A DNA stretch of 64,000 nt from Bradyrhizobium commune (GTDB lineage Bacteria > Pseudomonadota > Alphaproteobacteria > Rhizobiales > Xanthobacteraceae), in assembly GCF_015624505.1 (NCBI RefSeq), contig NZ_CP061379.1, positions 2,170,001-2,234,000 of the forward strand. Direction: 5' to 3'. How positions within the stretch are numbered: position 1 is the stretch's first letter; each line of letters begins with the position of its first letter. Below the pieces are notes generated by a model. That model saw only the letters and a program-made list of their open reading frames with translations. It searched no databases and was not told the origin of the DNA. Shown piece after piece: positions 1-64,000 of the stretch. The position numbers and the translations under genes are program-made.

Positions 1-91
1 TGCGATTACGTCGGGCTGCGTCGCCTACCTGACCAAACCGTTCACGGCGCAGTCGCTGATCGAGTCGGTGACGCGCGCATCGGCCGCGTAG
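1..91 (+). CDS. Response regulator receiver domain, C-terminal end only
   Basis: Only the last 29 codons lie in the window, read from base 2 and ending in TAG at 89-91. The sequence AYLTKPF is the conserved Lys-Pro near the end of CheY-like receiver domains. The protein stops about 17 residues after it, so no output domain follows this receiver. The gene could be a single-domain regulator or a protein ending in a receiver. Its partner kinase cannot be told from here. An orphan histidine kinase lies 15 kb downstream, but no link is shown. Confidence 0.75.
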   Translation, partial: AITSGCVAYLTKPFTAQSLIESVTRASAA

Positions 92-105
92 CGGGGCCAG
101 GCTGT

Positions 106-1509
106 TCATTCATCGACATATTGCTCCAGCGTCTGCGCCGGTGCGCCCCTGTGGACAGATGCGAATTGCGCCAGCGGAATCGATGTCGTCATTGCCAGCA
201 GGTTGGAGTCGACGACCTCGAGCGCCAGCACCTTGCCCGCTTCCATCTGCTGGACGATCTCGGGCGATGCGACATCGGCTGCAATGCACGCGTTGGTCAG
301 GCACCAGGTATAGGGGATGCGAAAGGCGCTGCCCTGATCGACAGTCAGCTTGGCCGGCTGTTGCAGATACATGCCAACGGGCACGAACAGTTGCAGCCGT
401 GCCGTGGACGTGCCTTCGCGCTCGATCAGGTCCACACGTACGGCAGTCTGGCCGGTCGGGAATTTGCCGGTGATGGAGGTCCGGCACAGCGTCGGCGCGC
501 CACCCGCCTTGAAGCAGAGCTTCTGCCAGTCGCTATAGGTGATGTCCTTGGCCTCACGTTGGCCGCGGGTCGCGACCTCGGTGGATTTGTCGACCTGCGC
601 GGCCTTCGATGCGGCCCAATCCGGTTTCTGCGCGTCGAGGAATTTGGTCACCAGCGGTGACCAGAGCGGGATCGCATCCAGCGAGCCGATGAAGAAATGC
701 CCCTCGTTGCCGAACGGCGGCATCAGATGATATTCGGCCCGGCCGCCGGCCGCGGTGAAGGCCGCGTACATGCGCTTCGACAGATCGGGGCCAAAGAACG
801 TGTCGTTCTCGATGTAGATCCACAGCATCGGCACCCGCGAGGTGCGGCCAAAATCCGCGGTGGCCTCCACCAGCCTGTCGGGTGCGCAATTGTTGTTGGG
901 CTTGCCGCCGACCCGGCCACCGCGACCGGCTGCGAATGTGATGACGGCTTTGACCTGCGGCGGGTTTACGCTCGACAGCGCGATCGAGGCCCAGCCGCCG
1001 GCGGACTGCCCGACCACGATCACGTCCTTCGGGACGATGCGCTTTTCAGCGGCGAGGTAGTCGATGATCCAGAGATCGACCTGCGCCACCGCAAGCCCCG
1101 CGTCGTGGAAGTTGGGATTCGTGCATTTGCCGATCTTGGAGAAGAAGGGGCCGTAGATCGCGCGCGCGGGAATGTCGATGGCGGCGGCGCCATAGCCGGA
1201 GCCCACCGGCGCCACCACGAGATAGCCGCGCTTGGCGAACCACTTTGCGGCGTCACGGAATTCCACGAGCGGAAAGAAGCTGCGATCGGTCGGATTGAGC
1301 GACACGCCGTGGTTCATGATCACGAGCGGGAAGGGGCCGTCGCCGACCGGGCGCACCAGATAGGCGAACATGGGCAGCGGCAGCGGCAGCGCCCAGATCT
1401 CCTCCTGGATGCGGACGTCGTTCTCGGCGCGCACCGGCGCGGACAATCCGCCGAGAACGAGCAGGGCGGTTGCAAGTGATCGGAGGATTGCCGTCGGGAC
1501 ACAGCGCAT
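106..1509 (-). CDS. Exported alpha/beta-hydrolase fused to an IalB-like C-terminal domain
   Basis: The protein has 467 residues. The first ~28 form a Sec signal peptide. Residues ~40-300 look like a dienelactone-hydrolase/PET-hydrolase-type alpha/beta-hydrolase, with nucleophile elbow GQSAGG and a late GHFF His. Residues ~330-460 match the invasion-associated locus B (IalB) family: Cys-containing, ending in a Met/Ala-rich strand pattern. The enzyme would act in the periplasm on an unknown ester or amide. ATG at 1509 is preferred over GTG at 1512 because AAGGAGG sits six bases upstream. A TTGA-N6-TCAA box lies 51 bases upstream. The domain call is firm for the hydrolase and good for IalB. The substrate is unknown. 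Confidence 0.8.
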   Translation of the reverse strand: MRCVPTAILRSLATALLVLGGLSAPVRAENDVRIQEEIWALPLPLPMFAYLVRPVGDGPFPLVIMNHGVSLNPTDRSFFPLVEFRDAAKWFAKRGYLVVAPVGSGYGAAAIDIPARAIYGPFFSKIGKCTNPNFHDAGLAVAQVDLWIIDYLAAEKRIVPKDVIVVGQSAGGWASIALSSVNPPQVKAVITFAAGRGGRVGGKPNNNCAPDRLVEATADFGRTSRVPMLWIYIENDTFFGPDLSKRMYAAFTAAGGRAEYHLMPPFGNEGHFFIGSLDAIPLWSPLVTKFLDAQKPDWAASKAAQVDKSTEVATRGQREAKDITYSDWQKLCFKAGGAPTLCRTSITGKFPTGQTAVRVDLIEREGTSTARLQLFVPVGMYLQQPAKLTVDQGSAFRIPYTWCLTNACIAADVASPEIVQQMEAGKVLALEVVDSNLLAMTTSIPLAQFASVHRGAPAQTLEQYVDE

Positions 1510-1560
1510 CACAAACCTCCTTCAGCCCGGCGGATTTGAGTTGCGGCAGGAGAAGTTTGC

Positions 1561-1574
1561 TTGATCCAGATCAA
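1561..1574. promoter_or_regulatory. FNR/FixK-type box A
   Basis: TTGATCCAGATCAA has the CRP/FNR-family core TTGA-N6-TCAA. It lies between the divergent hydrolase-IalB gene (start 1509) and the SulP gene (start 1676), 51 and 101 bases from their starts, so it could serve both. The match is read directly; binding by FixK is inferred. Confidence 0.8.
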
Positions 1575-1675
1575 TCTTTCCCGATGACCGGAAACCCCTA
1601 TGGATCGATGCAGCAGACCCGACAGCTGCTCATCGTGTCGCTGCGCTGTGCGGTCATCCATCATGAGGCATCTGC

Positions 1676-3379
1676 ATGAACACATCATCCGAGCCGGGAT
1701 GGATACGATTCTTCCCGCCGTCTGCCTGGCTCGCGGCCTATGAACGACGTTGGCTATCGTCTGACGCGGTCGCGGGCATCACGCTGGCGGCCTACGCCAT
1801 CCCGGTCTCGCTCGCCTATGCGGCGCTGGCCGGCCTGGCGCCGCAGGTCGGCGTCTACGGCTACATGCTCGGCGGGATCGGCTATGCCTTGCTCGGCTCG
1901 TCGCGACAGCTCGCAATTGGCCCGACGTCGGCGATTTCCCTGATGATTGCCGCCACCGTCGGCGCGCTCGCCGGCGGCGATGCGGTGCGCTATGCGCAGA
2001 TCGCAAGTCTTGCCGCGTTTGCTGTGGCGGTGCTGTGCTTCATCGCCTGGCTGTTCAAGCTCAGCGTGCTGGTCCGTCTCGTCAGCGACAGCATCCTGGT
2101 CGGCTTCAAGGCTGGCGCCGGGCTCACCATCATCCTGAGCCAGTTGCCGAGCCTGCTGGGCGTTGCCGGCGGCGGCCACAATTTCTTCGACCGCGCTTTC
2201 AAGCTGATGGGGCAGCTCGGGCATATCGATGCGCTGGTGCTGGCGATTGGCGCGATCGCGCTGTTGCTGCTCCTGCTCGGCGAAAGATTGCTGCCGGGCA
2301 AGCCGGTCGGAATCAGCATCGTGGCGCTTGCAATTGTGGTGGCAACGGTTCTGGGCTTTCCGGCCATGGGTGTGCCCGTTACCGGGAAGATACCGGAGGG
2401 GCTGCCGGCAGTGGGGATGCCGACATTCGGGCTGCTGGAGTTCGACGATCTCTTTCCGCTCGCCGCCGGATGCGTGCTGCTGGCCTACATAGAAGGTGTC
2501 TCGGCCGCCCGCAGCTTTGCCGCGAAGCACGGCTATCCCCTCGACGTGCGGCAGGAATTTTTGGGGCTGGGCGCTGCGAACCTCGCGGCCGCCTTTGGCC
2601 ATGGCTATCCCGTCGCCGGCGGCTTGTCGCAATCGGCCGTCAACGACAGTGCCGGCGCGCGGACGCCGCTGGCGCTGGTGATCTGCTCGGTGACGCTCGG
2701 GCTGTGCCTTCTGTTCTTCACGGGGTTGCTGACCAATCTTCCCAAGGCGGTGCTCGCGGCCATTGTCTTTGCCGCCGTGTACAGGCTGGTCGATATCCGC
2801 GCGCTGATGCGGATGTGGCAGGTCAGCCGGATCGATTTCTATGCCGCGGCGATCGCGCTGGTTTCGGTGTTGCTGCTCGGCATTCTCCAGGGCGTCCTGC
2901 TGGCTTCGATTGCGTCGATTGTCCTGCTGCTCGCGCGGGCCTCGCAGCCGAACGTGGCGTTTCTCGGCCGTCTACCCGGTAGCGGGCGCTATTCCGACAG
3001 CGCGAGGCACCAGGATGTCGAGCCGCTGGTCGGAATCATCGCATTCCGCCCCGAGGCCTCGCTGCTCTATATCAACGCCGAGACCATCCTCGATACCGTC
3101 CTGATTGCGTTGCGGCGATCGCCGGGCATCCGGCTGGTTGCCTGCGATCTGTCGGCCTCGCCCTATATCGACCTCGCCGGTGCCCGCATGCTGCGCGACC
3201 TCCATGACGAGCTCGCGCCGCGCAGCATCACATTCTGTATCGTCGGTGCGCATGCGCAGCTGCGCGATCTGCTCCGAGCTGAGGGTTTGGCCGACAAGAC
3301 CGACAGCGGCCAGTGGCTGCGTTCGCTCGACAGCGTTCTCGGGGACGATCATACCGGCGAAGCGCAACGGCCCGCCTGA
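1676..3379 (+). CDS. SulP-family anion transporter with STAS domain
   Basis: This 567-residue inner-membrane protein has the SulP layout: a long run of hydrophobic helices (residues ~30-430) and a cytoplasmic STAS domain at ~440-550. The STAS part shows the DLSASPYIDLAG pattern around its usual phosphorylatable Ser/Thr position. SulP members carry sulfate, bicarbonate or dicarboxylates, and sequence alone does not choose between them. The ATG at 1676 follows a GAGG. It is preceded by FixK-type box A and followed by a decarboxylase gene with its own box. Given decarboxylases next door, bicarbonate or dicarboxylate exchange is as plausible as sulfate uptake. Confidence 0.88.
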   Translation: MNTSSEPGWIRFFPPSAWLAAYERRWLSSDAVAGITLAAYAIPVSLAYAALAGLAPQVGVYGYMLGGIGYALLGSSRQLAIGPTSAISLMIAATVGALAGGDAVRYAQIASLAAFAVAVLCFIAWLFKLSVLVRLVSDSILVGFKAGAGLTIILSQLPSLLGVAGGGHNFFDRAFKLMGQLGHIDALVLAIGAIALLLLLLGERLLPGKPVGISIVALAIVVATVLGFPAMGVPVTGKIPEGLPAVGMPTFGLLEFDDLFPLAAGCVLLAYIEGVSAARSFAAKHGYPLDVRQEFLGLGAANLAAAFGHGYPVAGGLSQSAVNDSAGARTPLALVICSVTLGLCLLFFTGLLTNLPKAVLAAIVFAAVYRLVDIRALMRMWQVSRIDFYAAAIALVSVLLLGILQGVLLASIASIVLLLARASQPNVAFLGRLPGSGRYSDSARHQDVEPLVGIIAFRPEASLLYINAETILDTVLIALRRSPGIRLVACDLSASPYIDLAGARMLRDLHDELAPRSITFCIVGAHAQLRDLLRAEGLADKTDSGQWLRSLDSVLGDDHTGEAQRPA

Positions 3380-3440
3380 CGAGGCATGTCGCGTTGCGGG
3401 CAAGACCGACGCGGACGTCGATCGTCATAACAGTTGACCG

Positions 3441-3454
3441 TTGACTTGGATCAA
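3441..3454. promoter_or_regulatory. FNR/FixK-type box B
   Basis: TTGACTTGGATCAA has the core TTGA-N6-TCAA and lies 73 bases before the decarboxylase start at 3528. It is intergenic, which supports the downstream start over an upstream one inside the box. Confidence 0.75.
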
Positions 3455-3527
3455 CGGAGCCCTCCGCGCTGCACGCACGATCTGCCATCATCTTTGTCCA
3501 ATGGCCGACACGGATCGGGAGAGACAC

Positions 3528-6281
3528 ATGTCAAAAGACGCCAAGCCCGCACATAAGCGAATCGACCAGTTCTTTTCCGGCCCCGGCGGTCGGGCGGATG
3601 ACTGGCGAGATCTGGTGGAAGCTGCAAAGGCGTGGGCGCGCGGCGGCGGTCGCGCGAAATATGATGCAGCCTTGGCTGAGCTTTTGGTGACGGAGGAGTT
3701 TCACGGCTATCCCGGCCTGCAATTGATGACCGCGCTGCGGGAGGCGGCCTCGGCCGGAGATGCGGCAACCTCGCTGGCCCTTGCGACCCGGATCACCCAG
3801 GCTCTGGCGACGCGTTCGTTCCGGCAGCATGCCGGCGACTGGAGCGCGACCGATGACGGCAATGGTGATGTGCCCGAGCTGGTTCCGTCGGCTTTCGGCG
3901 CACATACGACGCGCCGACCCTATTTCGAAACGCTGATCGTCACCGGCGTGTCGTCCAGCAACTGGCCGGCCCTTGCGGCGGAATGGCGCAAGCTGCGCCG
4001 TCCGACCGACGCCTTCGTCTACGAGCCCGTCATTGTCGGCAGTCTCGAAGACGCCTTCTGCGCGACGATGCTCAATCCCAACATCGCCGCCGTCGTGATC
4101 AACGACGGTTTCGGCCTGCGCTCGCGCCACGATGCCCCGGTGCTGCGTTCGATGACGGCCGCTGCCGGCCTCAACGACGAGGCTGATGCGTCCGCACTCA
4201 GGCTCGCTCACATCATCAAGCGCGTCCGGCCCGAGCTCGACATCTACCTGATGTCCAATCGCGACGTCGAGGAGATGGCGGGCAATCCCGAAGCCAACGT
4301 CGCTCGCCGCATCTTCTACTCCGTCGAGGAGCTGCTGGAGCTGCATCTGTCGATCCTCGAAGGCATCCAGGACCGGTTCGACACGCCGTTCTTCGACAAT
4401 CTCAAGAAATATGCCCAGCGTCCGATTGGGACGTTCCACGCTTTGCCGATCGCCCGCGGCAAATCGATCTTCAAGTCTGACTGGATCCGCGACATGGGCG
4501 AGTTCTACGGCTTGAACCTGTTCCTGGCCGAGAGCAGCGCCACCACCGGCGGTCTCGACAGCTTGCTGGAGCCGACCGGCACCATCAAGAAGGCACAGGA
4601 CAAGGCGGCTCGGGCGCTCGGCGCCGACCGCGTCTTCTTCGTCACCAACGGCACCTCGACCTCGAACAAGATGGCGGTGCAGGCGTTGCTTGCGCCGGGC
4701 GACATCGCGATCGTCGACCGCAACTGCCACAAGTCGCATCACTACGGCATGGTGCTGGCCGGCGCCCAGCCGCTCTATGTCGAAGCCTTTCCGATGACGG
4801 AATATTCGATGTATGGCGCGGTGCCGCTGAAGACCATCAAGCAGGCGCTGCTCGACGCCAAGGCCGACGGCCGGCTCGACCGCGTCAAGCTGCTCGATCT
4901 CACTAACTGCACCTTCGATGGCCACATCTACAACACCCGCCGGGTCATGGAGGAATGCCTTGCGATCAAGCCGGACCTGATCTTCCTGTGGGACGAGGCC
5001 TGGTTTGGCTTCGCGCGGTTCTCGCCGTTCCTGCGCCGGCGCACTGCGATGGGCGCGGCCAACGAGATCGAGGCGTGGATGCACGACCCGAAATCGATCG
5101 AGGTCTACGAGAAGCAACAGACCGAGCTTGGCAAGAATCCGTCCGACGAAGTGCTGCTCAAGACTCGGCTGATCCCGGACCCGCGCCAGATCCGGCTGCG
5201 CGTCTACCAGACCAACTCGACCCACAAGTCGATGTCGGCGATCCGCCAGGGCTCCATGCTCTCGGTCAAGGACGTTGAATTCCACACGGTCGAGCAGCAG
5301 TTCAAGGAGGCCGTGTTCACCCACGCCTCGACCAGCCCGAACCAGCAGCTCATTGCCAGCCTCGACGTCTCGCGGCGTCAGATGGAGCTGGAAGGCTATG
5401 GCCTCGTCGCCAACGCGATGGAGATCGCGCTCGCGATCCGCCAGGCCGTCAACAACAATCCGCTGATCTCGAAGTACTTCCGCGTCCTCGGCGCCGACGC
5501 GATGGTGCCCGCGCAATATCGCCAAAGCGGCTTCACCGACTATCTCGCCGCCGGCGTCAACTGGGCCAATACGCTCAAAAGCCTGGACGACGACGAGTTC
5601 TGCCTTGATCCGACCCGCATGACGCTGGTGTGCGGCACCGCCGGTTACGACGGCACCCAGTTCAAGGGCATTCTCGCCAACGAGTACAACATCCAGGTCA
5701 ACAAGACTTCGCGCAATTCGGTGCTGCTCCAGTCCAACATCAACAACACCCGCAGCGACGTCGCCCATCTCGTGCGCGTGCTCGCCGAGATCGCGGGCGA
5801 GGTCGATCGCGGCCTCGCGCAGGGCGGCGCCAATGCGAAGAAGACGTTCGAGGCGCGGGTGACAAGCCTGATGAAGGACGTGCCGGACTTGCCAAACTTC
5901 TCGCACTTCCATCCGAGCTTCCGCGGTGATGCCGGCGCCAAGACCAACGAGGGCGACATCCGCACCGGCTTCTATGCGGCCTATGACGCAGCGGGCTGCG
6001 AGCATATCCGCCTTGGCGATCCCGAGATTGACCGCCGCCTGAAGGCCGGGCCCGAGCTTGTCTCGGCCAATTTCGTGATCCCGTATCCGCCGGGGTTCCC
6101 GATCATGGTGCCCGGCCAGGTCATCACCCAGGAGACTATCGACTTCATGCGCAAGCTCGATGTGAAGGAGATCCATGGCTACGACGCCAAGGAGGGACTG
6201 AAGCTCGTTCGCACGGAGGCCTTGGCGAAGCTCGGCCGGCCGAAGCCCGGCGCACAGCCGAAGCTCAAGGCGGCGTCATAG
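3528..6281 (+). CDS. Orn/Lys/Arg-type PLP amino acid decarboxylase
   Basis: The protein has 917 residues in the fold type I group that includes the large biodegradative lysine, ornithine and arginine decarboxylases. An N-terminal wing/receiver-like part (~1-300) precedes the PLP core. The Schiff-base lysine is in STHKSMSAIRQGS, about residue 567. The C-terminal domain completes the usual architecture, though it is longer than the ~710-755 of enterobacterial enzymes. These enzymes consume a cytoplasmic proton per decarboxylation and protect against acid. ATG at 3528 is chosen because GGGAGAG lies just upstream; upstream starts would run into box B. The substrate is not resolved. Confidence 0.85.
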   Translation: MSKDAKPAHKRIDQFFSGPGGRADDWRDLVEAAKAWARGGGRAKYDAALAELLVTEEFHGYPGLQLMTALREAASAGDAATSLALATRITQALATRSFRQHAGDWSATDDGNGDVPELVPSAFGAHTTRRPYFETLIVTGVSSSNWPALAAEWRKLRRPTDAFVYEPVIVGSLEDAFCATMLNPNIAAVVINDGFGLRSRHDAPVLRSMTAAAGLNDEADASALRLAHIIKRVRPELDIYLMSNRDVEEMAGNPEANVARRIFYSVEELLELHLSILEGIQDRFDTPFFDNLKKYAQRPIGTFHALPIARGKSIFKSDWIRDMGEFYGLNLFLAESSATTGGLDSLLEPTGTIKKAQDKAARALGADRVFFVTNGTSTSNKMAVQALLAPGDIAIVDRNCHKSHHYGMVLAGAQPLYVEAFPMTEYSMYGAVPLKTIKQALLDAKADGRLDRVKLLDLTNCTFDGHIYNTRRVMEECLAIKPDLIFLWDEAWFGFARFSPFLRRRTAMGAANEIEAWMHDPKSIEVYEKQQTELGKNPSDEVLLKTRLIPDPRQIRLRVYQTNSTHKSMSAIRQGSMLSVKDVEFHTVEQQFKEAVFTHASTSPNQQLIASLDVSRRQMELEGYGLVANAMEIALAIRQAVNNNPLISKYFRVLGADAMVPAQYRQSGFTDYLAAGVNWANTLKSLDDDEFCLDPTRMTLVCGTAGYDGTQFKGILANEYNIQVNKTSRNSVLLQSNINNTRSDVAHLVRVLAEIAGEVDRGLAQGGANAKKTFEARVTSLMKDVPDLPNFSHFHPSFRGDAGAKTNEGDIRTGFYAAYDAAGCEHIRLGDPEIDRRLKAGPELVSANFVIPYPPGFPIMVPGQVITQETIDFMRKLDVKEIHGYDAKEGLKLVRTEALAKLGRPKPGAQPKLKAAS

Positions 6282-6293
6282 CGTGCTGGCCGT

Positions 6294-7988
6294 TCAGACG
6301 GCGAACACGACCACCATGACTGAGCCCCAGGTCGTCAACAGGATGTTGGCGACCGGGTAGGCTGGGGTGTAGCCCAGAACCGGGACGGGGCTGCCGGCGC
6401 GTTCCTGCAGCGCTGCCATTGCGGCGGTGACCGTCTGCGACCCGGTCAAGCCGCCGAGCAGGAGAATCGGATTCATCCGCAACACGAAATGGCCAAAGCA
6501 GAATCCGACGAGCTGCGGCAGCAACGTGACGGCCATTCCGCCCAACAGGAGGCCGATGCCTGATTGTTGAAGGGCCGTCAGGAAGATCGGCCCGGCATGG
6601 ATGCCGGTGAGCCCGACGAAGGCCGCAAGGCCGAGCGAGGTCATCAGGCTGATGGCACCGTCGGGAATCTGTCCGAACAGCGGGTAACGCGTACGGAGAT
6701 GCCCGACCAGAAGCCCAGCGAGCAACGTGCCGACGCTGGTGCTGAGCGAGATCGTGATGCCGCCGACGGTGAAGCTCAGGAGCGTGCCAACGAGGCCGCC
6801 GAGGAAAATCGCGAGCCCCAGCACGATGAAATCGATGTTGGTGCTGGGCGCAACGATGACGCCGATGCTCTTGGCCGCGTTCTGTACGACCGGCTCGGGC
6901 CCGACGATCCGGAGCAGATCGCCGCGTTGCAGGACAACGCCGGCTCCGACCGGAATCTCCTGGCCTCCCCGGGTCAACGATCGCAAATAGAGGGCACGGG
7001 TCCAGCTCTCCTGCGAAGCGGCTTCCAATGTCATGCCTGCAAGCTTCGGATTGATCAGGAGGACGTCAGCGGAGATCAAGGGAATGTCGAGAAGCTCCCT
7101 GTCCTCGACTTCCTCGGCGCGAGGGCCGATCCGCCCGACGATGATTTGGCGCGGTGCGGATAGCGCAACGAGATCGCCGGTCGCGAGGATCGTTCCGGGA
7201 GCCGCTTCAGCGATGTGGTCTCCACGACGGATCCGGTGAATGAACAGCCGGTGTTCTGGAATACGGCCTTCCGCGTCTGCGACGGTCGACCCAACGAGAG
7301 GTGAGCCCTCGTCCAATCGATAGGCGCGTAGCTCGAATTTGCGCCAGGCCGATGCCAGACCCGGCTTGGTGCGGGTCACGCCCAAGGCCTGCTCGAGCTT
7401 GAGCGCCTCCGCGCGCAGGTCGATTTTGAGCAAAGCCGGCGCAATCTGGGTGACGAACAGGATGACGCCTGCGTAGCCGAAGATATAGCAGACCGCGTCC
7501 GCAACCGCGATGTGCGAGACGTAGAGTGCGCGCTGCGCCTCGGAAATGGCCAGCCCGTTGACCGCATCGGTCGCCGTTCCCATTGCGGCGCTCTGGCTAA
7601 GGGCGCCTGACATGAGGCCCGCCGCGAGGCCGGGATCGAGATGCAACACCTTCGCGACGACAATGGCTGTCGCGAGACCGGTCGAGCACGTCACGACGGC
7701 AAGCAGCATCGGCTTCAGCCCGTCGCGCTTCATCGCCTGCGCGAATTGCGGTCCGACCAGATAGCCGACGCCAAACAGGAACATCAGGAACAGGAAAGAC
7801 TTGGTCATGCCGGAGACCGGGACATGCGCGAAATCCCCGACCGCCAGTCCGGCAAACAGCGCGCCCGTAACCGGGCCGAGGCTAAACGTTCCAACCCTGA
7901 AGCTGCCGATCCAGTAGCCCGCGGCAATCACAAGGAATAGCGCGAGCTCCGGGTAGCGGACGAGGAACTGCTCCAGCCAGGCCAGCAT
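6294..7988 (-). CDS. AspT-type amino acid/dicarboxylate antiporter (second of pair)
   Basis: The 564-residue inner-membrane protein has the aspartate:alanine exchanger architecture: an N-terminal set of membrane helices (~1-190), two RCK_C/TrkA-C-type cytoplasmic domains (~205-370), and a second set of helices to the C-terminus. AspT proteins exchange aspartate for alanine, which with aspartate decarboxylation creates proton-motive force. Others in the family exchange succinate or other dicarboxylates. It starts 14 bases after the stop of an AspT paralogue, so the two form a leftward operon. It ends 12 bases from the end of the convergent decarboxylase gene. Exact substrate is open. Confidence 0.85.
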   Translation of the reverse strand: MLAWLEQFLVRYPELALFLVIAAGYWIGSFRVGTFSLGPVTGALFAGLAVGDFAHVPVSGMTKSFLFLMFLFGVGYLVGPQFAQAMKRDGLKPMLLAVVTCSTGLATAIVVAKVLHLDPGLAAGLMSGALSQSAAMGTATDAVNGLAISEAQRALYVSHIAVADAVCYIFGYAGVILFVTQIAPALLKIDLRAEALKLEQALGVTRTKPGLASAWRKFELRAYRLDEGSPLVGSTVADAEGRIPEHRLFIHRIRRGDHIAEAAPGTILATGDLVALSAPRQIIVGRIGPRAEEVEDRELLDIPLISADVLLINPKLAGMTLEAASQESWTRALYLRSLTRGGQEIPVGAGVVLQRGDLLRIVGPEPVVQNAAKSIGVIVAPSTNIDFIVLGLAIFLGGLVGTLLSFTVGGITISLSTSVGTLLAGLLVGHLRTRYPLFGQIPDGAISLMTSLGLAAFVGLTGIHAGPIFLTALQQSGIGLLLGGMAVTLLPQLVGFCFGHFVLRMNPILLLGGLTGSQTVTAAMAALQERAGSPVPVLGYTPAYPVANILLTTWGSVMVVVFAV

Positions 7989-8002
7989 CGCGAGCAGTCC
8001 CG

Positions 8003-9691
8003 CTACGTCATCAACATGACCAGCACCATTCCCCAGATCGTCAGCAATGTGTTTCCGACGGCGTAGGTGACCGTATAACCCAACCCGGGAATCTGGCTTT
8101 TGGCACGGTCATTGATCATGCCGAGGGAAGCTGTCGTGGTCCGCGCTCCTGAGCAGCAACCCAGCACGATGGCGTCATGAAAGCGAAACACATACTTGCC
8201 GACATACATCGCCAGGATCAGCGGCACGGTCGTGACTGCGACGCCCCAGAGGAACAGGCTGAAGCCGAGCTGCTGGAGACCCGCGACGAAGCCCGGTCCC
8301 GACGAGATGCCCACGACCGCAATGAACATGTTCAGGCCGACTGAATTCATGAACCACACGGTCGGCGACGGGATTCGGCCGAAGGTCGGGTGGACCGATC
8401 GCAGCCAGCCGAAGAACAGGCCCGAGATCAAGGCGCCACCCGAGGTGGATAGTGTCAGCGGCACGCTGCCGACCTTGTAGACGACGGCGCCGATCAATGC
8501 GCCGATCGCAATCGCTGCTCCGATGAAGGCGACGTCGGCAACGTCGGTCACGCGATCCGGGCGGCCGAGCAATTTCGTTGCGGCCGCCACATCCGGCGTA
8601 CGTCCCACGATGGTGACGATGTCGCCGCGATTGAGCTTCGTGTTCGGCAGGATGGGAATGTCGACCGCGATTGCGCCCCTGGTGATCTTGCGCAGAAATA
8701 CGCCGCGCGCGCTCGGCTCTGTCGACAGCTCTTCCAGCGTCTTTCCGTCGACGTCCTTGCTGGTCACGTAGACGTCGACGCCTTCGATCGGCACCGCCAG
8801 CAGCTCGCGGTCATCGACTTCCTCCGCCTGCTCGCCAATCAGATTGATGAGAACGTCGCGCCGGCCGGCCACGGCGACGACATCACCGGCGTGAATGACG
8901 GTATCGGCAGTGGCGTCCATGATCTTCCCGCTCTGCCTGATCCGCAGCACGAACACCCGATGCTCGGGCACCAGCGCCTCTGCCTGATGTACGGTCTTTC
9001 CAACCGCGAGCCCCCGTTCGCTAACCCGGAACGCACGCACATCGAACTGGTGCCACGCGGTCCCCGGGCCGCCCGCCTGCTTCTTGCCCCCCTGTTCTTC
9101 CTCATATTTTTTGCAGGCCGCTTCGAGGTCGATACCGAGCAGTGCCGGACCAAGCAGTGCCAGGACGACCGCGGATCCGACCGTGCCGAAGATATAGGTG
9201 ACCGCATAGGCGACCGGCATCGCGTCGAGCAGCTTCTTCGCTTCTTCTGCACTCAGGCCGAGACGATTGATCGCGTCGGTGGCAAGGCCCATCGATGCCG
9301 AGATCGTCTGTGAGCCGGCATAGAGCCCCACGGCTGACCCGACATCGTAGCCGGCGATCTTGGCGCCGAGATAGGGGGCCAGGAGGCAGAATACGCAAAC
9401 GACCACGGCAAAAATCGCCTGCGGGACACCGTCGTGCGCGATGCCGCGTACGAATTGTGGCCCGACGCCGTAGCCAATCGCGAACAGGAACATCAGAAAG
9501 AAGGTCGGCTTGAGCGGACCCGAGATCGTGATCCCGATCTGGCCGATGATGACGGCCGCGATCAAGGTCGCCGTCACGGCGCCGAGGCCGAGACCCTTGT
9601 AGGTGAAGGAGCCAAAGTAGTAGCCCAGGGCCAGCGAGAGGAAGATCGCGATTTCCGGATAGCTCTTGAGAGTCTGGAAGAACCAATTCAT
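8003..9691 (-). CDS. AspT-type amino acid/dicarboxylate antiporter (first of pair)
   Basis: The 562-residue protein has the same layout as its downstream neighbour: membrane half, two RCK_C-like domains (~210-370), membrane half. The residues between the domains differ enough that these are diverged paralogues, not a recent copy. They may carry different substrates or form a heteromer. The ATG at 9691 is preceded by GGGGGA at good spacing. A TTGA-N6-TCAA box lies 130 bases upstream. Across the gap is aspartate 4-decarboxylase, whose natural partner is an Asp/Ala antiporter, so at least one of the two is probably a true AspT. Confidence 0.85.
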
Positions 9692-9821
9692 CGTCTCGTC
9701 CCCCGTTCATGCAGAAGCACTGGCGACGCGTGCCTCGGCCACGTGCGCGCCGGACCAAACGGCAGCGACATGGCCTCGCATCGCGTGAGCCCAACATCGG
9801 GCGGCGGCCGACCCGGTCATG

Positions 9822-9835
9822 TTGATCTATGTCAA
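9822..9835. promoter_or_regulatory. FNR/FixK-type box C
   Basis: TTGATCTATGTCAA keeps the core TTGA-N6-TCAA. It is 130 bases upstream of the leftward aspT pair and the better placed of two boxes for that operon. Confidence 0.75.
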
Positions 9836-9940
9836 CCATATGCGGGATGTCTCACGACACCGATGTCATCGCCGCGTCATTCGCCGCGTTGCAGCGCGGC
9901 GACGGGCCCGCGCTCTCGTCGATCCGTCGCGGTCGAAGCG

Positions 9941-9954
9941 TTGAGATAGATCAA
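9941..9954. promoter_or_regulatory. FNR/FixK-type box D
   Basis: TTGAGATAGATCAA has the core TTGA-N6-TCAA and lies 99 bases upstream of asdA, nearly the same distance as box A from the SulP gene. Confidence 0.75.
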
Positions 9955-10053
9955 AGATCGACGTCGATCGCCCACCATGCTGCTGGAGATTGCGCAGGCG
10001 AGGAGCCTCCTCGGCTTCCGTTTCATCAGGCTGCATAGCCCTGGGAGTCTCAC

Positions 10054-11673
10054 ATGGCAGACATCTTAACTCTGAAGAAGTTCGAGGCGCTGAGCCCGTT
10101 CGAGATCAAGGACGAACTGATCAATTTGGCCAAGGCCTCCTCGAAACGGACGCAGAGTGCGTTTCTGAACGCCGGCCGCGGCAATCCGAACTGGGTCGCG
10201 ACCACGCCGCGCGAAGGCTTTTTCCTGTTGGGACAGTTTGCCATCAGCGAAAGCAAGCGGGTGATGGACCATCCCGCCGGGATCGGCGGCATGGCCGAGG
10301 CGAAGGGCATCGCCCGACGGTTCGAGGCCTGGCTTGCCAAGCACGCCGACATGCCGGGCGCGAGCTTCCTGTCGGCGATGCTGCCGTTCGCGGTCAAGAA
10401 GTTCGGTTTCGACCCCGATGCTTTCGTTCACGAGCTCGTCGATTCGATTATCGGCGACAATTATCCCGTGCCGGACCGCATGCTGGTGCACAACGAGAAG
10501 ATCGTGCACGAATATCTGATGTGGGCTGTTTGCGGCGAGCCGCGGCCGGCCGGCAAGTTCGACATCTACGCAGTCGAGGGCGGGACAGCGGCGATGTGCT
10601 ATCTCTTCAAGTCACTGAAGGCCAATCGCCTGCTGCAGCCCGGTGACACGATTGCGCTCGGAACGCCGATCTTCACGCCCTACATCGAGATGACGCACCT
10701 GGAGGACTATGACCTCAAGGTTGTTCAGATCAGGGCTCCGCAGGAAAACAAGTTCCAGTTCACCGACGAGGAAATCAAGAAACTGGAGGATCCGAAGGTC
10801 AAGGCTTTCTTCGTCGTCAATCCGTCCAATCCTCCGGGGATGGGCTTGAGCAAGGAAACGATCTCCAAGCTGGCGAACCTGGTCAAGACCAAGCGGCCCG
10901 ACCTGATGATCCTGACCGATGACGTCTACGGCACCTTCGTGCACGGTTTCCGCTCGCTGCTGGGCGAGCTGCCGCACAACACGATCGGCGTCTATTCCTA
11001 TTCCAAATATTTTGGTTGCACCGGATGGCGGCTCGGCGCCATCGCCATTCACGAGGACAACATCTTTGACAAGATGATCGCCAAGCTGCCCGATGCCGCC
11101 GTGAAGGCGCTCGACAAGCGTTACGGCCCTCTGACGCTGGAACCCCGCAAGCTGAAGCTGATCGACCGCATCGTCGCCGACAGCCGGGACGTCGCGCTCA
11201 ATCACACCGCGGGCCTGTCGCTGCCGCAGCAGGTGATGATGAGCCTGTTCTCCCTGTCCGAGATGCTGGACGACAAGAAGGCTTATCAGGCTGCCTGCAT
11301 GGAGATCGTCAACAAGCGGCTATGGTCGCTGCTCGACGGCCTCGGGCTCGCCGACAAGCTGAGCCCGAATCCCAGTTACGACGCCTATTATGCCTTGCTC
11401 GATTTCGAGTTCTGGGCTCGGAAGAACATCGGCGACGAGGCCGTCGAATATCTGAAGAAAAGCGTCCATCCGCTCGATCTCGCATTTCGTCTGGCCGAAG
11501 CCCACGGCATCGTGCTGCTGAACGGCGGTGGCTTTGACGCTCCTGAATGGTCGCTGCGCGTGTCGCTGGCCAATCTTCCCGACGACGTTTACGACGACAT
11601 CGGTCGAGGCGTCCGGTCGATCGCGCGCGGCTATCGGGATGCATACGAGGCGTCCAAGGCCGGCCCGAAGTAA
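10054..11673 (+). CDS. asdA: Aspartate 4-decarboxylase
   Basis: The 539-residue protein matches the large aspartate 4-decarboxylase (AsdA/AspD) group of fold type I PLP enzymes, which turn L-aspartate into L-alanine and CO2. The PLP lysine is in YSYSKYFGCTGWRLG, about residue 318, and NPSNPPG is the expected cofactor-pocket motif. Length agrees with characterised AsdA (about 530). Such enzymes are cytoplasmic and dodecameric. Coupled to an Asp/Ala antiporter they yield proton-motive force and consume protons. Two AspT-type antiporters are divergently encoded immediately upstream. FixK-type box D precedes the gene. Confidence 0.92.
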   Translation: MADILTLKKFEALSPFEIKDELINLAKASSKRTQSAFLNAGRGNPNWVATTPREGFFLLGQFAISESKRVMDHPAGIGGMAEAKGIARRFEAWLAKHADMPGASFLSAMLPFAVKKFGFDPDAFVHELVDSIIGDNYPVPDRMLVHNEKIVHEYLMWAVCGEPRPAGKFDIYAVEGGTAAMCYLFKSLKANRLLQPGDTIALGTPIFTPYIEMTHLEDYDLKVVQIRAPQENKFQFTDEEIKKLEDPKVKAFFVVNPSNPPGMGLSKETISKLANLVKTKRPDLMILTDDVYGTFVHGFRSLLGELPHNTIGVYSYSKYFGCTGWRLGAIAIHEDNIFDKMIAKLPDAAVKALDKRYGPLTLEPRKLKLIDRIVADSRDVALNHTAGLSLPQQVMMSLFSLSEMLDDKKAYQAACMEIVNKRLWSLLDGLGLADKLSPNPSYDAYYALLDFEFWARKNIGDEAVEYLKKSVHPLDLAFRLAEAHGIVLLNGGGFDAPEWSLRVSLANLPDDVYDDIGRGVRSIARGYRDAYEASKAGPK

Positions 11674-11743
11674 CGGAAACCTGAGGGAGGCCGCCGGTCG
11701 GACCCGGAGCGCTTCGGTATCATTACCAAAGGAAAAGAGAGTC

Positions 11744-12178
11744 ATGAGACAGACTGCCCTCTACGCTGCCCTGATCACCTCGCTCGTAACTGTCGCCGGC
11801 TTCAGCACGCCGTCGCGTGCAGAAACCGGCCAGGTTGCCATCGTCTTCACCAAGGGCGGGTTTATCGTCGGCGTCGGAGGCGGGGAGGGTGTTCTGCTGT
11901 ACCGGGGCCACAAATATCCCTTCACCGTCTCAGGCATGAGCGTCGGTTTCACAATCGGGGCTTCGACGACGAAGTTCGTCGGCCACGCCCTCAATCTGAG
12001 AGGGCCGCAGTCGATCGAGGGCTCCTACGCCGCGGGCGGCGCCGGCGGCGCGGTCGCCGCTGGTGCCGGTGCCGTGCAGTTGCAGAACGGCAATGGCGTG
12101 ATCCTTCAGCTCAGCGGCCCGAAGGTCGGCGCGGAAGTCTCGGCCGCGGTCGGCGGCGTCACGATCCGGCTGAAATAA
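11744..12178 (+). CDS. Small exported glycine-rich protein, EipA/DUF1134-like (copy 1)
   Basis: The 144-residue protein has a clear signal peptide ending near SRAE (residue ~27). A Gly/Ala/Val-rich all-beta region follows, containing VGGGEGVLLYRGHKYPFTVSG. It resembles the EipA (DUF1134) envelope-integrity family, though shorter; this assignment is tentative. A paralogue lies at 20009-20437 with the same LxYRGKxYPFTxSG core. The ATG at 11744 follows AAAGGAAAAGAGAG. It is 70 bases after asdA with no terminator between, so it probably shares box D. The job is unknown, perhaps periplasm or envelope maintenance. Confidence 0.7.
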   Translation: MRQTALYAALITSLVTVAGFSTPSRAETGQVAIVFTKGGFIVGVGGGEGVLLYRGHKYPFTVSGMSVGFTIGASTTKFVGHALNLRGPQSIEGSYAAGGAGGAVAAGAGAVQLQNGNGVILQLSGPKVGAEVSAAVGGVTIRLK

Positions 12179-12192
12179 GGACAGGGCGATAG

Positions 12193-12213
12193 GGCCGCGC
12201 TCCCGGCGCGGCC
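12193..12213. terminator. GC-rich hairpin between convergent genes
   Basis: GGCCGCGC at 12193-12200 pairs with GCGCGGCC at 12206-12213 across a five-base loop. It sits between the ends of the EipA-like gene (+) and ppk2 (-). There is no long T-run, so termination is plausible but unproven. Confidence 0.45.
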
Positions 12214-12222
12214 TGATTTGCC

Positions 12223-13023
12223 TCAGTACCGCTGCTCGACGAACTTCATCCGGCGCAGGCTCGCCTGATCGTTATAGCGGCCCTTGTGGGACCGCTTCGG
12301 CAGCCTGACCTTGGCCCGCGCGATCTTCTTGTAGGGGATGGTCTTGAGAATGTGCGAGATGACGTTGAGCCGCGCCCGACGCTTGTCGTCGGAGCGGATC
12401 AGCCGCCATGGCGCATGCCTGGTGTCGGTCGCCTCGAACATCATGTCGCGTGCGCGCGAATAGTCGTACCAGCGGCCGAAGGATTCGGTATCCATCGGGC
12501 TCAGCTTCCACTGCCGCAGCGGATCCTCGATACGCGCCTGGAAGCGCAGCTGCTGCTCTTCCATCCCGACCTCGAGCCACAGCTTGATCAGGATGATGCC
12601 GGCGTCCACGGCGAATTTCTCGACCAGTGGACACAGCTCCAGGAAGCGCTTGTGCTCGGCCGGCGAGCAGAAGCCCATGACGTATTCGACACCGGCGCGA
12701 TTGTACCAGCTGCGGTCGAAGATCACGATTTCGCCGCCGGCTGGAAACTGCTCGATATAGCGTTGCAGGAACAGCTGGGTTTTTTGCCGGTCGGACGGTG
12801 CGGGTAGCGCGCAGACACGGAAGACGCGCGGGCTCACCTTCTCGGTCAGGGCCTTGATGGTGCCGCCCTTGCCGGCGGCGTCACGGCCCTCGAAGATGAC
12901 GATCACCTTCAGCTTCTCGGCCTTCACCCATTCCTGGAGATGACACAGCTCGACCTGGAGCTTTTCCAGCTCCTGCTCATAGTCCTTCCGCTTCATTTTC
13001 TCCGCAGGCTTGTCCTTCGCCAT
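12223..13023 (-). CDS. ppk2: Polyphosphate kinase 2 family protein
   Basis: The 266-residue protein is a PPK2-family enzyme, transferring phosphate between polyphosphate and nucleotides (GDP/ADP to GTP/ATP, or the reverse). Walker A is GRDAAGKGG (~46-54) and Walker B is IFDRSWYNR. Length fits a one-domain class I PPK2. An N-terminal charged helix precedes the core and a basic tail follows. ATG at 13023 lies two bases after the stop of the upstream gene, giving an operon; TTG at 13029 would overlap it. Polyphosphate-driven nucleotide regeneration fits a low-oxygen energy role next to the FixK-type boxes. Confidence 0.9.
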   Translation of the reverse strand: MAKDKPAEKMKRKDYEQELEKLQVELCHLQEWVKAEKLKVIVIFEGRDAAGKGGTIKALTEKVSPRVFRVCALPAPSDRQKTQLFLQRYIEQFPAGGEIVIFDRSWYNRAGVEYVMGFCSPAEHKRFLELCPLVEKFAVDAGIILIKLWLEVGMEEQQLRFQARIEDPLRQWKLSPMDTESFGRWYDYSRARDMMFEATDTRHAPWRLIRSDDKRRARLNVISHILKTIPYKKIARAKVRLPKRSHKGRYNDQASLRRMKFVEQRY

Positions 13024-13025
13024 GA

Positions 13026-13481
13026 TCAATCATCGCCCCACGAAATGATGACGCCGATGTCGCCGGGCACGCCGCCGGGAAAGTCGATGATCTGATAGGC
13101 GATGCGATAGCCGCGCGGCTTCAGATGGTCGGCCCAGAGCTGGAAGATCTCCTTGGGAATGCCGGTCAGCGTATTTTCCCAACCCTTCTCCATCTGGTTG
13201 ATGGCGCGCCCCTTGTCGGTGCAGAGCGAGTTGGGGAAACGATAGACCTGCACCTCGGTGAGCCCGTTTCGCACTGCACGCTGGATGATGGTCGAGGCGA
13301 GCCTGACCTTCTCCTCCTCGGTCTTGCCGGAGGGCTTGCTCAGCCGCTCGATCAGCGCGCGTTTCTCGGCCTCGGCGGCTGCGGCGAGGCGGACATATTC
13401 CTCGGCCTTCTCGGCCTCCTTGAGAGCGGCCTCTTTGCGGATCTGCGTGGCGCTGGGGATCAGGTCATCGATGCCGGGCAT
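13026..13481 (-). CDS. Conserved hypothetical protein with N-terminal coiled coil
   Basis: The 151-residue protein is not recognised. It has no signal peptide. Residues ~10-65 are Ala/Glu/Lys-rich and probably form a coiled coil. Residues ~75-151 look like a compact globular domain, with PNSLCTDKGRAINQ and a C-terminus ending in SWGDD. It is the first gene of a leftward pair with ppk2, starting 66 bases from box E, so it is likely co-regulated with polyphosphate metabolism. Confidence 0.75.
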   Translation of the reverse strand: MPGIDDLIPSATQIRKEAALKEAEKAEEYVRLAAAAEAEKRALIERLSKPSGKTEEEKVRLASTIIQRAVRNGLTEVQVYRFPNSLCTDKGRAINQMEKGWENTLTGIPKEIFQLWADHLKPRGYRIAYQIIDFPGGVPGDIGVIISWGDD

Positions 13482-13547
13482 GGCTTGCGGCTCCTATGGC
13501 TGCATTTCGACGTCTGAGGTAGGCTAGGTCCGGCAAGGGGTATTCCC

Positions 13548-13561
13548 TTGATTCAAATCAA
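13548..13561. promoter_or_regulatory. FNR/FixK-type box E
   Basis: TTGATTCAAATCAA has the core TTGA-N6-TCAA. It lies between divergent units, 66 bases from the hypothetical-ppk2 operon and 55 bases from the YiaW-like start. It could drive both. Confidence 0.8.
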
Positions 13562-13616
13562 CCATGTCCGCGACCTGTTGCGCACGCTGCGGCACATTCC
13601 TGACCGGGAGAGAGAT

Positions 13617-14051
13617 TTGAGCGAACAGCTTCATCCTATGGCGCCGCACCATCTGCCGTTCTATCTGGCGCCGGGGAGCGGGACCGACACGCTGATGGTC
13701 GTGATGGGGATCTTCCTTATCGGCACCGTGCTCTGGGTCGGCACGCTCTATTGGAGGCTACACAGCCTGCCTGAGCGGATGGCGCACAAATCGCAGAAGC
13801 TGCAGTTCGAGTTCGTCGCCGTGCTCGGCCTGATCTCGCTCTTCACGCACATGCACATCTTCTGGATCGCGGGCCTCTTGCTGGCCTTGATCGACATCCC
13901 CGATTTCGGCGGCCCGCTGCGCAGCATCGCCGATTCCGTCGAGAAGATCGCCGACGCGACGCCGGGTGAGGTGGGCGAGGACGGGCAACCGAAGCCGCCG
14001 CCGTCACAACCGACTGAACCGGCGAAGGAAAGGGAGCACAATCATGTTTGA
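13617..14051 (+). CDS. DUF3302 membrane protein, YiaW-like
   Basis: The 144-residue inner-membrane protein resembles Escherichia coli YiaW (DUF3302). It has one hydrophobic segment at ~20-40 (after GSGTDT), a second at ~65-100, and a Pro-rich polar tail. It is paired with a YiaV-like HlyD protein, as in E. coli, and overlaps that gene by eight bases. The start is probably TTG at 13617, because GGGAGAGAGA is just upstream; ATG at 13638 is the alternative. A start further upstream would be inside FixK-type box E. Function is not known; a small partner of a periplasmic adaptor is likely. Confidence 0.75.
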   Translation: MSEQLHPMAPHHLPFYLAPGSGTDTLMVVMGIFLIGTVLWVGTLYWRLHSLPERMAHKSQKLQFEFVAVLGLISLFTHMHIFWIAGLLLALIDIPDFGGPLRSIADSVEKIADATPGEVGEDGQPKPPPSQPTEPAKEREHNHV

Positions 14052-15276
14052 GCTCATGATCTGCTCCCTGCTGACGATTGTGCCGGATTATCTCTATCGC
14101 CGTTATGCCCAGGGAAAGCGTTTTGGCAAGGAGATCACCTTCTTCTCGGTCTGGTACGAGCTGCGCTGGGGCATCACCGGCTGCCTGATGCTGACGGTGT
14201 CGCTGATCACCATGATCTTCTATTTTCATCCGTCGACGTCGAGCGCCACGCTCTATTTCCGCACCATCCCGATCCTGCCCGAGGGCTCGGGCCGCGTGGC
14301 CGAGGTCAAGGTCGGCTTCAGCGAGGCGGTGAAGAAGGGTGACGTGCTGTTCACGCTCGACGCATCGAGCCAGAAGGCCGCGCTCGAAACTGCAAGGCGC
14401 AAGGTCGCGGAGGTCGATGCCGGCATGGAGACGGCCCAGGCCGACCTGGTCAAGGCCGATGCGCAGATTGGCGAAGCCAAGGCCAGCTATCAGCAGGCCA
14501 AGGACGAACTCGACACCAAGATCGAGCTCCAGCGCCGCAACGCCAACGTCGTCGCGCAGCGTGAGATCGACAAGCTCCAGGTGCTGGTCGATCAGCGCCA
14601 GGCCGGCATCGACGCCGCGACGGCCGCGAGGCGGGCGGCGGAGTTGCAGATCTCGGCGTCGCTTCCGGCGCAGAAGGCAAGCGCGGTGGCTGCGCGAGAC
14701 GAGGCCCAGGTCGCGTTCGACAAGACCTTCATTCGCGCCGGTGTGGACGGACGCGTGGAGCAATTCCTCGTCCGCCCCGGTGACCTCGTCGCCCAGATCA
14801 TGCGCCCCGCCGGCATCCTGATTCCGGCGGAGGCCGGCCGAACGGTGCTTCAGGCCGGCTTCAGCCAGATCGAGGCGCAGGTGATGAAGACCGGCATGGT
14901 GGCGGAGGCGACCTGCATCTCGAAGCCGTGGGTGATCATTCCGATGGTCATCACGACGGTGCAGGACTATATCGCGGCTGGGCAATTCCGGGCTGGTGAG
15001 CAGTTGATCGACGCGCAGACGGCCGTCCGGCCCGGCACGATCCTGGTGTTCCTGGAGCCGCTCTACAAAGGCGGCCTCGAGGGCGTGACGCCCGGCTCGA
15101 GCTGCATCGTCAATGCCTATACCAGCAACCACGAGGAAATCTCCGCGAAGGAGACCTCGACCGGTCGGAAGATCGCGCTGCACGTCGTCGACGGCGTCGG
15201 CCTGGTTCATGCGCTGCTGCTGCGTATCCAGGCCTTGCTGCTGCCGATCCAGACTCTGGTGTTCACCGGGCACTGA
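14044..15276 (+). CDS. HlyD/EmrA-type membrane fusion protein, YiaV-like
   Basis: The 410-residue periplasmic adaptor has a single N-terminal membrane anchor at ~40-65. A beta/lipoyl half follows (GSGRVAEVKVGFSEAVKKGD), then a long Ala/Lys/Glu-rich coiled-coil hairpin (~115-230), a second lipoyl half and a beta-barrel. This is the HlyD/EmrA architecture. The C-terminus is hydrophobic, as in YiaV. Adaptors normally link an inner-membrane pump to an outer-membrane channel, but neither is encoded nearby, so it may work with the YiaW-like protein alone. The ATG at 14044 overlaps the upstream stop and follows GGGAG. Confidence 0.85.
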   Translation: MFELMICSLLTIVPDYLYRRYAQGKRFGKEITFFSVWYELRWGITGCLMLTVSLITMIFYFHPSTSSATLYFRTIPILPEGSGRVAEVKVGFSEAVKKGDVLFTLDASSQKAALETARRKVAEVDAGMETAQADLVKADAQIGEAKASYQQAKDELDTKIELQRRNANVVAQREIDKLQVLVDQRQAGIDAATAARRAAELQISASLPAQKASAVAARDEAQVAFDKTFIRAGVDGRVEQFLVRPGDLVAQIMRPAGILIPAEAGRTVLQAGFSQIEAQVMKTGMVAEATCISKPWVIIPMVITTVQDYIAAGQFRAGEQLIDAQTAVRPGTILVFLEPLYKGGLEGVTPGSSCIVNAYTSNHEEISAKETSTGRKIALHVVDGVGLVHALLLRIQALLLPIQTLVFTGH

Positions 15277-15354
15277 TACCAGGCCTGTCGAAGCGGCGCA
15301 GTTCCCGCTAGAATTGTGGCCAGCAACGGCCGGAGAAAGCCGTCGGGGAGGCGG

Positions 15355-17250
15355 ATGAGCGGGCGGAGATCCATGGCGCCGATCATGCCGCGGTCAGTCG
15401 CGGCCGCGTGGCTCAGTCTCGGCCTGTGGCTCGCCGCCTGCATCCTGTCCAGCGCGGCCGGAGCCGTCGAGCGCAGCGCGCGCGGAGAGCTCAGGCGCGT
15501 GCTGGTGCTGCATTCCTTCGGCCGCGAATTCCGCCCCTGGAGCGAATATGCGCGTAGCATCAAGGCGGGGCTGGAGCAGCAATCGCGCTGGCCCCTGGAC
15601 ATCCAGGAGCACACCCTGCTCACCGCGCGCTTCAACAGTCCGGGCCCGGAAGCGCCCTTCGTCGACTATCTGCACTCGCTCTACGAGGGCGCCCCGCCTG
15701 ACATCGTGCTGAGCATCGGCGCGCCGGCGGCGCGGTTCGTGCAGCGATACCGGCAAAAGCTCTTTCCCGAGATACCGATGGTGCTGACCGTGGTCGAGCA
15801 GCGGCTCGTGAATAGTCTCGACCTCACCGACAACGACGTCGTCGTGTCGGTCCACAACGATTTCATGGCCGTGTTCGACAACATTCTCCGCGTTCTGCCG
15901 GGCACGAAGAGTGTTGCCATGGTGGTTGGCGCATCGCCGCTCGAGAAGTTCTGGATCGACGAGGTGAAGCAGGAGCTGAGGCCGCTAGGAAAACGCGTCG
16001 GCCTGATCTGGTATTCGGACCTTGCGTTCGATGAAATCCTCAGGCGCGCCGCAAAACTTCCGCCAGACACGGTGTTGTTCTGGGGCCTGATGTCGGTCGA
16101 TGCCGCCGGAATCGTCTACGAAGGCGACATCGCCTTGCGCAGCCTGCACGCGGTCGCCAACGCCCCGATCTTCTCCTACCAGGAGCCCTTCTTCGGCAAC
16201 AGCACCGTCGGCGGCCCGATGCAGATGATCGGCGAGACGAGCCGAAGAACCGTCGATGCCGTCAACCGCATTCTCGGGGGCGAGAAACCGGCCAGCATCA
16301 AATACGAGACGATCGAATTCGGAACGCCGCGATACGATTGGCACGAGCTGCAACGCTGGTCCATTAGCGAGAGCAATCTGCCGCCCGGCAGCGAGATCAT
16401 GTTCCGCGATCAGGGCTTGTGGGAGACCTACCGCTGGCAGCTGCTGCTGATCGCCGCCGTGATCCTGGTGCAGACCGGGCTGATCAGCGGGTTGCTGCAT
16501 GAGCGCCGGCGCCGCCAGGTCGCCGAGGTCGAATCGCGCCAGCGTCTCGCCGAGCTCGCGCACGCCAATCGCTATTCGGCCGTCGGCGAGCTGACGACGT
16601 CGATCGCGCACGAACTCAACCAGCCGCTCGGCTCCATCCTGACCAACACGGAGACGGCAGAGCTCATGCTCAAGGGCGCCTCGCCCGACATCGACGAGGT
16701 CCGGCAGATCCTCGCCGATATCAGGCGCGACGACCAGCGGGCGAGTGAGGTGATCCGCAGGCTGCGCAGTGTCTTGAAGAAGACGCCGTTCGAGATCAAG
16801 AACCTCGAGCTCAACGACACGGTGCGGGAGGCGATCGGCCTGGTGGCGGCCGTTGCCGACGGACGCCGCATCGCGCTGACCTATGTCCCGGCTTCCGCCG
16901 ACCTGCATGTCAAGGGCGATTCCGTGCAGCTCCAGCAGGTCGTGCTCAACCTGATCATCAATGCCATGGATGCGGTCGCCGACGCCGACATGAGGAAGCG
17001 GGACGTCAGCGTGGCGACCGCGCGGGCCGGCAACCAGGCCGAGATCAAGATCGCCGACACCGGTCCCGGGATCGCGTCCGGCGATCTCGCGAACGTCTTC
17101 AACCCGTTCTTCACCACCAAGCCACAGGGCATGGGCATGGGGCTTGCGATTGCGAAGACGATCGTCGAGGCCCATCACGGAACGATTGGCGTCGAGAACC
17201 AGCCGTGGGGCGGAGCGCTGTTTTCGGTCCGGCTCCCGATCATCCGTTGA
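15355..17250 (+). CDS. Sensor histidine kinase with periplasmic ABC-type binding domain
   Basis: The protein has 631 residues. A signal/anchor helix (~5-40) is followed by a periplasmic domain (~45-330) of the ABC substrate-binding type (PF04392-like, VLVLHSFG start), a membrane helix at ~360-382, then HisKA with H-box SIAHELNQPLGS (phospho-His ~419). The HATPase has NLIINAMDA, DTGPGIA and GMGMGLAI motifs. It would sense a small ligand in the periplasm. No response regulator gene is adjacent. ATG at 15355 follows GGGGAGG; GTG at 15316 and ATG at 15373 are alternatives. It lies 78 bases after the YiaV-like gene and probably shares its transcript. Confidence 0.87.
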   Translation: MSGRRSMAPIMPRSVAAAWLSLGLWLAACILSSAAGAVERSARGELRRVLVLHSFGREFRPWSEYARSIKAGLEQQSRWPLDIQEHTLLTARFNSPGPEAPFVDYLHSLYEGAPPDIVLSIGAPAARFVQRYRQKLFPEIPMVLTVVEQRLVNSLDLTDNDVVVSVHNDFMAVFDNILRVLPGTKSVAMVVGASPLEKFWIDEVKQELRPLGKRVGLIWYSDLAFDEILRRAAKLPPDTVLFWGLMSVDAAGIVYEGDIALRSLHAVANAPIFSYQEPFFGNSTVGGPMQMIGETSRRTVDAVNRILGGEKPASIKYETIEFGTPRYDWHELQRWSISESNLPPGSEIMFRDQGLWETYRWQLLLIAAVILVQTGLISGLLHERRRRQVAEVESRQRLAELAHANRYSAVGELTTSIAHELNQPLGSILTNTETAELMLKGASPDIDEVRQILADIRRDDQRASEVIRRLRSVLKKTPFEIKNLELNDTVREAIGLVAAVADGRRIALTYVPASADLHVKGDSVQLQQVVLNLIINAMDAVADADMRKRDVSVATARAGNQAEIKIADTGPGIASGDLANVFNPFFTTKPQGMGMGLAIAKTIVEAHHGTIGVENQPWGGALFSVRLPIIR

Positions 17251-17311
17251 CACCGGGATCTGGCCGCCCTGCCGCTCTCGCGCCGCAACACGGTTGCGAA
17301 GCAGCCTTTCC

Positions 17312-17325
17312 TTGATCTCGATCAA
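17312..17325. promoter_or_regulatory. FNR/FixK-type box F
   Basis: TTGATCTCGATCAA has the core TTGA-N6-TCAA. It is 55 bases upstream of the DUF3300 start, exactly the spacing of box E to the YiaW-like gene. Confidence 0.8.
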
Positions 17326-17380
17326 CGAACGCCGACGCTCCGGCACGATCCTCGCGGATAGCATGTTTGGGGAGATTGTG

Positions 17381-19072
17381 ATGTTTCGCTGCGGCAAGAC
17401 CCTGATGGCGCTTGCGCTAATGATGGCGGTCCCGGCCGCCGCAATGGCGCAGGCCACCACGCCGGCGGCTCCGAGCCCGCAGGCGCAGCCGGCGAGCCCG
17501 CCGGCGCCGTCCGCCGAGCTGTTGAAGCCCGAGCAGCTCGAGGCGCTGGTCGCACCGATCGCGCTCTATCCCGACGAGCTCCTCGCCAATGTGCTCGCCG
17601 CTTCGACCTATCCGCTCGAAGTGGTGCAGGCCGATCGCTGGCTGAAGGACCACAAGACCCTGAAGGGCGATGCGCTGAAGGCCGAGGTCGACAAGCAGGG
17701 CTGGGACGACAGCGTCAAGGCGCTCGCGAGCACCGCCGACGTGCTGTCGACGATGAGCGACAAGCTCGACTGGACCGAGAAGCTCGGCGATGCCTTTCTC
17801 GCCCAGCAGCCCGACGTGATGGATGCGATCCAGCGGCTGCGCAACAAGGCCTATGACAACAAGAAGCTCGTGACCACCAAGCAGCAGAAGGTCAGCGTGC
17901 AGTCGCAGGAAGGCAAGCAGGTCGTGGTGATCCAGCAAGCCGATCCGCAGACGATGTACGTGCCCTATTACGATCCGTCGACGGTGTATGGCTCCTGGCC
18001 CTATGCGGAGTACCCGCCCTATTATTGGGGTTATCCGTCCTATATCGGCGCCGGCGCGGTCGCCGCCGGCCTCGCTTTCGGTACGGCCTGGGCGATCGGG
18101 CGCTGGGGCAATTACTGGGGTGGTGGCTGCAACTGGGGCAACCGCAACGTCTACGTCAATCACCGCACGACGAACATCAATGGCGGCTGGCAGCACAATC
18201 CGGCGCATCGCCAGGGCGTGCGCTACAACAACGCCAACGTTCAGCAGCGCTTCGGCAATAACAATGCGCGGGCGGGCGCATCGGATCGGATGGATTTCCG
18301 CGGCCGGGACGGAAACCAGGTGCTGCGTCCCAATCAGGGCGGCCCAGGCGACCGTGCAGGAGATCGCGCGGGTGACCGTGGCGGACCGGGAGATCGCGGC
18401 GGCGCCGGAGATCGCGCGGGCAATCGCGGAGATCGCGCGGGAGCAGGCGATCGCGCCGGGGTGAGCGATCGTGCCAAGGGCGGCGGCGATCGTGCCAAGG
18501 GTGGCGATCGTGCCAAGGGTGGCGGCGATCGTGCAAAGGCTGCGAACCGCGGTGGTGCCGGCGCAGGCAACCGTGGCGGAGGCAATCGCCCTGCGACCGC
18601 CAATCGCGGTGGTGGCAATCGCGGTGGCGCCATGAACGTCTCGTCCGGCCGGGCGGCGTCGGCTGCGTCGGCGCGCGGACGGTCCAGCATGGCCAGCATG
18701 CCACGCGGTGGTGGCGGTCCCAGCATGGCCGGACGCGGCGGCGGTGGCGGCGGGTTCCAAGGCGGCGGCGGGGGAGGCGGCCGTGGCGGCGGTGGTGGCG
18801 GCCGGCGTTCCGACATCGCGCTGAAGCAGGACATCGTCCTGCTTGGCCATCTCGCCAACGGTCTCGGCTACTACCGCTTCAGCTATATCGGCAGCAACAG
18901 GGCCTATGTCGGCGTCATGGCGCAGGAGGTCGAGAATGTGATGCCGGAAGCCGTGACCCGTGGCAGCGACGGATATCTGCGGGTCTATTACGACAAGCTC
19001 GGGCTGACATTCCGCACCTACCGCGACTGGCTCGCCGGCGGCGCGAAGATTCCTGCGGAGGCCTTGCCATGA
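17381..19072 (+). CDS. DUF3300 protein with Gly-rich repeats and C-terminal endosialidase-type chaperone domain
   Basis: The 563-residue exported protein has four parts: a signal peptide (~1-23), DUF3300 (~45-270, with ALYPDELLANVLAAS and TMYVPYYDPSTVYGSWPY), a low-complexity Gly/Arg/Asp zone (~320-470) built of GDRAG/GDRAKGG repeats, and a C-terminal ~85 residues resembling the peptidase S74 intramolecular chaperone of endosialidases and tail fibres. The S74 Ser/Lys dyad appears as SDIALK (Ser477, Lys482, spacing five), so self-cleavage is possible. ATG at 17381 uses the GGGGAG six bases upstream. It overlaps the DUF2950 gene by four bases. Likely a trimerising envelope or surface protein; substrate unknown. 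Confidence 0.85.
   Translation: MFRCGKTLMALALMMAVPAAAMAQATTPAAPSPQAQPASPPAPSAELLKPEQLEALVAPIALYPDELLANVLAASTYPLEVVQADRWLKDHKTLKGDALKAEVDKQGWDDSVKALASTADVLSTMSDKLDWTEKLGDAFLAQQPDVMDAIQRLRNKAYDNKKLVTTKQQKVSVQSQEGKQVVVIQQADPQTMYVPYYDPSTVYGSWPYAEYPPYYWGYPSYIGAGAVAAGLAFGTAWAIGRWGNYWGGGCNWGNRNVYVNHRTTNINGGWQHNPAHRQGVRYNNANVQQRFGNNNARAGASDRMDFRGRDGNQVLRPNQGGPGDRAGDRAGDRGGPGDRGGAGDRAGNRGDRAGAGDRAGVSDRAKGGGDRAKGGDRAKGGGDRAKAANRGGAGAGNRGGGNRPATANRGGGNRGGAMNVSSGRAASAASARGRSSMASMPRGGGGPSMAGRGGGGGGFQGGGGGGGRGGGGGGRRSDIALKQDIVLLGHLANGLGYYRFSYIGSNRAYVGVMAQEVENVMPEAVTRGSDGYLRVYYDKLGLTFRTYRDWLAGGAKIPAEALP
18345..18560 (+). repeat. In-frame degenerate tandem repeats, GDRAG / GDRAKGG type
   Basis: Near-identical short units such as gatcgtgccaagggtggc recur here, coding GDRAG, GDRGG and GDRAKGG. 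The units stay in frame within the DUF3300 gene. Such tracts change length by slippage, so this is a likely polymorphic site between strains. Confidence 0.85.
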
Positions 19073-19989
19073 TTGATCTGAAAACGCTTCGGCGCGCGGT
19101 TCTGCCGGCCATCATGGCCGTGGCGATGCTTGGCTCGGCGGCGCAATCGCAGGAATCCTACAAGACGCCGGAAGACGCAGCCGCAGCACTCGCTGCCGCG
19201 GCCAAGAGCGGTCCGAAAGACATCCTGAAGGTGCTCGGCGGGGCCGCCGACGACATCGTCTCGTCCGGAGATGAGGTTGCGGATGCCGACATCCGCGCGC
19301 GCTTCATCTCGATGTATGAGGTCAAGCACGGCATCAAGGCGGAGGGCAACAGGAAGGCCACGCTGCTGCTCGGGCCCGACGACTTCCCGTTCCCGATTCC
19401 GCTGGTCAATACCAAGACCGGATGGGAGTTCGACACCGACGAGGGACGCATCGAGGTGCTTCGTCGTCGCATCGGCCGCAACGAGCTCGATGCGATCCAG
19501 ACCGCGCTCGCCTATGTCGACGCCCAGAACGAATATGCCGACAAGGATCGCGGCGAGGGTGTCGGCGTCTATGCGCAGCGCTTCCTCTCCACCGCCGGCA
19601 AGAAGGACGGCCTGTTCTGGCGCGACGACAGCGATCCAAGTCCGCTCGGCGCGCTGGTCGCGGAAGCCTCGTCCGAAGGCTACAAGCCTGGCGCAGGCGA
19701 CGGGCCCGTGCCCTATCACGGCTATTATTTCCGGATCCTGAAGGGCCAGGGATCCGACGCGCCCGGCGGCGCACTCAACTACGTCGTCAAAGGCAAGATG
19801 ATCGGCGGCTTCGGATTGATTGCCTGGCCCGCCGAGTACGGCAACTCCGGCGTAATGACCTTCGTGGTCAACCATGCCGGCACCGTCTACCAGAAGGATC
19901 TCGGCACGCGGACCGATTTCATCGCGCCGCGTACGACGCTGTTCGATCCCGACCAGACCTGGAAGAAGGCCGATGCCGAGAAGCCCTGA
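19069..19989 (+). CDS. DUF2950 family exported protein
   Basis: The 306-residue protein matches DUF2950, which is typically encoded directly next to DUF3300, as here. It has a signal peptide (~1-26), an Ala-rich helical start (KTPEDAAAALAAAAKSG), a body with GWEFDTDEG, and the family's C-terminal GGFGLIAWPAEYGNSGVMTF region. Its ATG overlaps the DUF3300 stop in an ATGA, so the two are translationally coupled. The function is unknown; a periplasmic partner of the DUF3300 protein is the natural inference. Confidence 0.9.
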   Translation: MIDLKTLRRAVLPAIMAVAMLGSAAQSQESYKTPEDAAAALAAAAKSGPKDILKVLGGAADDIVSSGDEVADADIRARFISMYEVKHGIKAEGNRKATLLLGPDDFPFPIPLVNTKTGWEFDTDEGRIEVLRRRIGRNELDAIQTALAYVDAQNEYADKDRGEGVGVYAQRFLSTAGKKDGLFWRDDSDPSPLGALVAEASSEGYKPGAGDGPVPYHGYYFRILKGQGSDAPGGALNYVVKGKMIGGFGLIAWPAEYGNSGVMTFVVNHAGTVYQKDLGTRTDFIAPRTTLFDPDQTWKKADAEKP

Positions 19990-20008
19990 GCGGCGCGTGA
20001 CATTGCGT

Positions 20009-20437
20009 ATGTGGCGTCTGATTGCAATGGTCTTGTTCGTGCTGGGGCTTGTCGCGCCGGCGACGCCGTGCTTCGCGCAGGCCGCGGGCCATGTCCGCGT
20101 CAAGATCGTCAAGGCCGGCCTGCTGGTCGGCGGCGGCGCCGGCAGCGGCACGCTGACCTATCGCGGCAAGACCTATCCGTTCACAATCAGCGGCCTGAGC
20201 TTCGGCATCACGGCCGGTGCCACCATTGGCCGGTTCGACGGCTGGGCCTCGGGCATCGGCGAGGTCAGAGACTTCGCCGGCACCTACAGCTCCGTCGGCG
20301 GCGGCTTTGCGCTCGTCGGTGGCGTCAATGGCGTCCACTTGCGCAACGAGAAGGGCGTCACCATCGTGCTCCAGGGCCCGAAGGCGGGGCTGGAACTTGC
20401 GGCGAATATCAGCGCGATCACGATTGCGCTAAGGTAA
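20009..20437 (+). CDS. Small exported glycine-rich protein, EipA/DUF1134-like (copy 2)
   Basis: The 142-residue protein is a paralogue of the gene at 11744: signal peptide to about residue 25, then a Gly/Val-rich beta protein with GTLTYRGKTYPFTISGLS. It sits 19 bases after DUF2950, so it is the third gene of the FixK-type box F operon. The start is ATG at 20009, or GTG at 19997; neither has a strong ribosome-binding site, which suggests coupling to the upstream gene. The EipA/DUF1134 assignment is tentative. Confidence 0.7.
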   Translation: MWRLIAMVLFVLGLVAPATPCFAQAAGHVRVKIVKAGLLVGGGAGSGTLTYRGKTYPFTISGLSFGITAGATIGRFDGWASGIGEVRDFAGTYSSVGGGFALVGGVNGVHLRNEKGVTIVLQGPKAGLELAANISAITIALR

Positions 20438-21182
20438 GAGCTGCCTGTCGCCCGGGTCCCTTCCCATTCGACGAACTCCGCCCTGTTTTGCTCGCCTGTC
20501 AACATCCCTACGCAAAAATATTCAGCTTTACCGAAATTCGGAAATATCGTATGTATCGCCCATCCCGGCTCATCCTTGAGGGGCGATCTCGTGTCGTCTT
20601 GATTGCGAGCCGGGCTTGCGGTGGACGCGGGCAGCGTCGGGTGCGAGAGGTGCGGGCAGGGCGGGTAGTCCCTGTGAGCCCGAAACCGCGTGCCGACGAA
20701 CGGCGCTGCAAGGCTCGTCTCGCCTGTAAGTTTCTGGCTCCGTCGACAGGGCCGGGAAAACTGCGGCGAAAACGGCGGGCCGTGCGTACGGCAAAACCGT
20801 GTGGTCCTGGCCGTCGTTGCTACGGTCAAGCCTTTCGCGGAGATGTGCGCGAGCCCAACCGGGCAGACGGCATCGTCAATTCGCGGGGTGAGGGAGGCCA
20901 GCAGGAAGTCGGCTCCCGGGAGAGCACGGCATAAGCCGTCCGACCATCGCGCAGGGAAGGCCGAGTGATTGGCACCACCTGTATGCTGCTGTGCGGTCTC
21001 TTTGCGCTACCTTTCGCGCAGCAGACCGCGGGTGCGAGGTCAGCACCCGGTCTTCCCTGCGCCCTCTTGGCTAAGAGGGTGGAGAGACGAAGCAAAGCTC
21101 GGGCGAAACCGGTCGCGAGGATGCGTAGGCGCGTCTGCGAGTCGAAATGAGAATCGAAGATCGATGCTGCCGCTCCTTGCTC

Positions 21183-21267
21183 CGTCATTGCGAGGAGCCC
21201 TTGCGACGAAGCAATCCAGAATCTCACCGCAGGCAGTCTGGATTGCTTCGCTGCGCTCGCAATGACG
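21183..21267. repeat. Palindromic intergenic element, CGTCATTGCGAG type
   Basis: Outer arms CGTCATTGCGAG (21183-21194) and CTCGCAATGACG (21256-21267) and inner arms GAAGCAATCCAGA (21208-21220) and TCTGGATTGCTTC (21237-21249) are perfect inverted repeats. From memory, this sequence type occurs in many copies between Bradyrhizobium genes. That could not be checked here. Confidence 0.8.
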
Positions 21268-21296
21268 ATGAGGAGAGGGCGAGCGCCCCTCCGCCG

Positions 21297-21358
21297 TTCA
21301 TCCTTCGAGGCTCCGCTCGCGATGCGTTCGCATCGCATGCTTCGCACCTCAGGATGAC
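21297..21358. repeat. Palindromic intergenic element, TCATCCT...AGGATGA type
   Basis: Arms TCATCCT (21298-21304) and AGGATGA (21351-21357) enclose a second hairpin around GCGATGC/GCATCGC. It lies directly downstream of the previous element and just before the BamA-type gene. It resembles another dispersed Bradyrhizobium repeat. Confidence 0.65.
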
Positions 21359-21478
21359 GGAGCCATGCGCCCGCGAAAAATCAAACTCAACGACCAGAAA
21401 CAGACCAGCAACAACAAAGCCACACCGTGGCCACAGCTTTCCCGTCTCAAGGCAGGTCAGGTGCTCTTGAGGTGTGGA

Positions 21479-23986
21479 ATGTCGGTTTTGCGGGCCTGGC
21501 TTGTCGCGGTGGTGGTGAGTGGCGTGTCGATTGCAGCTTCACTGCCGCTGCTGCCGCAGCCGGCAGCGGCGCAAGCAGCTGAGACGATCGTGGTCGAAGG
21601 CAACCGCCGCGTCGAGGCCGAGACGGTTCGCTCCTATTTCAAGCCCATGGCCGGCGGGCAGTTCGATCAGGCAGCCGTCGACGACGGCCTCAAGGCGCTG
21701 ATCGAGACCGGCCTGTTCCAGGACGTGAAGGTCAGCCGGGTCGGTGGCCACATCGTGGTGTCGGTGGTGGAGAACGCCGTGATCGGCCGCGTTGCCTTCG
21801 AAGGCAACAAGAAGATCAAGGACGAGCAGCTCTCGGCCGAGGTCCAGTCCAAGCCGCGCGGGACCTTCTCGCGCGCCATGGTGCAATCCGACACGCTGCG
21901 GATCGCCGAAATCTACCGCCGCTCGGGCCGCTACGACGTCCGCGTCACGCCGGAGATCATCGAGCAGCCGAACAACCGCGTCGACCTCGTCTTTACGGTC
22001 GAGGAGGGCGTCAAGACCGGCGTCAAATCGGTCGAGTTCATCGGCAACAACGCCTACTCGGCCTCGCGCCTGCGCGACGTGATCAAGACGCATGAATCGA
22101 ATCTGCTGAGTTTCCTCAGCAGCGCTGACATCTACGATCCCGACCGGGTCGAGGCCGACCGCGACCTGATCCGCCGCTTCTATCTCAAGAACGGCTATGC
22201 CGACGCCCAGGTCGTCGCGGCGCTCACCGAATACGACCCGGACAAGAAGGGTTTCCTCGTCACCTTCAAGATCGAGGAAGGCCAGCAATATCGCGTTGGA
22301 ACGGTCGATCTCCATTCGACCATCGCCAATTTCGATGCCGCCTCGCTGCGCTCCTTCTCGCGCGTCAATGTCGGCTCGCTCTACAACGTCGAAGCGGTCG
22401 AGAAGTCGGTCGAGGACATGCAGATCGAGGCGTCGCGCCGCGGCTACGCTTTCGCCGTCGTCCGGCCGAGCGGCGACCGCAATTTCGAGGCGCATACCGT
22501 GTCGGTCGTGTTCAACATCGACGAAGGGGCGCGCACTTATATCGAGCGCATCAATCTGCGGGGCAACACCCGCACGCGCGATTACGTGATCCGACGCGAG
22601 TTCGACATCTCCGAGGGCGACGCCTATAACCGCGCGCTGGTCGACCGCGCGGAGCGGCGGCTGAAGAATCTCGACTACTTCAAGAGCGTCAAGATCACGA
22701 CGGAGCCCGGCTCCTCCAGCGACCGCGTCGTTCTGATCGTCGACATGGAGGAGAAGTCGACCGGCGATTTCTCGATCTCGGGCGGCTACTCCACGACCGA
22801 CGGTGCGCTCGCCGAAGTCTCGGTCTCCGAGCGCAACCTGCTCGGCAGGGGGCTCTACGCCAAGGCGTCGGTGACCTACGGCCAGTATGCGCGCGGCGTC
22901 TCGCTGTCCTTTGTCGAGCCTTATCTGCTCGATTACCGCATCGCGCTCGGAATCGACACCTATTGGCGCCAGCAGCTGTCGAACAGCTACACCAGCTACG
23001 GCGTCACCACGCTGGGCTTCTCACCGCGCCTCGGCTTCCAGCTGCGCGAAGATACGTCGCTTCAGCTGCGCTACTCGCTCTATCAGCAGAGCATCACGCT
23101 CGCCAGCGCCTACAACAACTGTAACAACAACGCGGCCAACACGTCGCTCGCGTTCAATCCGACGCCGGCCTATATCGCGAACGTGCTCGGCGGTGTGGAT
23201 CCGACCAATTCGACGAGCTCGGGTGTGTACGGCTACGGCTGCTATGGCGATGGCGAGTCGAGCTTGCCGGTGCGCAAGGAGCTCGCCAACGGTCCGACCT
23301 TGACGTCGGCGGTCGGTTACACGCTGAACTACAACACGCTCGACAACAACAAGAACCCGACCGACGGCCTGATGATCGACTTCAAGCAGGATTTCGCCGG
23401 GGTCGGCGGCGACGTGACCTATCTGAAGACCGCGGCCGACGCCAAATACTATACGCCGCTGGTGTCCGAGATCGTCAGCGTGATCCACTTCCAGGGCGGC
23501 GTCCTCACCAAGATCGGCGACAACGATCTGCGCATGCTGGATCACTTCCAGATGGGCCCGAACCTCGTGCGCGGCTTCGCTTCGAACGGCATCGGTCCGC
23601 GTGACATCACCTACGCAAGCTATGGCGCAGTTGGTGACGCGCTCGGCGGCACCAAATATTGGGGCGCGTCGATGGAATTGCAGATGCCGTTCTGGTTCCT
23701 GCCCAAGGAAGTCGGCTTGAAGGGCGCAGTCTATGCCGACGCCGGCTCGCTCTGGGGCTACCAGGGGCCGACATCCTGGGCTGCGACCGGTGAGGTCAAT
23801 ACCAAGGCCTGCCCCACCTGCGGATTGCAATATGACGACAGCAGCGTGGTTCGCTCGTCGGTCGGCGTCGGCCTGATCTGGGCCTCACCGTTCGGGCCGC
23901 TGCGCTTCGACTATGCCGTGCCGCTCACGAAGGGCAAATACGACGTGGTTCAGGAGTTCAGGTTCGGCGGCGGCACGTCGTTCTAG
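21479..23986 (+). CDS. bamA: Outer-membrane assembly factor BamA (Omp85), solitary copy
   Basis: The 835-residue Omp85 protein has a signal peptide to ~33, five POTRA domains (~36-400, e.g. IVVEGNRRVEAETVRSYF) and a 16-strand barrel with the VRGF motif of the L6 loop (NLVRGFASNGIG); it ends in Phe. It inserts barrel proteins into the outer membrane. Usual bamA neighbours (rseP, lpxD, fabZ) are absent, so it is probably an extra copy. ATG at 21479 follows GAGG and begins a good signal peptide. An upstream in-frame ATG at 21365 would add a polar, low-GC 38-residue leader and seems less likely. Confidence 0.88.
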   Translation: MSVLRAWLVAVVVSGVSIAASLPLLPQPAAAQAAETIVVEGNRRVEAETVRSYFKPMAGGQFDQAAVDDGLKALIETGLFQDVKVSRVGGHIVVSVVENAVIGRVAFEGNKKIKDEQLSAEVQSKPRGTFSRAMVQSDTLRIAEIYRRSGRYDVRVTPEIIEQPNNRVDLVFTVEEGVKTGVKSVEFIGNNAYSASRLRDVIKTHESNLLSFLSSADIYDPDRVEADRDLIRRFYLKNGYADAQVVAALTEYDPDKKGFLVTFKIEEGQQYRVGTVDLHSTIANFDAASLRSFSRVNVGSLYNVEAVEKSVEDMQIEASRRGYAFAVVRPSGDRNFEAHTVSVVFNIDEGARTYIERINLRGNTRTRDYVIRREFDISEGDAYNRALVDRAERRLKNLDYFKSVKITTEPGSSSDRVVLIVDMEEKSTGDFSISGGYSTTDGALAEVSVSERNLLGRGLYAKASVTYGQYARGVSLSFVEPYLLDYRIALGIDTYWRQQLSNSYTSYGVTTLGFSPRLGFQLREDTSLQLRYSLYQQSITLASAYNNCNNNAANTSLAFNPTPAYIANVLGGVDPTNSTSSGVYGYGCYGDGESSLPVRKELANGPTLTSAVGYTLNYNTLDNNKNPTDGLMIDFKQDFAGVGGDVTYLKTAADAKYYTPLVSEIVSVIHFQGGVLTKIGDNDLRMLDHFQMGPNLVRGFASNGIGPRDITYASYGAVGDALGGTKYWGASMELQMPFWFLPKEVGLKGAVYADAGSLWGYQGPTSWAATGEVNTKACPTCGLQYDDSSVVRSSVGVGLIWASPFGPLRFDYAVPLTKGKYDVVQEFRFGGGTSF

Positions 23987-24034
23987 AGCATGATCCGGAA
24001 AAGTGTGCAGCGGTTTTCCGAAAAGATCATGCTC
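23986..24034. repeat. Palindromic element GAGCATGATC...GATCATGCTC
   Basis: Ten-base arms at 23986-23995 and 24025-24034 flank CCGGAAAA/TTTTCCG-like inner arms. The element begins on the last base of the bamA stop codon. It resembles a dispersed Bradyrhizobium repeat. There is no T-run downstream on the plus strand, so it is not a classical terminator for bamA. Confidence 0.7.
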
Positions 24035-24068
24035 AAAAAAATGGGCTAAAGCGCGATAAGCGCTTTAG
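24035..24068 (-). terminator. Intrinsic terminator of the leftward hut/transport operon
   Basis: On the minus strand CTAAAGCGC and GCGCTTTAG pair around TTATC, followed by CCCA and seven T. The stem overlaps the stop codon of the M20 hydrolase gene, the last gene of the leftward operon. Confidence 0.8.
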
Positions 24069-25297
24069 CTTTCCAGAATGCGCCGGCAGGCGTCGACAAA
24101 GACCTCCGCGCCGGTGACGATGTCGGCGTCCGCCGTGTTCTCGGTCCAGTGGTGGCTGATGCCGCCGATCGAGGGCACAAACAGCATGCCGGCGGGCATC
24201 ACGGTCGCGAGCATCTGCGCATCGTGACCGGCCCCGCTCGGCATGCGCAGCGATCGCCCGCCGGCAAATATCTTGCTGGCGGCGTCGATCGCATCCTGAA
24301 AGCCGGCGTTCATCATCGCGGGCGCGCCGGTGCGCAGCTTCGTGACGATGACGGCGCAGGGGCCGTTCGTGCTGGCCTCATCCGCCATGGTCCGCAGCAG
24401 CTCCTCCAGCCGCGCGATGACGGTCGGGTTGTCATCTCGAATCTGGAACAACATCTCGGCGCCACCCGGAATGATGCTCGGTGCGCCCGGATCGAGCGTG
24501 ATGCGGCCGGTGGTCCAGACCGTGCGTGGACCGCACGCGGCGGGGAAACGCTCGTCGATCGCCACACAGAATTTGGCCAGCGCAAGCCCGGCATCCTTGC
24601 GCGCCGCCATGCGGGTCGTGCCGGCGTGATTCTGCTCGCCGACAAAATTGATCTGGTACTGCCAGATCCCGACGATGGAGGTCACGACGCCGATCGCGAG
24701 TTGGCCGCTCTCGAGCGTGTCGCCCTGCTCGATATGCGCCTCGAGATAGCCGACGTGCCGTCCCGGCTCGACCGCGATACGTGCCTGTCCGGCAAGCCCC
24801 ATGTCGGCCAGTGCATCGCGCATAGTACGGCCATTGGTGCGGTCGCGCGCGGCGTCGATATCGGCCTCGGTCACCTGCCCGATATAGGAGCGCGAGCCGA
24901 GGAAGCTGCCGAAATGACCTTCCTCGTCGCACCAGGCGGCAACTTCGACCGCACCTGTCACGGAAGGATCGCGGTTGAGCACCCGCGCGGTTTCGAGCGC
25001 GTAGACGACGCCAAGCGGACCGTCGAGCCAGCCCGCGTAATTCTGGCTCTCCAGATGCGATCCGGCGAGAAGCTTCGGCCCTGCCTTGGCGCTGGTGCCG
25101 AAGACATTGCCGATACCGTCAATTACCGCGCCGAGGCCGGCGTCGGGCAGCTTCTGCATGAGCCACTCCAGCGACTGCTTGTGCGGCTCCGAAAAGGTCG
25201 GCTTGTGCACGCCGGTCTTGTAGGCGCCGATGGCGCGCAGCGCATTGAGATCGGCGAGAACGCGGGCGCCGTCGGCGGAGGGACGAATGTCAGGCAT
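24065..25297 (-). CDS. M20-family Zn amidohydrolase (allantoate / N-carbamoyl amino acid hydrolase-like)
   Basis: The 410-residue cytoplasmic protein belongs to the M20 amidase group with allantoate amidohydrolase and L-carbamoylase. Expected metal ligands are seen in GSHLES, the WLDG Asp, the DEEGHF Glu pair, the AHIEQG His and the ISHHW His; the lid domain is ~215-325. It would remove a carbamoyl, formyl or similar group from an N-substituted amino acid. It is the last gene of an operon with an ABC importer, downstream of hutF-hutC. ATG at 25297 overlaps the ABC gene by eight bases; TTG at 25306 is less likely. It could process the imported compound or replace the missing HutG. Confidence 0.82.
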   Translation of the reverse strand: MPDIRPSADGARVLADLNALRAIGAYKTGVHKPTFSEPHKQSLEWLMQKLPDAGLGAVIDGIGNVFGTSAKAGPKLLAGSHLESQNYAGWLDGPLGVVYALETARVLNRDPSVTGAVEVAAWCDEEGHFGSFLGSRSYIGQVTEADIDAARDRTNGRTMRDALADMGLAGQARIAVEPGRHVGYLEAHIEQGDTLESGQLAIGVVTSIVGIWQYQINFVGEQNHAGTTRMAARKDAGLALAKFCVAIDERFPAACGPRTVWTTGRITLDPGAPSIIPGGAEMLFQIRDDNPTVIARLEELLRTMADEASTNGPCAVIVTKLRTGAPAMMNAGFQDAIDAASKIFAGGRSLRMPSGAGHDAQMLATVMPAGMLFVPSIGGISHHWTENTADADIVTGAEVFVDACRRILES

Positions 25298-26075
25298 GTT
25301 CGGCAACCTTCAGCGCCTCGGTGCGGATTTCCTCGACCAGCCGCTCCTTGAGCTGGACGAATTCCGGCGTGGTCTTGATCTTGTAGGAGCGCGGATGCGG
25401 CAGGTCCACATTGATCTCGGCCTTGATGCGGCCGGGCCGCGCGCTCATGACGATGACGCGGCTGCCGAGGAAGATCGCCTCCTCGATGTCGTGGGTGACG
25501 AACAGCACGGTCTTCTGGTCGCGCTCCCAGATCCCGAGCAGCATCTCCTGCATCAGCGCGCGGGTCTGGTTGTCGAGCGCGCCGAAGGGTTCGTCGAGCA
25601 AGAGAATCTTCGGATCATTGGCAAGCGCGCGCGCAATCGCCGTGCGCTGCTGCATGCCGCCGGAGAGCTGCTTGGGCCAGTGGCTCTCGAAGCCGGAGAG
25701 CCCGACCTGGCGGATGAAGGCGTCGGCGACCTTGTTGCGCTCCGCCTCGGACACGCCGCGCTCGCGCAGGCCGAAGGCGATGTTCTCGCGCACGGTGAGC
25801 CAGGGAAACAGCGTGTAGGACTGGAACACCACGCCGCGATCGGCGCCGGGGCCCGTCACCTCGCGCCCGTCAAGGGTGACGTGACCGCCGGTCGGACGGT
25901 CGAGGCCGGCCACGATGCGCAGCAGCGTGGATTTGCCGCAGCCGGAGGGCCCAAGGATCGTGACGAAATCATTGTTGCCGATGGTGAGATCGGTCGGATC
26001 CAGAGCCCTGGTCGGGGCGTTGCCGTGGCGGGCGGGGAAGGTTCGCGAAACCTGCTCGATCTTCAGGGTCGTCAT
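25290..26075 (-). CDS. ABC transporter ATP-binding protein (nitrate/taurine type)
   Basis: The 261-residue ATPase has Walker A GPSGCGKST, signature LSGGMQQR, Walker B ILLLDEPFGALD and switch His in FVTHDIEEA. These features and the C-terminal region fit the NitT/TauT import family. Its ATG overlaps the permease stop (ATGA). It powers the importer formed with the two genes upstream. The substrate is undetermined; position beside hut genes suggests an N-containing compound such as a histidine or urocanate relative. Confidence 0.9.
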   Translation of the reverse strand: MTTLKIEQVSRTFPARHGNAPTRALDPTDLTIGNNDFVTILGPSGCGKSTLLRIVAGLDRPTGGHVTLDGREVTGPGADRGVVFQSYTLFPWLTVRENIAFGLRERGVSEAERNKVADAFIRQVGLSGFESHWPKQLSGGMQQRTAIARALANDPKILLLDEPFGALDNQTRALMQEMLLGIWERDQKTVLFVTHDIEEAIFLGSRVIVMSARPGRIKAEINVDLPHPRSYKIKTTPEFVQLKERLVEEIRTEALKVAEHA

Positions 26076-26845
26076 GCCAGCTTCCACGGGAACAGCCAGG
26101 CGTTGAACGCCTTGAACAGGAAGTCGGAGACGAGGCCGATCAGGCCGATGATTATGATGCCGAAGATGATTTGGCCGGTGTTGAGCAGAGCCTGGCTGTC
26201 GGTGATCATGTGGCCGATACCGGAGGATGATCCGATCAACTCAGCGACGATGACGTAGGTCCAGGCCCAGCCCAGCACCAGCCGCAGAATCTCCGCGATC
26301 TCTGGCGCGGAGGAGGGCAGCAGCACGCGACGGATGATGCCGCGGTCGCCGGCGCCCAGCGTATAGGCCGCCTCCACCAGATCGCGCCGCGTCGCGCCGA
26401 CGGTTACGGCAACCATCAGGATGACCTGGAACACCGAGCCGATGAAAATGACGAGCAGCTTCTGCAATTCGCCGATGCCGGCCCACAGGATCAGGAGCGG
26501 AATGAAGGCGGAAGCGGGCAAGTAGCGCGCAAAGGACACGAACGGTTCGAGAAAGGCCTCGACGGGCTTGTAGGCGCCCATCAATACGCCGAGCGGCACC
26601 GCGACGAGCGCAGCCAGAACAAAGCCGCCGATCACACGCCAGATCGTCATGCCGATGTCGAACACGAAGCCTTGCTTGGTCAGCAGATCAAAACCCTCCT
26701 GCACCATGGTCAGCGGATTGGCGAGGAAGGTCTTCGACACATGGCCGCCGAACGTCGCCCACGACCAGAGGGCAACGAACACCACGAAGAACGCGAGGCC
26801 ATAGGCCGCGCGCTGCTTCGATGTTACGGGATCGAGGGGACGCAT
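26072..26845 (-). CDS. ABC transporter permease (nitrate/taurine type)
   Basis: The 257-residue inner-membrane protein has about six hydrophobic helices and the EAA-type coupling loop (EAAYTLGAGDRGIIRRVLLP) of importer permeases in the SsuC/TauC group. It begins two bases after the stop of the binding-protein gene and overlaps the ATPase gene, so the three form one transporter. Confidence 0.9.
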   Translation of the reverse strand: MRPLDPVTSKQRAAYGLAFFVVFVALWSWATFGGHVSKTFLANPLTMVQEGFDLLTKQGFVFDIGMTIWRVIGGFVLAALVAVPLGVLMGAYKPVEAFLEPFVSFARYLPASAFIPLLILWAGIGELQKLLVIFIGSVFQVILMVAVTVGATRRDLVEAAYTLGAGDRGIIRRVLLPSSAPEIAEILRLVLGWAWTYVIVAELIGSSSGIGHMITDSQALLNTGQIIFGIIIIGLIGLVSDFLFKAFNAWLFPWKLA

Positions 26846-26847
26846 GC

Positions 26848-27792
26848 CTACTTGATGAAGCCGGCGTCGAAGAGATCCTCGACCTTCGGTGCGGCCTTGA
26901 TGATGCCGATCTCAAGCAGGAGCTCGGCGGCATCCTTGTTGAAGGCGAGGAAATCACCCGAGAAGAACTTCCGGTTCGCAGCCTTGTCCTGCCAGCGCAG
27001 GTATTTGGCCGAGTTGCCGAACGCCTCGCCGGTCTGCTTCACGTCCGCGCCCATGATCTCATAGGCCTTGGCTTGGTCCTTGGCGATCATGTCGAGCGAC
27101 TCGAAATAGCTGTCGGCGAGCGCCTGCGCGGCCTTCGGGTTCTCGCTCAGGAATTTCGGCGTGCAGCCAAAGGTATCCATCACGATCGGATAGTCCAGCG
27201 TGGTCGCGATGATCTTGCCCTTGTCGGGCGCGGCGCGCACGGTCGACAGATACGGCTCATAGGTCATCGCGGCGTCGTTCTGGCCTGTGACGAAAGCCTG
27301 CGCAGCCGCGGCCGGCTCCAGGTTCACGACGGTGACGTCCTTCATGGTGAGGCCGTTCTTCTTCAGCATCCAGGCGAGCGCAAAGTAAGGCGAGGTGCCC
27401 GGCGCTGACGCGGCGACTGTCTTGCCCTTGAGATCCTTGATCGCGGCGATGTCGTTGCGTACCGCCATGCCGTCGGCGCCAAAGCTCTTGTCGAGCTGGA
27501 AGATCTGCTTGGTCGCGACGCCATTGGCGTTCCAGGAAATCCAGGTCTCGACCGTGGTCGCGGCGCACTGGATGTCGCCGGAGGCGATCGCAAGGTGGCG
27601 GTCCTTCTGCGGGATCTTCTTGATCGTGACGTCGAGGCCGTTCTTCTTGAAGATGCCGGCCTCCTTCGCCAGCGTCAGCGGCGCGAAGCCGGTCCAGCCG
27701 GAGATGCCGATTCCGACCTTGACGTCGTCGGCGAGCACCGGAGTGGAGACCGTAAGCGCAATGATTGTCGCAAATACTTTCGAGCTACGCAT
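26848..27792 (-). CDS. ABC transporter substrate-binding protein (NMT1/SsuA-like)
   Basis: The 314-residue periplasmic protein has a signal peptide ending at VLADDV (~20) and a two-lobe fold of the NMT1/SsuA type, with SGWTGFAPLTLAKEAGIFKKNG at its start (the usual first strand and helix). ATG at 27792 follows AAGAGGA; the longer frame to 27939 has no signal peptide at its front. It follows hutC by about 100 bases on the same strand. The ligand is unknown. Confidence 0.88.
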   Translation of the reverse strand: MRSSKVFATIIALTVSTPVLADDVKVGIGISGWTGFAPLTLAKEAGIFKKNGLDVTIKKIPQKDRHLAIASGDIQCAATTVETWISWNANGVATKQIFQLDKSFGADGMAVRNDIAAIKDLKGKTVAASAPGTSPYFALAWMLKKNGLTMKDVTVVNLEPAAAAQAFVTGQNDAAMTYEPYLSTVRAAPDKGKIIATTLDYPIVMDTFGCTPKFLSENPKAAQALADSYFESLDMIAKDQAKAYEIMGADVKQTGEAFGNSAKYLRWQDKAANRKFFSGDFLAFNKDAAELLLEIGIIKAAPKVEDLFDAGFIK

Positions 27793-27898
27793 GATTGTCG
27801 TCCTCTTGCCGATCGATGGATTGACGTCCTGTTGATCTCTGTCGGCCCGTATAGGCCGTTGCCTGAAGCGTTGCACGATTTGTGCCGACATGGTCCTC

Positions 27899-28627
27899 TC
27901 AGCCTCCCTTGAATCGGGCGACAAGGCGGTGAGAGTCACCGGGATAAAGCAGCCGTACCGCGGTGATCGTGCGCGCGCTGCGCCAAGTATAGCGATCGAT
28001 CACAAGGCAGGGTGCGCCGATGGCGATATCGAGCGCCTCCGCCGTGTGATGATCCGCAACAATGGCGCTGATCGTATGCTCGGCCTCTGTCCATGGGACA
28101 TGATGAAGCAGCCACGAGCCCGGCGGCTCGCGCGAAAAATCCGCGGTCGCGGCGTCCGGCACAGACGAGAGGTCAATCAGCCTGTCTTCGACCGCGAAGG
28201 GCACGTTGTCGGCGCTGTGCCGGCAGGCGATTGCGATCACCTTGCCGGCTTTCTTCACGCCGAGCCGGTCGCGATCAGCGGCTGTCGCTACGCGTAGCTT
28301 GCGATGGATCAGCTCGTAGCCATAGCTGCGGCCGAGCGCGGTGATCTCGGCGCGGATATCGGCGATCTTGAGCACGGCGGACTGATGTTGCGGCCGGCGC
28401 ACGAAGGAGCCGGCGCGCCGCCGCCGTTCGATCAAATCGGCCTGGGCGAGCTCCGACAGCGCCTTGTTCACCGTCATGCGCGAGCAGCCGTAGCGCGCAA
28501 CAAGCTCGTGCTCAAAGGGGATGCGATGGCCGGGCGGCCACTCGCCGGTCAGGATACGCTTCTCGATGTCGGAGCGGATGCGCTTATAGAGCGTCGGCTT
28601 GTTACTTTCGTCAGTGGCAAGGCTCAT
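27899..28627 (-). CDS. hutC: Histidine utilisation repressor HutC (GntR family)
   Basis: The 242-residue regulator has a GntR winged-helix domain (~8-75, LYKRIRSDIEKRILTGEW, MTVNKALSELAQ) and a UTRA effector domain (~95-240). HutC binds urocanate and represses hut genes. Its ATG overlaps the hutF stop (ATGA). The likely operator is the palindrome at 30014-30033 between hutF and hutI, through which it would control both arms, including its own transcript. Confidence 0.92.
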   Translation of the reverse strand: MSLATDESNKPTLYKRIRSDIEKRILTGEWPPGHRIPFEHELVARYGCSRMTVNKALSELAQADLIERRRRAGSFVRRPQHQSAVLKIADIRAEITALGRSYGYELIHRKLRVATAADRDRLGVKKAGKVIAIACRHSADNVPFAVEDRLIDLSSVPDAATADFSREPPGSWLLHHVPWTEAEHTISAIVADHHTAEALDIAIGAPCLVIDRYTWRSARTITAVRLLYPGDSHRLVARFKGG

Positions 28628-29979
28628 GCGACGAGCCTCCGCACCGATGCGTTGAAGCGTTCGCGCGCGGTTTGACGCAGCCTGTGCCGTCCGCCTTCGA
28701 CCAGCTTGTGGCCGCCAGCCCAGACGCAATCGATCGCGTTGCTGCCGGTCGCGAAAATCCAACCGTCGATAATGGCGTCGTGCGAACGTCCCGCCAGCGA
28801 CGGATGCGCGGCGTCGAGCGTGACGATGTCGGCGCGCACACCGGGCGCGAAGCCGACAGTCGGTTGCGCCAGTGCCTGCGCGCCGCCAGCGAGTGCATGG
28901 GCAAACAGCGTGCGCCCGGTCGAGGCGCCCGCGCCTCCAGAGAGCACGTTGCGCTCACGAAGCTTGAGCCGCTGGCCGTATTCGAGTTGGCGCAATTCGT
29001 CGGCGACACCGACCAAGACGTTGGAATCGGTGCCGACGCCGAACCGGCCGCCAGCATCGAGGAATTCACGGGCCGGAAAAATTCCGTCGCCGAGGCTCGC
29101 TTCTGTGATGGGGCAAAGGCCTGCGACTGCGCCGGTCTTGGCGAATGCGGCGACTTCGTCATCCGTCGTGTGGGTCGCGTGAATGAGGCACCAGCGTTGA
29201 TCGACCGGCGCGTGCTCCAGCAGCCACTGTACCGGTCGCCGTCCCGACCAGGCCAGGCAATCATCGACTTCCCTGACCTGCTCGGCGGCATGAATGTGCA
29301 CGGGCCCGCCATCGGCGAGCGGAATGATTGCCGCAAGCTCGTCCGGCGCGACGGCGCGCAAGCTGTGCGGCGCGATGCCGATATTGGCGCCCGGCAATTT
29401 GCTGATTGCCTTGCGAGAGGCCGCCATCAACGCGGCGAACTGATCGACTGAACAGATGAAGCGGCGCTGGCCGGCATGCGGCGCGGCGCCGAAGGAGCCA
29501 TGCGCATAAAAACTCGGCAGCAGGGTCAGGCCAATGCCGGATGCTTCCGCAGCCTGGACGATGCGCGCAGCCATCTCGGCGATATCAGCGTAGTGCAAGC
29601 CGTCGCGATCATGGTGCAGATAGTGGAATTCGCCGACGCGGGTAAAACCCTGCTCCAGCATCTCGACATAAAGCAGCGTTGCGACGGCCGCGACGTCGTC
29701 CGGCGTCATCGCGAGCGCGAAGCGATACATCGTCTCGCGCCAGGTCCAGAAGGTGTCGGTTGAGTCCCCGCGTAGTTCCGCCAGCCCGGCCATGCCGCGC
29801 TGGAAGGCGTGGCTGTGCAGGCTCGCAAGCCCAGGCAGCGCGATCTGGTGGCGCTCATCGCCGGCGGTGGGCGCCACGCCCGGCGTCACCGCCGCGATCG
29901 TGCCGGCGGTGACCACCACCTGCACGTCATTGGCCCAGCCCGAAGGCAGGAGCGCGGAAGCAAAATGCAATCGGGTCAT
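28624..29979 (-). CDS. hutF: Formimidoylglutamate deiminase
   Basis: The 451-residue amidohydrolase-superfamily protein converts N-formimidoyl-L-glutamate to N-formyl-L-glutamate and ammonia. Metal-site motifs are HSHAFQRGM, the HIHAAEQ His, and GTDSNV. HutF presence defines the five-step histidine pathway, which should end with HutG deformylase; no hutG is in the window. It is the first gene of the leftward hut operon, about 35 bases from the HutC palindrome. Confidence 0.93.
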   Translation of the reverse strand: MTRLHFASALLPSGWANDVQVVVTAGTIAAVTPGVAPTAGDERHQIALPGLASLHSHAFQRGMAGLAELRGDSTDTFWTWRETMYRFALAMTPDDVAAVATLLYVEMLEQGFTRVGEFHYLHHDRDGLHYADIAEMAARIVQAAEASGIGLTLLPSFYAHGSFGAAPHAGQRRFICSVDQFAALMAASRKAISKLPGANIGIAPHSLRAVAPDELAAIIPLADGGPVHIHAAEQVREVDDCLAWSGRRPVQWLLEHAPVDQRWCLIHATHTTDDEVAAFAKTGAVAGLCPITEASLGDGIFPAREFLDAGGRFGVGTDSNVLVGVADELRQLEYGQRLKLRERNVLSGGAGASTGRTLFAHALAGGAQALAQPTVGFAPGVRADIVTLDAAHPSLAGRSHDAIIDGWIFATGSNAIDCVWAGGHKLVEGGRHRLRQTARERFNASVRRLVA

Positions 29980-30013
29980 GATTACACGCCGGCTGGACAG
30001 AACCGCGCAACGA

Positions 30014-30033
30014 TTATATGTCTAGACATATAA
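30014..30033. promoter_or_regulatory. Probable HutC operator (perfect 20-bp palindrome)
   Basis: TTATATGTCTAGACATATAA is perfectly self-complementary and contains TGTCTAGACA. It lies in the hutF-hutI divergent gap, 35 bases from the hutF start and 31 bases from the hutI start. GntR/HutC repressors bind such sites; the assignment is by context. Confidence 0.82.
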
Positions 30034-30064
30034 GTCAAGCATCCCGCGACGAGGGGACACCTTC

Positions 30065-31279
30065 ATGGCAGAGCGCTTCGACCGGATCTGGCACAATGCC
30101 CGGCTCGCCACGATGCGGGCCGATCGTCCCGATCTCGGTGAGATCGAGCACGGTGTGATCGCCGCGCGCGATGGCCGCATCGTCTGCGCCGGCGCGCTGG
30201 CGGATTTCCCGGCGGATGCGGACGCGATCCAGCGGATCGATTGCGAGGGCCGCTGGATCACGCCGGGCCTGATCGATTGCCACACCCATCTCGTCTACGG
30301 CGGCAACCGCGCGCACGAATTCGAGCTGCGCCTGAAAGGCGCGAGTTACGAAGAAATCGCGCGCGCCGGCGGCGGCATCGTCTCGACGGTCGCCGCGACA
30401 CGCAAGGCGAGCGAGGCCGATCTCGTCGCGAGCGCGCTGCCGCGACTTGACGCGCTGATCGGCGAGGGCGCAACGACGGTCGAGATCAAGTCCGGATATG
30501 GCCTCGATACGGCGACCGAGATGCGGCAGCTCGCGGCCGCGCGCAGCCTCGGGCGCCAGCGGAAGGTCACGGTCCGCACGTCGTTCCTCGGCGCGCATGC
30601 GTTGCCGCCCGAGGCCGATGGCGACAAGGATCGCTACATCGATCTCGTCTGCAACGAAATGCTGCCCGCAGTGGCAAAGGCGGGCCTCGCCGACGCCGTC
30701 GATGCCTTCATGGAGGGTATCGCGTTCTCGGCCGAGCAGACGGCGCGGGTGTTCGAGGCGGCGAGGGCGCTCGGATTGCCGGTCAAGCTTCATGCCGATC
30801 AGCTCTCGAATCTCGGCGGCGCCGCGCTCGCCGCAAAATTCTCTGCGCTCTCCGCCGATCATTTGGAGCACTCCGATGAAGCCGGGGCCGCCGCGATGGC
30901 AAAGGCCGGAACGGTCGCAGTGCTGCTGCCCGGTGCGTTCTACTTCATCCGCGAGACGCAAAGGCCACCGGTCGGAGCGTTCCGCAAGCACGGCGTTCCC
31001 ATGGCGCTCGCGACCGACTGTAATCCCGGCAGCTCGCCGCTGACCTCACTGCTGCTGGCGATGAACATGGGCGCGACGCTGTTTCGAATGAATGTCGCCG
31101 AATGCCTCGCTGGCGTCACCCGCGAAGGCGCGCGTGCGCTTGGGGTGCTCGCGGAGACCGGCACGCTCGAGGCCGGCAAATGGTGCGACCTCGCAATCTG
31201 GGAGATCGAGCGTCCTGCCGAGCTCGTCTACCGCATCGGATTCAATCCGCTGTACCGCCGGGTGTGGAGGGGACAGTGA
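30065..31279 (+). CDS. hutI: Imidazolonepropionase
   Basis: The 404-residue amidohydrolase opens 4-imidazolone-5-propanoate to N-formimidoyl-L-glutamate, the third step of histidine breakdown. Metal and substrate motifs are [27 protein letters not shown] and [10 protein letters not shown]. It is first in the rightward hutI-hutH-hutU operon. Its TGA overlaps the GTG of hutH. Confidence 0.95.
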
Positions 31280-32835
31280 CGGAGCAGGGCGCCGCGATCA
31301 TCGTCAAGCCGGGAACGGTCAGCTTCGACGATCTCGCGCGCGTGCTGGAGGGCGCGCCGGTCCAGCTTGATCCCGCATTCTGGTCGCGCGTCGAAGCCGC
31401 CGCGGAAATCGTCGCCAAAGCCGCGCGGGCCGCTGCCCCTGTCTACGGCATCAACACCGGCTTCGGAAAGCTGGCTTCGAAGCGGATTCCGCCGGACCAG
31501 ACCGCGCTGCTTCAGCGCAATCTCATCGTCTCGCATTGCTGTGGCGTCGGCCCGGCGACGCCGGAGCCGATCGTGCGGTTGATGATGGCGCTGAAGATCG
31601 TTTCGCTTGGCCGCGGCGCCTCCGGCGTTCGCCGGCAGGTGATCGAGCAGCTACAGGCCATGCTTGCGCGTGGCGTCTTTCCGCTGGTGCCGCAGCAGGG
31701 TTCGGTCGGTGCGTCCGGCGATCTCGCGCCGCTTGCCCATATGACCGCGGTCATGATTGGAGAGGGGCAAGCGATCGTCGACGGCAGCACCGCATCCGGC
31801 GCCGAGGCGCTCGCCGCCGCCGGCCTTGCGCCACTGACGCTAGGCCCTAAGGAGGGACTTGCGCTGATCAACGGCACCCAGTTCTCGACGGCCTACGCCG
31901 TCGCTGGCGTGCTGCGCGCGCATCGTCTGGCTCGCGCCGCGCTCGTGACGGGCGCGCTGTCGGTCGATGCGGCGATGGCGTCAACGGCGCCGTTCCGCCC
32001 GGAGATCCAGTCGCTGCGTGGCCATGCCGGGCAGATCGGTGCGGCCGCAACGCTAATGGCGCTGCTCGACGGCAGCGACATCCGCCTGTCGCATCTCGAA
32101 GGCGACGAACGCGTGCAGGATCCCTATTGCCTGCGCTGTCAGCCACAGGTCGCGGGCGCCGCGCTTGATGTGATCACGGGGGCTGCGCGCACGTTGATCG
32201 TCGAGGCCAACGCCGTCACCGATAATCCGCTGGTGTTGGTCGAGACCGGCGAGATTGTCTCCGGTGGCAATTTCCACGCCGAGCCGGTCGCCTTCGCCGC
32301 CGACGCCATTGCACTGGCGCTGTCGGAGATCGGTGCGATCAGCGAGCGGCGGATTGCGACGCTGGTCGATCCCGCGCTCAATTTCGGCCTGCCGCCGTTC
32401 CTCACCCCCGATCCTGGCATCAATTCCGGCTTCATGATCGCCGAAGTCACGGCTGCCGCGCTCTACGCCGAGAACAAGCAGCGCGCTTCTGCTTGTTCGA
32501 TCGACTCGACGCCGACCAGCGCCAACCAGGAAGATCACGTCTCGATGGCCGCGCATGCCGCGCGGCGCCTGTCCGACATGGCCGACAATCTCGCCGCCAT
32601 TTTGGGCATCGAGCTTCTGGTCGCCGCACAAGGCATCACGCTCCGCGCGCCGCATCTGACCAGCGCGTCGCTCGTCGCCGTCATCGCCGCGTTGCGCGAA
32701 CATGTGCCCGCGCTCGGCGCGGACCGCTACATGGCCGACGATCTCGCCAAGGCTGCTGCGCTGATCGAAGCCGACGCACTGCCGGTCGCGGCGCTTTCCG
32801 CGCTTCCATCCGATCCGTTTCCAAGACTCGACTGA
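31276..32835 (+). CDS. hutH: Histidine ammonia-lyase
   Basis: The 519-residue enzyme makes urocanate and ammonia from L-histidine. The MIO cofactor forms from Ala146-Ser147-Gly148 in [14 protein letters not shown], near the classical 142-144. [10 protein letters not shown] and the late QEDHVSM are also family signatures. The start is GTG at 31276, inside the hutI stop (GTGA), meaning translational coupling. Earlier in-frame starts would lie within hutI. Confidence 0.95.
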
Positions 32836-32845
32836 AGAGGTCTTC

Positions 32846-34510
32846 ATGAACCGCCGACTGGACAACGACCGCACCATCCGCGCCGCTCGCGGCAGCGAGA
32901 TCAGCGCCAAGAGCTGGCTGACGGAAGCGCCGCTGCGGATGCTGATGAACAACCTCGATCCTGATGTCGCCGAGCGCCCGAGCGAGCTCGTCGTTTATGG
33001 CGGCATCGGCCGCGCCGCGCGCGACTGGGAGAGCTTTGACCGGATTACGGCCGCCTTGCGCAAACTTGAGAACGATCAGACCTTGCTGGTGCAGTCCGGC
33101 AAGCCGGTCGGCGTGTTCCGCACCCATGCCGATGCGCCGCGTGTGCTGATCGCGAACTCCAACATCGTACCGCACTGGGCGACGCTCGATCATTTCAACG
33201 AGCTCGATCGCCAGGGCCTGATGATGTACGGTCAGATGACGGCTGGCTCATGGATTTACATCGGCAGCCAGGGCATCGTGCAGGGCACCTACGAGACCTT
33301 CGTCGAGGTCGGTCGCCGCCATTATGGCGGCAGCCTCGCCGGCAAATGGATTCTCACCGCCGGCCTCGGCGGCATGGGCGGAGCCCAGCCGCTGGCGGCG
33401 ACCATGGCCGGCGCATCGATGCTCGCGGTCGAATGCCAGCCGAGCCGCATCGAGATGCGGCTGCGCACCGGCTATCTCGATCGTCAGGCTGCAACGCTCG
33501 ACGAAGCGTTGTCGATCATGGATGAGGCCGCGAAGACAAAGAAGGCGGTCTCCGTTGGCCTGCTCGGGAATGCCGCTGAAATCTTTCCCGAGTTGGTGCG
33601 CCGCGGCGTGAAGCCCGACATCGTCACCGACCAGACCAGCGCGCATGACCCGATCAACGGGTACTTGCCGAAGGGCTGGACTCTCGCCGATTGGGAAGCG
33701 AAGCGCGCATCCGATCCGAAAGGGGTTGAGCGCGCGTCGAAGATTTCGATGGTCGAGCACGTCCAGGCCATGCTGGATTTCCATGCGCTAGGAATCCCAA
33801 CGCTCGACTATGGCAACAACATCCGCCAGATGGCGCAGGACATGGGCCTGAAGAACGCCTTCGATTTCCCGGGCTTCGTTCCCGCCTATATCCGCCCCTT
33901 GTTCTGCCGCGGCGTCGGGCCGTTCCGCTGGGCCGCGCTGTCAGGCGATCCCGAGGACATTTTCAAGACCGATGCCAAGGTCAAGGAGCTGATGCCCAAT
34001 GACAAGCACCTGCACAATTGGCTCGACATGGCCAGGGAACGCATCAAGTTCCAGGGCCTGCCGGCGCGGATCTGCTGGGTCGGGCTCGGCGATCGTGATC
34101 GTCTGGGTCTCGCCTTCAACGAGATGGTCGCGCGAGGCGAGTTGAAAGCACCCATCGTGATCGGCCGCGATCATCTCGACAGCGGATCGGTCGCAAGCCC
34201 GAACCGCGAGACTGAGGCAATGAAGGACGGATCGGATGCGGTGTCCGACTGGCCCCTGCTTAACGCGCTGCTCAATTGCGCAAGCGGCGCGACCTGGGTG
34301 TCCCTGCACCATGGCGGCGGCGTCGGCATCGGCTATTCCCAGCACGCCGGCATGGTGATTGTCGCGGACGGCACGCCGGAAGCCGCCAAGCGGATCGAGC
34401 GCGTGCTTTGGAACGATCCCGCCAGCGGCGTCATGCGCCATGCGGATGCAGGCTACAAGACCGCGATCGACTGCGCCCGCGCCAATGGGCTCGATCTGCC
34501 GAGCTTGTAG
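32846..34510 (+). CDS. hutU: Urocanate hydratase
   Basis: The 554-residue enzyme adds water to urocanate to give imidazolonepropionate, using tightly bound NAD. Family signatures include [27 protein letters not shown] in the NAD site, and YGNNIRQMA. It starts 10 bases after hutH and closes the rightward operon. It ends eight bases from the convergent GGDEF-EAL gene, leaving no room for a separate terminator. Confidence 0.95.
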
Positions 34511-34518
34511 CCCGGTAT

Positions 34519-36537
34519 TCAGGCCACGACTTTTGCGTCGCGCGTCCCGGCAGCGTGGAGACGCTGCTGCTCCTTCGTGAGATACTTGTCGATCGCATCG
34601 CCCGACATCGGCTTTGCGAAATAATAGCCCTGGATGAAGTCGCAGCCGAGGCGGCGCAGGCTGTCGAGCTGGGCGCGGGTCTCGACGCCTTCGACGACAC
34701 AAGCGATTTCCATGTCGTCGCACAGGCCTGTCAGAGACTTGATGATCTTGTGGCTGACCGGATTGTCGTTGATGTCGGCGACGAAGCTGCGGTCGACCTT
34801 GATCTTGTCGAGCGGCAGGCGGTGGACGTGGCTCAGCGACGAATAGCCGGTGCCGAAATCGTCGAGCGAGATGCCGCAGCCCATGGTCTTCAGCGCAGCA
34901 ATCGATTGCTGCGCGCGCACGAAGTCGAAGGTGACGGCGGTCTCGGTGATCTCGAAGTCGAGCCGGCGCGGCGGCACGCCGCTCTTCTCGATGATGGCGA
35001 TCAGCGGCAGGATGCCTTCGGGCGAGCAGACGTCGTGGGCCGAGAGGTTGAACGAGAGGCGGATATCGTCGGGCCAGGTCTTTGCGGTCGCGAGCGCACG
35101 CACCAGCAGCGCCTGTGTCAGCGGACGGATCAGGCCGATGCGCTCGGCGGCCGGGATGAAATCGGCCGGCGAGACCCAGCCTAGGCGCGGGCTCTGCCAG
35201 CGCGCCAGCGCCTCGAAGCTGGCGGTGCGCTCGCTCATGGCGTCGACGATCGGCTGGAACACCAGTTCCAGCTCGGTTTCGAAATCGGCGGTGCGCAGCG
35301 AATTCTCGATGACGCCACGGCTGCGAATCTCGGCCTCGAGCTCGATCGAGAAGATCACGGTGCGGCCGCGCAGATGGCGCTTGGCGTGATAGAGCGAATA
35401 GTCGGCGCATTCATAGAGCGCTTCCGCCGTCGTCGCTGATTGCGGGAACAGCGCAAAACCGATCGAGCAGGACAGGCCGGTATGCGCGGTGTCGAGCTGA
35501 TAGGGCAGCTTGACCTGGTCCCCGATGCGCTGGCCGAGCCGCATCAGATCGTCGTCGCCGGGGTCATCCCAGACCACGAGGCCGAACTCGTCGCCGCCGA
35601 GGCGGGCGAACTCGACGCGGTGCGCGCCGAAGCCCTCGCAGACCTCGCGGATGCGGCGGCCGGCCTCGATCAGAACGCGGTCGCCGACCGAGTGGCCGTA
35701 ATTGTCGTTGATCGGCTTGAAGCCGTCGAGATCGATGATTCCGACCGCAACGCGAACGCTGCTTCGCTCGGCGTCGGCGAAGGCGCTTGAGAGCTCGGCG
35801 AAGAAGCGGCGGCGGTTTGGCAGTTCGGTGAGGGAATCGAGATTGGCGAGACGGAAGTTCTCATCCGAGAGCGCCTGCGTCGCCGCCTGCTGCGCGAGCA
35901 GCGATTTGCGGCTGGCGACGAGATCGGCGAAATCGCGATAATAGATCACCAGTACCGTCACCATCGCGCCGGACACCAGGAGGTCGTTGACGGCGATCGC
36001 TCGCAGCGTCGGCTCGCCGGTCGCCCAGAAGAACAGCACATACGGTATGTCGACAACCAGCGTGACGATCAGCGCCGACGAGCGCAGGTGCATCAGCGAG
36101 AAGATGCAGCCGATCACTGTGACTGCCATGTAGAAGGCGATCTGGCTCTTGGCAAAAGGGTCGCCGTAAGGGTAGAGCGCGAAAGACCAGGCAGTGAAGC
36201 CGGCGCCGATCGGCAGCGTCATCCAGTTGGTGGCGCGCAGGTTGCGCAGGATGTCGGCGTCGCTGCGCACGAGATGACGCTGGCGCAGCCACCAGAAGGT
36301 TCGGAGCGCCGCTAGCACGGTCAGCACGCTCGGCACGATCATCGTAAGCCAATCCGGCGCCACGTTCACATAGGTGTAGGCGACCGCGATCGTATTGCTG
36401 ATCAGGATGAAATAGAGCAGCGGGATTTGCTTGGAGAAGGCGTCGAACTGCGCGCGCGTCAGGTCCGGATTGTCGGCCGGCACACGAAACAGCCGCACGG
36501 CGGCGGCGAGGTGCGCTTTCAAATCGACGGCAGGCAT
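34519..36537 (-). CDS. Membrane-bound GGDEF-EAL cyclic-di-GMP protein
   Basis: The 672-residue protein has an N-terminal membrane sensor with several helices (~30-205, no recognised ligand domain), a GGDEF domain with intact RLGGDEFG, and an EAL domain with FEALARW and DDFGTGYSS. It could make and break cyclic-di-GMP. There is no RxxD inhibition site that I can point to with confidence. ATG at 36537 is preferred over GTG at 36582. It is transcribed alone, convergent with hutU. Confidence 0.9.
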   Translation of the reverse strand: MPAVDLKAHLAAAVRLFRVPADNPDLTRAQFDAFSKQIPLLYFILISNTIAVAYTYVNVAPDWLTMIVPSVLTVLAALRTFWWLRQRHLVRSDADILRNLRATNWMTLPIGAGFTAWSFALYPYGDPFAKSQIAFYMAVTVIGCIFSLMHLRSSALIVTLVVDIPYVLFFWATGEPTLRAIAVNDLLVSGAMVTVLVIYYRDFADLVASRKSLLAQQAATQALSDENFRLANLDSLTELPNRRRFFAELSSAFADAERSSVRVAVGIIDLDGFKPINDNYGHSVGDRVLIEAGRRIREVCEGFGAHRVEFARLGGDEFGLVVWDDPGDDDLMRLGQRIGDQVKLPYQLDTAHTGLSCSIGFALFPQSATTAEALYECADYSLYHAKRHLRGRTVIFSIELEAEIRSRGVIENSLRTADFETELELVFQPIVDAMSERTASFEALARWQSPRLGWVSPADFIPAAERIGLIRPLTQALLVRALATAKTWPDDIRLSFNLSAHDVCSPEGILPLIAIIEKSGVPPRRLDFEITETAVTFDFVRAQQSIAALKTMGCGISLDDFGTGYSSLSHVHRLPLDKIKVDRSFVADINDNPVSHKIIKSLTGLCDDMEIACVVEGVETRAQLDSLRRLGCDFIQGYYFAKPMSGDAIDKYLTKEQQRLHAAGTRDAKVVA

Positions 36538-36835
36538 TGCAATACGCGCCCCAAATCCCTTCAAACGAAGGCGATCTTGCACAGCGGGAGTAAAGAGCGC
36601 GTTAGACGAGTTCCACGTGGAAAAGCCTGCGCAGGTTGCGCGCTACCGCAGGATTTTCCGGCCGCGTGCATTGGTGAGGCGGTGTTAAGCATGTGCGGCA
36701 GAAGGGACGGGTGCGGAGCCCGTGACGGCTACGCTCTGCTAACCATGCGCATGGCGCAGCGCAGAGCCGCATCCCATTGGCGCAGGCCGACTTGCTGGAT
36801 CGACCTCTTTCGCCGCCGCGCCGGACGCCAGCGAG

Positions 36836-37111
36836 CTAGCGCCCGATCGTCACGCCGGCGGTCGAGCGCATCGCGTCTCTCAGGCTCGTCGCGTTCATGT
36901 CGTCGAGGACTTGCCGCGTCAGCACGGTGGTCTGTCCGGGTGTGTTGAGGATCGTCTCGCCGCGCGAGGAAGAAAGCCGGTCGGTCTTATAGGGCGCGGC
37001 TGGATCGGTAGCCGGTATGGACGCAGGTGCATCGCGCGGCTGCTTGGAAGCGGCAAGCGCGCCTTGCGAGACGCAGAGCGCGGCGATCACGATCATTCGT
37101 AGCGATGTCAT
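36836..37111 (-). CDS. Short exported protein resembling the start of a TonB-receptor plug
   Basis: The 91-residue protein has a signal peptide (to about LAASK) and a C-terminal half like the first part of a TonB-dependent receptor plug (ILNTPGQTTVLTRQVLDDM followed by LRDAMRSTAGV). It stops where a receptor would continue with its GEGG-type segment. No barrel coding is visible in any frame beyond the stop. It is either a receptor remnant or a small protein reusing the plug fold. ATG at 37111 is chosen over TTG at 37117. Confidence 0.65.
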   Translation of the reverse strand: MTSLRMIVIAALCVSQGALAASKQPRDAPASIPATDPAAPYKTDRLSSSRGETILNTPGQTTVLTRQVLDDMNATSLRDAMRSTAGVTIGR

Positions 37112-37182
37112 GGCCAAGCGAACTCCCAGGTCAAGGGCGTCAGCCTAACACATGGTAGCGACCATCGTGGCGGGGAAATGCG

Positions 37183-38238
37183 TCAGGCGAGCGCGGCCTG
37201 GCGCTCCCGCATGGGCTCGCGGACCCGGTCGTGGCTCCGCGGTTCGGCAAGCCGGGTGAAGCTGCGCTGGCTTGCATGCGCAGGCGCTTCGACAATGACG
37301 CCTTCGCAGACGATCTGGCCGCCGAGCATCCTGAATTCGAGCTTGTCGTAGCGCGGCAACGTCTCGCCCGGCGCCGGCGGCAGCAGCTCGACGCGCCCCT
37401 GGATATTCAGCGTGGCATCGCCGGCACCGTGCAGCCGCGGGTTCCACATCCTGATCCCGGTCTCCGCCCAGCGCTGGCGGATCAGCGTAGCGCGGTCGAC
37501 AGGGTCGGCTGCTCTTGCGCGAGCCTTCCGCGTGCTGCGGATTTCCGGGGCAGGAGGCGGGGGAACCGTGGCAGGCTCGACGGTCGCGGCGGCAGAATCC
37601 TCGGCAAGGGCGATGGCGACGGGCAAAGGATCGTTTGCGACGACCGGTTCGATCTCAGCGACGACACGGGAGGATTGATCCGTGTCGATACTGACCTCGG
37701 AGTCATCAGCCGCGGACACTTCGGCGGCGGCGGCGACGCAGGAGTCGTCAACGATCGCCGGCCCGATGTTTGGGAGAACGCCGGGCGAAGCATCTTCATC
37801 GATCGCGACATCAGCGAGTTCAGCTGGAGCGGCCTCGATGTCGATCGACGAGACCGGGATCTCCTCCATGACGAGGGGCTCAACATCCGTCGGGAATTCG
37901 GCAGAAAGATCGCGGCTGGCAACATGCTCAGGACCTTCAGCCGGCTCGTTCCCGACATCAGACGAGACCGAAGCCTCTTCCACGACCGGGTCAAGATCCA
38001 AGCGCTCTGTTCGAGATGAAGCGTCGCTGAATTGGATGTCGGACGGCGCGGCCGATGGACTCTCTGCGATGACAGAGATCGTCGAGTCATCCTCCGCGAC
38101 CGGCATGACCACAGACTGTCCATCCGCAGCGATCTGCGTCGCGTCGATGCTGCCGCTATCCGGCAGAGGCCGACGCCGGGTGAACGCCCATTTCACCGCA
38201 GGGATGCGGCGCAGCAACGATATCAGTCTCGAAAGCAC
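37183..38238 (-). CDS. Hypothetical protein with long acidic low-complexity region and conserved C-terminus
   Basis: The 351-residue protein is not recognised. Residues ~1-25 are basic and hydrophobic. Residues ~30-240 are a disordered Glu/Asp/Ala/Val/Ser-rich stretch. The last ~110 residues look folded (RQRWAETGIRMWNPRLHG, LEFRMLGGQIVCEGV). No membrane span is clear. The start is GTG at 38238 with no strong ribosome-binding site. No antisense frame looks better, and codon use matches its neighbours, so it is probably real. Confidence 0.65.
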   Translation of the reverse strand: MLSRLISLLRRIPAVKWAFTRRRPLPDSGSIDATQIAADGQSVVMPVAEDDSTISVIAESPSAAPSDIQFSDASSRTERLDLDPVVEEASVSSDVGNEPAEGPEHVASRDLSAEFPTDVEPLVMEEIPVSSIDIEAAPAELADVAIDEDASPGVLPNIGPAIVDDSCVAAAAEVSAADDSEVSIDTDQSSRVVAEIEPVVANDPLPVAIALAEDSAAATVEPATVPPPPAPEIRSTRKARARAADPVDRATLIRQRWAETGIRMWNPRLHGAGDATLNIQGRVELLPPAPGETLPRYDKLEFRMLGGQIVCEGVIVEAPAHASQRSFTRLAEPRSHDRVREPMRERQAALA

Positions 38239-38431
38239 TGGGAGTTGTCCAAGAGGTACTCAGCTTGAGGCAATCGCTGATTCGCCAGCAATGCAAAAAA
38301 CTGCCCCGGCCGTCACATCGATGTCAATGTAGGTGGGACCAATTGCAGAACATCCGCACAGCCGTCGCGTGCGAGAGAAGCGACACGCGTGACGTCTCGC
38401 TTGTTGCCCACCGCCAATTGCGTTGCAACGT

Positions 38432-38656
38432 TCATTCGAAATGCATGGATGCGAGGGGATCCTCTTCGGGATCGGGCAGGCGTGTCGGAGGAAGCGAGAT
38501 AGCCGCGTGCTCGGTCTTGCGGATATGCGGGTGTGCCGCAGCGGGCTTGCGGACGAGCGCCGCGGCCAGTGCGCTACCAGGCGAGGCCTGCGCCGGGCCG
38601 GCGATCGCAAGCGAGAGGATCAGTCGCAACGCGGTGACGATGATTGTCTTTGTCAT
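38432..38656 (-). CDS. Small exported hypothetical protein
   Basis: The 74-residue product has a signal peptide (MTKTIIVTALRLILSLAI to about QAS) and a short polar Pro/His-containing tail (RLPDPEEDP). ATG at 38656 follows GGAG at good spacing, the main support for the call. No family is recognised. Confidence 0.55.
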   Translation of the reverse strand: MTKTIIVTALRLILSLAIAGPAQASPGSALAAALVRKPAAAHPHIRKTEHAAISLPPTRLPDPEEDPLASMHFE

Positions 38657-38889
38657 GGGAGGCTCCAAACCGTTCCATCGAAAAGATCGGCCGGAGCGCT
38701 TGATATTCCGCGCTGCCACATGATCTCGCATCGGCTCACGTAGGGTTCAACGGGCGTGAGGTGTGCGTGAGGGGGCGCTCGCGCCTGCAAGCGTTGAGCT
38801 GTGCCGGGAACCCGGATGCGACAAAGCACCGCCGCGGAGTTCGGGGACGTCGTGCTTAGGATGCGGGGGCAGCAAGGCGAAACGTTCGC

Positions 38890-39015
38890 ATGTCCGATCC
38901 TCCCGAAGACAGGATCGTTCCGATCCGCCCTTTGCAAGGCGCAAGGCTCCTCGCAGCGGCTAAGATCCAGCTCGACGAGGTGTCGGCCATCATCGAACGG
39001 CTACGACCGTCATGA
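38890..39015 (+). CDS. Possible 41-residue hypothetical protein
   Basis: An ATG after AAGGCGA opens 41 codons, ending in TGA. The product starts MSDPPEDRIVPIRPLQGARL and ends in an amphipathic helix with LDEVSAIIERLRPS. Composition and helix pattern look protein-like, and it ends 16 bases before the convergent aqpS stop. No family is recognised and evidence is thin. Confidence 0.4.
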   Translation: MSDPPEDRIVPIRPLQGARLLAAAKIQLDEVSAIIERLRPS

Positions 39016-39030
39016 ACGCCGAGCCGGCTG

Positions 39031-39720
39031 TCATGAGGCCGGCGGTGCCGCGCTCAGTCTGGTAGGGCGTCCCCAAAGCCAGCATCCGACAGCAGTGGCA
39101 GCGATCGCCCCGACGAACTGGGCGGCAATGAAAGCCGGCACGCTGTGCAGAGCGATGCCTGCGAACGTATCGGACAGCGACCGAGCGATGGTGACTGCGG
39201 GATTGGCGAACGACGTCGAGGCCGTGAACCAATATGCCGAAGTGACATACAGGCCGACAGCGTAGGGAACGGCCGCGGGTGTTCGCGACGCGACGCCGAA
39301 GATCGTCAACAGCAGACCGAAGGTTGCTACGGCCTCGGCGAGCCATTGCCCAGTTCCGCTGCGCTGTGTCAGCGAAAGCTGGAGCACGGGCAGTTCGAAC
39401 ATCAAATGCGCGAGCCAGACACCGATGACCGCGCCGACGATCTGCGCAACGACATAGACCGCAGCGTCGGTCCGGGCTGTGTCGCCGCGGAGCGTAAATG
39501 CCAGGGTCACCACCGGATTGAACTGGGCCCCCGATATCGGGGCAAAAGTGAGGATCAGCACCGCGAGGATGGCGCCGGTGGCAATCGTGTTGCAGAGAAG
39601 GGCCAGCGCGACGTTTCCGCCCGAGAGCTTCTGGGCCATGATCCCCGAACCGACCACCGCGGCGAGCAGGAACGCCGTCCCGAGCCATTCCGCGAAAGCG
39701 CGCTGCGCTAACCCTGGCAT
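39031..39720 (-). CDS. aqpS: Aquaglyceroporin of the arsenic operon, AqpS-like
   Basis: The 229-residue MIP-family channel has six hydrophobic helices and two half-helix signatures: FNPVVTL (NPV variant) and FANPAVTIAR. In Sinorhizobium meliloti an ars-operon aquaglyceroporin lets arsenite leave the cell down its gradient after ArsC reduces arsenate. Here it is the last gene of arsR-arsI-arsC-aqpS, and its ATG overlaps the arsC stop (ATGA). No ArsB or Acr3 pump is present, which supports the AqpS role. Confidence 0.85.
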   Translation of the reverse strand: MPGLAQRAFAEWLGTAFLLAAVVGSGIMAQKLSGGNVALALLCNTIATGAILAVLILTFAPISGAQFNPVVTLAFTLRGDTARTDAAVYVVAQIVGAVIGVWLAHLMFELPVLQLSLTQRSGTGQWLAEAVATFGLLLTIFGVASRTPAAVPYAVGLYVTSAYWFTASTSFANPAVTIARSLSDTFAGIALHSVPAFIAAQFVGAIAATAVGCWLWGRPTRLSAAPPAS

Positions 39721-40130
39721 CAGGCGCCGCGGTCGAGCCGGACATGCTCGCCATCCTCCTTGACAAATTCGCCCTGCTGCGCGGGGAGGAGATCCAGCAC
39801 CAGCTCGGAAGGACGGCAGAGCTTGACGCCTTTCGGCGTGACCACGATCGGCCGGTTGATCAGGATCGGATGTGCCATCATCGCGTCGAGGAGTTGGTCA
39901 TCGGTCAGGCCCGCATTGTCGAGCCCGAGCTCGGCGTAGGGCGTTCCCTTCTCGCGCAGCAGCTGGCGCACCGAGAGCCCCATCCGCGCGATTAGCTCTT
40001 GCAACAGCGCCCGCGAAGGCGGCGCCTTGAGATATTCGATCACATGCGGCTCGATGCCGGCATTCCGGATCATGGCGAGCGTGTTGCGCGACGTGCCGCA
40101 GGCGGGATTGTGGTAGATGATCGCATCCAT
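39720..40130 (-). CDS. arsC: Arsenate reductase, glutaredoxin type
   Basis: The 136-residue enzyme reduces arsenate to arsenite with glutathione and glutaredoxin. It shows HNPACGTSRNT with the catalytic Cys (~11) and the arginines in RPIVVTPKGVKLCRPSE. It lies between arsI and aqpS on one transcript. Confidence 0.92.
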   Translation of the reverse strand: MDAIIYHNPACGTSRNTLAMIRNAGIEPHVIEYLKAPPSRALLQELIARMGLSVRQLLREKGTPYAELGLDNAGLTDDQLLDAMMAHPILINRPIVVTPKGVKLCRPSELVLDLLPAQQGEFVKEDGEHVRLDRGA

Positions 40131-40141
40131 GGCGAAGGCCT

Positions 40142-40612
40142 TTAGCAGCAGACCTGCGATGGCTTGGCCGCCGTCTGCGGCGCACAGCAGGCCGAAGGCT
40201 TCTCATTGGCGACGCGCGCGCGGTTCTCGCCGCTGCCGTCGCCGTAGTCGGTGCTCTCGCCGGTCGTGTGGAAGGTCTCCCAGGCGATGCCGGCGGGATC
40301 GTCGATCCAGGATTTTTCGGACTTGGCATAGCAGCAGGCCGTCTGTCCCTGGTCGATGATCTCGCCACCCGCCTCGCGCAACCGGGTATAGACCTCCTGG
40401 AGTTCGTCATCGGTCTCGACCTGGATGCCGAGATGGTCGAGCCCGGGCGTGCGTCCGCGTGTCGAGATCGCAAAGTTCACGCGGGGGTCTTCCAGCATCC
40501 ATTTGGCGTAGTCGGATTTCACGACTGAAGGCTGAGATGCGAACAGGGCAGAATAGAAGCCGATGGAGCGGGAGAGATCATCGACGGAGACGTGAACGTG
40601 CAGGCGCTTCAT
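40142..40612 (-). CDS. arsI: Organoarsenical C-As lyase, ArsI
   Basis: The 156-residue extradiol-dioxygenase/glyoxalase-like protein carries the ArsI hallmarks: a vicinal Cys pair (Cys93-Cys94 in TACCYAK) to bind trivalent methylarsenicals, and Fe ligands His5, His60 and Glu112. It demethylates methylarsenite to arsenite. An extra Cys-rich tail (ACCAPQ, VCC) may help capture metal. CadI-type glyoxalase is the alternative name, but the Cys pair favours ArsI. It begins 11 bases after the arsR stop. Confidence 0.85.
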   Translation of the reverse strand: MKRLHVHVSVDDLSRSIGFYSALFASQPSVVKSDYAKWMLEDPRVNFAISTRGRTPGLDHLGIQVETDDELQEVYTRLREAGGEIIDQGQTACCYAKSEKSWIDDPAGIAWETFHTTGESTDYGDGSGENRARVANEKPSACCAPQTAAKPSQVCC

Positions 40613-40623
40613 GATCTGTCCTT

Positions 40624-40968
40624 TCAGGCTGGCAATTTGCTGCGCCTTCGCGCGGGCTTCGCAGGTGCGGCCGGCGCGCATGAGACGCCGCCACAGCAAT
40701 TCTCGGTCAGGAAGCCGACGAGCGCATTCATGGTCTCGAACCGTGCGGCATAGATCATCGAGCGCCCCTCACGCCGGACGGTGGCAAGCCCGGACATCCG
40801 CAGGCGGTCGAAGTGGAATGTCAGCGTGTTGGGGGCGAGGTCCAGTGCTTCCGCGATCGCGCCGGCGGCCATGCCGTCGGGGCCGGCCTGCACCAGCAGA
40901 CGGAAGACATCGAGGCGATTGGTCTGTGCAAGTGCGGCCAGCGCCGTGACGGCATCTGTTTTTTCCAT
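40624..40968 (-). CDS. arsR: ArsR-family arsenic repressor
   Basis: The 114-residue winged-helix repressor has a DNA-binding helix at LAPNTLTFHFDRLRMSGL. Its Cys cluster is C-terminal (ENCCGGVSC), the arsenite-sensing arrangement of the rhizobial/Acidithiobacillus-type ArsR, not the helix-embedded pair of E. coli ArsR. It is first in the operon, and its likely operator lies just upstream of the ATG. Confidence 0.9.
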   Translation of the reverse strand: MEKTDAVTALAALAQTNRLDVFRLLVQAGPDGMAAGAIAEALDLAPNTLTFHFDRLRMSGLATVRREGRSMIYAARFETMNALVGFLTENCCGGVSCAPAAPAKPARRRSKLPA

Positions 40969-40970
40969 AT

Positions 40971-40986
40971 TTCAACGATTATTGAA
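40971..40986. promoter_or_regulatory. Probable ArsR operator
   Basis: TTCAACGATTATTGAA is an inverted repeat (TTCAA-N6-TTGAA) starting two bases upstream of the arsR ATG. This is the expected type and place for autoregulation. Confidence 0.65.
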
Positions 40987-41127
40987 GTATTGCAGGTCTG
41001 TCAACCCTGCGCCCGCAACCGTGGCCTTCGTGCTAGGCTCCTCGCGCGAACGCCCAGAACTGAAATGCAAAAACGAAGGCCGGCGCGCCTTGAGGGCAGC
41101 GTAGAAGAGCCGCAAAGAGAGGAACAC

Positions 41128-42606
41128 ATGCCGGGTGCAGCCCTTCCCTCCACTCCCTCGATTCCGACCGCGCCCGTGACACCAGCCGTTCTCGAGCGCC
41201 TGCGGGCCGTCGTCGGCGACAAGGGTCTGATCCTGGACGAGCTGGACAAGCAGCCTTTTGTGACCGACTGGCGCGGCGAGCTGGCGGGGCAGGCCTCGGC
41301 TGTCGTGCGTCCGGCCAGCACTGCGGAGGTCTCGGCTGTCGTCAAACTTTGCTACGATAACGGCATCGCCATCGTGCCGCAGGGCGGCAACACCGGCCTG
41401 ATGGGCGGTGCGACGCCGTGGCCTGCGCATCGCGGCATCGTGCTGTCGCTCGGGCGCATGAACCACGTGCTTGATGTCGATCCCGTCGGTTACGCCATGA
41501 CCGTGGAGGCGGGCTGTATCCTCCAGACGCTTCAGGACACCGCCGCACGTCATGACCGCTTCTTCCCGCTCAGCCTGGGCGCCCAGGGCTCGTGCATGAT
41601 CGGCGGCAATCTGTCCACCAATGCCGGCGGCGTGCAGGTGCTGCGCTACGGCAATGCGCGAAACCTGGTGCTGGGTCTCGAGGTCGTGCTGCCTAACGGT
41701 GATATCTGGAACGGACTGCGCGCACTCAAGAAGGACAACACCGGCTATGACCTCAAGCACCTGTTCGTGGGCGCCGAAGGCACGCTCGGCATCATCACCA
41801 AGGCAGTTCTGAAGCTGTGGCCCGCGCCAAAGGACGTCTGCACGGCATGGCTCGCGGTCCGCGATCCCGGCGCGGCGATCGAGCTCCTGTCGGAGGCGCA
41901 TGCCGCATCCGACGACAATGTCGGATCCTGCGAGCTGATGAGCCGCGCCTGCACCGATATGGTGCTGCGCCATATTCCCGGCACCCAGGATCCGCTTAAA
42001 GCCTCGACCGAATGGTATCTCCTGCTCGAATGGTCGTCGGCCCGACCGCGGCAGGACAGCGCGCCGGGCATGTCGGACAGGATGGAGCAGTTTCTGGCCG
42101 GCCAGCTCGAGACGGGTCGGGTGCTGGACGCGGTGATCGCACAGACAGAAGCGCAGTCGCGCAACATGTGGCGCATTCGCGAGAGCGTCGCTGAAGCCTC
42201 ACGCGCCGAAGGACCGGGCCTGAGCTACGACGTGTCGGTCGCGATCTCCAAAATTCCCGAATTCATCGACAAGGGGCTCAAGGCCGCGCTCGAGATCCTG
42301 CCGACGATCCGTCCCTATCCGCTCGGCCACATCGGAGACGGCAATGTGCACTTCTCCTTCATGGGGCCGAAGGGCATGGATCGCGCCACGCTCAGCCAGT
42401 ATTCCGCGGCGATCACCCGGGCCGTCAACGACCTCATCGCCTCCATGGACGGCTCGATCTCGGCGGAGCACGGCATCGGCATCGAGAAGCTCGACGAGCT
42501 CTCGCACTATCGCTCCCGGACCGAGCTCGACATCATGCGGACGATCAAGCGGGCGCTCGACCCCAAGAACATCATGAATCCGGGCAAGGTGCTGCGGCTT
42601 GGGTGA
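41128..42606 (+). CDS. FAD-linked 2-hydroxyacid dehydrogenase, GlcD/D2HGDH-like
   Basis: The 492-residue flavoprotein has the PCMH FAD fold (VPQGGNTGLMGGATP, GGNLSTNAGG, GAEGTLGIIT) and a C-terminal FAD-oxidase domain (HIGDGNVHFSF, AEHGIGIEKL). It matches the D-2-hydroxyglutarate/D-lactate dehydrogenase group. ATG at 41128 follows AGAGAGGA. It is divergent from arsR and probably not part of the arsenic system. The exact hydroxyacid is not determined. Confidence 0.88.
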   Translation: MPGAALPSTPSIPTAPVTPAVLERLRAVVGDKGLILDELDKQPFVTDWRGELAGQASAVVRPASTAEVSAVVKLCYDNGIAIVPQGGNTGLMGGATPWPAHRGIVLSLGRMNHVLDVDPVGYAMTVEAGCILQTLQDTAARHDRFFPLSLGAQGSCMIGGNLSTNAGGVQVLRYGNARNLVLGLEVVLPNGDIWNGLRALKKDNTGYDLKHLFVGAEGTLGIITKAVLKLWPAPKDVCTAWLAVRDPGAAIELLSEAHAASDDNVGSCELMSRACTDMVLRHIPGTQDPLKASTEWYLLLEWSSARPRQDSAPGMSDRMEQFLAGQLETGRVLDAVIAQTEAQSRNMWRIRESVAEASRAEGPGLSYDVSVAISKIPEFIDKGLKAALEILPTIRPYPLGHIGDGNVHFSFMGPKGMDRATLSQYSAAITRAVNDLIASMDGSISAEHGIGIEKLDELSHYRSRTELDIMRTIKRALDPKNIMNPGKVLRLG

Positions 42607-42829
42607 GGCGAGGACCGGGCCCTCCTAAGGGGCTCTGCCTGCACATCGCTCAGGCCGAAACCGGCCGCGCGGCCTGCAAATGATGCCCTTTGCGGCTTTA
42701 TTCCCGCCATGGATGCTTTAAGGAAGGGGCAGGATCAGGTCGCACCCGCCCGGCGACGGTGCTAGACCCTGATGCAGGAACAATGGGCCGGGCCGCTAGC
42801 GTGCCCGCAAGGATGAAGGATGTGACGCA

Positions 42830-43681
<852 letters not shown>

Positions 43682-43685
43682 TGGT

Positions 43686-43895
43686 GGTGCGAGGGCGGGC
43701 GTGCCGCTCTCACTGATCGGGAACCACTTTGATCGCTGGCTCGACCTGTTCGAGCAGACGGCGCGCGAGATCTGTCCACCGGCAGCAGCTGGACTGTTCA
43801 TCGACAAGGCGCACCGCATCGCCGACAGTTTCGAGATGGCGTCGGCGACGGTTGCGGGGCGCATCGCGTCGCCGCGCCATGTGCTCAAGTCCTGA
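43686..43895 (+). pseudogene. C-terminal fragment of a group III truncated haemoglobin
   Basis: An open stretch in the plus strand translates to PLSLIGNHFDRWLDLFEQTA, then CPPAAAGLFIDKAHRIADSF, and ends in TGA. It resembles the last ~65 residues of group III truncated haemoglobins (distal helices after the haem His). The upstream part and its proximal His are missing, because the frame runs into the 3' end of the dehydrogenase gene. It is read as a decayed gene with the N-terminus deleted. Confidence 0.6.
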
Positions 43896-44160
43896 AATCC
43901 AAAATACCTGCCTGAGAAGCGTGCAACGCACGAATGGCAATCGGCGTAGCGCTGAAGCGCGGCGCGATGCACCAATTCCCGCATCATCGGTCTGATCTGC
44001 AAAATCATCATGCTGCTCGCGCGGCGTGACGTAGAATTCGCGAAAACGCGATTGAATGCGTTCATTCGTGTTCAATCAAAGCGAGCAAAGCCATATTGAT
44101 GCACTGCGGCGCCAATTCTCCGCCTTCATTTTGGCAGAGTTCCAGCGCCTGCTAGCATGC
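43896..44160. other. Intergenic stretch before the Rieske gene
   Basis: No supported gene. Overlapping minus-strand frames exist but have no clear start or signal. Its lower GC fits a promoter region for the rightward Rieske-dehydrogenase pair. Confidence 0.5.
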
Positions 44161-44808
44161 ATGTCGAACGCATCGTTCAACGCCACGGCGCCATCCTCCG
44201 ACAGCATTGCGGAACCTGAGGCGTGCGCGGAACAAACGCGACGAACGCTGTTGCTCGGTGCGCTCGCCACCAGTGCCTGTCTCGGGTGTTCCGCGCCGGC
44301 GCGCGCTGGCGAGGATCCGCCGGGCTCCGACGAGCGGCCGCAAAAGGGCGATCGGCTCGTCTTCTCCGAAGGCGACCAGGAGGGAAAGCTCATCACCTCG
44401 GCAGATGTCCCACGCGGCGGTCCACCGGTACACGCCTGGCCGCAGGATCCCACGACATCGGTGGTGCGCAGCGCCTCGCGGCTCAACGAGATCCTGATCA
44501 TCCAGCTTGATCCAGCCGAGCTCGACGAGCAGACGCGCGCGCGTGCGGTGGACGGCATCATCGCCTATTCAGCGATCTGTTCCCATGCCGGTTGTCCCGT
44601 CACCGCCTGGGTCAAGAGCGATGTCGGCGACAAGGAGGTGTTCAAATGCATGTGCCACAACTCCGAATACGATCCCCGCGCGGGTGCGCAGGTCGTGTTC
44701 GGGCCGGCGCCGCGGCGGCTTGCCGCGTTGCCGCTCATGCTCGATGACGGCTCGCTCAGCGTCGCCGGCAATTTCGTCGGAAAGGTAGGTGGCGCGCAGC
44801 CGGGATGA
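44161..44808 (+). CDS. Tat-exported Rieske [2Fe-2S] protein
   Basis: The 215-residue protein has a twin-arginine signal (EQTRRTLLLGALATSACLG) and a Rieske domain with cluster-binding CSHAGC and CMCHNSEYD, i.e. the two Cys and two His. It would sit in the periplasm or be anchored there. It is 118 bases upstream of a PQQ dehydrogenase on the same strand and may take electrons from it or pass them on. It is not part of a bc1 operon. ATG at 44161 is preferred; 44056 is an in-frame alternative that would put the Tat signal ~70 residues in. Confidence 0.85.
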   Translation: MSNASFNATAPSSDSIAEPEACAEQTRRTLLLGALATSACLGCSAPARAGEDPPGSDERPQKGDRLVFSEGDQEGKLITSADVPRGGPPVHAWPQDPTTSVVRSASRLNEILIIQLDPAELDEQTRARAVDGIIAYSAICSHAGCPVTAWVKSDVGDKEVFKCMCHNSEYDPRAGAQVVFGPAPRRLAALPLMLDDGSLSVAGNFVGKVGGAQPG

Positions 44809-44926
44809 TGGACCATGCGGGTTGCGCCCGCGTCACGAGAGGTCGCATCCGCCGATCGGCGGACGACGGGACGAACGACAAGAATTCAAAAACAAGAATT
44901 CAAACGGATGAAAAAGGGGAACGTCC

Positions 44927-46654
44927 ATGACCAGGAAGCAATGGTTATTGTCCGGCTTCGTCGCCTTCACGTGCCTTGCCTCGACCGCCGCGAGTGCCGG
45001 CCCAATCGAGAATTATGCACCTGTCACCGCGCAACGCCTGGAAAATCCGGAACCAGGCAATTGGATGCTCTATCGTCGTACCTATGACGGGCAGGGCTAT
45101 AGTCCGCTCGACCAGATCAACATCTCGAACGTCAAGGATCTCACGCCGGTCTGGACCTTTGCGACCGGCGTGGTCGAAGGCCACGAGGCGCCGCCGATCG
45201 TCAACAATGGCGTGATGTTCGTGGCGACGCCGATGGGACAGGTGATCGCGCTGAACGCGAAGACCGGTGACGAATATTGGCGCTACAAGCGGCAGCTTCC
45301 CGACGATCTGTTCCAGCTGCATCCGACCAGCCGCGGTGTCGGCCTGTGGGACGACAAGCTCTATCTCGCCACCACCGACGACCACGTCGTCGCACTCGAC
45401 GCCAAGACCGGCAAGGTGGTCTGGGATACGAAGGTCCAGGATTACAAGAAGGGTCAGTACATGACTCTGATGCCGCTGATCGTCGACGGCAAGGTCATCG
45501 TCGGCGGCTCCGGCGGCGAGCTCGGCGTGCGCGGTTACGTCGCCGCCTACGATGCCAAGGACGGCAAGGAGCTGTGGCGCACCTTCACCATTCCCGGCGA
45601 AGGCGAGCCGGGCCACGACACCTGGCAGGGCGACGACTGGAAAACCGGCGGCGGCTCGGCCTGGATGACCGGCAATTACGACAAGGACACCAAGACGATC
45701 TATTGGGGCGTCGGCAATGCTGCGCCGTGGCCCGGCGAGACGCATCCCGGCGACAATCTCTACACCTCGTCGGTGCTCGCACTCGACCCGAGCAGCGGCA
45801 AGATCAAGACCTATCACCAGTACCACCAGAATGATTCCTGGGACTGGGACGAGGTCGACGCGCCGATGCTGGTCGACCTGCAACGCGACGGCCGCAGCAT
45901 CAAGAGCCTGATCCATCCCGGCCGCGACGCGATCTTCTGGGTGCTCGAGCGTACGCCGACCAAGATCAACTACGTCGCCGGCTGGCCGTTCGTCTCAACC
46001 GACGTCTGGAAGGGTATCGATGCCGAAAGCGGACGGCCGATCGTCGATCCCGCGCACAAGCCGGTCATCGGCAAGCGCGTCGAGTTCTGCCCATCACTGT
46101 GGGGCGGCAAGGACTGGCCGTCGGCGGCCTACAGCCAGCGGACCGGTCTCGTCTACGTGCCCGCCAACGAGAATTTCTGCGGCGGGTTCACCGGCGAGAA
46201 GGTGGCGCTGAAGCCGGGCGAGCTCTGGCTCGGCACCAAACCGGAGGATATCGGCCTGAAGGCGAAGCCGGGCGCGGATCATTTCGGCGAGCTTCAGGCC
46301 TGGGATCCCGTCACGGGCAAGAAGGTGTGGCAGCACGACTTCCCGAAATCGCAGCTGTTCGGTTCGGTGACGGCGACCGCGGGCGATCTCATCTTCGCCG
46401 GCGGCACCAACGACCGCAACTTCCGCGCTTTCAATGCCAGGACCGGCGATCTGCTGTGGGAGCAGAAGACCAATTCCGGCATCATGGGCATGCCGGTATC
46501 TTATGAGATCGACGGCACGCAGTACGTCGCGATCCAGTCGGGCTGGGGCGTGGACGCGCAGCGCATCCAGGATGCGCTCGCGACCAACAATATCGGCATC
46601 GAGTCCAATGTGCCGCAAGGCGGCGTGATCTGGGTGTTTGCGCTGAAGAAATAA
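44927..46654 (+). CDS. PQQ-dependent alcohol dehydrogenase, Rieske-linked, lacking the vicinal Cys pair
   Basis: The 575-residue periplasmic quinoprotein has a signal peptide (~1-24) and eight-bladed propeller repeats (AxDAKTGK motifs). Equivalents of the metal ligands are Glu198, Asn264 and Asp306, with an extra Asp308 in SWDWDEV, the mark of lanthanide-dependent enzymes. At the place of the usual adjacent Cys-Cys disulfide it reads LHPTSRG, so that ring near PQQ is absent. There is no haem domain. ATG at 44927 follows AGGGGA. A strong terminator follows the gene. Substrate is unknown, probably an alcohol or aldehyde. Confidence 0.88.
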
Positions 46655-46694
46655 GCTCCGCAGGCGGATCGACGAAGGCGGAGCGACAGGGGGC

Positions 46695-46727
46695 AAATGC
46701 GGCGGACGGCAACGTCCGCCGCATTTT
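46695..46727 (+). terminator. Strong intrinsic terminator
   Basis: A 14-bp perfect stem, AAATGCGGCGGACG with CGTCCGCCGCATTT, closes a GCAA tetraloop and ends in TTTT. It follows the PQQ dehydrogenase (+). Because the other side ends in AAA it may also serve the convergent small gene (-). Confidence 0.88.
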
Positions 46728-46743
46728 GCGCGTGCGATAGAGC

Positions 46744-47004
46744 TTACTTCCCTTGCCTGTCGACCTTGTCCTTCTCCGCCTGGTTCATCTCCCGAACCTT
46801 CGGATCGGTGGTGCTCTGCCCGGTGGTCTGGGTGGTGGAGGTGGGTGGGGCGCTGGCGTTGGGAAGCGAGCTCTGGTCCGGCGCGGTGGGGCGCGTCGCC
46901 GTGGTCGGCGGCGTGGTGCTGCTCTGGGCGAACGCGCCTGCGGCCGGCAAAAGAAAGGCGCCCGACAGCAACGAGACTGCGAGCGCCCTTGAGATGTTGG
47001 TCAT
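46744..47004 (-). CDS. Small exported Thr/Pro-rich protein
   Basis: The 86-residue protein has a signal peptide ending in AFAQ (~27). A disordered Thr/Ser/Pro/Gln-rich middle follows, then a charged tail ([17 protein letters not shown]). No family is recognised. It lies between the PQQ dehydrogenase and the molybdenum hydroxylase genes, same strand as the latter. Confidence 0.65.
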
Positions 47005-47056
47005 CGATCTGCTCCTGTCAGATCGAAGAGAACGGCGCGAGGTCGCCTCTGTTCCG

Positions 47057-49369
47057 TCACGCCTCCAATTGCTTGCCGATCGGAAGCGCGCGGATGCGCT
47101 TGCCGGTCGCGGCGAAGATCGCGTTTATCAACGCCGGTGCGAACGGCGGCACGCCGGGCTCGCCGACGCCGCTCGGCGGCGTGTCAGGTCCGGGCGGCAC
47201 GATGTAGACGTTGGTGACCACCGGAGATTCGTCGATCCTGACGACCTGGAAGTCGTCAAAATTCTTCTGCTCTACCTTGCCGCCCTTGAAGCTGATCTCG
47301 CCGTATTTGGCGAGACTCAACCCCATGATCGCCGCGCCCTCGATCTGCGAGGCGATGCGCTCCGGATTGACATAGGTGCCGCAATCAATTGCGGTATCGA
47401 CCCGCGGCACCGTCAGCTTGCCCTTGTCGTCGACTGCGACCTCGACGATGGTCGCGATGTAGCTGACGAAGCTGCGGTGCACGGCGATGCCGAGGCCGTG
47501 GCCCTTCGCAACCTGACGGCCCCATTCGCCCTTCTCGGCGACCTGCTCGACCACCTTGCGCAGGCGCGCGGTGTCGATCGGGTAGCTGTCATAGGGCTCG
47601 CCGTAGTTCCAGAGATCCTTCACCGCCGGCTTGACGATGCGCGGGCTGCCGATCAGCGCGAGCAGCGTCTCCTTCTGGTCGCGTCCTGTTGCATTCGCGA
47701 TCTCGCCGACCATTGATTGCACCGCGAAGGCGCGCGGGATGTTCGAGACCGAGCGGAACCAGCCGATGCGGGTGAACGCGGCCGCCTCCGGGTTCTCGCA
47801 ACTGATATTGGCGATCTCGAACGGCATGTCGACGAGGCCCATGCCGAGCTCGAACGCAGCTTCGTGCTTGGCGCCTGCCTCAAACGTCGAGGCGATGCTC
47901 GGCGCCACGCTGCGATGGCGCCAAGCGATCACCTTGCCGCTCTTGTCGAGCCCCGCCTCGATACGTTCCACGGAGACGGTGTGCAGGAAGTCGTGACGGA
48001 CGTCGTCCTCGCGGGTCCACTGCACCTTGACGGGCGCGCCGAGCTCTTTCGACAGGAGCGCAGCTTCGAGCGCGAAATCGCATTTCGATTTGCGGCCGAA
48101 GCCGCCGCCAAGCAGCGTGACATTGACGGTGACGTTGCCCTCGGGGATGCCGAGCGTCTTGGCGACATCCTCGCGGGTTCCGCCGGGGCTCTGCACCGGC
48201 GCCCAGATCTCGGCCTTGTCGCCCTTGACGTCGGCAACCGCGACCGGCGGCTCCATGCTGACATGGGCGAGGTGGGGCAGATAATATTCGCCGACGATGA
48301 CCTTGTCGGCACTCTTCAGCGCGGCGTCCGCATCGCCCTCCTGGCGCACCACGAGGCCGGGTTTGCGCGAGGCCTCCTCGAGCTCTTTGCGATAGGCGAC
48401 CGAGTCGTATTTGCCGTTGGCGCCGTCGTCCCAGACCAGCTTCAGCGCATCGCGGCCCTTGATCGCAGCACCGGTGTTGCGCGCGATCACCGCAACACCG
48501 CCGAGCGGCTGGAACTTCGACGGCCACGGCCAGCCGCGCACCTGCATCACCTTTTCGACGCCGGGGACTTTCATCGCTTCAGCCGGGTCGAATGAGGTGA
48601 GCTTGCCCCCGGTGACCGGCGGACGCGCGATCACGGCGTATTTCATGCCGGGCAATCGCACGTCGGCGCCGTAACGCGCCTTGCCTGTGGTGATGTCGTG
48701 GAGATCGACGATGCCGACCTCGCCCTTGCCGAGATAGCGGAAGTCCTTGGGGTCCTTCAGCTTGAGGCCTTCGATGCTCGGCACCGATTCCTTGGCGGCA
48801 TCGGCAGCGAGCTCGCCGAAGCCGAGCTTGCGTCCGCTCGCGCTGTGGACGACCTCGTGATTGACTGCTTTCACCTCGGTCGCCGGCACGCCCCAGCGTT
48901 TCGCCGCGGCCTGTTCCAGCATGGTGCGGGCGGAAGCGCCGATCTGGCGCATCGGGATCAGATAGTGCCGCGTGCTGCGCGAGCCGTCGGTGTCCTGGTT
49001 GCCGAACTTGACCTCGTCGCCATGGGCCTGCTGCACTTTCACTTTCGACCAGTCGGCTTCCATTTCCTCGGCCACGATCAGCGGCAGGCTGGTGCGCACG
49101 CCGGTGCCCATCTCGGCGCGATGGGCGAGGATGGTGACGGTGCCGTCGGGGGCGACCGCGACGAAGACGCGTGGATCGACCACGACGCCGTGCGGCATCT
49201 TGCCGGCGCCGGTCTCGTAGGCAAAAGCCTGACGCGACATCACGGGTGCGGCGAGCACGAAGCCGCCGGTGACGCCGAGCCCCTTCAGGATGCTGCGGCG
49301 CGAGACCTTCTCGACCCTGGTGTGCTTCTCGAAGCCACGGAGCTTGCGGGGATTGTCGATGAAATTCAT
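47057..49369 (-). CDS. Molybdenum hydroxylase large subunit, IorB-like
   Basis: The 770-residue protein resembles isoquinoline 1-oxidoreductase/aldehyde-oxidising xanthine-oxidase-family subunits. It has a Tat signal ([18 protein letters not shown]), Mo-cofactor binding motifs including [12 protein letters not shown], and the catalytic Glu in GVGEPGVPP near the end. Export with a Tat signal puts it in the periplasm with the PQQ enzymes. Its partner small subunit is encoded one base upstream. No separate cytochrome subunit is adjacent. Aldehyde oxidation downstream of the alcohol dehydrogenases is an inference. Confidence 0.88.
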
Positions 49370-49370
49370 G

Positions 49371-49823
49371 TCACACTCCCGTCGATGCGAGATGGACCGC
49401 GTTCTCGATGCGCTGGTAGCAGCCGCAGCGGCAGATGTTGCCGGACATCGCCTCGCGGATCTGGTCGTGCGACGGTTTGGGATTGTCCATCAGAAGCGCT
49501 GCGGCCTGCATGATCTGGCCGGCCTGGCAGAACCCGCATTGGGGAACATTGACCTGGCGCCAGGCCTTTTGCACGGGGTGATCGCCATCGGGATGCAAGC
49601 CTTCGATCGTGGTGACCTCGCGTCCGGCGACGTCGTTGACCGACGTGATGCAGGAACGCACCGCCTGCTTGTCGACGATGACGGTGCAGGCGCCGCAAAG
49701 GGCCTGGCCACAGCCGAATTTGGTGCCGGTCAGCCCGGCCTCGTCGCGCAGGAACCAGAGTAGCGGGAGATCCGGGTCGCCGTCCCAGCTCTGTTCCTGG
49801 CCGTTGATCTTCACCTTGATCAT
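49371..49823 (-). CDS. Molybdenum hydroxylase [2Fe-2S] subunit, IorA-like
   Basis: The 150-residue subunit carries two [2Fe-2S] sites: plant-type ferredoxin Cys in [11 protein letters not shown], and the helical site CGFCQAGQ with CRCGCY. It passes electrons from the Mo centre to an acceptor. It has no signal of its own and would be exported together with the Tat-tagged large subunit. Confidence 0.93.
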
Positions 49824-50420
49824 GATCGTCCCTCGCTCTTCATAAGCATGCCAAATCCGAACTCACCGACGTGGGTCAGTCAGAGGTCGTATGTCGTGCC
49901 GCCGCATCCCTGCCGTCATCCCGCCCGGGCAAATCCCGGTGGGAGACAGGAACGCCAATGGCGATGTCTGGATGTGCTCGATACCTCCCCGTGTTGTTCT
50001 TGTTTGATTGAACTTCGCGCGGCATCGTGACGACGCGATCGTAGCAGAGGTCGCGTCGATCTGACGTTCACAGCCAAGTGTTCTCACCGGGAAAAGATTG
50101 CATCGGTGGTTTGTCAAAAGCAGGGCGCGGCATCACGCCGCGCGCTTGCACAACGTCACGGGAAAAAAGCTTCGTCCGCCAGAGGGACTGCGCGGACGAA
50201 GCAGTAAGCCTCAGTCGAGGGAGGGAGAAACGCAGGGCGCGCTGACTTCAAGACGGAAGGAGGCGGCACTGCGCAGTCATTCAGAGACCAGGACTGAGGA
50301 GCGGAACTCACTCGCATACGCAAAGTGCGCCGGCGGAACGGCCGCCGTCAGTTGCGCCCGTCCCGCTCGCTGACGGCGGTTGCGGTCAGCGAGCGGAGAG
50401 GCGAAGGGTGAGCGGCCCTG
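49824..50420. other. Intergenic region between iorA-like and gfa
   Basis: About 600 bases without a credible gene. The right end holds two overlapping inverted repeats at 50342-50396, listed separately. The left end should contain the leftward promoter for the molybdenum hydroxylase pair. Confidence 0.55.
50342..50396. repeat. Overlapping, mutually exclusive inverted repeats downstream of gfa
   Basis: CCGCTCGCTGAC (50363-50374) pairs perfectly with GTCAGCGAGCGG (50385-50396). CCGCCGTCAG (50342-50351) pairs with CTGACGGCGG (50370-50379). Both hairpins need the bases around 50370-50374, so they cannot form together. They lie 25 bases past the gfa stop. There is no T-run. Confidence 0.75.
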
Positions 50421-50984
50421 TCAGGCCGCCTTGGCCTTCGCCACGTGGGTGGCGATCGCGTCCATCAGCGCCGGCGACAGACAGTCATAGGGCTCGAGCC
50501 CGATTTCCTTCAGCCGCGAACGGATGCCGGCCATCTGCTCCGGCTTGACGCCGGACTCGATCACCGAGGAGACGAAGGCGGCGAATTGCGGCGCCTGCGA
50601 GCCCTGCTCCTGGAACAGCTCCGGATGGATGAAATCGAGCCCATAGAACGGATGGTTCTTGTTCTCGATACGGCCGAACATGTGCGTGCCGCAGGCCTTG
50701 CAGGCGTGGCGCTGGATCACTGCGGAGGCGTCGACGATCTGAAGCTTGTCGCCGTTCTCGAGCACGGTGACGTTTTGGCGCGGCACCACCGCGACGACGG
50801 AGAAGGTCGCGCCCTGCGGCTTCCAGCACTTGGTGCAGCCGCAGGCGTGGTTGTGTGCCACGTCGCCCTTGACGCCGACCTTGACCGGGTGGTCCTTGCA
50901 TTTGCAGGCGAGCGTGCCGCCGGCAAAGTGGCCGGTGCCTTGTTTGACGCCGTTGTCGATCGAGGGGTGGAGTGCAACAGTCAT
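50421..50984 (-). CDS. gfa: Glutathione-dependent formaldehyde-activating enzyme
   Basis: The 187-residue protein speeds condensation of formaldehyde with glutathione to S-(hydroxymethyl)glutathione. Zn-binding Cys motifs are [17 protein letters not shown] and [11 protein letters not shown]. It follows frmA by about 30 bases, in the same operon as xoxF-xoxG, and so handles formaldehyde made by methanol oxidation. Confidence 0.93.
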
Positions 50985-51014
50985 GGTCGATCCTCCTTGG
51001 GGGTGACGCTTGAG

Positions 51015-52124
<1,110 letters not shown>

Positions 52125-52185
52125 CGGTAACTCCTTAAATTCTCGCAGGGCGCCAAGACTTAAGTCTCAGCCGGGCCCCAAACGT

Positions 52186-52704
52186 TCACTTCTTGCCCAT
52201 GCACGAGTCTTCATTCTTGGTATAGGCGTCGTTCTTGTCCTCATGCTTGCCCGGACGGGCTCGGCCCCATGCGTCGTTGGAGCGGGAACGCAGATAGACG
52301 TAGAGATCGTCCATGTAGCAGGCGACGTTCGGGTTATCGCCGAAGGCCGGCATCACGTTCTCCGCGGCCGTCGAGATGTTCTTGCGGCCGGAGGCGACGA
52401 CGCCCAAAAAGTCGGCATAGCTCATCGTCTTGAGCGAATCCTTCAGCGCCGGCGCATAGGTCGAGCCCATTCCATCGGGGCCGTGGCAGACATGGCAGTC
52501 CGAGTGATAGCGGCGGTATCCCGAATAGGTGTACCAGTCGACGGATTCGCCGTTGATCTTGTAGGTCGGATTTCCCTCCTTATCGAGCCACTCGCCAGTT
52601 TCGTTCTGCTTGACGGCAGTGGGATCGCCCGAGCCGTCCGCGACAGCAATTCCTCCGGACACAACGAAGATCATCGCAGCAATGACAAAGCAGATTTTAC
52701 GCAA
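52186..52704 (-). CDS. xoxG: Cytochrome c of the XoxF methanol dehydrogenase, XoxG
   Basis: The 172-residue periplasmic monohaem cytochrome has a signal peptide (~1-22), haem motif CHVCH, and a probable axial Met in ENVMPAFGDNP. It ends in a Lys/Asp-rich tail with a Cys. Encoded directly after xoxF, it is the natural electron acceptor. A 12-bp stem-loop separates the two genes. Confidence 0.9.
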   Translation of the reverse strand: MRKICFVIAAMIFVVSGGIAVADGSGDPTAVKQNETGEWLDKEGNPTYKINGESVDWYTYSGYRRYHSDCHVCHGPDGMGSTYAPALKDSLKTMSYADFLGVVASGRKNISTAAENVMPAFGDNPNVACYMDDLYVYLRSRSNDAWGRARPGKHEDKNDAYTKNEDSCMGKK

Positions 52705-52738
52705 GAGGTTTTCCTCGAAGGCGTTCGGTGGAGACGAG

Positions 52739-52767
52739 CCGGCGCGTGGAGTTGATCCACGCGCCGG
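52739..52767. repeat. Perfect 12-bp stem-loop between xoxF and xoxG
   Basis: CCGGCGCGTGGA (52739-52750) pairs with TCCACGCGCCGG (52756-52767) around a five-base loop. There is no U-run after it on the minus strand, so it more likely stabilises the xoxF message or weakens read-through into xoxG than ends transcription. Confidence 0.8.
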
Positions 52768-52785
52768 AGCGATGCCGATCAGGGC

Positions 52786-54591
52786 CTAGTTGGTGGGCAA
52801 CGAGAACACGGTCAGCGTGCCGCCGAGTGCCGTGTAGTTGCTGAGTGCAGCATAGCCGCCGACTGCGCCGAGACCGGCGGTCGGATCGGTCAGGCCTGCG
52901 GCGAGACCAATGCCGGCCCAGCCGCCAACGCCGGAGAGCACGGCAACATACTGCTTGCCGCCGTTCTCATAGGTGGTGACGTTGCCGATGATGCCGGAGG
53001 GAGTCTTGAACTTGTAGAGCTCCTTGCCGGTCTTGGCGTCGACCGCCTTCAGATAGCCTTCCAGCGTGCCGTAGAACACTACGCCGCCGCCGGTTGCGAG
53101 CGCACCCGACCAGACCGAGAACTGCTCCTTGTTCGACCAGACGATCTTGCCGGTCTTGCCGTCCCAGGCGATGAAGTTACCCATGTTGGTATCGCCCTGC
53201 GGCGGATACATCGAGAGCGTCGCGCCCACATAGGGCTGGCCCGCGGTGTAGCTCACCTTGAACGGCTCGTAGTCCATGCAGACGTGGTTGGTCGGAACAT
53301 AGAACAGCTGCGTGTCCGGCGAGTACGCCGCCGGCTGCTCGTCCTTGGTGCCGAGCGCGGCCGGGCAGATACCCTTCACGTTGTGGTCCTCGCCGGCCTT
53401 GTCGGTCGAAGCTGCGTCGAGCACCTTCGGACGGCCATAGGTCGCAGAGTTCTTGTCCATGTCGACGCCGGAGGTCCAGTTCACCTTCGGATCGTACTTC
53501 TCGGCGACCAGAAGCTCGCCGGTGGTGCGATCGAGCGTATAGCCGAGGCCGTTACGATCGAAATGCGTCAGCAGCTTGCGCGCCTGGCCGTTGATCGACT
53601 GGTCCGACAGGATCATCTCGTTGACGCCGTCATAATCCCATTCGTCATGGGGCGTCATCTGATAGACCCATTTGGCGACGCCGGTGTCCGGATTGCGCGC
53701 CCAGATCGTCATCGACCATTTGTTGTCGCCGGGACGCTGCTTCGGATTCCAGGTCGAGGGGTTGCCCGATCCGTAATAGACGAGGTTCAGCTCGGGATCG
53801 TAGGAGATCCAGCCCCATGTGGCGCCGCCGCCGATCTTCCACTGATCGCCCTGCCAGGTCTTCAGGCTGGAATCTTTGCCGATCGGCTTCCCGAGTGCGG
53901 TGGTCTTGTCGTCGACCAGGATCTGGTCATCCGGGCCTTCCGAAAAGCCGCGCCAGGCGAGCTTGCCGGTCTTGATGTCGTAGGCGCTCATGTGGGCCTG
54001 AACGCCGAACTCACCGCCGGAGATGCCGATCAGCACCTTGTCCTTGATCACCATCGGCGCCGACGTGCCGGTCTCGCCCTTGCCCGGATCGCCGTTCTTC
54101 GCGGTCCATGCCACCTCACCGGTCTTGGCGTCGAGCGCGACCAGGGTCGTGTCGGCCTGATGCAGGAAGATCTTGCCGTCGCCAAATGCCAGGCCACGAT
54201 TCACCGTATCGCAGCACATCACCGGAATGACGTTCGGATCCTGCTTCGGCTCGTACTTCCAGACGATCTTGTTCTCCTGCGAAAGGTCAATGGCGTAGAC
54301 CTTGTTCGGGAACGGCGTATGGACGTACATCATGTTGCCGATCACCAGCGGGCCGCCTTCGTGGCCGCGCAGCACGCCGGTCGAGAAGGTCCAGGCGACC
54401 TGGAGCTTGCCGACATTTTGTGCGTTGATCTGGTTCAGCTTGGAATAGCGGCTATTGGCATAGTCGCCGGTCGGCATCACCCAGTCTTTCGGGTTCTGCG
54501 ACATCTTGTTCAGCTCGTCATTGGCTGAAGCGCTGCCGACGGCGAGAGCCGCCGCGGAGCCAAGAAAGGTCGCCAGTAGCACCTTGCGCAT
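52786..54591 (-). CDS. xoxF: Lanthanide-dependent methanol dehydrogenase XoxF
   Basis: The 601-residue periplasmic quinoprotein oxidises methanol, possibly to formate. It has a signal peptide (~1-23), vicinal Cys126-Cys127, and metal ligands Glu194, Asn277 and catalytic Asp319, plus Asp321 in WDYDGVNEM. The DYD pattern marks lanthanide rather than calcium use. It is very likely of the XoxF5 clade. ATG at 54591 is selected because GGAGGA ends six bases upstream; the ATG at 54597 abuts that sequence. It heads the xoxF-xoxG-frmA-gfa operon, divergent from an AraC regulator. Confidence 0.95.
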
Positions 54592-55103
54592 AGTCATTCC
54601 TCCGTTGGTCTCGTTTATTGTTTCCGAAGCATTGCTCAATCACCGGGCTTCTCGTCCGGCGTCTGCTCGTGCAGGGCGGTCACGATTGCGACCAGAAACG
54701 ATGCGGTGGTGTTTCCTCCTCCTGATGAGAGCCACAGGTCCGCGTGCAGGAGCGGCCCGTTCTTTTTTGTTCCTGCCGCAATTCCTAACGGGTTCGCCAA
54801 CGGGAAACTTGCCCAAGAGAGAAGGCGCTTTGCTCGATAGCGCACGGAGGCGAAGTTTTTGATTTTGCAGTAGCGAATTCAGCGGCTTCCGCATCGCGCG
54901 GCGCGGCGCACCACGCTCAGGTTCCCCTTGACGGCGCTGCAACTAAGGCGGAGGATTAACGTCAAGGGTGGCAATGCAGCGATGGCGCGCGCAGCAAAAG
55001 ACCACCCAAATTTGAGGTAAACGTCACGCAATCACGGCCGAGGCTCCAGCAGCGCTGGTCGCGATTCGCATCGAATCCCCGGGTAACACCAGTGGCTGGA
55101 TTA
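54592..55103. other. Divergent promoter region, xoxF / AraC regulator
   Basis: This 512-base gap holds no convincing gene; the small frames in it lack good starts. It should hold the xoxF promoter, a leader of unknown length and the AraC-family gene promoter. I could not identify a specific operator by eye. Confidence 0.55.
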
Positions 55104-56072
55104 ATGTCCGACACAATTCACACGCTCTCGACGACGGGACTGACGCCGAGGCGGCAGATCCAGAGCTGGGTCGACGGGCTGACGAGCCTGTGCGGCCATT
55201 TCGACGTCGATCCGCTGGAGGCGTCCTCGCTCGAAGGACGCATCGATTACACCACCGTGTCGCGGTTGAAGCTCTGCCAGATCGAGGTGAGTCAGCATCG
55301 CATCGCGCACACGCTGGCGCGTGCCAAGGCCAATGAACACCCGTACATCAAGATTCACTTCCAGACTTATGGCGTGTCCTATTTCGAGCAGGAAGGCCGC
55401 CACATCGAACTGAACCCCGGCGACATCATCGCCTACGACGTCTCCTGCCCGCACTCGATCATCAGCCCTGCCTTCACCCGCCACGACGTGGTGATCGTGC
55501 CGAAGGCGCTGCTGCGCGACCGCGGTTTCCCGTCGCAACGGATGCCGGCTTGCAAATTGTCGGCGCGCACAGGCACGGGACGCATTGCTCATGACTTCGT
55601 CCACGCCACGTTCGACGAGGCGGCAAAACTGTCGGCCAACAGCGCGGTCGGCGTCGCCGATTCGCTGATCGACCTGCTGCTGCTGCCGCTGCGCGAAGCC
55701 GATACGATGTTCGATCGCGTCGGGCCCGAGGCGATGTATGTGCGTGCGCAGTTCTTCATCCGCGAGCATCTGCGCGATCCGGATCTGTGCATCGATCAGA
55801 TCTCTGCCGAGCTCGGCTGCTCCAAGCGCTATCTGCACATGCTGTTCTCGGAGCGCGGCACCACGGTGAGCGACTACATCTGGCAGGCGCGCTTGCAGAA
55901 TTGCCGCCAGGAGCTCGAGGCCCACGCCGGCAAGACCATCACCGACGTCGCGTTCTCCTGGGGCTTCTCCAGCTCATCGCATTTCAGCCGCGTGTTCCGG
56001 AAATATTTCGGCGTGGTGCCGTCCTCGATCCACAAGGCACAGCAGGGCACTGTCGTCGCGGACGAGAACTAG
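55104..56072 (+). CDS. AraC-family transcriptional regulator
   Basis: The 322-residue regulator has an N-terminal AraC-binding-like domain (~20-190) with a cupin-like segment (HIELNPGDIIAYDVSCPHSI) and a C-terminal double helix-turn-helix (~210-310; DQISAELGCSKRYLHMLFSE and GFSSSSHFSRVFRKYFG). Divergent placement against xoxF makes it the best candidate regulator of the xox operon. ATG at 55104 is chosen; GTG at 55092 is possible. Confidence 0.88.
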   Translation: MSDTIHTLSTTGLTPRRQIQSWVDGLTSLCGHFDVDPLEASSLEGRIDYTTVSRLKLCQIEVSQHRIAHTLARAKANEHPYIKIHFQTYGVSYFEQEGRHIELNPGDIIAYDVSCPHSIISPAFTRHDVVIVPKALLRDRGFPSQRMPACKLSARTGTGRIAHDFVHATFDEAAKLSANSAVGVADSLIDLLLLPLREADTMFDRVGPEAMYVRAQFFIREHLRDPDLCIDQISAELGCSKRYLHMLFSERGTTVSDYIWQARLQNCRQELEAHAGKTITDVAFSWGFSSSSHFSRVFRKYFGVVPSSIHKAQQGTVVADEN

Positions 56073-56082
56073 GCGGGCCTCC

Positions 56083-56508
56083 TTACGTCGACATGGCAAC
56101 GTAGGGAATGCTGGCCACGAGAGCGGCGACGAGCGCCGCGTTGCAGAGCATTCCGCTCCAGTGCAATCGACGCAGCCGCCGCACGGCGTCCGCATCGCCT
56201 GCGTCCCTGGCGCTCAGCTGGTCATCCATCCGTTTCATGAACCACCCGCGTCCCCAGATCGCGAGGGACGCAATCAGGCCAATGCCGATGGCGAAGAGCG
56301 GCCGACCTGCGACGAGGAAAGCCACCGTCGCAAGGACTCCGGTCGCACCTATCATTCTGAACTGGATGTTGAACATCCCGCGCAGCAGCTGCGTAACCGG
56401 CGGGATATCGAGCTTCACAAGCAGGAAGGCGGGCGAGGCCAGCAAAAAATAGCCCATCGGAAAGAGCAGGATGACCAGGGCGGCCACGGCAACGGCATCG
56501 GGTCTCAT
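56083..56508 (-). CDS. Small inner-membrane protein of unknown function
   Basis: The 141-residue protein has about four hydrophobic segments (~4-30, ~50-70, ~73-90, ~118-138) and a charged loop (KRMDDQLSARDAGDADAVRR). No family is recognised. It is on the same strand as the FUSC protein 130 bases upstream and may be its partner. ATG at 56508 gives a sensible first membrane helix. Confidence 0.65.
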   Translation of the reverse strand: MRPDAVAVAALVILLFPMGYFLLASPAFLLVKLDIPPVTQLLRGMFNIQFRMIGATGVLATVAFLVAGRPLFAIGIGLIASLAIWGRGWFMKRMDDQLSARDAGDADAVRRLRRLHWSGMLCNAALVAALVASIPYVAMST

Positions 56509-56637
56509 GCGATCGGCCTTTCTCGTCCGGAGCGGTGAGGGCCTCCGGCAGCAGCGCATGATCATAGCCGGCAAATGGCGTTCCGACACTAGGCTTTGGT
56601 CGGACGCGGGACCGCGAGCGGGCCAACGCCTCCCGTA

Positions 56638-57660
56638 TCACGCCGACGACCGGTCCTTCCGGATCATGCGTTGCCAGACGATGTCGGTCAGGGCCACCGC
56701 AATGAGACCGAACGCGCCGCCGGTGATCACATTGGCGACGCGCTCCTCCGCAATCCCGCTGGCGCCGCCGGCAAAGGAGGCGGCGAGTGCGATGAAGAAG
56801 CAGCGCAGACCGAAGCCGACGATGTAACGGGAGAACGAGATCAGCGTGAGCGTGGCCGCGAGAACGGCGAGCGCATAGCCGGCGCGGTTCTGCGGCAGCG
56901 CGAGGCCGGCGAGGAAGCCTAAGGGCACACCGACGCACGCGCCGATGGCGCGCTGCTTCAGCTTGTCGGTGGATGCGGAGAGATCGCCGACCACGACGCT
57001 CGCGGCCGACCACATCACCCATTGCCCCTGCGCGAGATCCAGGACCTCGACCAGTGCGGCTGCGGCGAACACCGCCATGGCGGTGGCCGCTGCGGGGAGA
57101 AACCATTCGGCCGCAGGCGGTCCGAACGAGCTCACTGCCGCCTTGCCGCGTCGCTGATCGTAGATCTGGATGCCGCAGACCAGCGCCAGCGCGACCGGGG
57201 AGGACACGATGATCATGCCGGCATGACGCAGCGCTTCCGCGGCGCCCACGCCCTCCCGCACTTCGCAGGCGAGATAGACGGCGGCGATGAATACCCAATT
57301 GCCAAGCGTGCGAAAGTGTTCGCCGTAGCGCGTCACCGCCACCGCGAGGAAGCCGGCGAGCGCCGTCAGCAGCACGAAGAGTGGCTTGATCGGGGCAGCG
57401 AAGAAGAGCGTGGCGAAGGTGATGAGGATCGCAAGGTAGTGCCACGCGACCACCTTCGTCGCCAGGTGCAGCCGCAGCGCGGGAATCAACAGCGACACTG
57501 CGACCAGCCCCAGGTTCAGGAGCGCCGTTTCGCGCGAGATGAAATAGGCCGCCACGAACGGCCCGACGACAAGCAGCGCGCGCAGCAGTTCGCTGGCCTT
57601 GACCTCGCGGGAGATGAGATCGCGGAGGCCTGCGGCGGGCGGTATGGTAGGGGCGTTCAT
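56638..57660 (-). CDS. FUSC-family inner-membrane protein
   Basis: The 340-residue protein has two sets of hydrophobic helices and resembles the fusaric-acid-resistance/aromatic-acid exporter FUSC family, in the short form without the large soluble part. The conserved segment around RQRAIGACVGVPLGFLAG supports this. It follows the dehydrogenase-cytochrome-XoxJ operon by 85 bases and may be part of it, perhaps exporting organic acids made by alcohol oxidation. Confidence 0.78.
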   Translation of the reverse strand: MNAPTIPPAAGLRDLISREVKASELLRALLVVGPFVAAYFISRETALLNLGLVAVSLLIPALRLHLATKVVAWHYLAILITFATLFFAAPIKPLFVLLTALAGFLAVAVTRYGEHFRTLGNWVFIAAVYLACEVREGVGAAEALRHAGMIIVSSPVALALVCGIQIYDQRRGKAAVSSFGPPAAEWFLPAAATAMAVFAAAALVEVLDLAQGQWVMWSAASVVVGDLSASTDKLKQRAIGACVGVPLGFLAGLALPQNRAGYALAVLAATLTLISFSRYIVGFGLRCFFIALAASFAGGASGIAEERVANVITGGAFGLIAVALTDIVWQRMIRKDRSSA

Positions 57661-57745
57661 AGAGCACCGTACGGTCGCACGAAAACGTGGCATCATACGG
57701 TTCCTGGTACGGCAAGGCCAGCGAACGGCGGTGCGTACGACCGCC

Positions 57746-58672
57746 TCACCGTTGCATGATCTGCTTCCACACGTCGCCCAGGATCGCAGGCTCGCGCGGC
57801 GGCAGATAAGTCAGGCCGGCCTGCTTGCCGTATTCGGCGATCTTGCCTTCCGCAGCGAGCTCCCCGAGCGCCTTGTTGACGGCCTCGATCAGCGCAGGGT
57901 CATTCGCAAGCCCGACATAACCGCGATTGGCCCCGATCGGATAATAATAGCCGGAGGCGGTGATGGCGGTGTCGGGATGTGCCGTGCGATGGGCGTCGAA
58001 GCGGGCGAGATCGATCAGCGTTGCGTCATACTCGCCGCGGTCGAGCGCGCCGAGCAGATCGTCGCGGCCGGGGACGAGATGGGTGATGCTGTCGATCAGC
58101 CGCCCCTTGTCGAAGTTCATCAAGACGGCGTCACCAAGCGAACCGCTTTCGATCGCGAGCTGCAGGCCGGCGAGATCGCCGATGTCGCCGATCTTGCGGT
58201 CGCGCGCCTTCGGCCCGAGCACGATCGTCATCGGCGAATAGACGTAAGGCGCGCTCGGTGCGAGCACGCCGAGCGCGACGCGGCGCCGCCGGTCGTCGCG
58301 CGTTGCGCCTGCGAAATCCGGCAGGCGCGCCGTCTTCATGCCGGGTGCGACGAGGGAATCCGTCGTCAGTGCATAGCCGCCGACGAACGAGCAGCGACGA
58401 TCGGAGAGCAGCGCGTTGGCCTCGAGCTGCGGGCTCGAGTCCTCGTCCAGCTTGCTCTCGAACCACTGGATTTTCAGCGGCCGTCCCAGCCGGTCTGCGA
58501 TCGCCTGTGCGAGCAGCACATCGAAGCCCGCGTCGGGCTTGCCGCGGTGATGCACCGACAGCGGCGGCCGGTCCTCGTCGAGACAGATGCTCAACGGATC
58601 GGCCGCGCGCGCGGTCGTTGCCAGCGAGGTCAGCATTGCAGCGAGACCCAGCGCCGCCAGCCGGCACCTCAT
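57746..58672 (-). CDS. xoxJ: XoxJ-like periplasmic binding protein of quinoprotein systems
   Basis: The 308-residue protein has a signal peptide (to TARAAD, ~24) and a type-3 extracellular solute-binding fold (LSICLDEDRPPLSV start, AGFDVLLAQAIADRLGR). It matches the binding proteins tied to methanol/quinoprotein dehydrogenases (MxaJ/XoxJ), thought to help the dehydrogenase mature or load its cofactor rather than feed a transporter. Its ATG overlaps the cytochrome stop (ATGA). No ABC permease is adjacent. Confidence 0.87.
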   Translation of the reverse strand: MRCRLAALGLAAMLTSLATTARAADPLSICLDEDRPPLSVHHRGKPDAGFDVLLAQAIADRLGRPLKIQWFESKLDEDSSPQLEANALLSDRRCSFVGGYALTTDSLVAPGMKTARLPDFAGATRDDRRRRVALGVLAPSAPYVYSPMTIVLGPKARDRKIGDIGDLAGLQLAIESGSLGDAVLMNFDKGRLIDSITHLVPGRDDLLGALDRGEYDATLIDLARFDAHRTAHPDTAITASGYYYPIGANRGYVGLANDPALIEAVNKALGELAAEGKIAEYGKQAGLTYLPPREPAILGDVWKQIMQR

Positions 58673-59016
58673 GGCTTCCTCCGGCTCGAGATGAAGGCCC
58701 AGAGATCGCCGATCTCGTCGTCGTTGAGGACGTCGCCCCAGGGCGGCATCTTGTTGTTCTTGCCGTTCTTCACCGTGGTGACGAAGCGCGTCTTGTCGTC
58801 GGGAAAGGCGCGCAAATCCGGCGTGATGGTCCCCGAATTGACCATGTTGGGGCCGTGGCAGTGCGAACACTTCTGGGCGTAGGTCATTTTGCCGTGGTCG
58901 ATCGGGGAATTGGCGTTCTGCTCCTGCGCGATGCCGGCGGCCGCAAAGACCGCGACAGCCATCACCGCGACGGCGGCGAACGCCGCCGCCGTCCTGAAGG
59001 TTGATGTCCTGGGCAC
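58669..59016 (-). CDS. Small periplasmic cytochrome c
   Basis: The 115-residue monohaem cytochrome has an N-terminal hydrophobic signal (AAAFAAVAVMAVAVFAAAGI), haem motif CSHCH, and probable axial Met in NNKMPPWGD. It lies between the PQQ dehydrogenase and the XoxJ-like gene and is the likely electron acceptor of that enzyme. The start is GTG at 59016, 13 bases after the upstream stop; the frame extends further but into the dehydrogenase gene. Confidence 0.88.
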   Translation of the reverse strand: MPRTSTFRTAAAFAAVAVMAVAVFAAAGIAQEQNANSPIDHGKMTYAQKCSHCHGPNMVNSGTITPDLRAFPDDKTRFVTTVKNGKNNKMPPWGDVLNDDEIGDLWAFISSRRKP

Positions 59017-59029
59017 GCGGTACCTGCGA

Positions 59030-60697
59030 TCACTGCTTGACGGCAAACACCCACAGCGAACCGCCCGCGGGCACGTTCGCAAGCCGTTCGTCACCCGAGA
59101 AGATCGAGTAGACGCCGCCGTAACCGCTGGTGACGGCGATATATTGCACGCCGTCCTGCTGCCAGGTGACAGGCTGTCCCTCGATGCCCGAGCCGGTCTG
59201 GAACTGCCAGAGCTTCTTGCCGGTGTCGGCGTCGAAGGCCTCGAACTCGCCGGTCAGCGCGCCGGTGAAGACGACGCCGCCCGCTGTCGACAGCACGCCG
59301 GAGAAGCGCGGAATGTCGCTCGGCGCTTCCCATTTCGCCTTGCCTGTCAGCGGATCGATGGCCTTGAGATGACCACGTGGTCCGTCGGTCCACTCCCACA
59401 GATCGGTCAAGTCCATGCCGAGGTACCATTCGCCGGCCTTGTAGGTCGCCGGTTCCGTCTTGTAGTGTCCGCCGAACGCAAGGGTGTTGGCGTAGGCCAG
59501 CCCCGTCTGCGGATTGAACGACATCGGTTCCCAGTTCTTCCCGCCCAGCAACGATGGGAAGACGACCACCTTCTTGCCATCACGGGCATCCTTGCTGACG
59601 TCGGTCTCGATCGGACGACCCGACTTCATGTCGATGCCGGTGGCCCAGTTCACCTTCACGTACGGATTGGCCGCGAGCAGCTTGCCGTCGGTGCGATCGA
59701 GCACGTAGAAGAAGCCGTTGCGGTTGGCGTCCATCAGCACCTTGGTCGGCTTGCCCTCGACATTCATGTCGGCGAGGACCATCTCGGCCACCGAGTCATA
59801 GTCGAACGGATTGTTCGGCGAGAACTGGTAATGCCACTTGATCTTGCCGGTCTTGGGATCCATCGCCAGCACGGAGCAGGTGTAGAGATTGTCGCCGGGA
59901 CGCACCGCCGAATTGAATGGGCCGGGATTGCCGATGCCCCAATAGACCGTGTTCAGCTCGGGATCGTAGGAACCCGTGATCCAGGTCGAGCCGCCGCCGA
60001 GCTTCCAGGTGTCGCCCTTCCAGGTGTCGCCGCCGGGCTCGTCCGGCGAGGGGATCGAATGCGTGCGCCAGAGATGCTTGCCCGTTGCCGGATCCCAGCC
60101 GTCGATGAAGCCGCGGGTGCCGAACTCGGCGCCGGAAATGCCGGTGATGACGACGCCGTCGGCGACCAGCGGGGCCACCGTCATCGAGTAGCCTTCCTTG
60201 ATGTCGGCCACCTTCTGCCGCCACAGCTCCTTGCCGTCCTTGGCGTCGAGCGCAATCACGTTGGCGTCGAGCGTGGTGCGGAAGAGCTTGCCATCGTAGA
60301 GCGCGGCGCCGCGATTGATGATGCCGCAGCAGACGATGCGCGGCGTCTCGGCCGGATATTCGATCTTGCTCTTCCAGATCTGCTTGCCGGTCTTGGCGTC
60401 GACCGCCATGGTCGCGTTGTGCGAGGTCACGTAGATCACACCCTGGTACACCAGCGGCTGCGATTCCTCGCTGCGATCGTCGTTGAAGGAGTAGTTCCAG
60501 ACCGGGACGAGGTTCTTGATGGTGTCCTTGTTGATCTGGTTCAGCGTTGAGAAGCGCTGGAGATTGTAGCCCATCCCGTAGTTGAGAACGTTCGACGTGT
60601 CGGTCGCACCCTTGACCAGTTGCTCGGTGGTCTGAGCGTTTGCATACGTCGATGCAACCAGCATGACGAGGCTCGCGGCCATCGCAAAGCGTTTCAT
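59030..60697 (-). CDS. Lanthanide-type PQQ alcohol dehydrogenase, second Xox-like system
   Basis: The 555-residue periplasmic quinoprotein has a signal peptide (~1-21), vicinal Cys123-Cys124, and metal ligands Glu191, Asn257, Asp299 and Asp301 (FDYDSVAE). The extra Asp makes it a lanthanide-type enzyme. It is shorter than XoxF and differs around the active site (SPNNPFDYD against TPHDEWDYD), so the substrate may not be methanol. ATG at 60697 starts a clean signal peptide. The frame stays open upstream to 62164, but that part crosses the divergent genes and is not coding. Operon: dehydrogenase, cytochrome c, XoxJ. Confidence 0.9.
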   Translation of the reverse strand: MKRFAMAASLVMLVASTYANAQTTEQLVKGATDTSNVLNYGMGYNLQRFSTLNQINKDTIKNLVPVWNYSFNDDRSEESQPLVYQGVIYVTSHNATMAVDAKTGKQIWKSKIEYPAETPRIVCCGIINRGAALYDGKLFRTTLDANVIALDAKDGKELWRQKVADIKEGYSMTVAPLVADGVVITGISGAEFGTRGFIDGWDPATGKHLWRTHSIPSPDEPGGDTWKGDTWKLGGGSTWITGSYDPELNTVYWGIGNPGPFNSAVRPGDNLYTCSVLAMDPKTGKIKWHYQFSPNNPFDYDSVAEMVLADMNVEGKPTKVLMDANRNGFFYVLDRTDGKLLAANPYVKVNWATGIDMKSGRPIETDVSKDARDGKKVVVFPSLLGGKNWEPMSFNPQTGLAYANTLAFGGHYKTEPATYKAGEWYLGMDLTDLWEWTDGPRGHLKAIDPLTGKAKWEAPSDIPRFSGVLSTAGGVVFTGALTGEFEAFDADTGKKLWQFQTGSGIEGQPVTWQQDGVQYIAVTSGYGGVYSIFSGDERLANVPAGGSLWVFAVKQ

Positions 60698-61045
60698 CCG
60701 TTCCTCCCAATATGCGCGCCTTTTGACGCTGCGATTGCAACACTCGGCCCGAAAGCAAAACCCGTCAATACGAAAGTCGAAAGCGCGTTGCCGATATGTT
60801 GGACGCCAGATGCCAGGCTTCGTTCGGTAATTCCCGAGAGAATTTGCGCGTCTTGCGCGAATGCGCTGCACCAATTTCCACGGCGCGAAGATTGGTCCGG
60901 GACGCTGTGAGAGCAGAACGCCCGTGCGGCCGAGTTCCCGTTGTTGAGCGGTGATCCGCGACTCCACGCTTGAACCGCGACGCGATTGTGGACTTATGTT
61001 CTCTCTTCCCCGTTCGAATCGGGGCTCTTGCTCAGGGAGGTTTTG
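60698..61045. other. Divergent promoter region, PQQ dehydrogenase / lanmodulin
   Basis: This 348-base gap has no supported gene. It must contain promoters for the leftward dehydrogenase operon and the rightward lanM-pqqA-barrel genes. It is less GC-rich than its flanks. No specific operator was recognised. Confidence 0.6.
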
Positions 61046-61438
61046 ATGATATCGCGCCGTTCCATTGCGCTGTCGTTGCCGATTGCCTTGCTCGCCGGTC
61101 CGGCTTGGTCTGCCTCCGGCAGTGCCGTCAAGATGTTCGATACCGACAATGACGGCACGCTCGATCTCGTCGAGGTGAAGAAGGCGGCGGCCGCGCTGTT
61201 CGCCAAGCTCGATCCGGACCATGACGGCACGCTCGACGTGCGCGAGTTGCGCGGACGGTTGACGGCGAAGGAACTCGCGGCCGCCGATCCCGATCACGAC
61301 GGAACGCTCACGCTCGAGGAATATCTCGCGGTGGTGGAGCAGCGTTTCAACGCGGCGAATCCCGACAAGGACGGAACGCTCGACGCGAAGGAGTTGAATT
61401 CGCGTGCGGGCCGTGCGTTGCTGCGTTTGTTGCGATGA
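61046..61438 (+). CDS. lanM: Lanmodulin homologue, periplasmic lanthanide-binding EF-hand protein
   Basis: The 130-residue protein has a signal peptide (~1-23, with SRR near its start) and four EF-hand loops at 32-43 (DTDNDGTLDLVE), 56-67 (DPDHDGTLDVRE), 81-92 (DPDHDGTLTLEE) and 105-116 (NPDKDGTLDAKE). Loop spacing of 24, 25 and 24, Pro at loop position 2 in three loops, and Asn opening EF4 match Methylobacterium lanmodulin, which binds lanthanides with picomolar affinity. Differences: Thr replaces Pro in EF1, and Thr replaces Asp at position 9 of EF3. ATG at 61046 follows GGAGG. It is divergent from a lanthanide-type dehydrogenase. Confidence 0.93.
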   Translation: MISRRSIALSLPIALLAGPAWSASGSAVKMFDTDNDGTLDLVEVKKAAAALFAKLDPDHDGTLDVRELRGRLTAKELAAADPDHDGTLTLEEYLAVVEQRFNAANPDKDGTLDAKELNSRAGRALLRLLR

Positions 61439-61609
61439 GAAACACATCGTTTGACTGGGAGCGAAGGCGATTTGCCCGAGAGGGAACTGCGCGCGTACAA
61501 CACGCTCGATCGCTGCGTCAGACGCTTGATTCCAGGCTTGCACTGCGTGTGACGCAGCCCTAGGTTTTGCCCGGCGCGATGTCGCGCTCAATACCTTGGG
61601 AGACCCCGA
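61439..61609. other. Spacer between lanmodulin and pqqA
   Basis: These 171 bases lack a gene. pqqA could share the lanM transcript or use a promoter here; GGGAG lies seven bases before the pqqA ATG. Confidence 0.5.
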
Positions 61610-61690
61610 ATGGCTTGGAAAGCTCCGAAGATCGTGGAAGTGCCGGTCGGCATGGAAATCAACATGTACGCCTGCGCTTCGCGCAAGTAA
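61610..61690 (+). CDS. pqqA: PQQ precursor peptide PqqA
   Basis: This 26-residue peptide (MAWKAPKIVEVPVGMEINMY, then ACASRK) has the PqqA family form: an N-terminal MxWxxPxIxEVxxGMEI core and Glu16 and Tyr20 in EINMY, the two residues cross-linked by PqqE to build pyrroloquinoline quinone. GGGAG lies just upstream. The gene is not followed by pqqB-E; an outer-membrane protein gene comes next. It may supply precursor to a pqqBCDE set elsewhere, or be a second copy. Confidence 0.93.
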   Translation: MAWKAPKIVEVPVGMEINMYACASRK

Positions 61691-61750
61691 GACTGACGAC
61701 CTGCCGCGGCTTCGGTGGCGAATGCCATCGAAGCCGTGGTAGTGTTCGTG

Positions 61751-62620
61751 ATGCGCATTGGTGCTCACACGATTTGGACGGCGGCCGCGTGCACGCTTGT
61801 GCTCGCACCGGTATGCGTCAGCGCCGAAGAGGGTTTCGATACTGAGCACATCTTCGGCTTCATGATCGGCAGCGACGTCGGCAATCCCGGCGAGCGCGAA
61901 TTCCAGAGCCAGACGACGGGACGTTTCGGCAAGGGTGGCGGCACCTATCGTGCCATAGGCCAGGAGGTTGAGATCGAAATCGTGCCGCTGCCGAATTTTC
62001 GCATCGAGGTCGGCGGCGCCACCACGTTGCACGACATCACCGGCGTCCCTGATATCGACGATCGCCGCCAGCTCAACTTTCAGGGCGCCTCGCTCGATCT
62101 GCGTTATCGCCTGCTCGACCGGGAGCGCGCCCCGTTCGGCATGACCATCGCCGCCGAGTCTCATGGCGATCGCATCGACGAGATCAGCGGCGCCAAGGGG
62201 CGGATGTATGGCACCGACTTCACGCTCGCTTTCGACCGCGAACTCGCCCCGAACCTCGTCATCGGCGCCCTCAACCTGGTCTATCAGCCTGAATGGGCGC
62301 GCTTCGAGGCGACGGGGCTGTCGGAGAAGAGCTCAACCATCGGCGTCGCCTTCGCCGGCATGGTGCGCCTGCGCCCCGATGTCCTGCTCGGCAGTGAAGT
62401 GCGCTACTTCCGCCAGTATGAAGGCATCGGTCTCGGCGAGCTTTCGGGGCAGGCCCTGTTCGTCGGCCCGACAGCGTATTTCCAGCTCTCCGAGAGCTCG
62501 CGGCTGACGCTGAGCTGGAGCATGCAGGCCTGGGGGCGTCCAGCCGGAACAGCCGCCAATCTCGACCTCGTCAATTTCGAACGGCATCAGGCACGGCTGG
62601 TGTTCGGCGTGAACTTCTAG
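61751..62620 (+). CDS. Outer-membrane beta-barrel protein of unknown function
   Basis: The 289-residue protein has a signal peptide (to VCVSAEE, ~26), alternating-hydrophobicity strands throughout, and a C-terminus ending in Phe (LVFGVNF), the signal for barrel assembly. It is not a TonB-dependent receptor. No named family is recognised. It follows pqqA by 60 bases on the same strand, which hints at a role in metal, quinone or substrate passage across the outer membrane. ATG at 61751 gives the best signal peptide; its ribosome-binding site is weak. Confidence 0.75.
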   Translation: MRIGAHTIWTAAACTLVLAPVCVSAEEGFDTEHIFGFMIGSDVGNPGEREFQSQTTGRFGKGGGTYRAIGQEVEIEIVPLPNFRIEVGGATTLHDITGVPDIDDRRQLNFQGASLDLRYRLLDRERAPFGMTIAAESHGDRIDEISGAKGRMYGTDFTLAFDRELAPNLVIGALNLVYQPEWARFEATGLSEKSSTIGVAFAGMVRLRPDVLLGSEVRYFRQYEGIGLGELSGQALFVGPTAYFQLSESSRLTLSWSMQAWGRPAGTAANLDLVNFERHQARLVFGVNF

Positions 62621-62720
62621 GCGTTCTTCCCGATCCCTCACGCCGGATTGAAACTTCCCGCTGCTCGGAACGTATTCCCTTATGCTAATCTCCAGCGCGC
62701 CCCTGCGTGAGGATCCCGGC

Positions 62721-62930
62721 ATGAACCCGATCGACCTGGTGGTGACTGTGTGTGCGGTGCTCGCGCCTGCGACCTGCGAAGAGCAGCATCTTGTGTTCAA
62801 CTACGCGGGATCACCGACGCAATGCGCGATGGCCGCGCCGCCCTACATCGCGCAATGGGTCGGCGAGCATCCGAAATGGCAGGCGGTGCGGTGGCGCTGC
62901 GAATATCCGCACCCGAACGACAAGGCGTGA
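62721..62930 (+). CDS. Small Cys-containing conserved hypothetical protein
   Basis: The 69-residue protein has a short hydrophobic start (PIDLVVTVCAVLAP) and four Cys in all (VTVCAV, ATCEEQH, TQCAMA, WRCEYP), plus conserved-looking AQWVGEHPKWQAVRW. It resembles a small family I recall as widespread in alphaproteobacteria, but no function is known. ATG at 62721 follows GAGGA; an earlier ATG at 62682 is possible. Confidence 0.65.
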   Translation: MNPIDLVVTVCAVLAPATCEEQHLVFNYAGSPTQCAMAAPPYIAQWVGEHPKWQAVRWRCEYPHPNDKA

Positions 62931-62937
62931 CGCGCGA

Positions 62938-63291
62938 CTACTTGGTGCAGTCCTTCAGATCCTTGTCGGCGATCGAGAACACCGCATCCGCCTTGATCTC
63001 GATATCGCGCACGATGCATTGCCTTGAGTTCGGATAGCTGACCTTGGCGTCGTAGCGGCCGGGCTCGATGCCGGTAATGCGCAGCCGCTCGTCGTGGTCG
63101 ACCTCCTTGTCCTTGTCGTTCAGGCACTGGTTCGCGCCCCAGTCGGTCTTGCCGGCGGGCGCGAGCTGGAAGCCCGAGATCGTCTCGCTCGTCAAATTCC
63201 AGAGCCGGATGCCCTTGCCCTTGGTCTGCGCGAGCGCCGCGCCCGGCATCGCGACCAACAGGATGCCGATCGCAATCAGCTGACGGCGCAT
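62938..63291 (-). CDS. Small exported protein with acidic metal-ligand-like loop
   Basis: The 117-residue periplasmic protein has a signal peptide ending AALAQ (~22), a compact beta-rich body (GIRLWNLTSETISGFQLAPAG), and an acidic stretch NDKDKEVDHDE (~58-68) whose carboxylate spacing recalls a cation-binding loop, though it is not a proper EF-hand. Cys occur at 56, 92 and 115. No family is named. It lies on the same strand, just downstream of an ABC ATPase, in the lanthanide region. Confidence 0.7.
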   Translation of the reverse strand: MRRQLIAIGILLVAMPGAALAQTKGKGIRLWNLTSETISGFQLAPAGKTDWGANQCLNDKDKEVDHDERLRITGIEPGRYDAKVSYPNSRQCIVRDIEIKADAVFSIADKDLKDCTK

Positions 63292-63337
63292 GGTAGACCT
63301 CCCGCAACAATCGTTTGGTGCAATTGACCACGAGTTG

Positions 63338-64000
63338 TTATTTCGATTCAAGCTGCAACGCCGCGAGCTCAGCTCGGATCCTGCCGAGCTCGGCCTCGCC
63401 GCGCTCCGCGCGCGGAATTGGGATCGGCACCTCCTGAATGACGCGTGCCGGCCGCGGCGACAGGACAAACAGGCGGTCGCCGAGGCGGATGGCGTCGTCA
63501 AGATTGTGCGTGACGAGCAAAGTGATCGCGGAACGGTTTGCCACCAGCGCAGCGATCTCGTCGCGCAGGCGGCTGGCGAGCGCGTCGTCCAACGAGGCGA
63601 GGGGTTCGTCGAGCACCAGCAGATCGGGCTCGACCGCAAACGCACGAGCGAGTGCGACGCGCCGGGCGAGACCCAATGACAGTTCGCCGGGGAAGTGGCT
63701 GCGATGTGCGTCAAGCTCCAGAATCTTGAACAACTCGCTGAGCTTCGCATCGTTTGCATCGGGCGCCGCGAGGCGCACGTTCTGCTCGACCGAGCGCCAC
63801 GGCAAGAGCCGCGGCTCCTGGAACACCATGCCGACCCGCGCCTCAGGCGGGCGCGCTACATAGCCCTCGAAATCGCGGTCGAGCCCGAGGATGATGCGCA
63901 GCATCGTGCTCTTGCCGCAGCCGGACGGGCCGATGAGAACGCCGACCTCGCCCGACTGAAGCGCGAATTTGATCGGCGCCAGCACCTCGTGCGTTCCGCC
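63338..64000 (-). CDS. ABC transporter ATP-binding protein, 5' end outside the window
   Basis: The 220 codons in the window cover most of a nitrate/taurine-type import ATPase: Walker A GPSGCGKST, Q-loop FQEPRLLPW, Walker B LLVLDEPLASLDD and switch His in LVTHNLDDA. The signature is LSLGLARR where LSGGQ is usual. The frame reads through to base 64000 without a start, so the true start is further right; a GTG at 63985 is probably internal. Permease and binding protein should lie beyond the window. Substrate is unknown. Confidence 0.88.
   Translation of the reverse strand, partial: GGTHEVLAPIKFALQSGEVGVLIGPSGCGKSTMLRIILGLDRDFEGYVARPPEARVGMVFQEPRLLPWRSVEQNVRLAAPDANDAKLSELFKILELDAHRSHFPGELSLGLARRVALARAFAVEPDLLVLDEPLASLDDALASRLRDEIAALVANRSAITLLVTHNLDDAIRLGDRLFVLSPRPARVIQEVPIPIPRAERGEAELGRIRAELAALQLESK

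Follow-up and report, generated by a model that had tools for sequence, protein, structure and literature searches.

A lanmodulin gene flanked by an orphan pqqA and the gene for a PedH-like dehydrogenase in Bradyrhizobium commune

Genes at the lanM locus

The window, that is, the whole stretch of 64,000 nucleotides analyzed here, comes from Bradyrhizobium commune (contig NZ_CP061379.1, positions 2,170,001 to 2,234,000 of the forward strand). It encodes a lanmodulin precursor, LanM, whose gene lies between a divergent gene for a quinoprotein alcohol dehydrogenase and a copy of pqqA, the gene for the PQQ precursor peptide. These genes, their neighbors, and a conserved intergenic element are given in table 1.

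Table 1. Features of the lanM region, with positions in the window.
Feature	Position	Strand	Basis
lanM, lanmodulin precursor, 130 aa	61046..61438	+	NF053806 181.1 bits (cut-off 135); PDB 6mi5/8fns; single copy in genome
Putative Sec signal peptide, residues 1-22 MISRRSIALSLPIALLAGPAWS	61046..61111	+	by eye
EF1 loop DTDNDGTLDLVE, residues 32-43, Thr at position 2	61139..61174	+	sequence
EF2 loop DPDHDGTLDVRE, residues 56-67	61211..61246	+	sequence
EF3 loop DPDHDGTLTLEE, residues 81-92, Thr at position 9 (codon 61310-61312)	61286..61321	+	sequence
EF4 loop NPDKDGTLDAKE, residues 105-116, Asn at position 1 as in Mex-LanM EF4	61358..61393	+	sequence
pqqA, orphan second copy of PQQ precursor peptide gene	61610..61690	+	TIGR02107 46.3 bits (cut-off 20)
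Conserved inverted element TTGACG...GTTGCA...CGTCAA upstream of PedH-like gene, candidate operator	60723..60768	-	intergenic conservation
PedH-like quinoprotein alcohol dehydrogenase, D-Y-D lanthanide signature, divergent from lanM	59030..60697	-	TIGR03075 708 bits; best PDB 6zcv/6zcw
c-type cytochrome, probable electron acceptor, start uncertain	58669..59094	-	PF13442, PF00034; best NCBIfam PedF cytochrome c550 42.6 bits, under cut-off 122
Periplasmic solute-binding protein, XoxJ/MxaJ-like position	57746..58672	-	PF00497; no NCBIfam match over cut-off
AraC-family regulator, divergent from xoxF	55092..56072	+	PF12833, PF14525; FeaR model 180.4, cut-off 199
XoxF5-type methanol dehydrogenase, D-Y-D; first possible start, likelier near 54597	52786..54639	-	PDB 6oc5 XoxF 1065.5 bits; TIGR03075 775.7 bits
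c-type cytochrome, XoxG position	52186..52704	-	PF13442
Zinc alcohol dehydrogenase, likely glutathione-dependent formaldehyde dehydrogenase	51015..52124	-	PF00107, PF08240
Gfa-like glutathione-dependent formaldehyde-activating enzyme	50421..50984	-	PF04828
Third quinoprotein alcohol dehydrogenase, D-W-D (SWDWDEVD)	44927..46654	+	TIGR03075 639 bits; PDB 6zcv first

The lanM frame runs for 130 residues to a stop codon, with a good ribosome-binding sequence, AGGGAGG, upstream of its ATG. By eye, the N-terminus of the protein resembles a Sec signal that ends near residue 22, and residues 1-20 have a mean pLDDT of 49 in the predicted structure. The four EF loops start 24, 25, and 24 residues apart, which leaves 12, 13, and 12 residues between loops, and position 2 is Pro in EF2, EF3, and EF4 and Thr in EF1. 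The original prediction had described four loops with this spacing, Pro at position 2 in three of them, Thr in its place in EF1, and Thr instead of Asp at position 9 of EF3, and each of these readings was recovered from the translated frame. The dehydrogenase reading frame continues antisense through lanM and pqqA as a minus-strand open frame of 1044 residues (59030-62164), behind which naive gene calling masks lanM. A simple GC3 gene caller indeed miscalled both lanM and the divergent dehydrogenase, and coordinates were taken from homology instead.

The divergent dehydrogenase starts at 60697. Its best PDB matches are to PedH, the lanthanide ethanol dehydrogenase of Pseudomonas putida (6zcv/6zcw, 461.7 and 454.7 bits), followed by the calcium enzyme ExaA (1flg, 435.5 bits) and a quinohaemoprotein alcohol dehydrogenase (1kv9, 414.5 bits), whereas XoxF entries score 330-371 bits. 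Given that the XoxF entries lie ~90 bits or more under the best match, we rejected XoxF as the identity of this neighbor. The motif PFDYDS aligns with WDFDG of PedH and WDFSG of ExaA, with Asp where ExaA has Ser; the enzyme thus shares D-x-D with PedH but is shorter, at 555 residues. That lanM is divergent from a DYD lanthanide-type PQQ dehydrogenase, as originally predicted, agrees with the TIGR03075 match, the PDB search, and the retention of D-Y-D in all 74 orthologs of this neighbor, and the enzyme is PedH-like and not XoxF. The xoxF5 gene is found ~4.4 kb beyond it. Three quinoprotein dehydrogenases in the genome exceed the TIGR03075 cut-off, all with D-x-D and all within 17 kb of lanM, and a weaker fourth match, in two pieces, occurs at 3.02 Mb. 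Lanthanide-dependent growth of Bradyrhizobium on methanol via XoxF has been described (PMC12628762, available part), in a paper whose main text covers XoxF methanol growth and contains no lanmodulin terms. Past the window's end, NCBIfam cut-offs are exceeded by a SoxYZ-like carrier, a quinoprotein-relay metallohydrolase, a MoxJ-like protein, three parts of a PQQ-associated ABC system, and an S-formylglutathione hydrolase; a response regulator and two parts of another ABC transporter in that region exceed none.

The genome contains two pqqA genes, whose peptides differ at a few positions. The other copy, at 1.746 Mb and ~485 kb from lanM, is followed by pqqB, pqqC, and pqqE (1.743-1.746 Mb), and a profile search of the genome returned no second pqqB, pqqC, or pqqE over the cut-offs. 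We therefore rejected the idea that the lanM-side pqqA heads a PQQ operon, as the sole pqqB, pqqC, and pqqE over their cut-offs sit beside the other copy. The adjacency of pqqA and lanM, also part of the original prediction, holds by the TIGR02107 match, but the gene is an orphan second copy.

Family assignment and predicted fold of LanM

LanM matches the NCBIfam equivalog NF053806, "lanmodulin LanM," at 9e-54, exceeding its curated cut-off by 46 bits, and a profile search of the 7.6-Mb genome returned lanM as the sole match to this model. The top two entries in a PDB search are those of Mex-LanM from Methylorubrum extorquens AM1 (6mi5, 8e-33; 8fns, 1e-32), and the Ancylobacter protein 9pi2 and Hans-LanM from Hansschlegelia quercus (8dq2) follow at ~1e-21. 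The hits after these four lanmodulins, a designed protein (5e-6) and centrin (2e-5), are weaker by 15 orders of magnitude. The alignment with known lanmodulins that had been proposed as a check places Mex-LanM closest (60 of 103 aligned residues identical), ahead of the Ancylobacter protein (46/102) and Hans-LanM (43/101). In the available part of a survey of the family (PMC10232371), lanmodulins are described as proteins of <200 residues with four EF hands, 12-13 residues between adjacent hands, and Pro at position 2 of at least one hand; LanM combines four loops in 130 residues with separations of 12, 13, and 12 residues and Pro in EF2, EF3, and EF4.

AlphaFold2, supplied with 47 LanM sequences from the window and the fetched loci, produced a metal-free model that is led by its alignment and has a pLDDT of 85.2, with values of at least 90 for 92 of 130 residues and confidence past the signal peptide. 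Foldseek searches with this model gave E <0.001 for four LanM entries only, the best being 8fns of Mex-LanM (6e-11, target TM 0.96, 0.7 Å), and the best calmodulin reached E 1e-2 with a TMq of 0.24. The predicted structure is a three-helix bundle with peripheral metal sites, in line with its superposition on 8fns. The equivalog model, the solved structures, and this predicted fold together back the original prediction of a lanmodulin homolog.

Could LanM instead be an ordinary calcium-binding EF-hand protein, of the calmodulin or calerythrin kind, that merely resembles lanmodulin? Thr at position 9 or position 2 is not unusual in calcium loops, and Pfam returns generic EF-hand models only, with one match under its cut-off. 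Loops 24 residues apart are also present in six of six outgroup EF-hand proteins (four from the same genus and two from the same family), and the 24-residue spacing alone is without diagnostic value. Phylogenetic separation is likewise unclean. In a tree of 120 rows, the nearest row to LanM is a same-genus LanM that is 95% identical, but 56 of 117 inner branches are open, and the unresolved group that contains the Bradyrhizobium rows also takes in the Hans group and the long-branched outgroups of ordinary EF-hand proteins; the tree is therefore no independent test of orthology. Against a calcium-binding protein stand the margin over the equivalog cut-off, Pro at position 2 in three loops together with 12-13 residue linkers across all four, and the confinement of fold matches below E 0.001 to LanM entries, which make this alternative very improbable. 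The equivalog score, the predicted fold, and the spacing of the four loops thus led us to reject an ordinary calmodulin-like protein, with no help from the tree.

Within the family, LanM resembles Mex-LanM (6mi5, 8fns) in having four loops of the same spacing, Asn at position 1 of EF4, and no counterpart of the Hans dimer arginine, and it differs in having Thr and not Pro at position 2 of EF1 and Thr and not Asp at position 9 of EF3. Hans-LanM (8dq2, 8fnr) and Ancylobacter 9pi2 share the EF spacing, and Hans-LanM the overall fold as well; in both, unlike in LanM, EF1-3 begin with Asn and carry Glu at position 9, and Arg occupies the site of Hans Arg100. In the alignment, the equivalents of Hans Arg100 and Asp93 are Glu and Glu in LanM and Glu and Lys in Mex-LanM, and the Hans dimer network (Arg100 with Glu9 and Asp11 of EF3) reads Glu, Thr, and Glu in LanM. 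A Hans-type dimer was rejected on these missing residues. LanM would instead behave as a Mex-type monomer, because Glu replaces Arg100 and Thr replaces Glu at EF3 position 9.

Variation and conservation in Bradyrhizobium

A scan of named genomes confirmed at least 171 relatives, of which the best 80, all with Bradyrhizobium titles, were kept as the 80 loci described below; loci from L082 on partly duplicate genomes and were left out of this set. The EF loop pattern missed 2 of 110 loci (L033 and L054). Among the best 80 of at least 171 loci, 79 encode Thr and 1 encodes Ser at EF3 position 9; at EF1 position 2, 65 encode Thr and 14 encode Pro, and the remaining locus (L054) has a shortened EF1. 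Pro at position 2 is found in EF3 and EF4 of all 80 and in EF2 of 75. Outside the genus, EF3 position 9 is commonly Asp, and Thr also occurs there in L088, L100, L110, and L124. Because they are common to the sampled Bradyrhizobium loci, the Thr changes are, to judge from these sequences, lineage marks and not particular to one strain. Of 244 genomes drawn from the family, 41 had a LanM match over the cut-off. A hand count of the same-genus genomes in that draw gave such a match in 20 of 29 and none in 9 of 29, so LanM cannot be essential throughout the genus.

According to the original prediction, the two Thr changes could alter affinity or the choice between light and heavy lanthanides relative to Methylobacterium LanM. 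Thr at EF3 position 9 would remove a carboxylate, which in Mex-LanM we take to be second-shell, and may tune that metal site. In Hans-LanM, position 9 is a metal ligand (PMC10232371, available part). The presence of Thr or Ser at this position in all of the best 80 of at least 171 loci raises the possibility that the shared changes confer a light/heavy selectivity materially unlike that of Mex-LanM. However, position 9 is altered in only one loop of four, and since the same Thr occurs outside the genus it may be neutral. The EF1 change, in turn, is shared with Methylobacterium aquaticum 22A, compared here by its published description, whose lanmodulin has Thr at position 2 of its first loop and Lys at that of its second and thus differs from LanM in EF2 (PMC9260416, available part). 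The same source reports La-induced expression of this protein and a conformational change of the recombinant form on La binding. We consider a materially different selectivity unlikely.

Several further variants were observed. The Bradyrhizobium LanM at L054:8001-8390 (plus strand) has an EF1 that is seemingly two residues shorter and starts Asp-Pro, which may reflect a genuinely lost metal site or a sequencing artifact. Two genus genomes encode a second, diverged LanM ~18-19 kb from the first (L112:10999-11394 and L113:10500-10895, both minus strand); that of L112 has Tyr instead of Asp at EF1 position 1. In G170, the second LanM is encoded between response-regulator and sensor-kinase genes, with a quinohaemoprotein dehydrogenase bearing DYT (by eye) nearby. 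LanM relatives with more altered loops are found in other genera at L123 (lanM 9752-10153), where a PqqB-like start is seen by eye ~5 kb before lanM, and at L124:4722-5108 (minus strand), where Pro is absent from position 2 in all loops.

The surroundings of lanM are also conserved. All of the best 80 of at least 171 loci have pqqA beside lanM, at a distance of 174 to 1062 bases between aligned ends, and in 79 the two genes share a strand. A PedH-like ortholog (at least 70% identity) is divergent from lanM in 74 of the 80. Of the other 6, which lack the PedH-like gene, one lies at the end of a contig, and 3 have xoxF5 adjoining lanM instead. Loci without the PedH-like gene include L042, L072, L076, and L078, the last three being those in which xoxF5 and an AraC regulator adjoin lanM. 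A best match to XoxF5 of at least 70% identity is present inside the fetched flanks in 44 of the best 80 loci, a flank-limited figure that is not a linkage count. PqqE was not found in these 80 loci (flanks of up to 8 kb, E 1e-20). A fixed pattern detected pqqA in the same-genus loci L114, L129, and L130, and detected none in same-genus L128, beside the second LanM copies of L112 and L113, or in 13 loci from 13 other genera; a diverged pqqA may escape this pattern. The pairing of lanM with pqqA suggests joint expression of a metal carrier and a cofactor precursor. A scan of 60690-61800 gave nothing above shuffles: it detected no sigma-70-like promoter and a single terminator-like site, compared with 1.7 in shuffled sequence, and none between lanM and pqqA.

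After pqqA, the window encodes a protein of ~290 residues with a signal-like start (61748-62620, plus strand) that is found in 62 of the best 80 loci and matches no Pfam or NCBIfam family. Gene spacing indicates a block of ~3.5-4 kb after pqqA in 15 of the best 80 loci. In L010 (9654-13872, minus strand), the one locus in which this block was searched by HMM, it contains a gene for an AcrB-type RND transporter (PF00873), a candidate lanthanide or metal efflux pump, next to a putative adaptor recognized by eye and without a Pfam match.

The inverted element on the PedH side is conserved among those intergenic regions, 60 of 75, that are shorter than 450 bases, with that of the window included. 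The pattern TTGACG...GTTGCA...CGTCAA has two exact matches in the genome, at 54928-54965 on the xoxF5 side and at 60723-60768, and none for a reversed control, but was itself drawn from those two sites; the half element TTGACG...GTTGCA has 15 genome matches versus 7 for its control. Across 117 genomes of the genus, the full pattern occurs in 24 and the control in 2. By their printed sequences, 19 of the 28 genus matches belong to the lanM-side type and 3 to the xox-side type, while 6 are unrelated, and both types are found together in only one of the 117 genomes, the window's own. Among 244 genomes of the family, the pattern occurs in 11 and the control in 3, and 5 of the 13 matches look unrelated. 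Each region is thus conserved in its own line, and an operator common to xoxF5 and the lanM side is no more than a possibility. One could further envisage that the Bradyrhizobium proteins with Thr or Ser at EF3 position 9 form a distinct LanM class, a dedicated metallochaperone of the PedH-like dehydrogenase, with lanM and the orphan pqqA as a conserved "metal plus cofactor" cassette that shares a promoter element with xoxF5; we regard this as distinctly unlikely.

A proposed role in lanthanide handling

We propose, with a probability of roughly 0.85, that LanM is a small four-EF-hand lanmodulin that is predicted to be exported, likely binds light lanthanides tightly, and likely acts as a buffer for, or donor to, the neighboring quinoprotein dehydrogenases. 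Its family, four loops, predicted fold, single copy, and conserved place come from sequence and computation; export, binding, selectivity, and delivery we infer. The properties expected of a lanmodulin include picomolar Ln3+ affinity, a ~10^8-fold preference over Ca2+, and a disorder-to-order change. Metal-free Mex-LanM is disordered (PMC11845868, available part), and by analogy LanM would be disordered without metal and fold on capture of Ln3+ in the periplasm. The four loops of the disordered apoprotein would capture Ln3+ taken into that compartment, whereupon LanM would fold round the metal into a three-helix bundle and keep it accessible as PQQ-Ln is assembled in the PedH-like enzyme, in XoxF5, and in the third dehydrogenase. 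These enzymes likewise require Ln and PQQ in the periplasm, and the divergent gene pair with its downstream orphan pqqA would allow metal carrier, enzyme, and cofactor precursor to be made together.

An obligatory donor role is difficult to reconcile with M. aquaticum 22A, in which deletion of lanM is harmless for growth on methanol and LanM is unneeded for XoxF metalation, as stated in the available part of PMC9260416. This dispensability is the strongest evidence against delivery and makes sequestration or regulation a serious rival, in which the lanmodulin mainly sequesters excess lanthanide for protection or regulation and does not feed the neighboring dehydrogenases. The lanM gene of 22A affects mxcQE regulation and behavior under La exposure (PMC9260416, available part), and the block after pqqA in 15 of the best 80 loci, with the RND pump of L010, could point to metal export. 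The conserved partners of lanM are, however, enzyme and cofactor genes, and the extra block is absent from the window. We view predominant sequestration as possible but rather less probable than supply of the dehydrogenases.

The genomic setting also differs among known systems. In M. extorquens, lanM belongs to the lut transport cluster (PMC7391723, available part), whereas in the window it lies between the dehydrogenase gene and orphan pqqA; the neighbors of lanM in 22A are not lanthanide-transport genes, according to the available part of PMC9260416. Lanmodulin diversity has been surveyed over 696 sequences, with Bradyrhizobium unnamed in the available main text (PMC10232371), and 15 plasmid-borne Bradyrhizobium LanM sequences have been reported (PMC12482762, available part). 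Bradyrhizobium lanmodulin is thus already published, and LanM joins a known family. In the open-licence literature, supplements excluded, we found no description of the lanM/PedH-like/pqqA arrangement or of the shared EF3 Thr.

Lanmodulins serve as scaffolds for rare-earth separation, and their cellular job is unsettled. The locus described here offers a clean natural comparison, namely a plant-associated genus in which lanM is kept next to an orphan pqqA and the gene for a lanthanide-type dehydrogenase, in a strain where each quinoprotein alcohol dehydrogenase over the family cut-off bears the lanthanide signature. The shared change at EF3 position 9 allows the contribution of that residue to be probed in a naturally occurring protein. 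The interest of the locus lies in its conserved design together with this natural position 9 variant.
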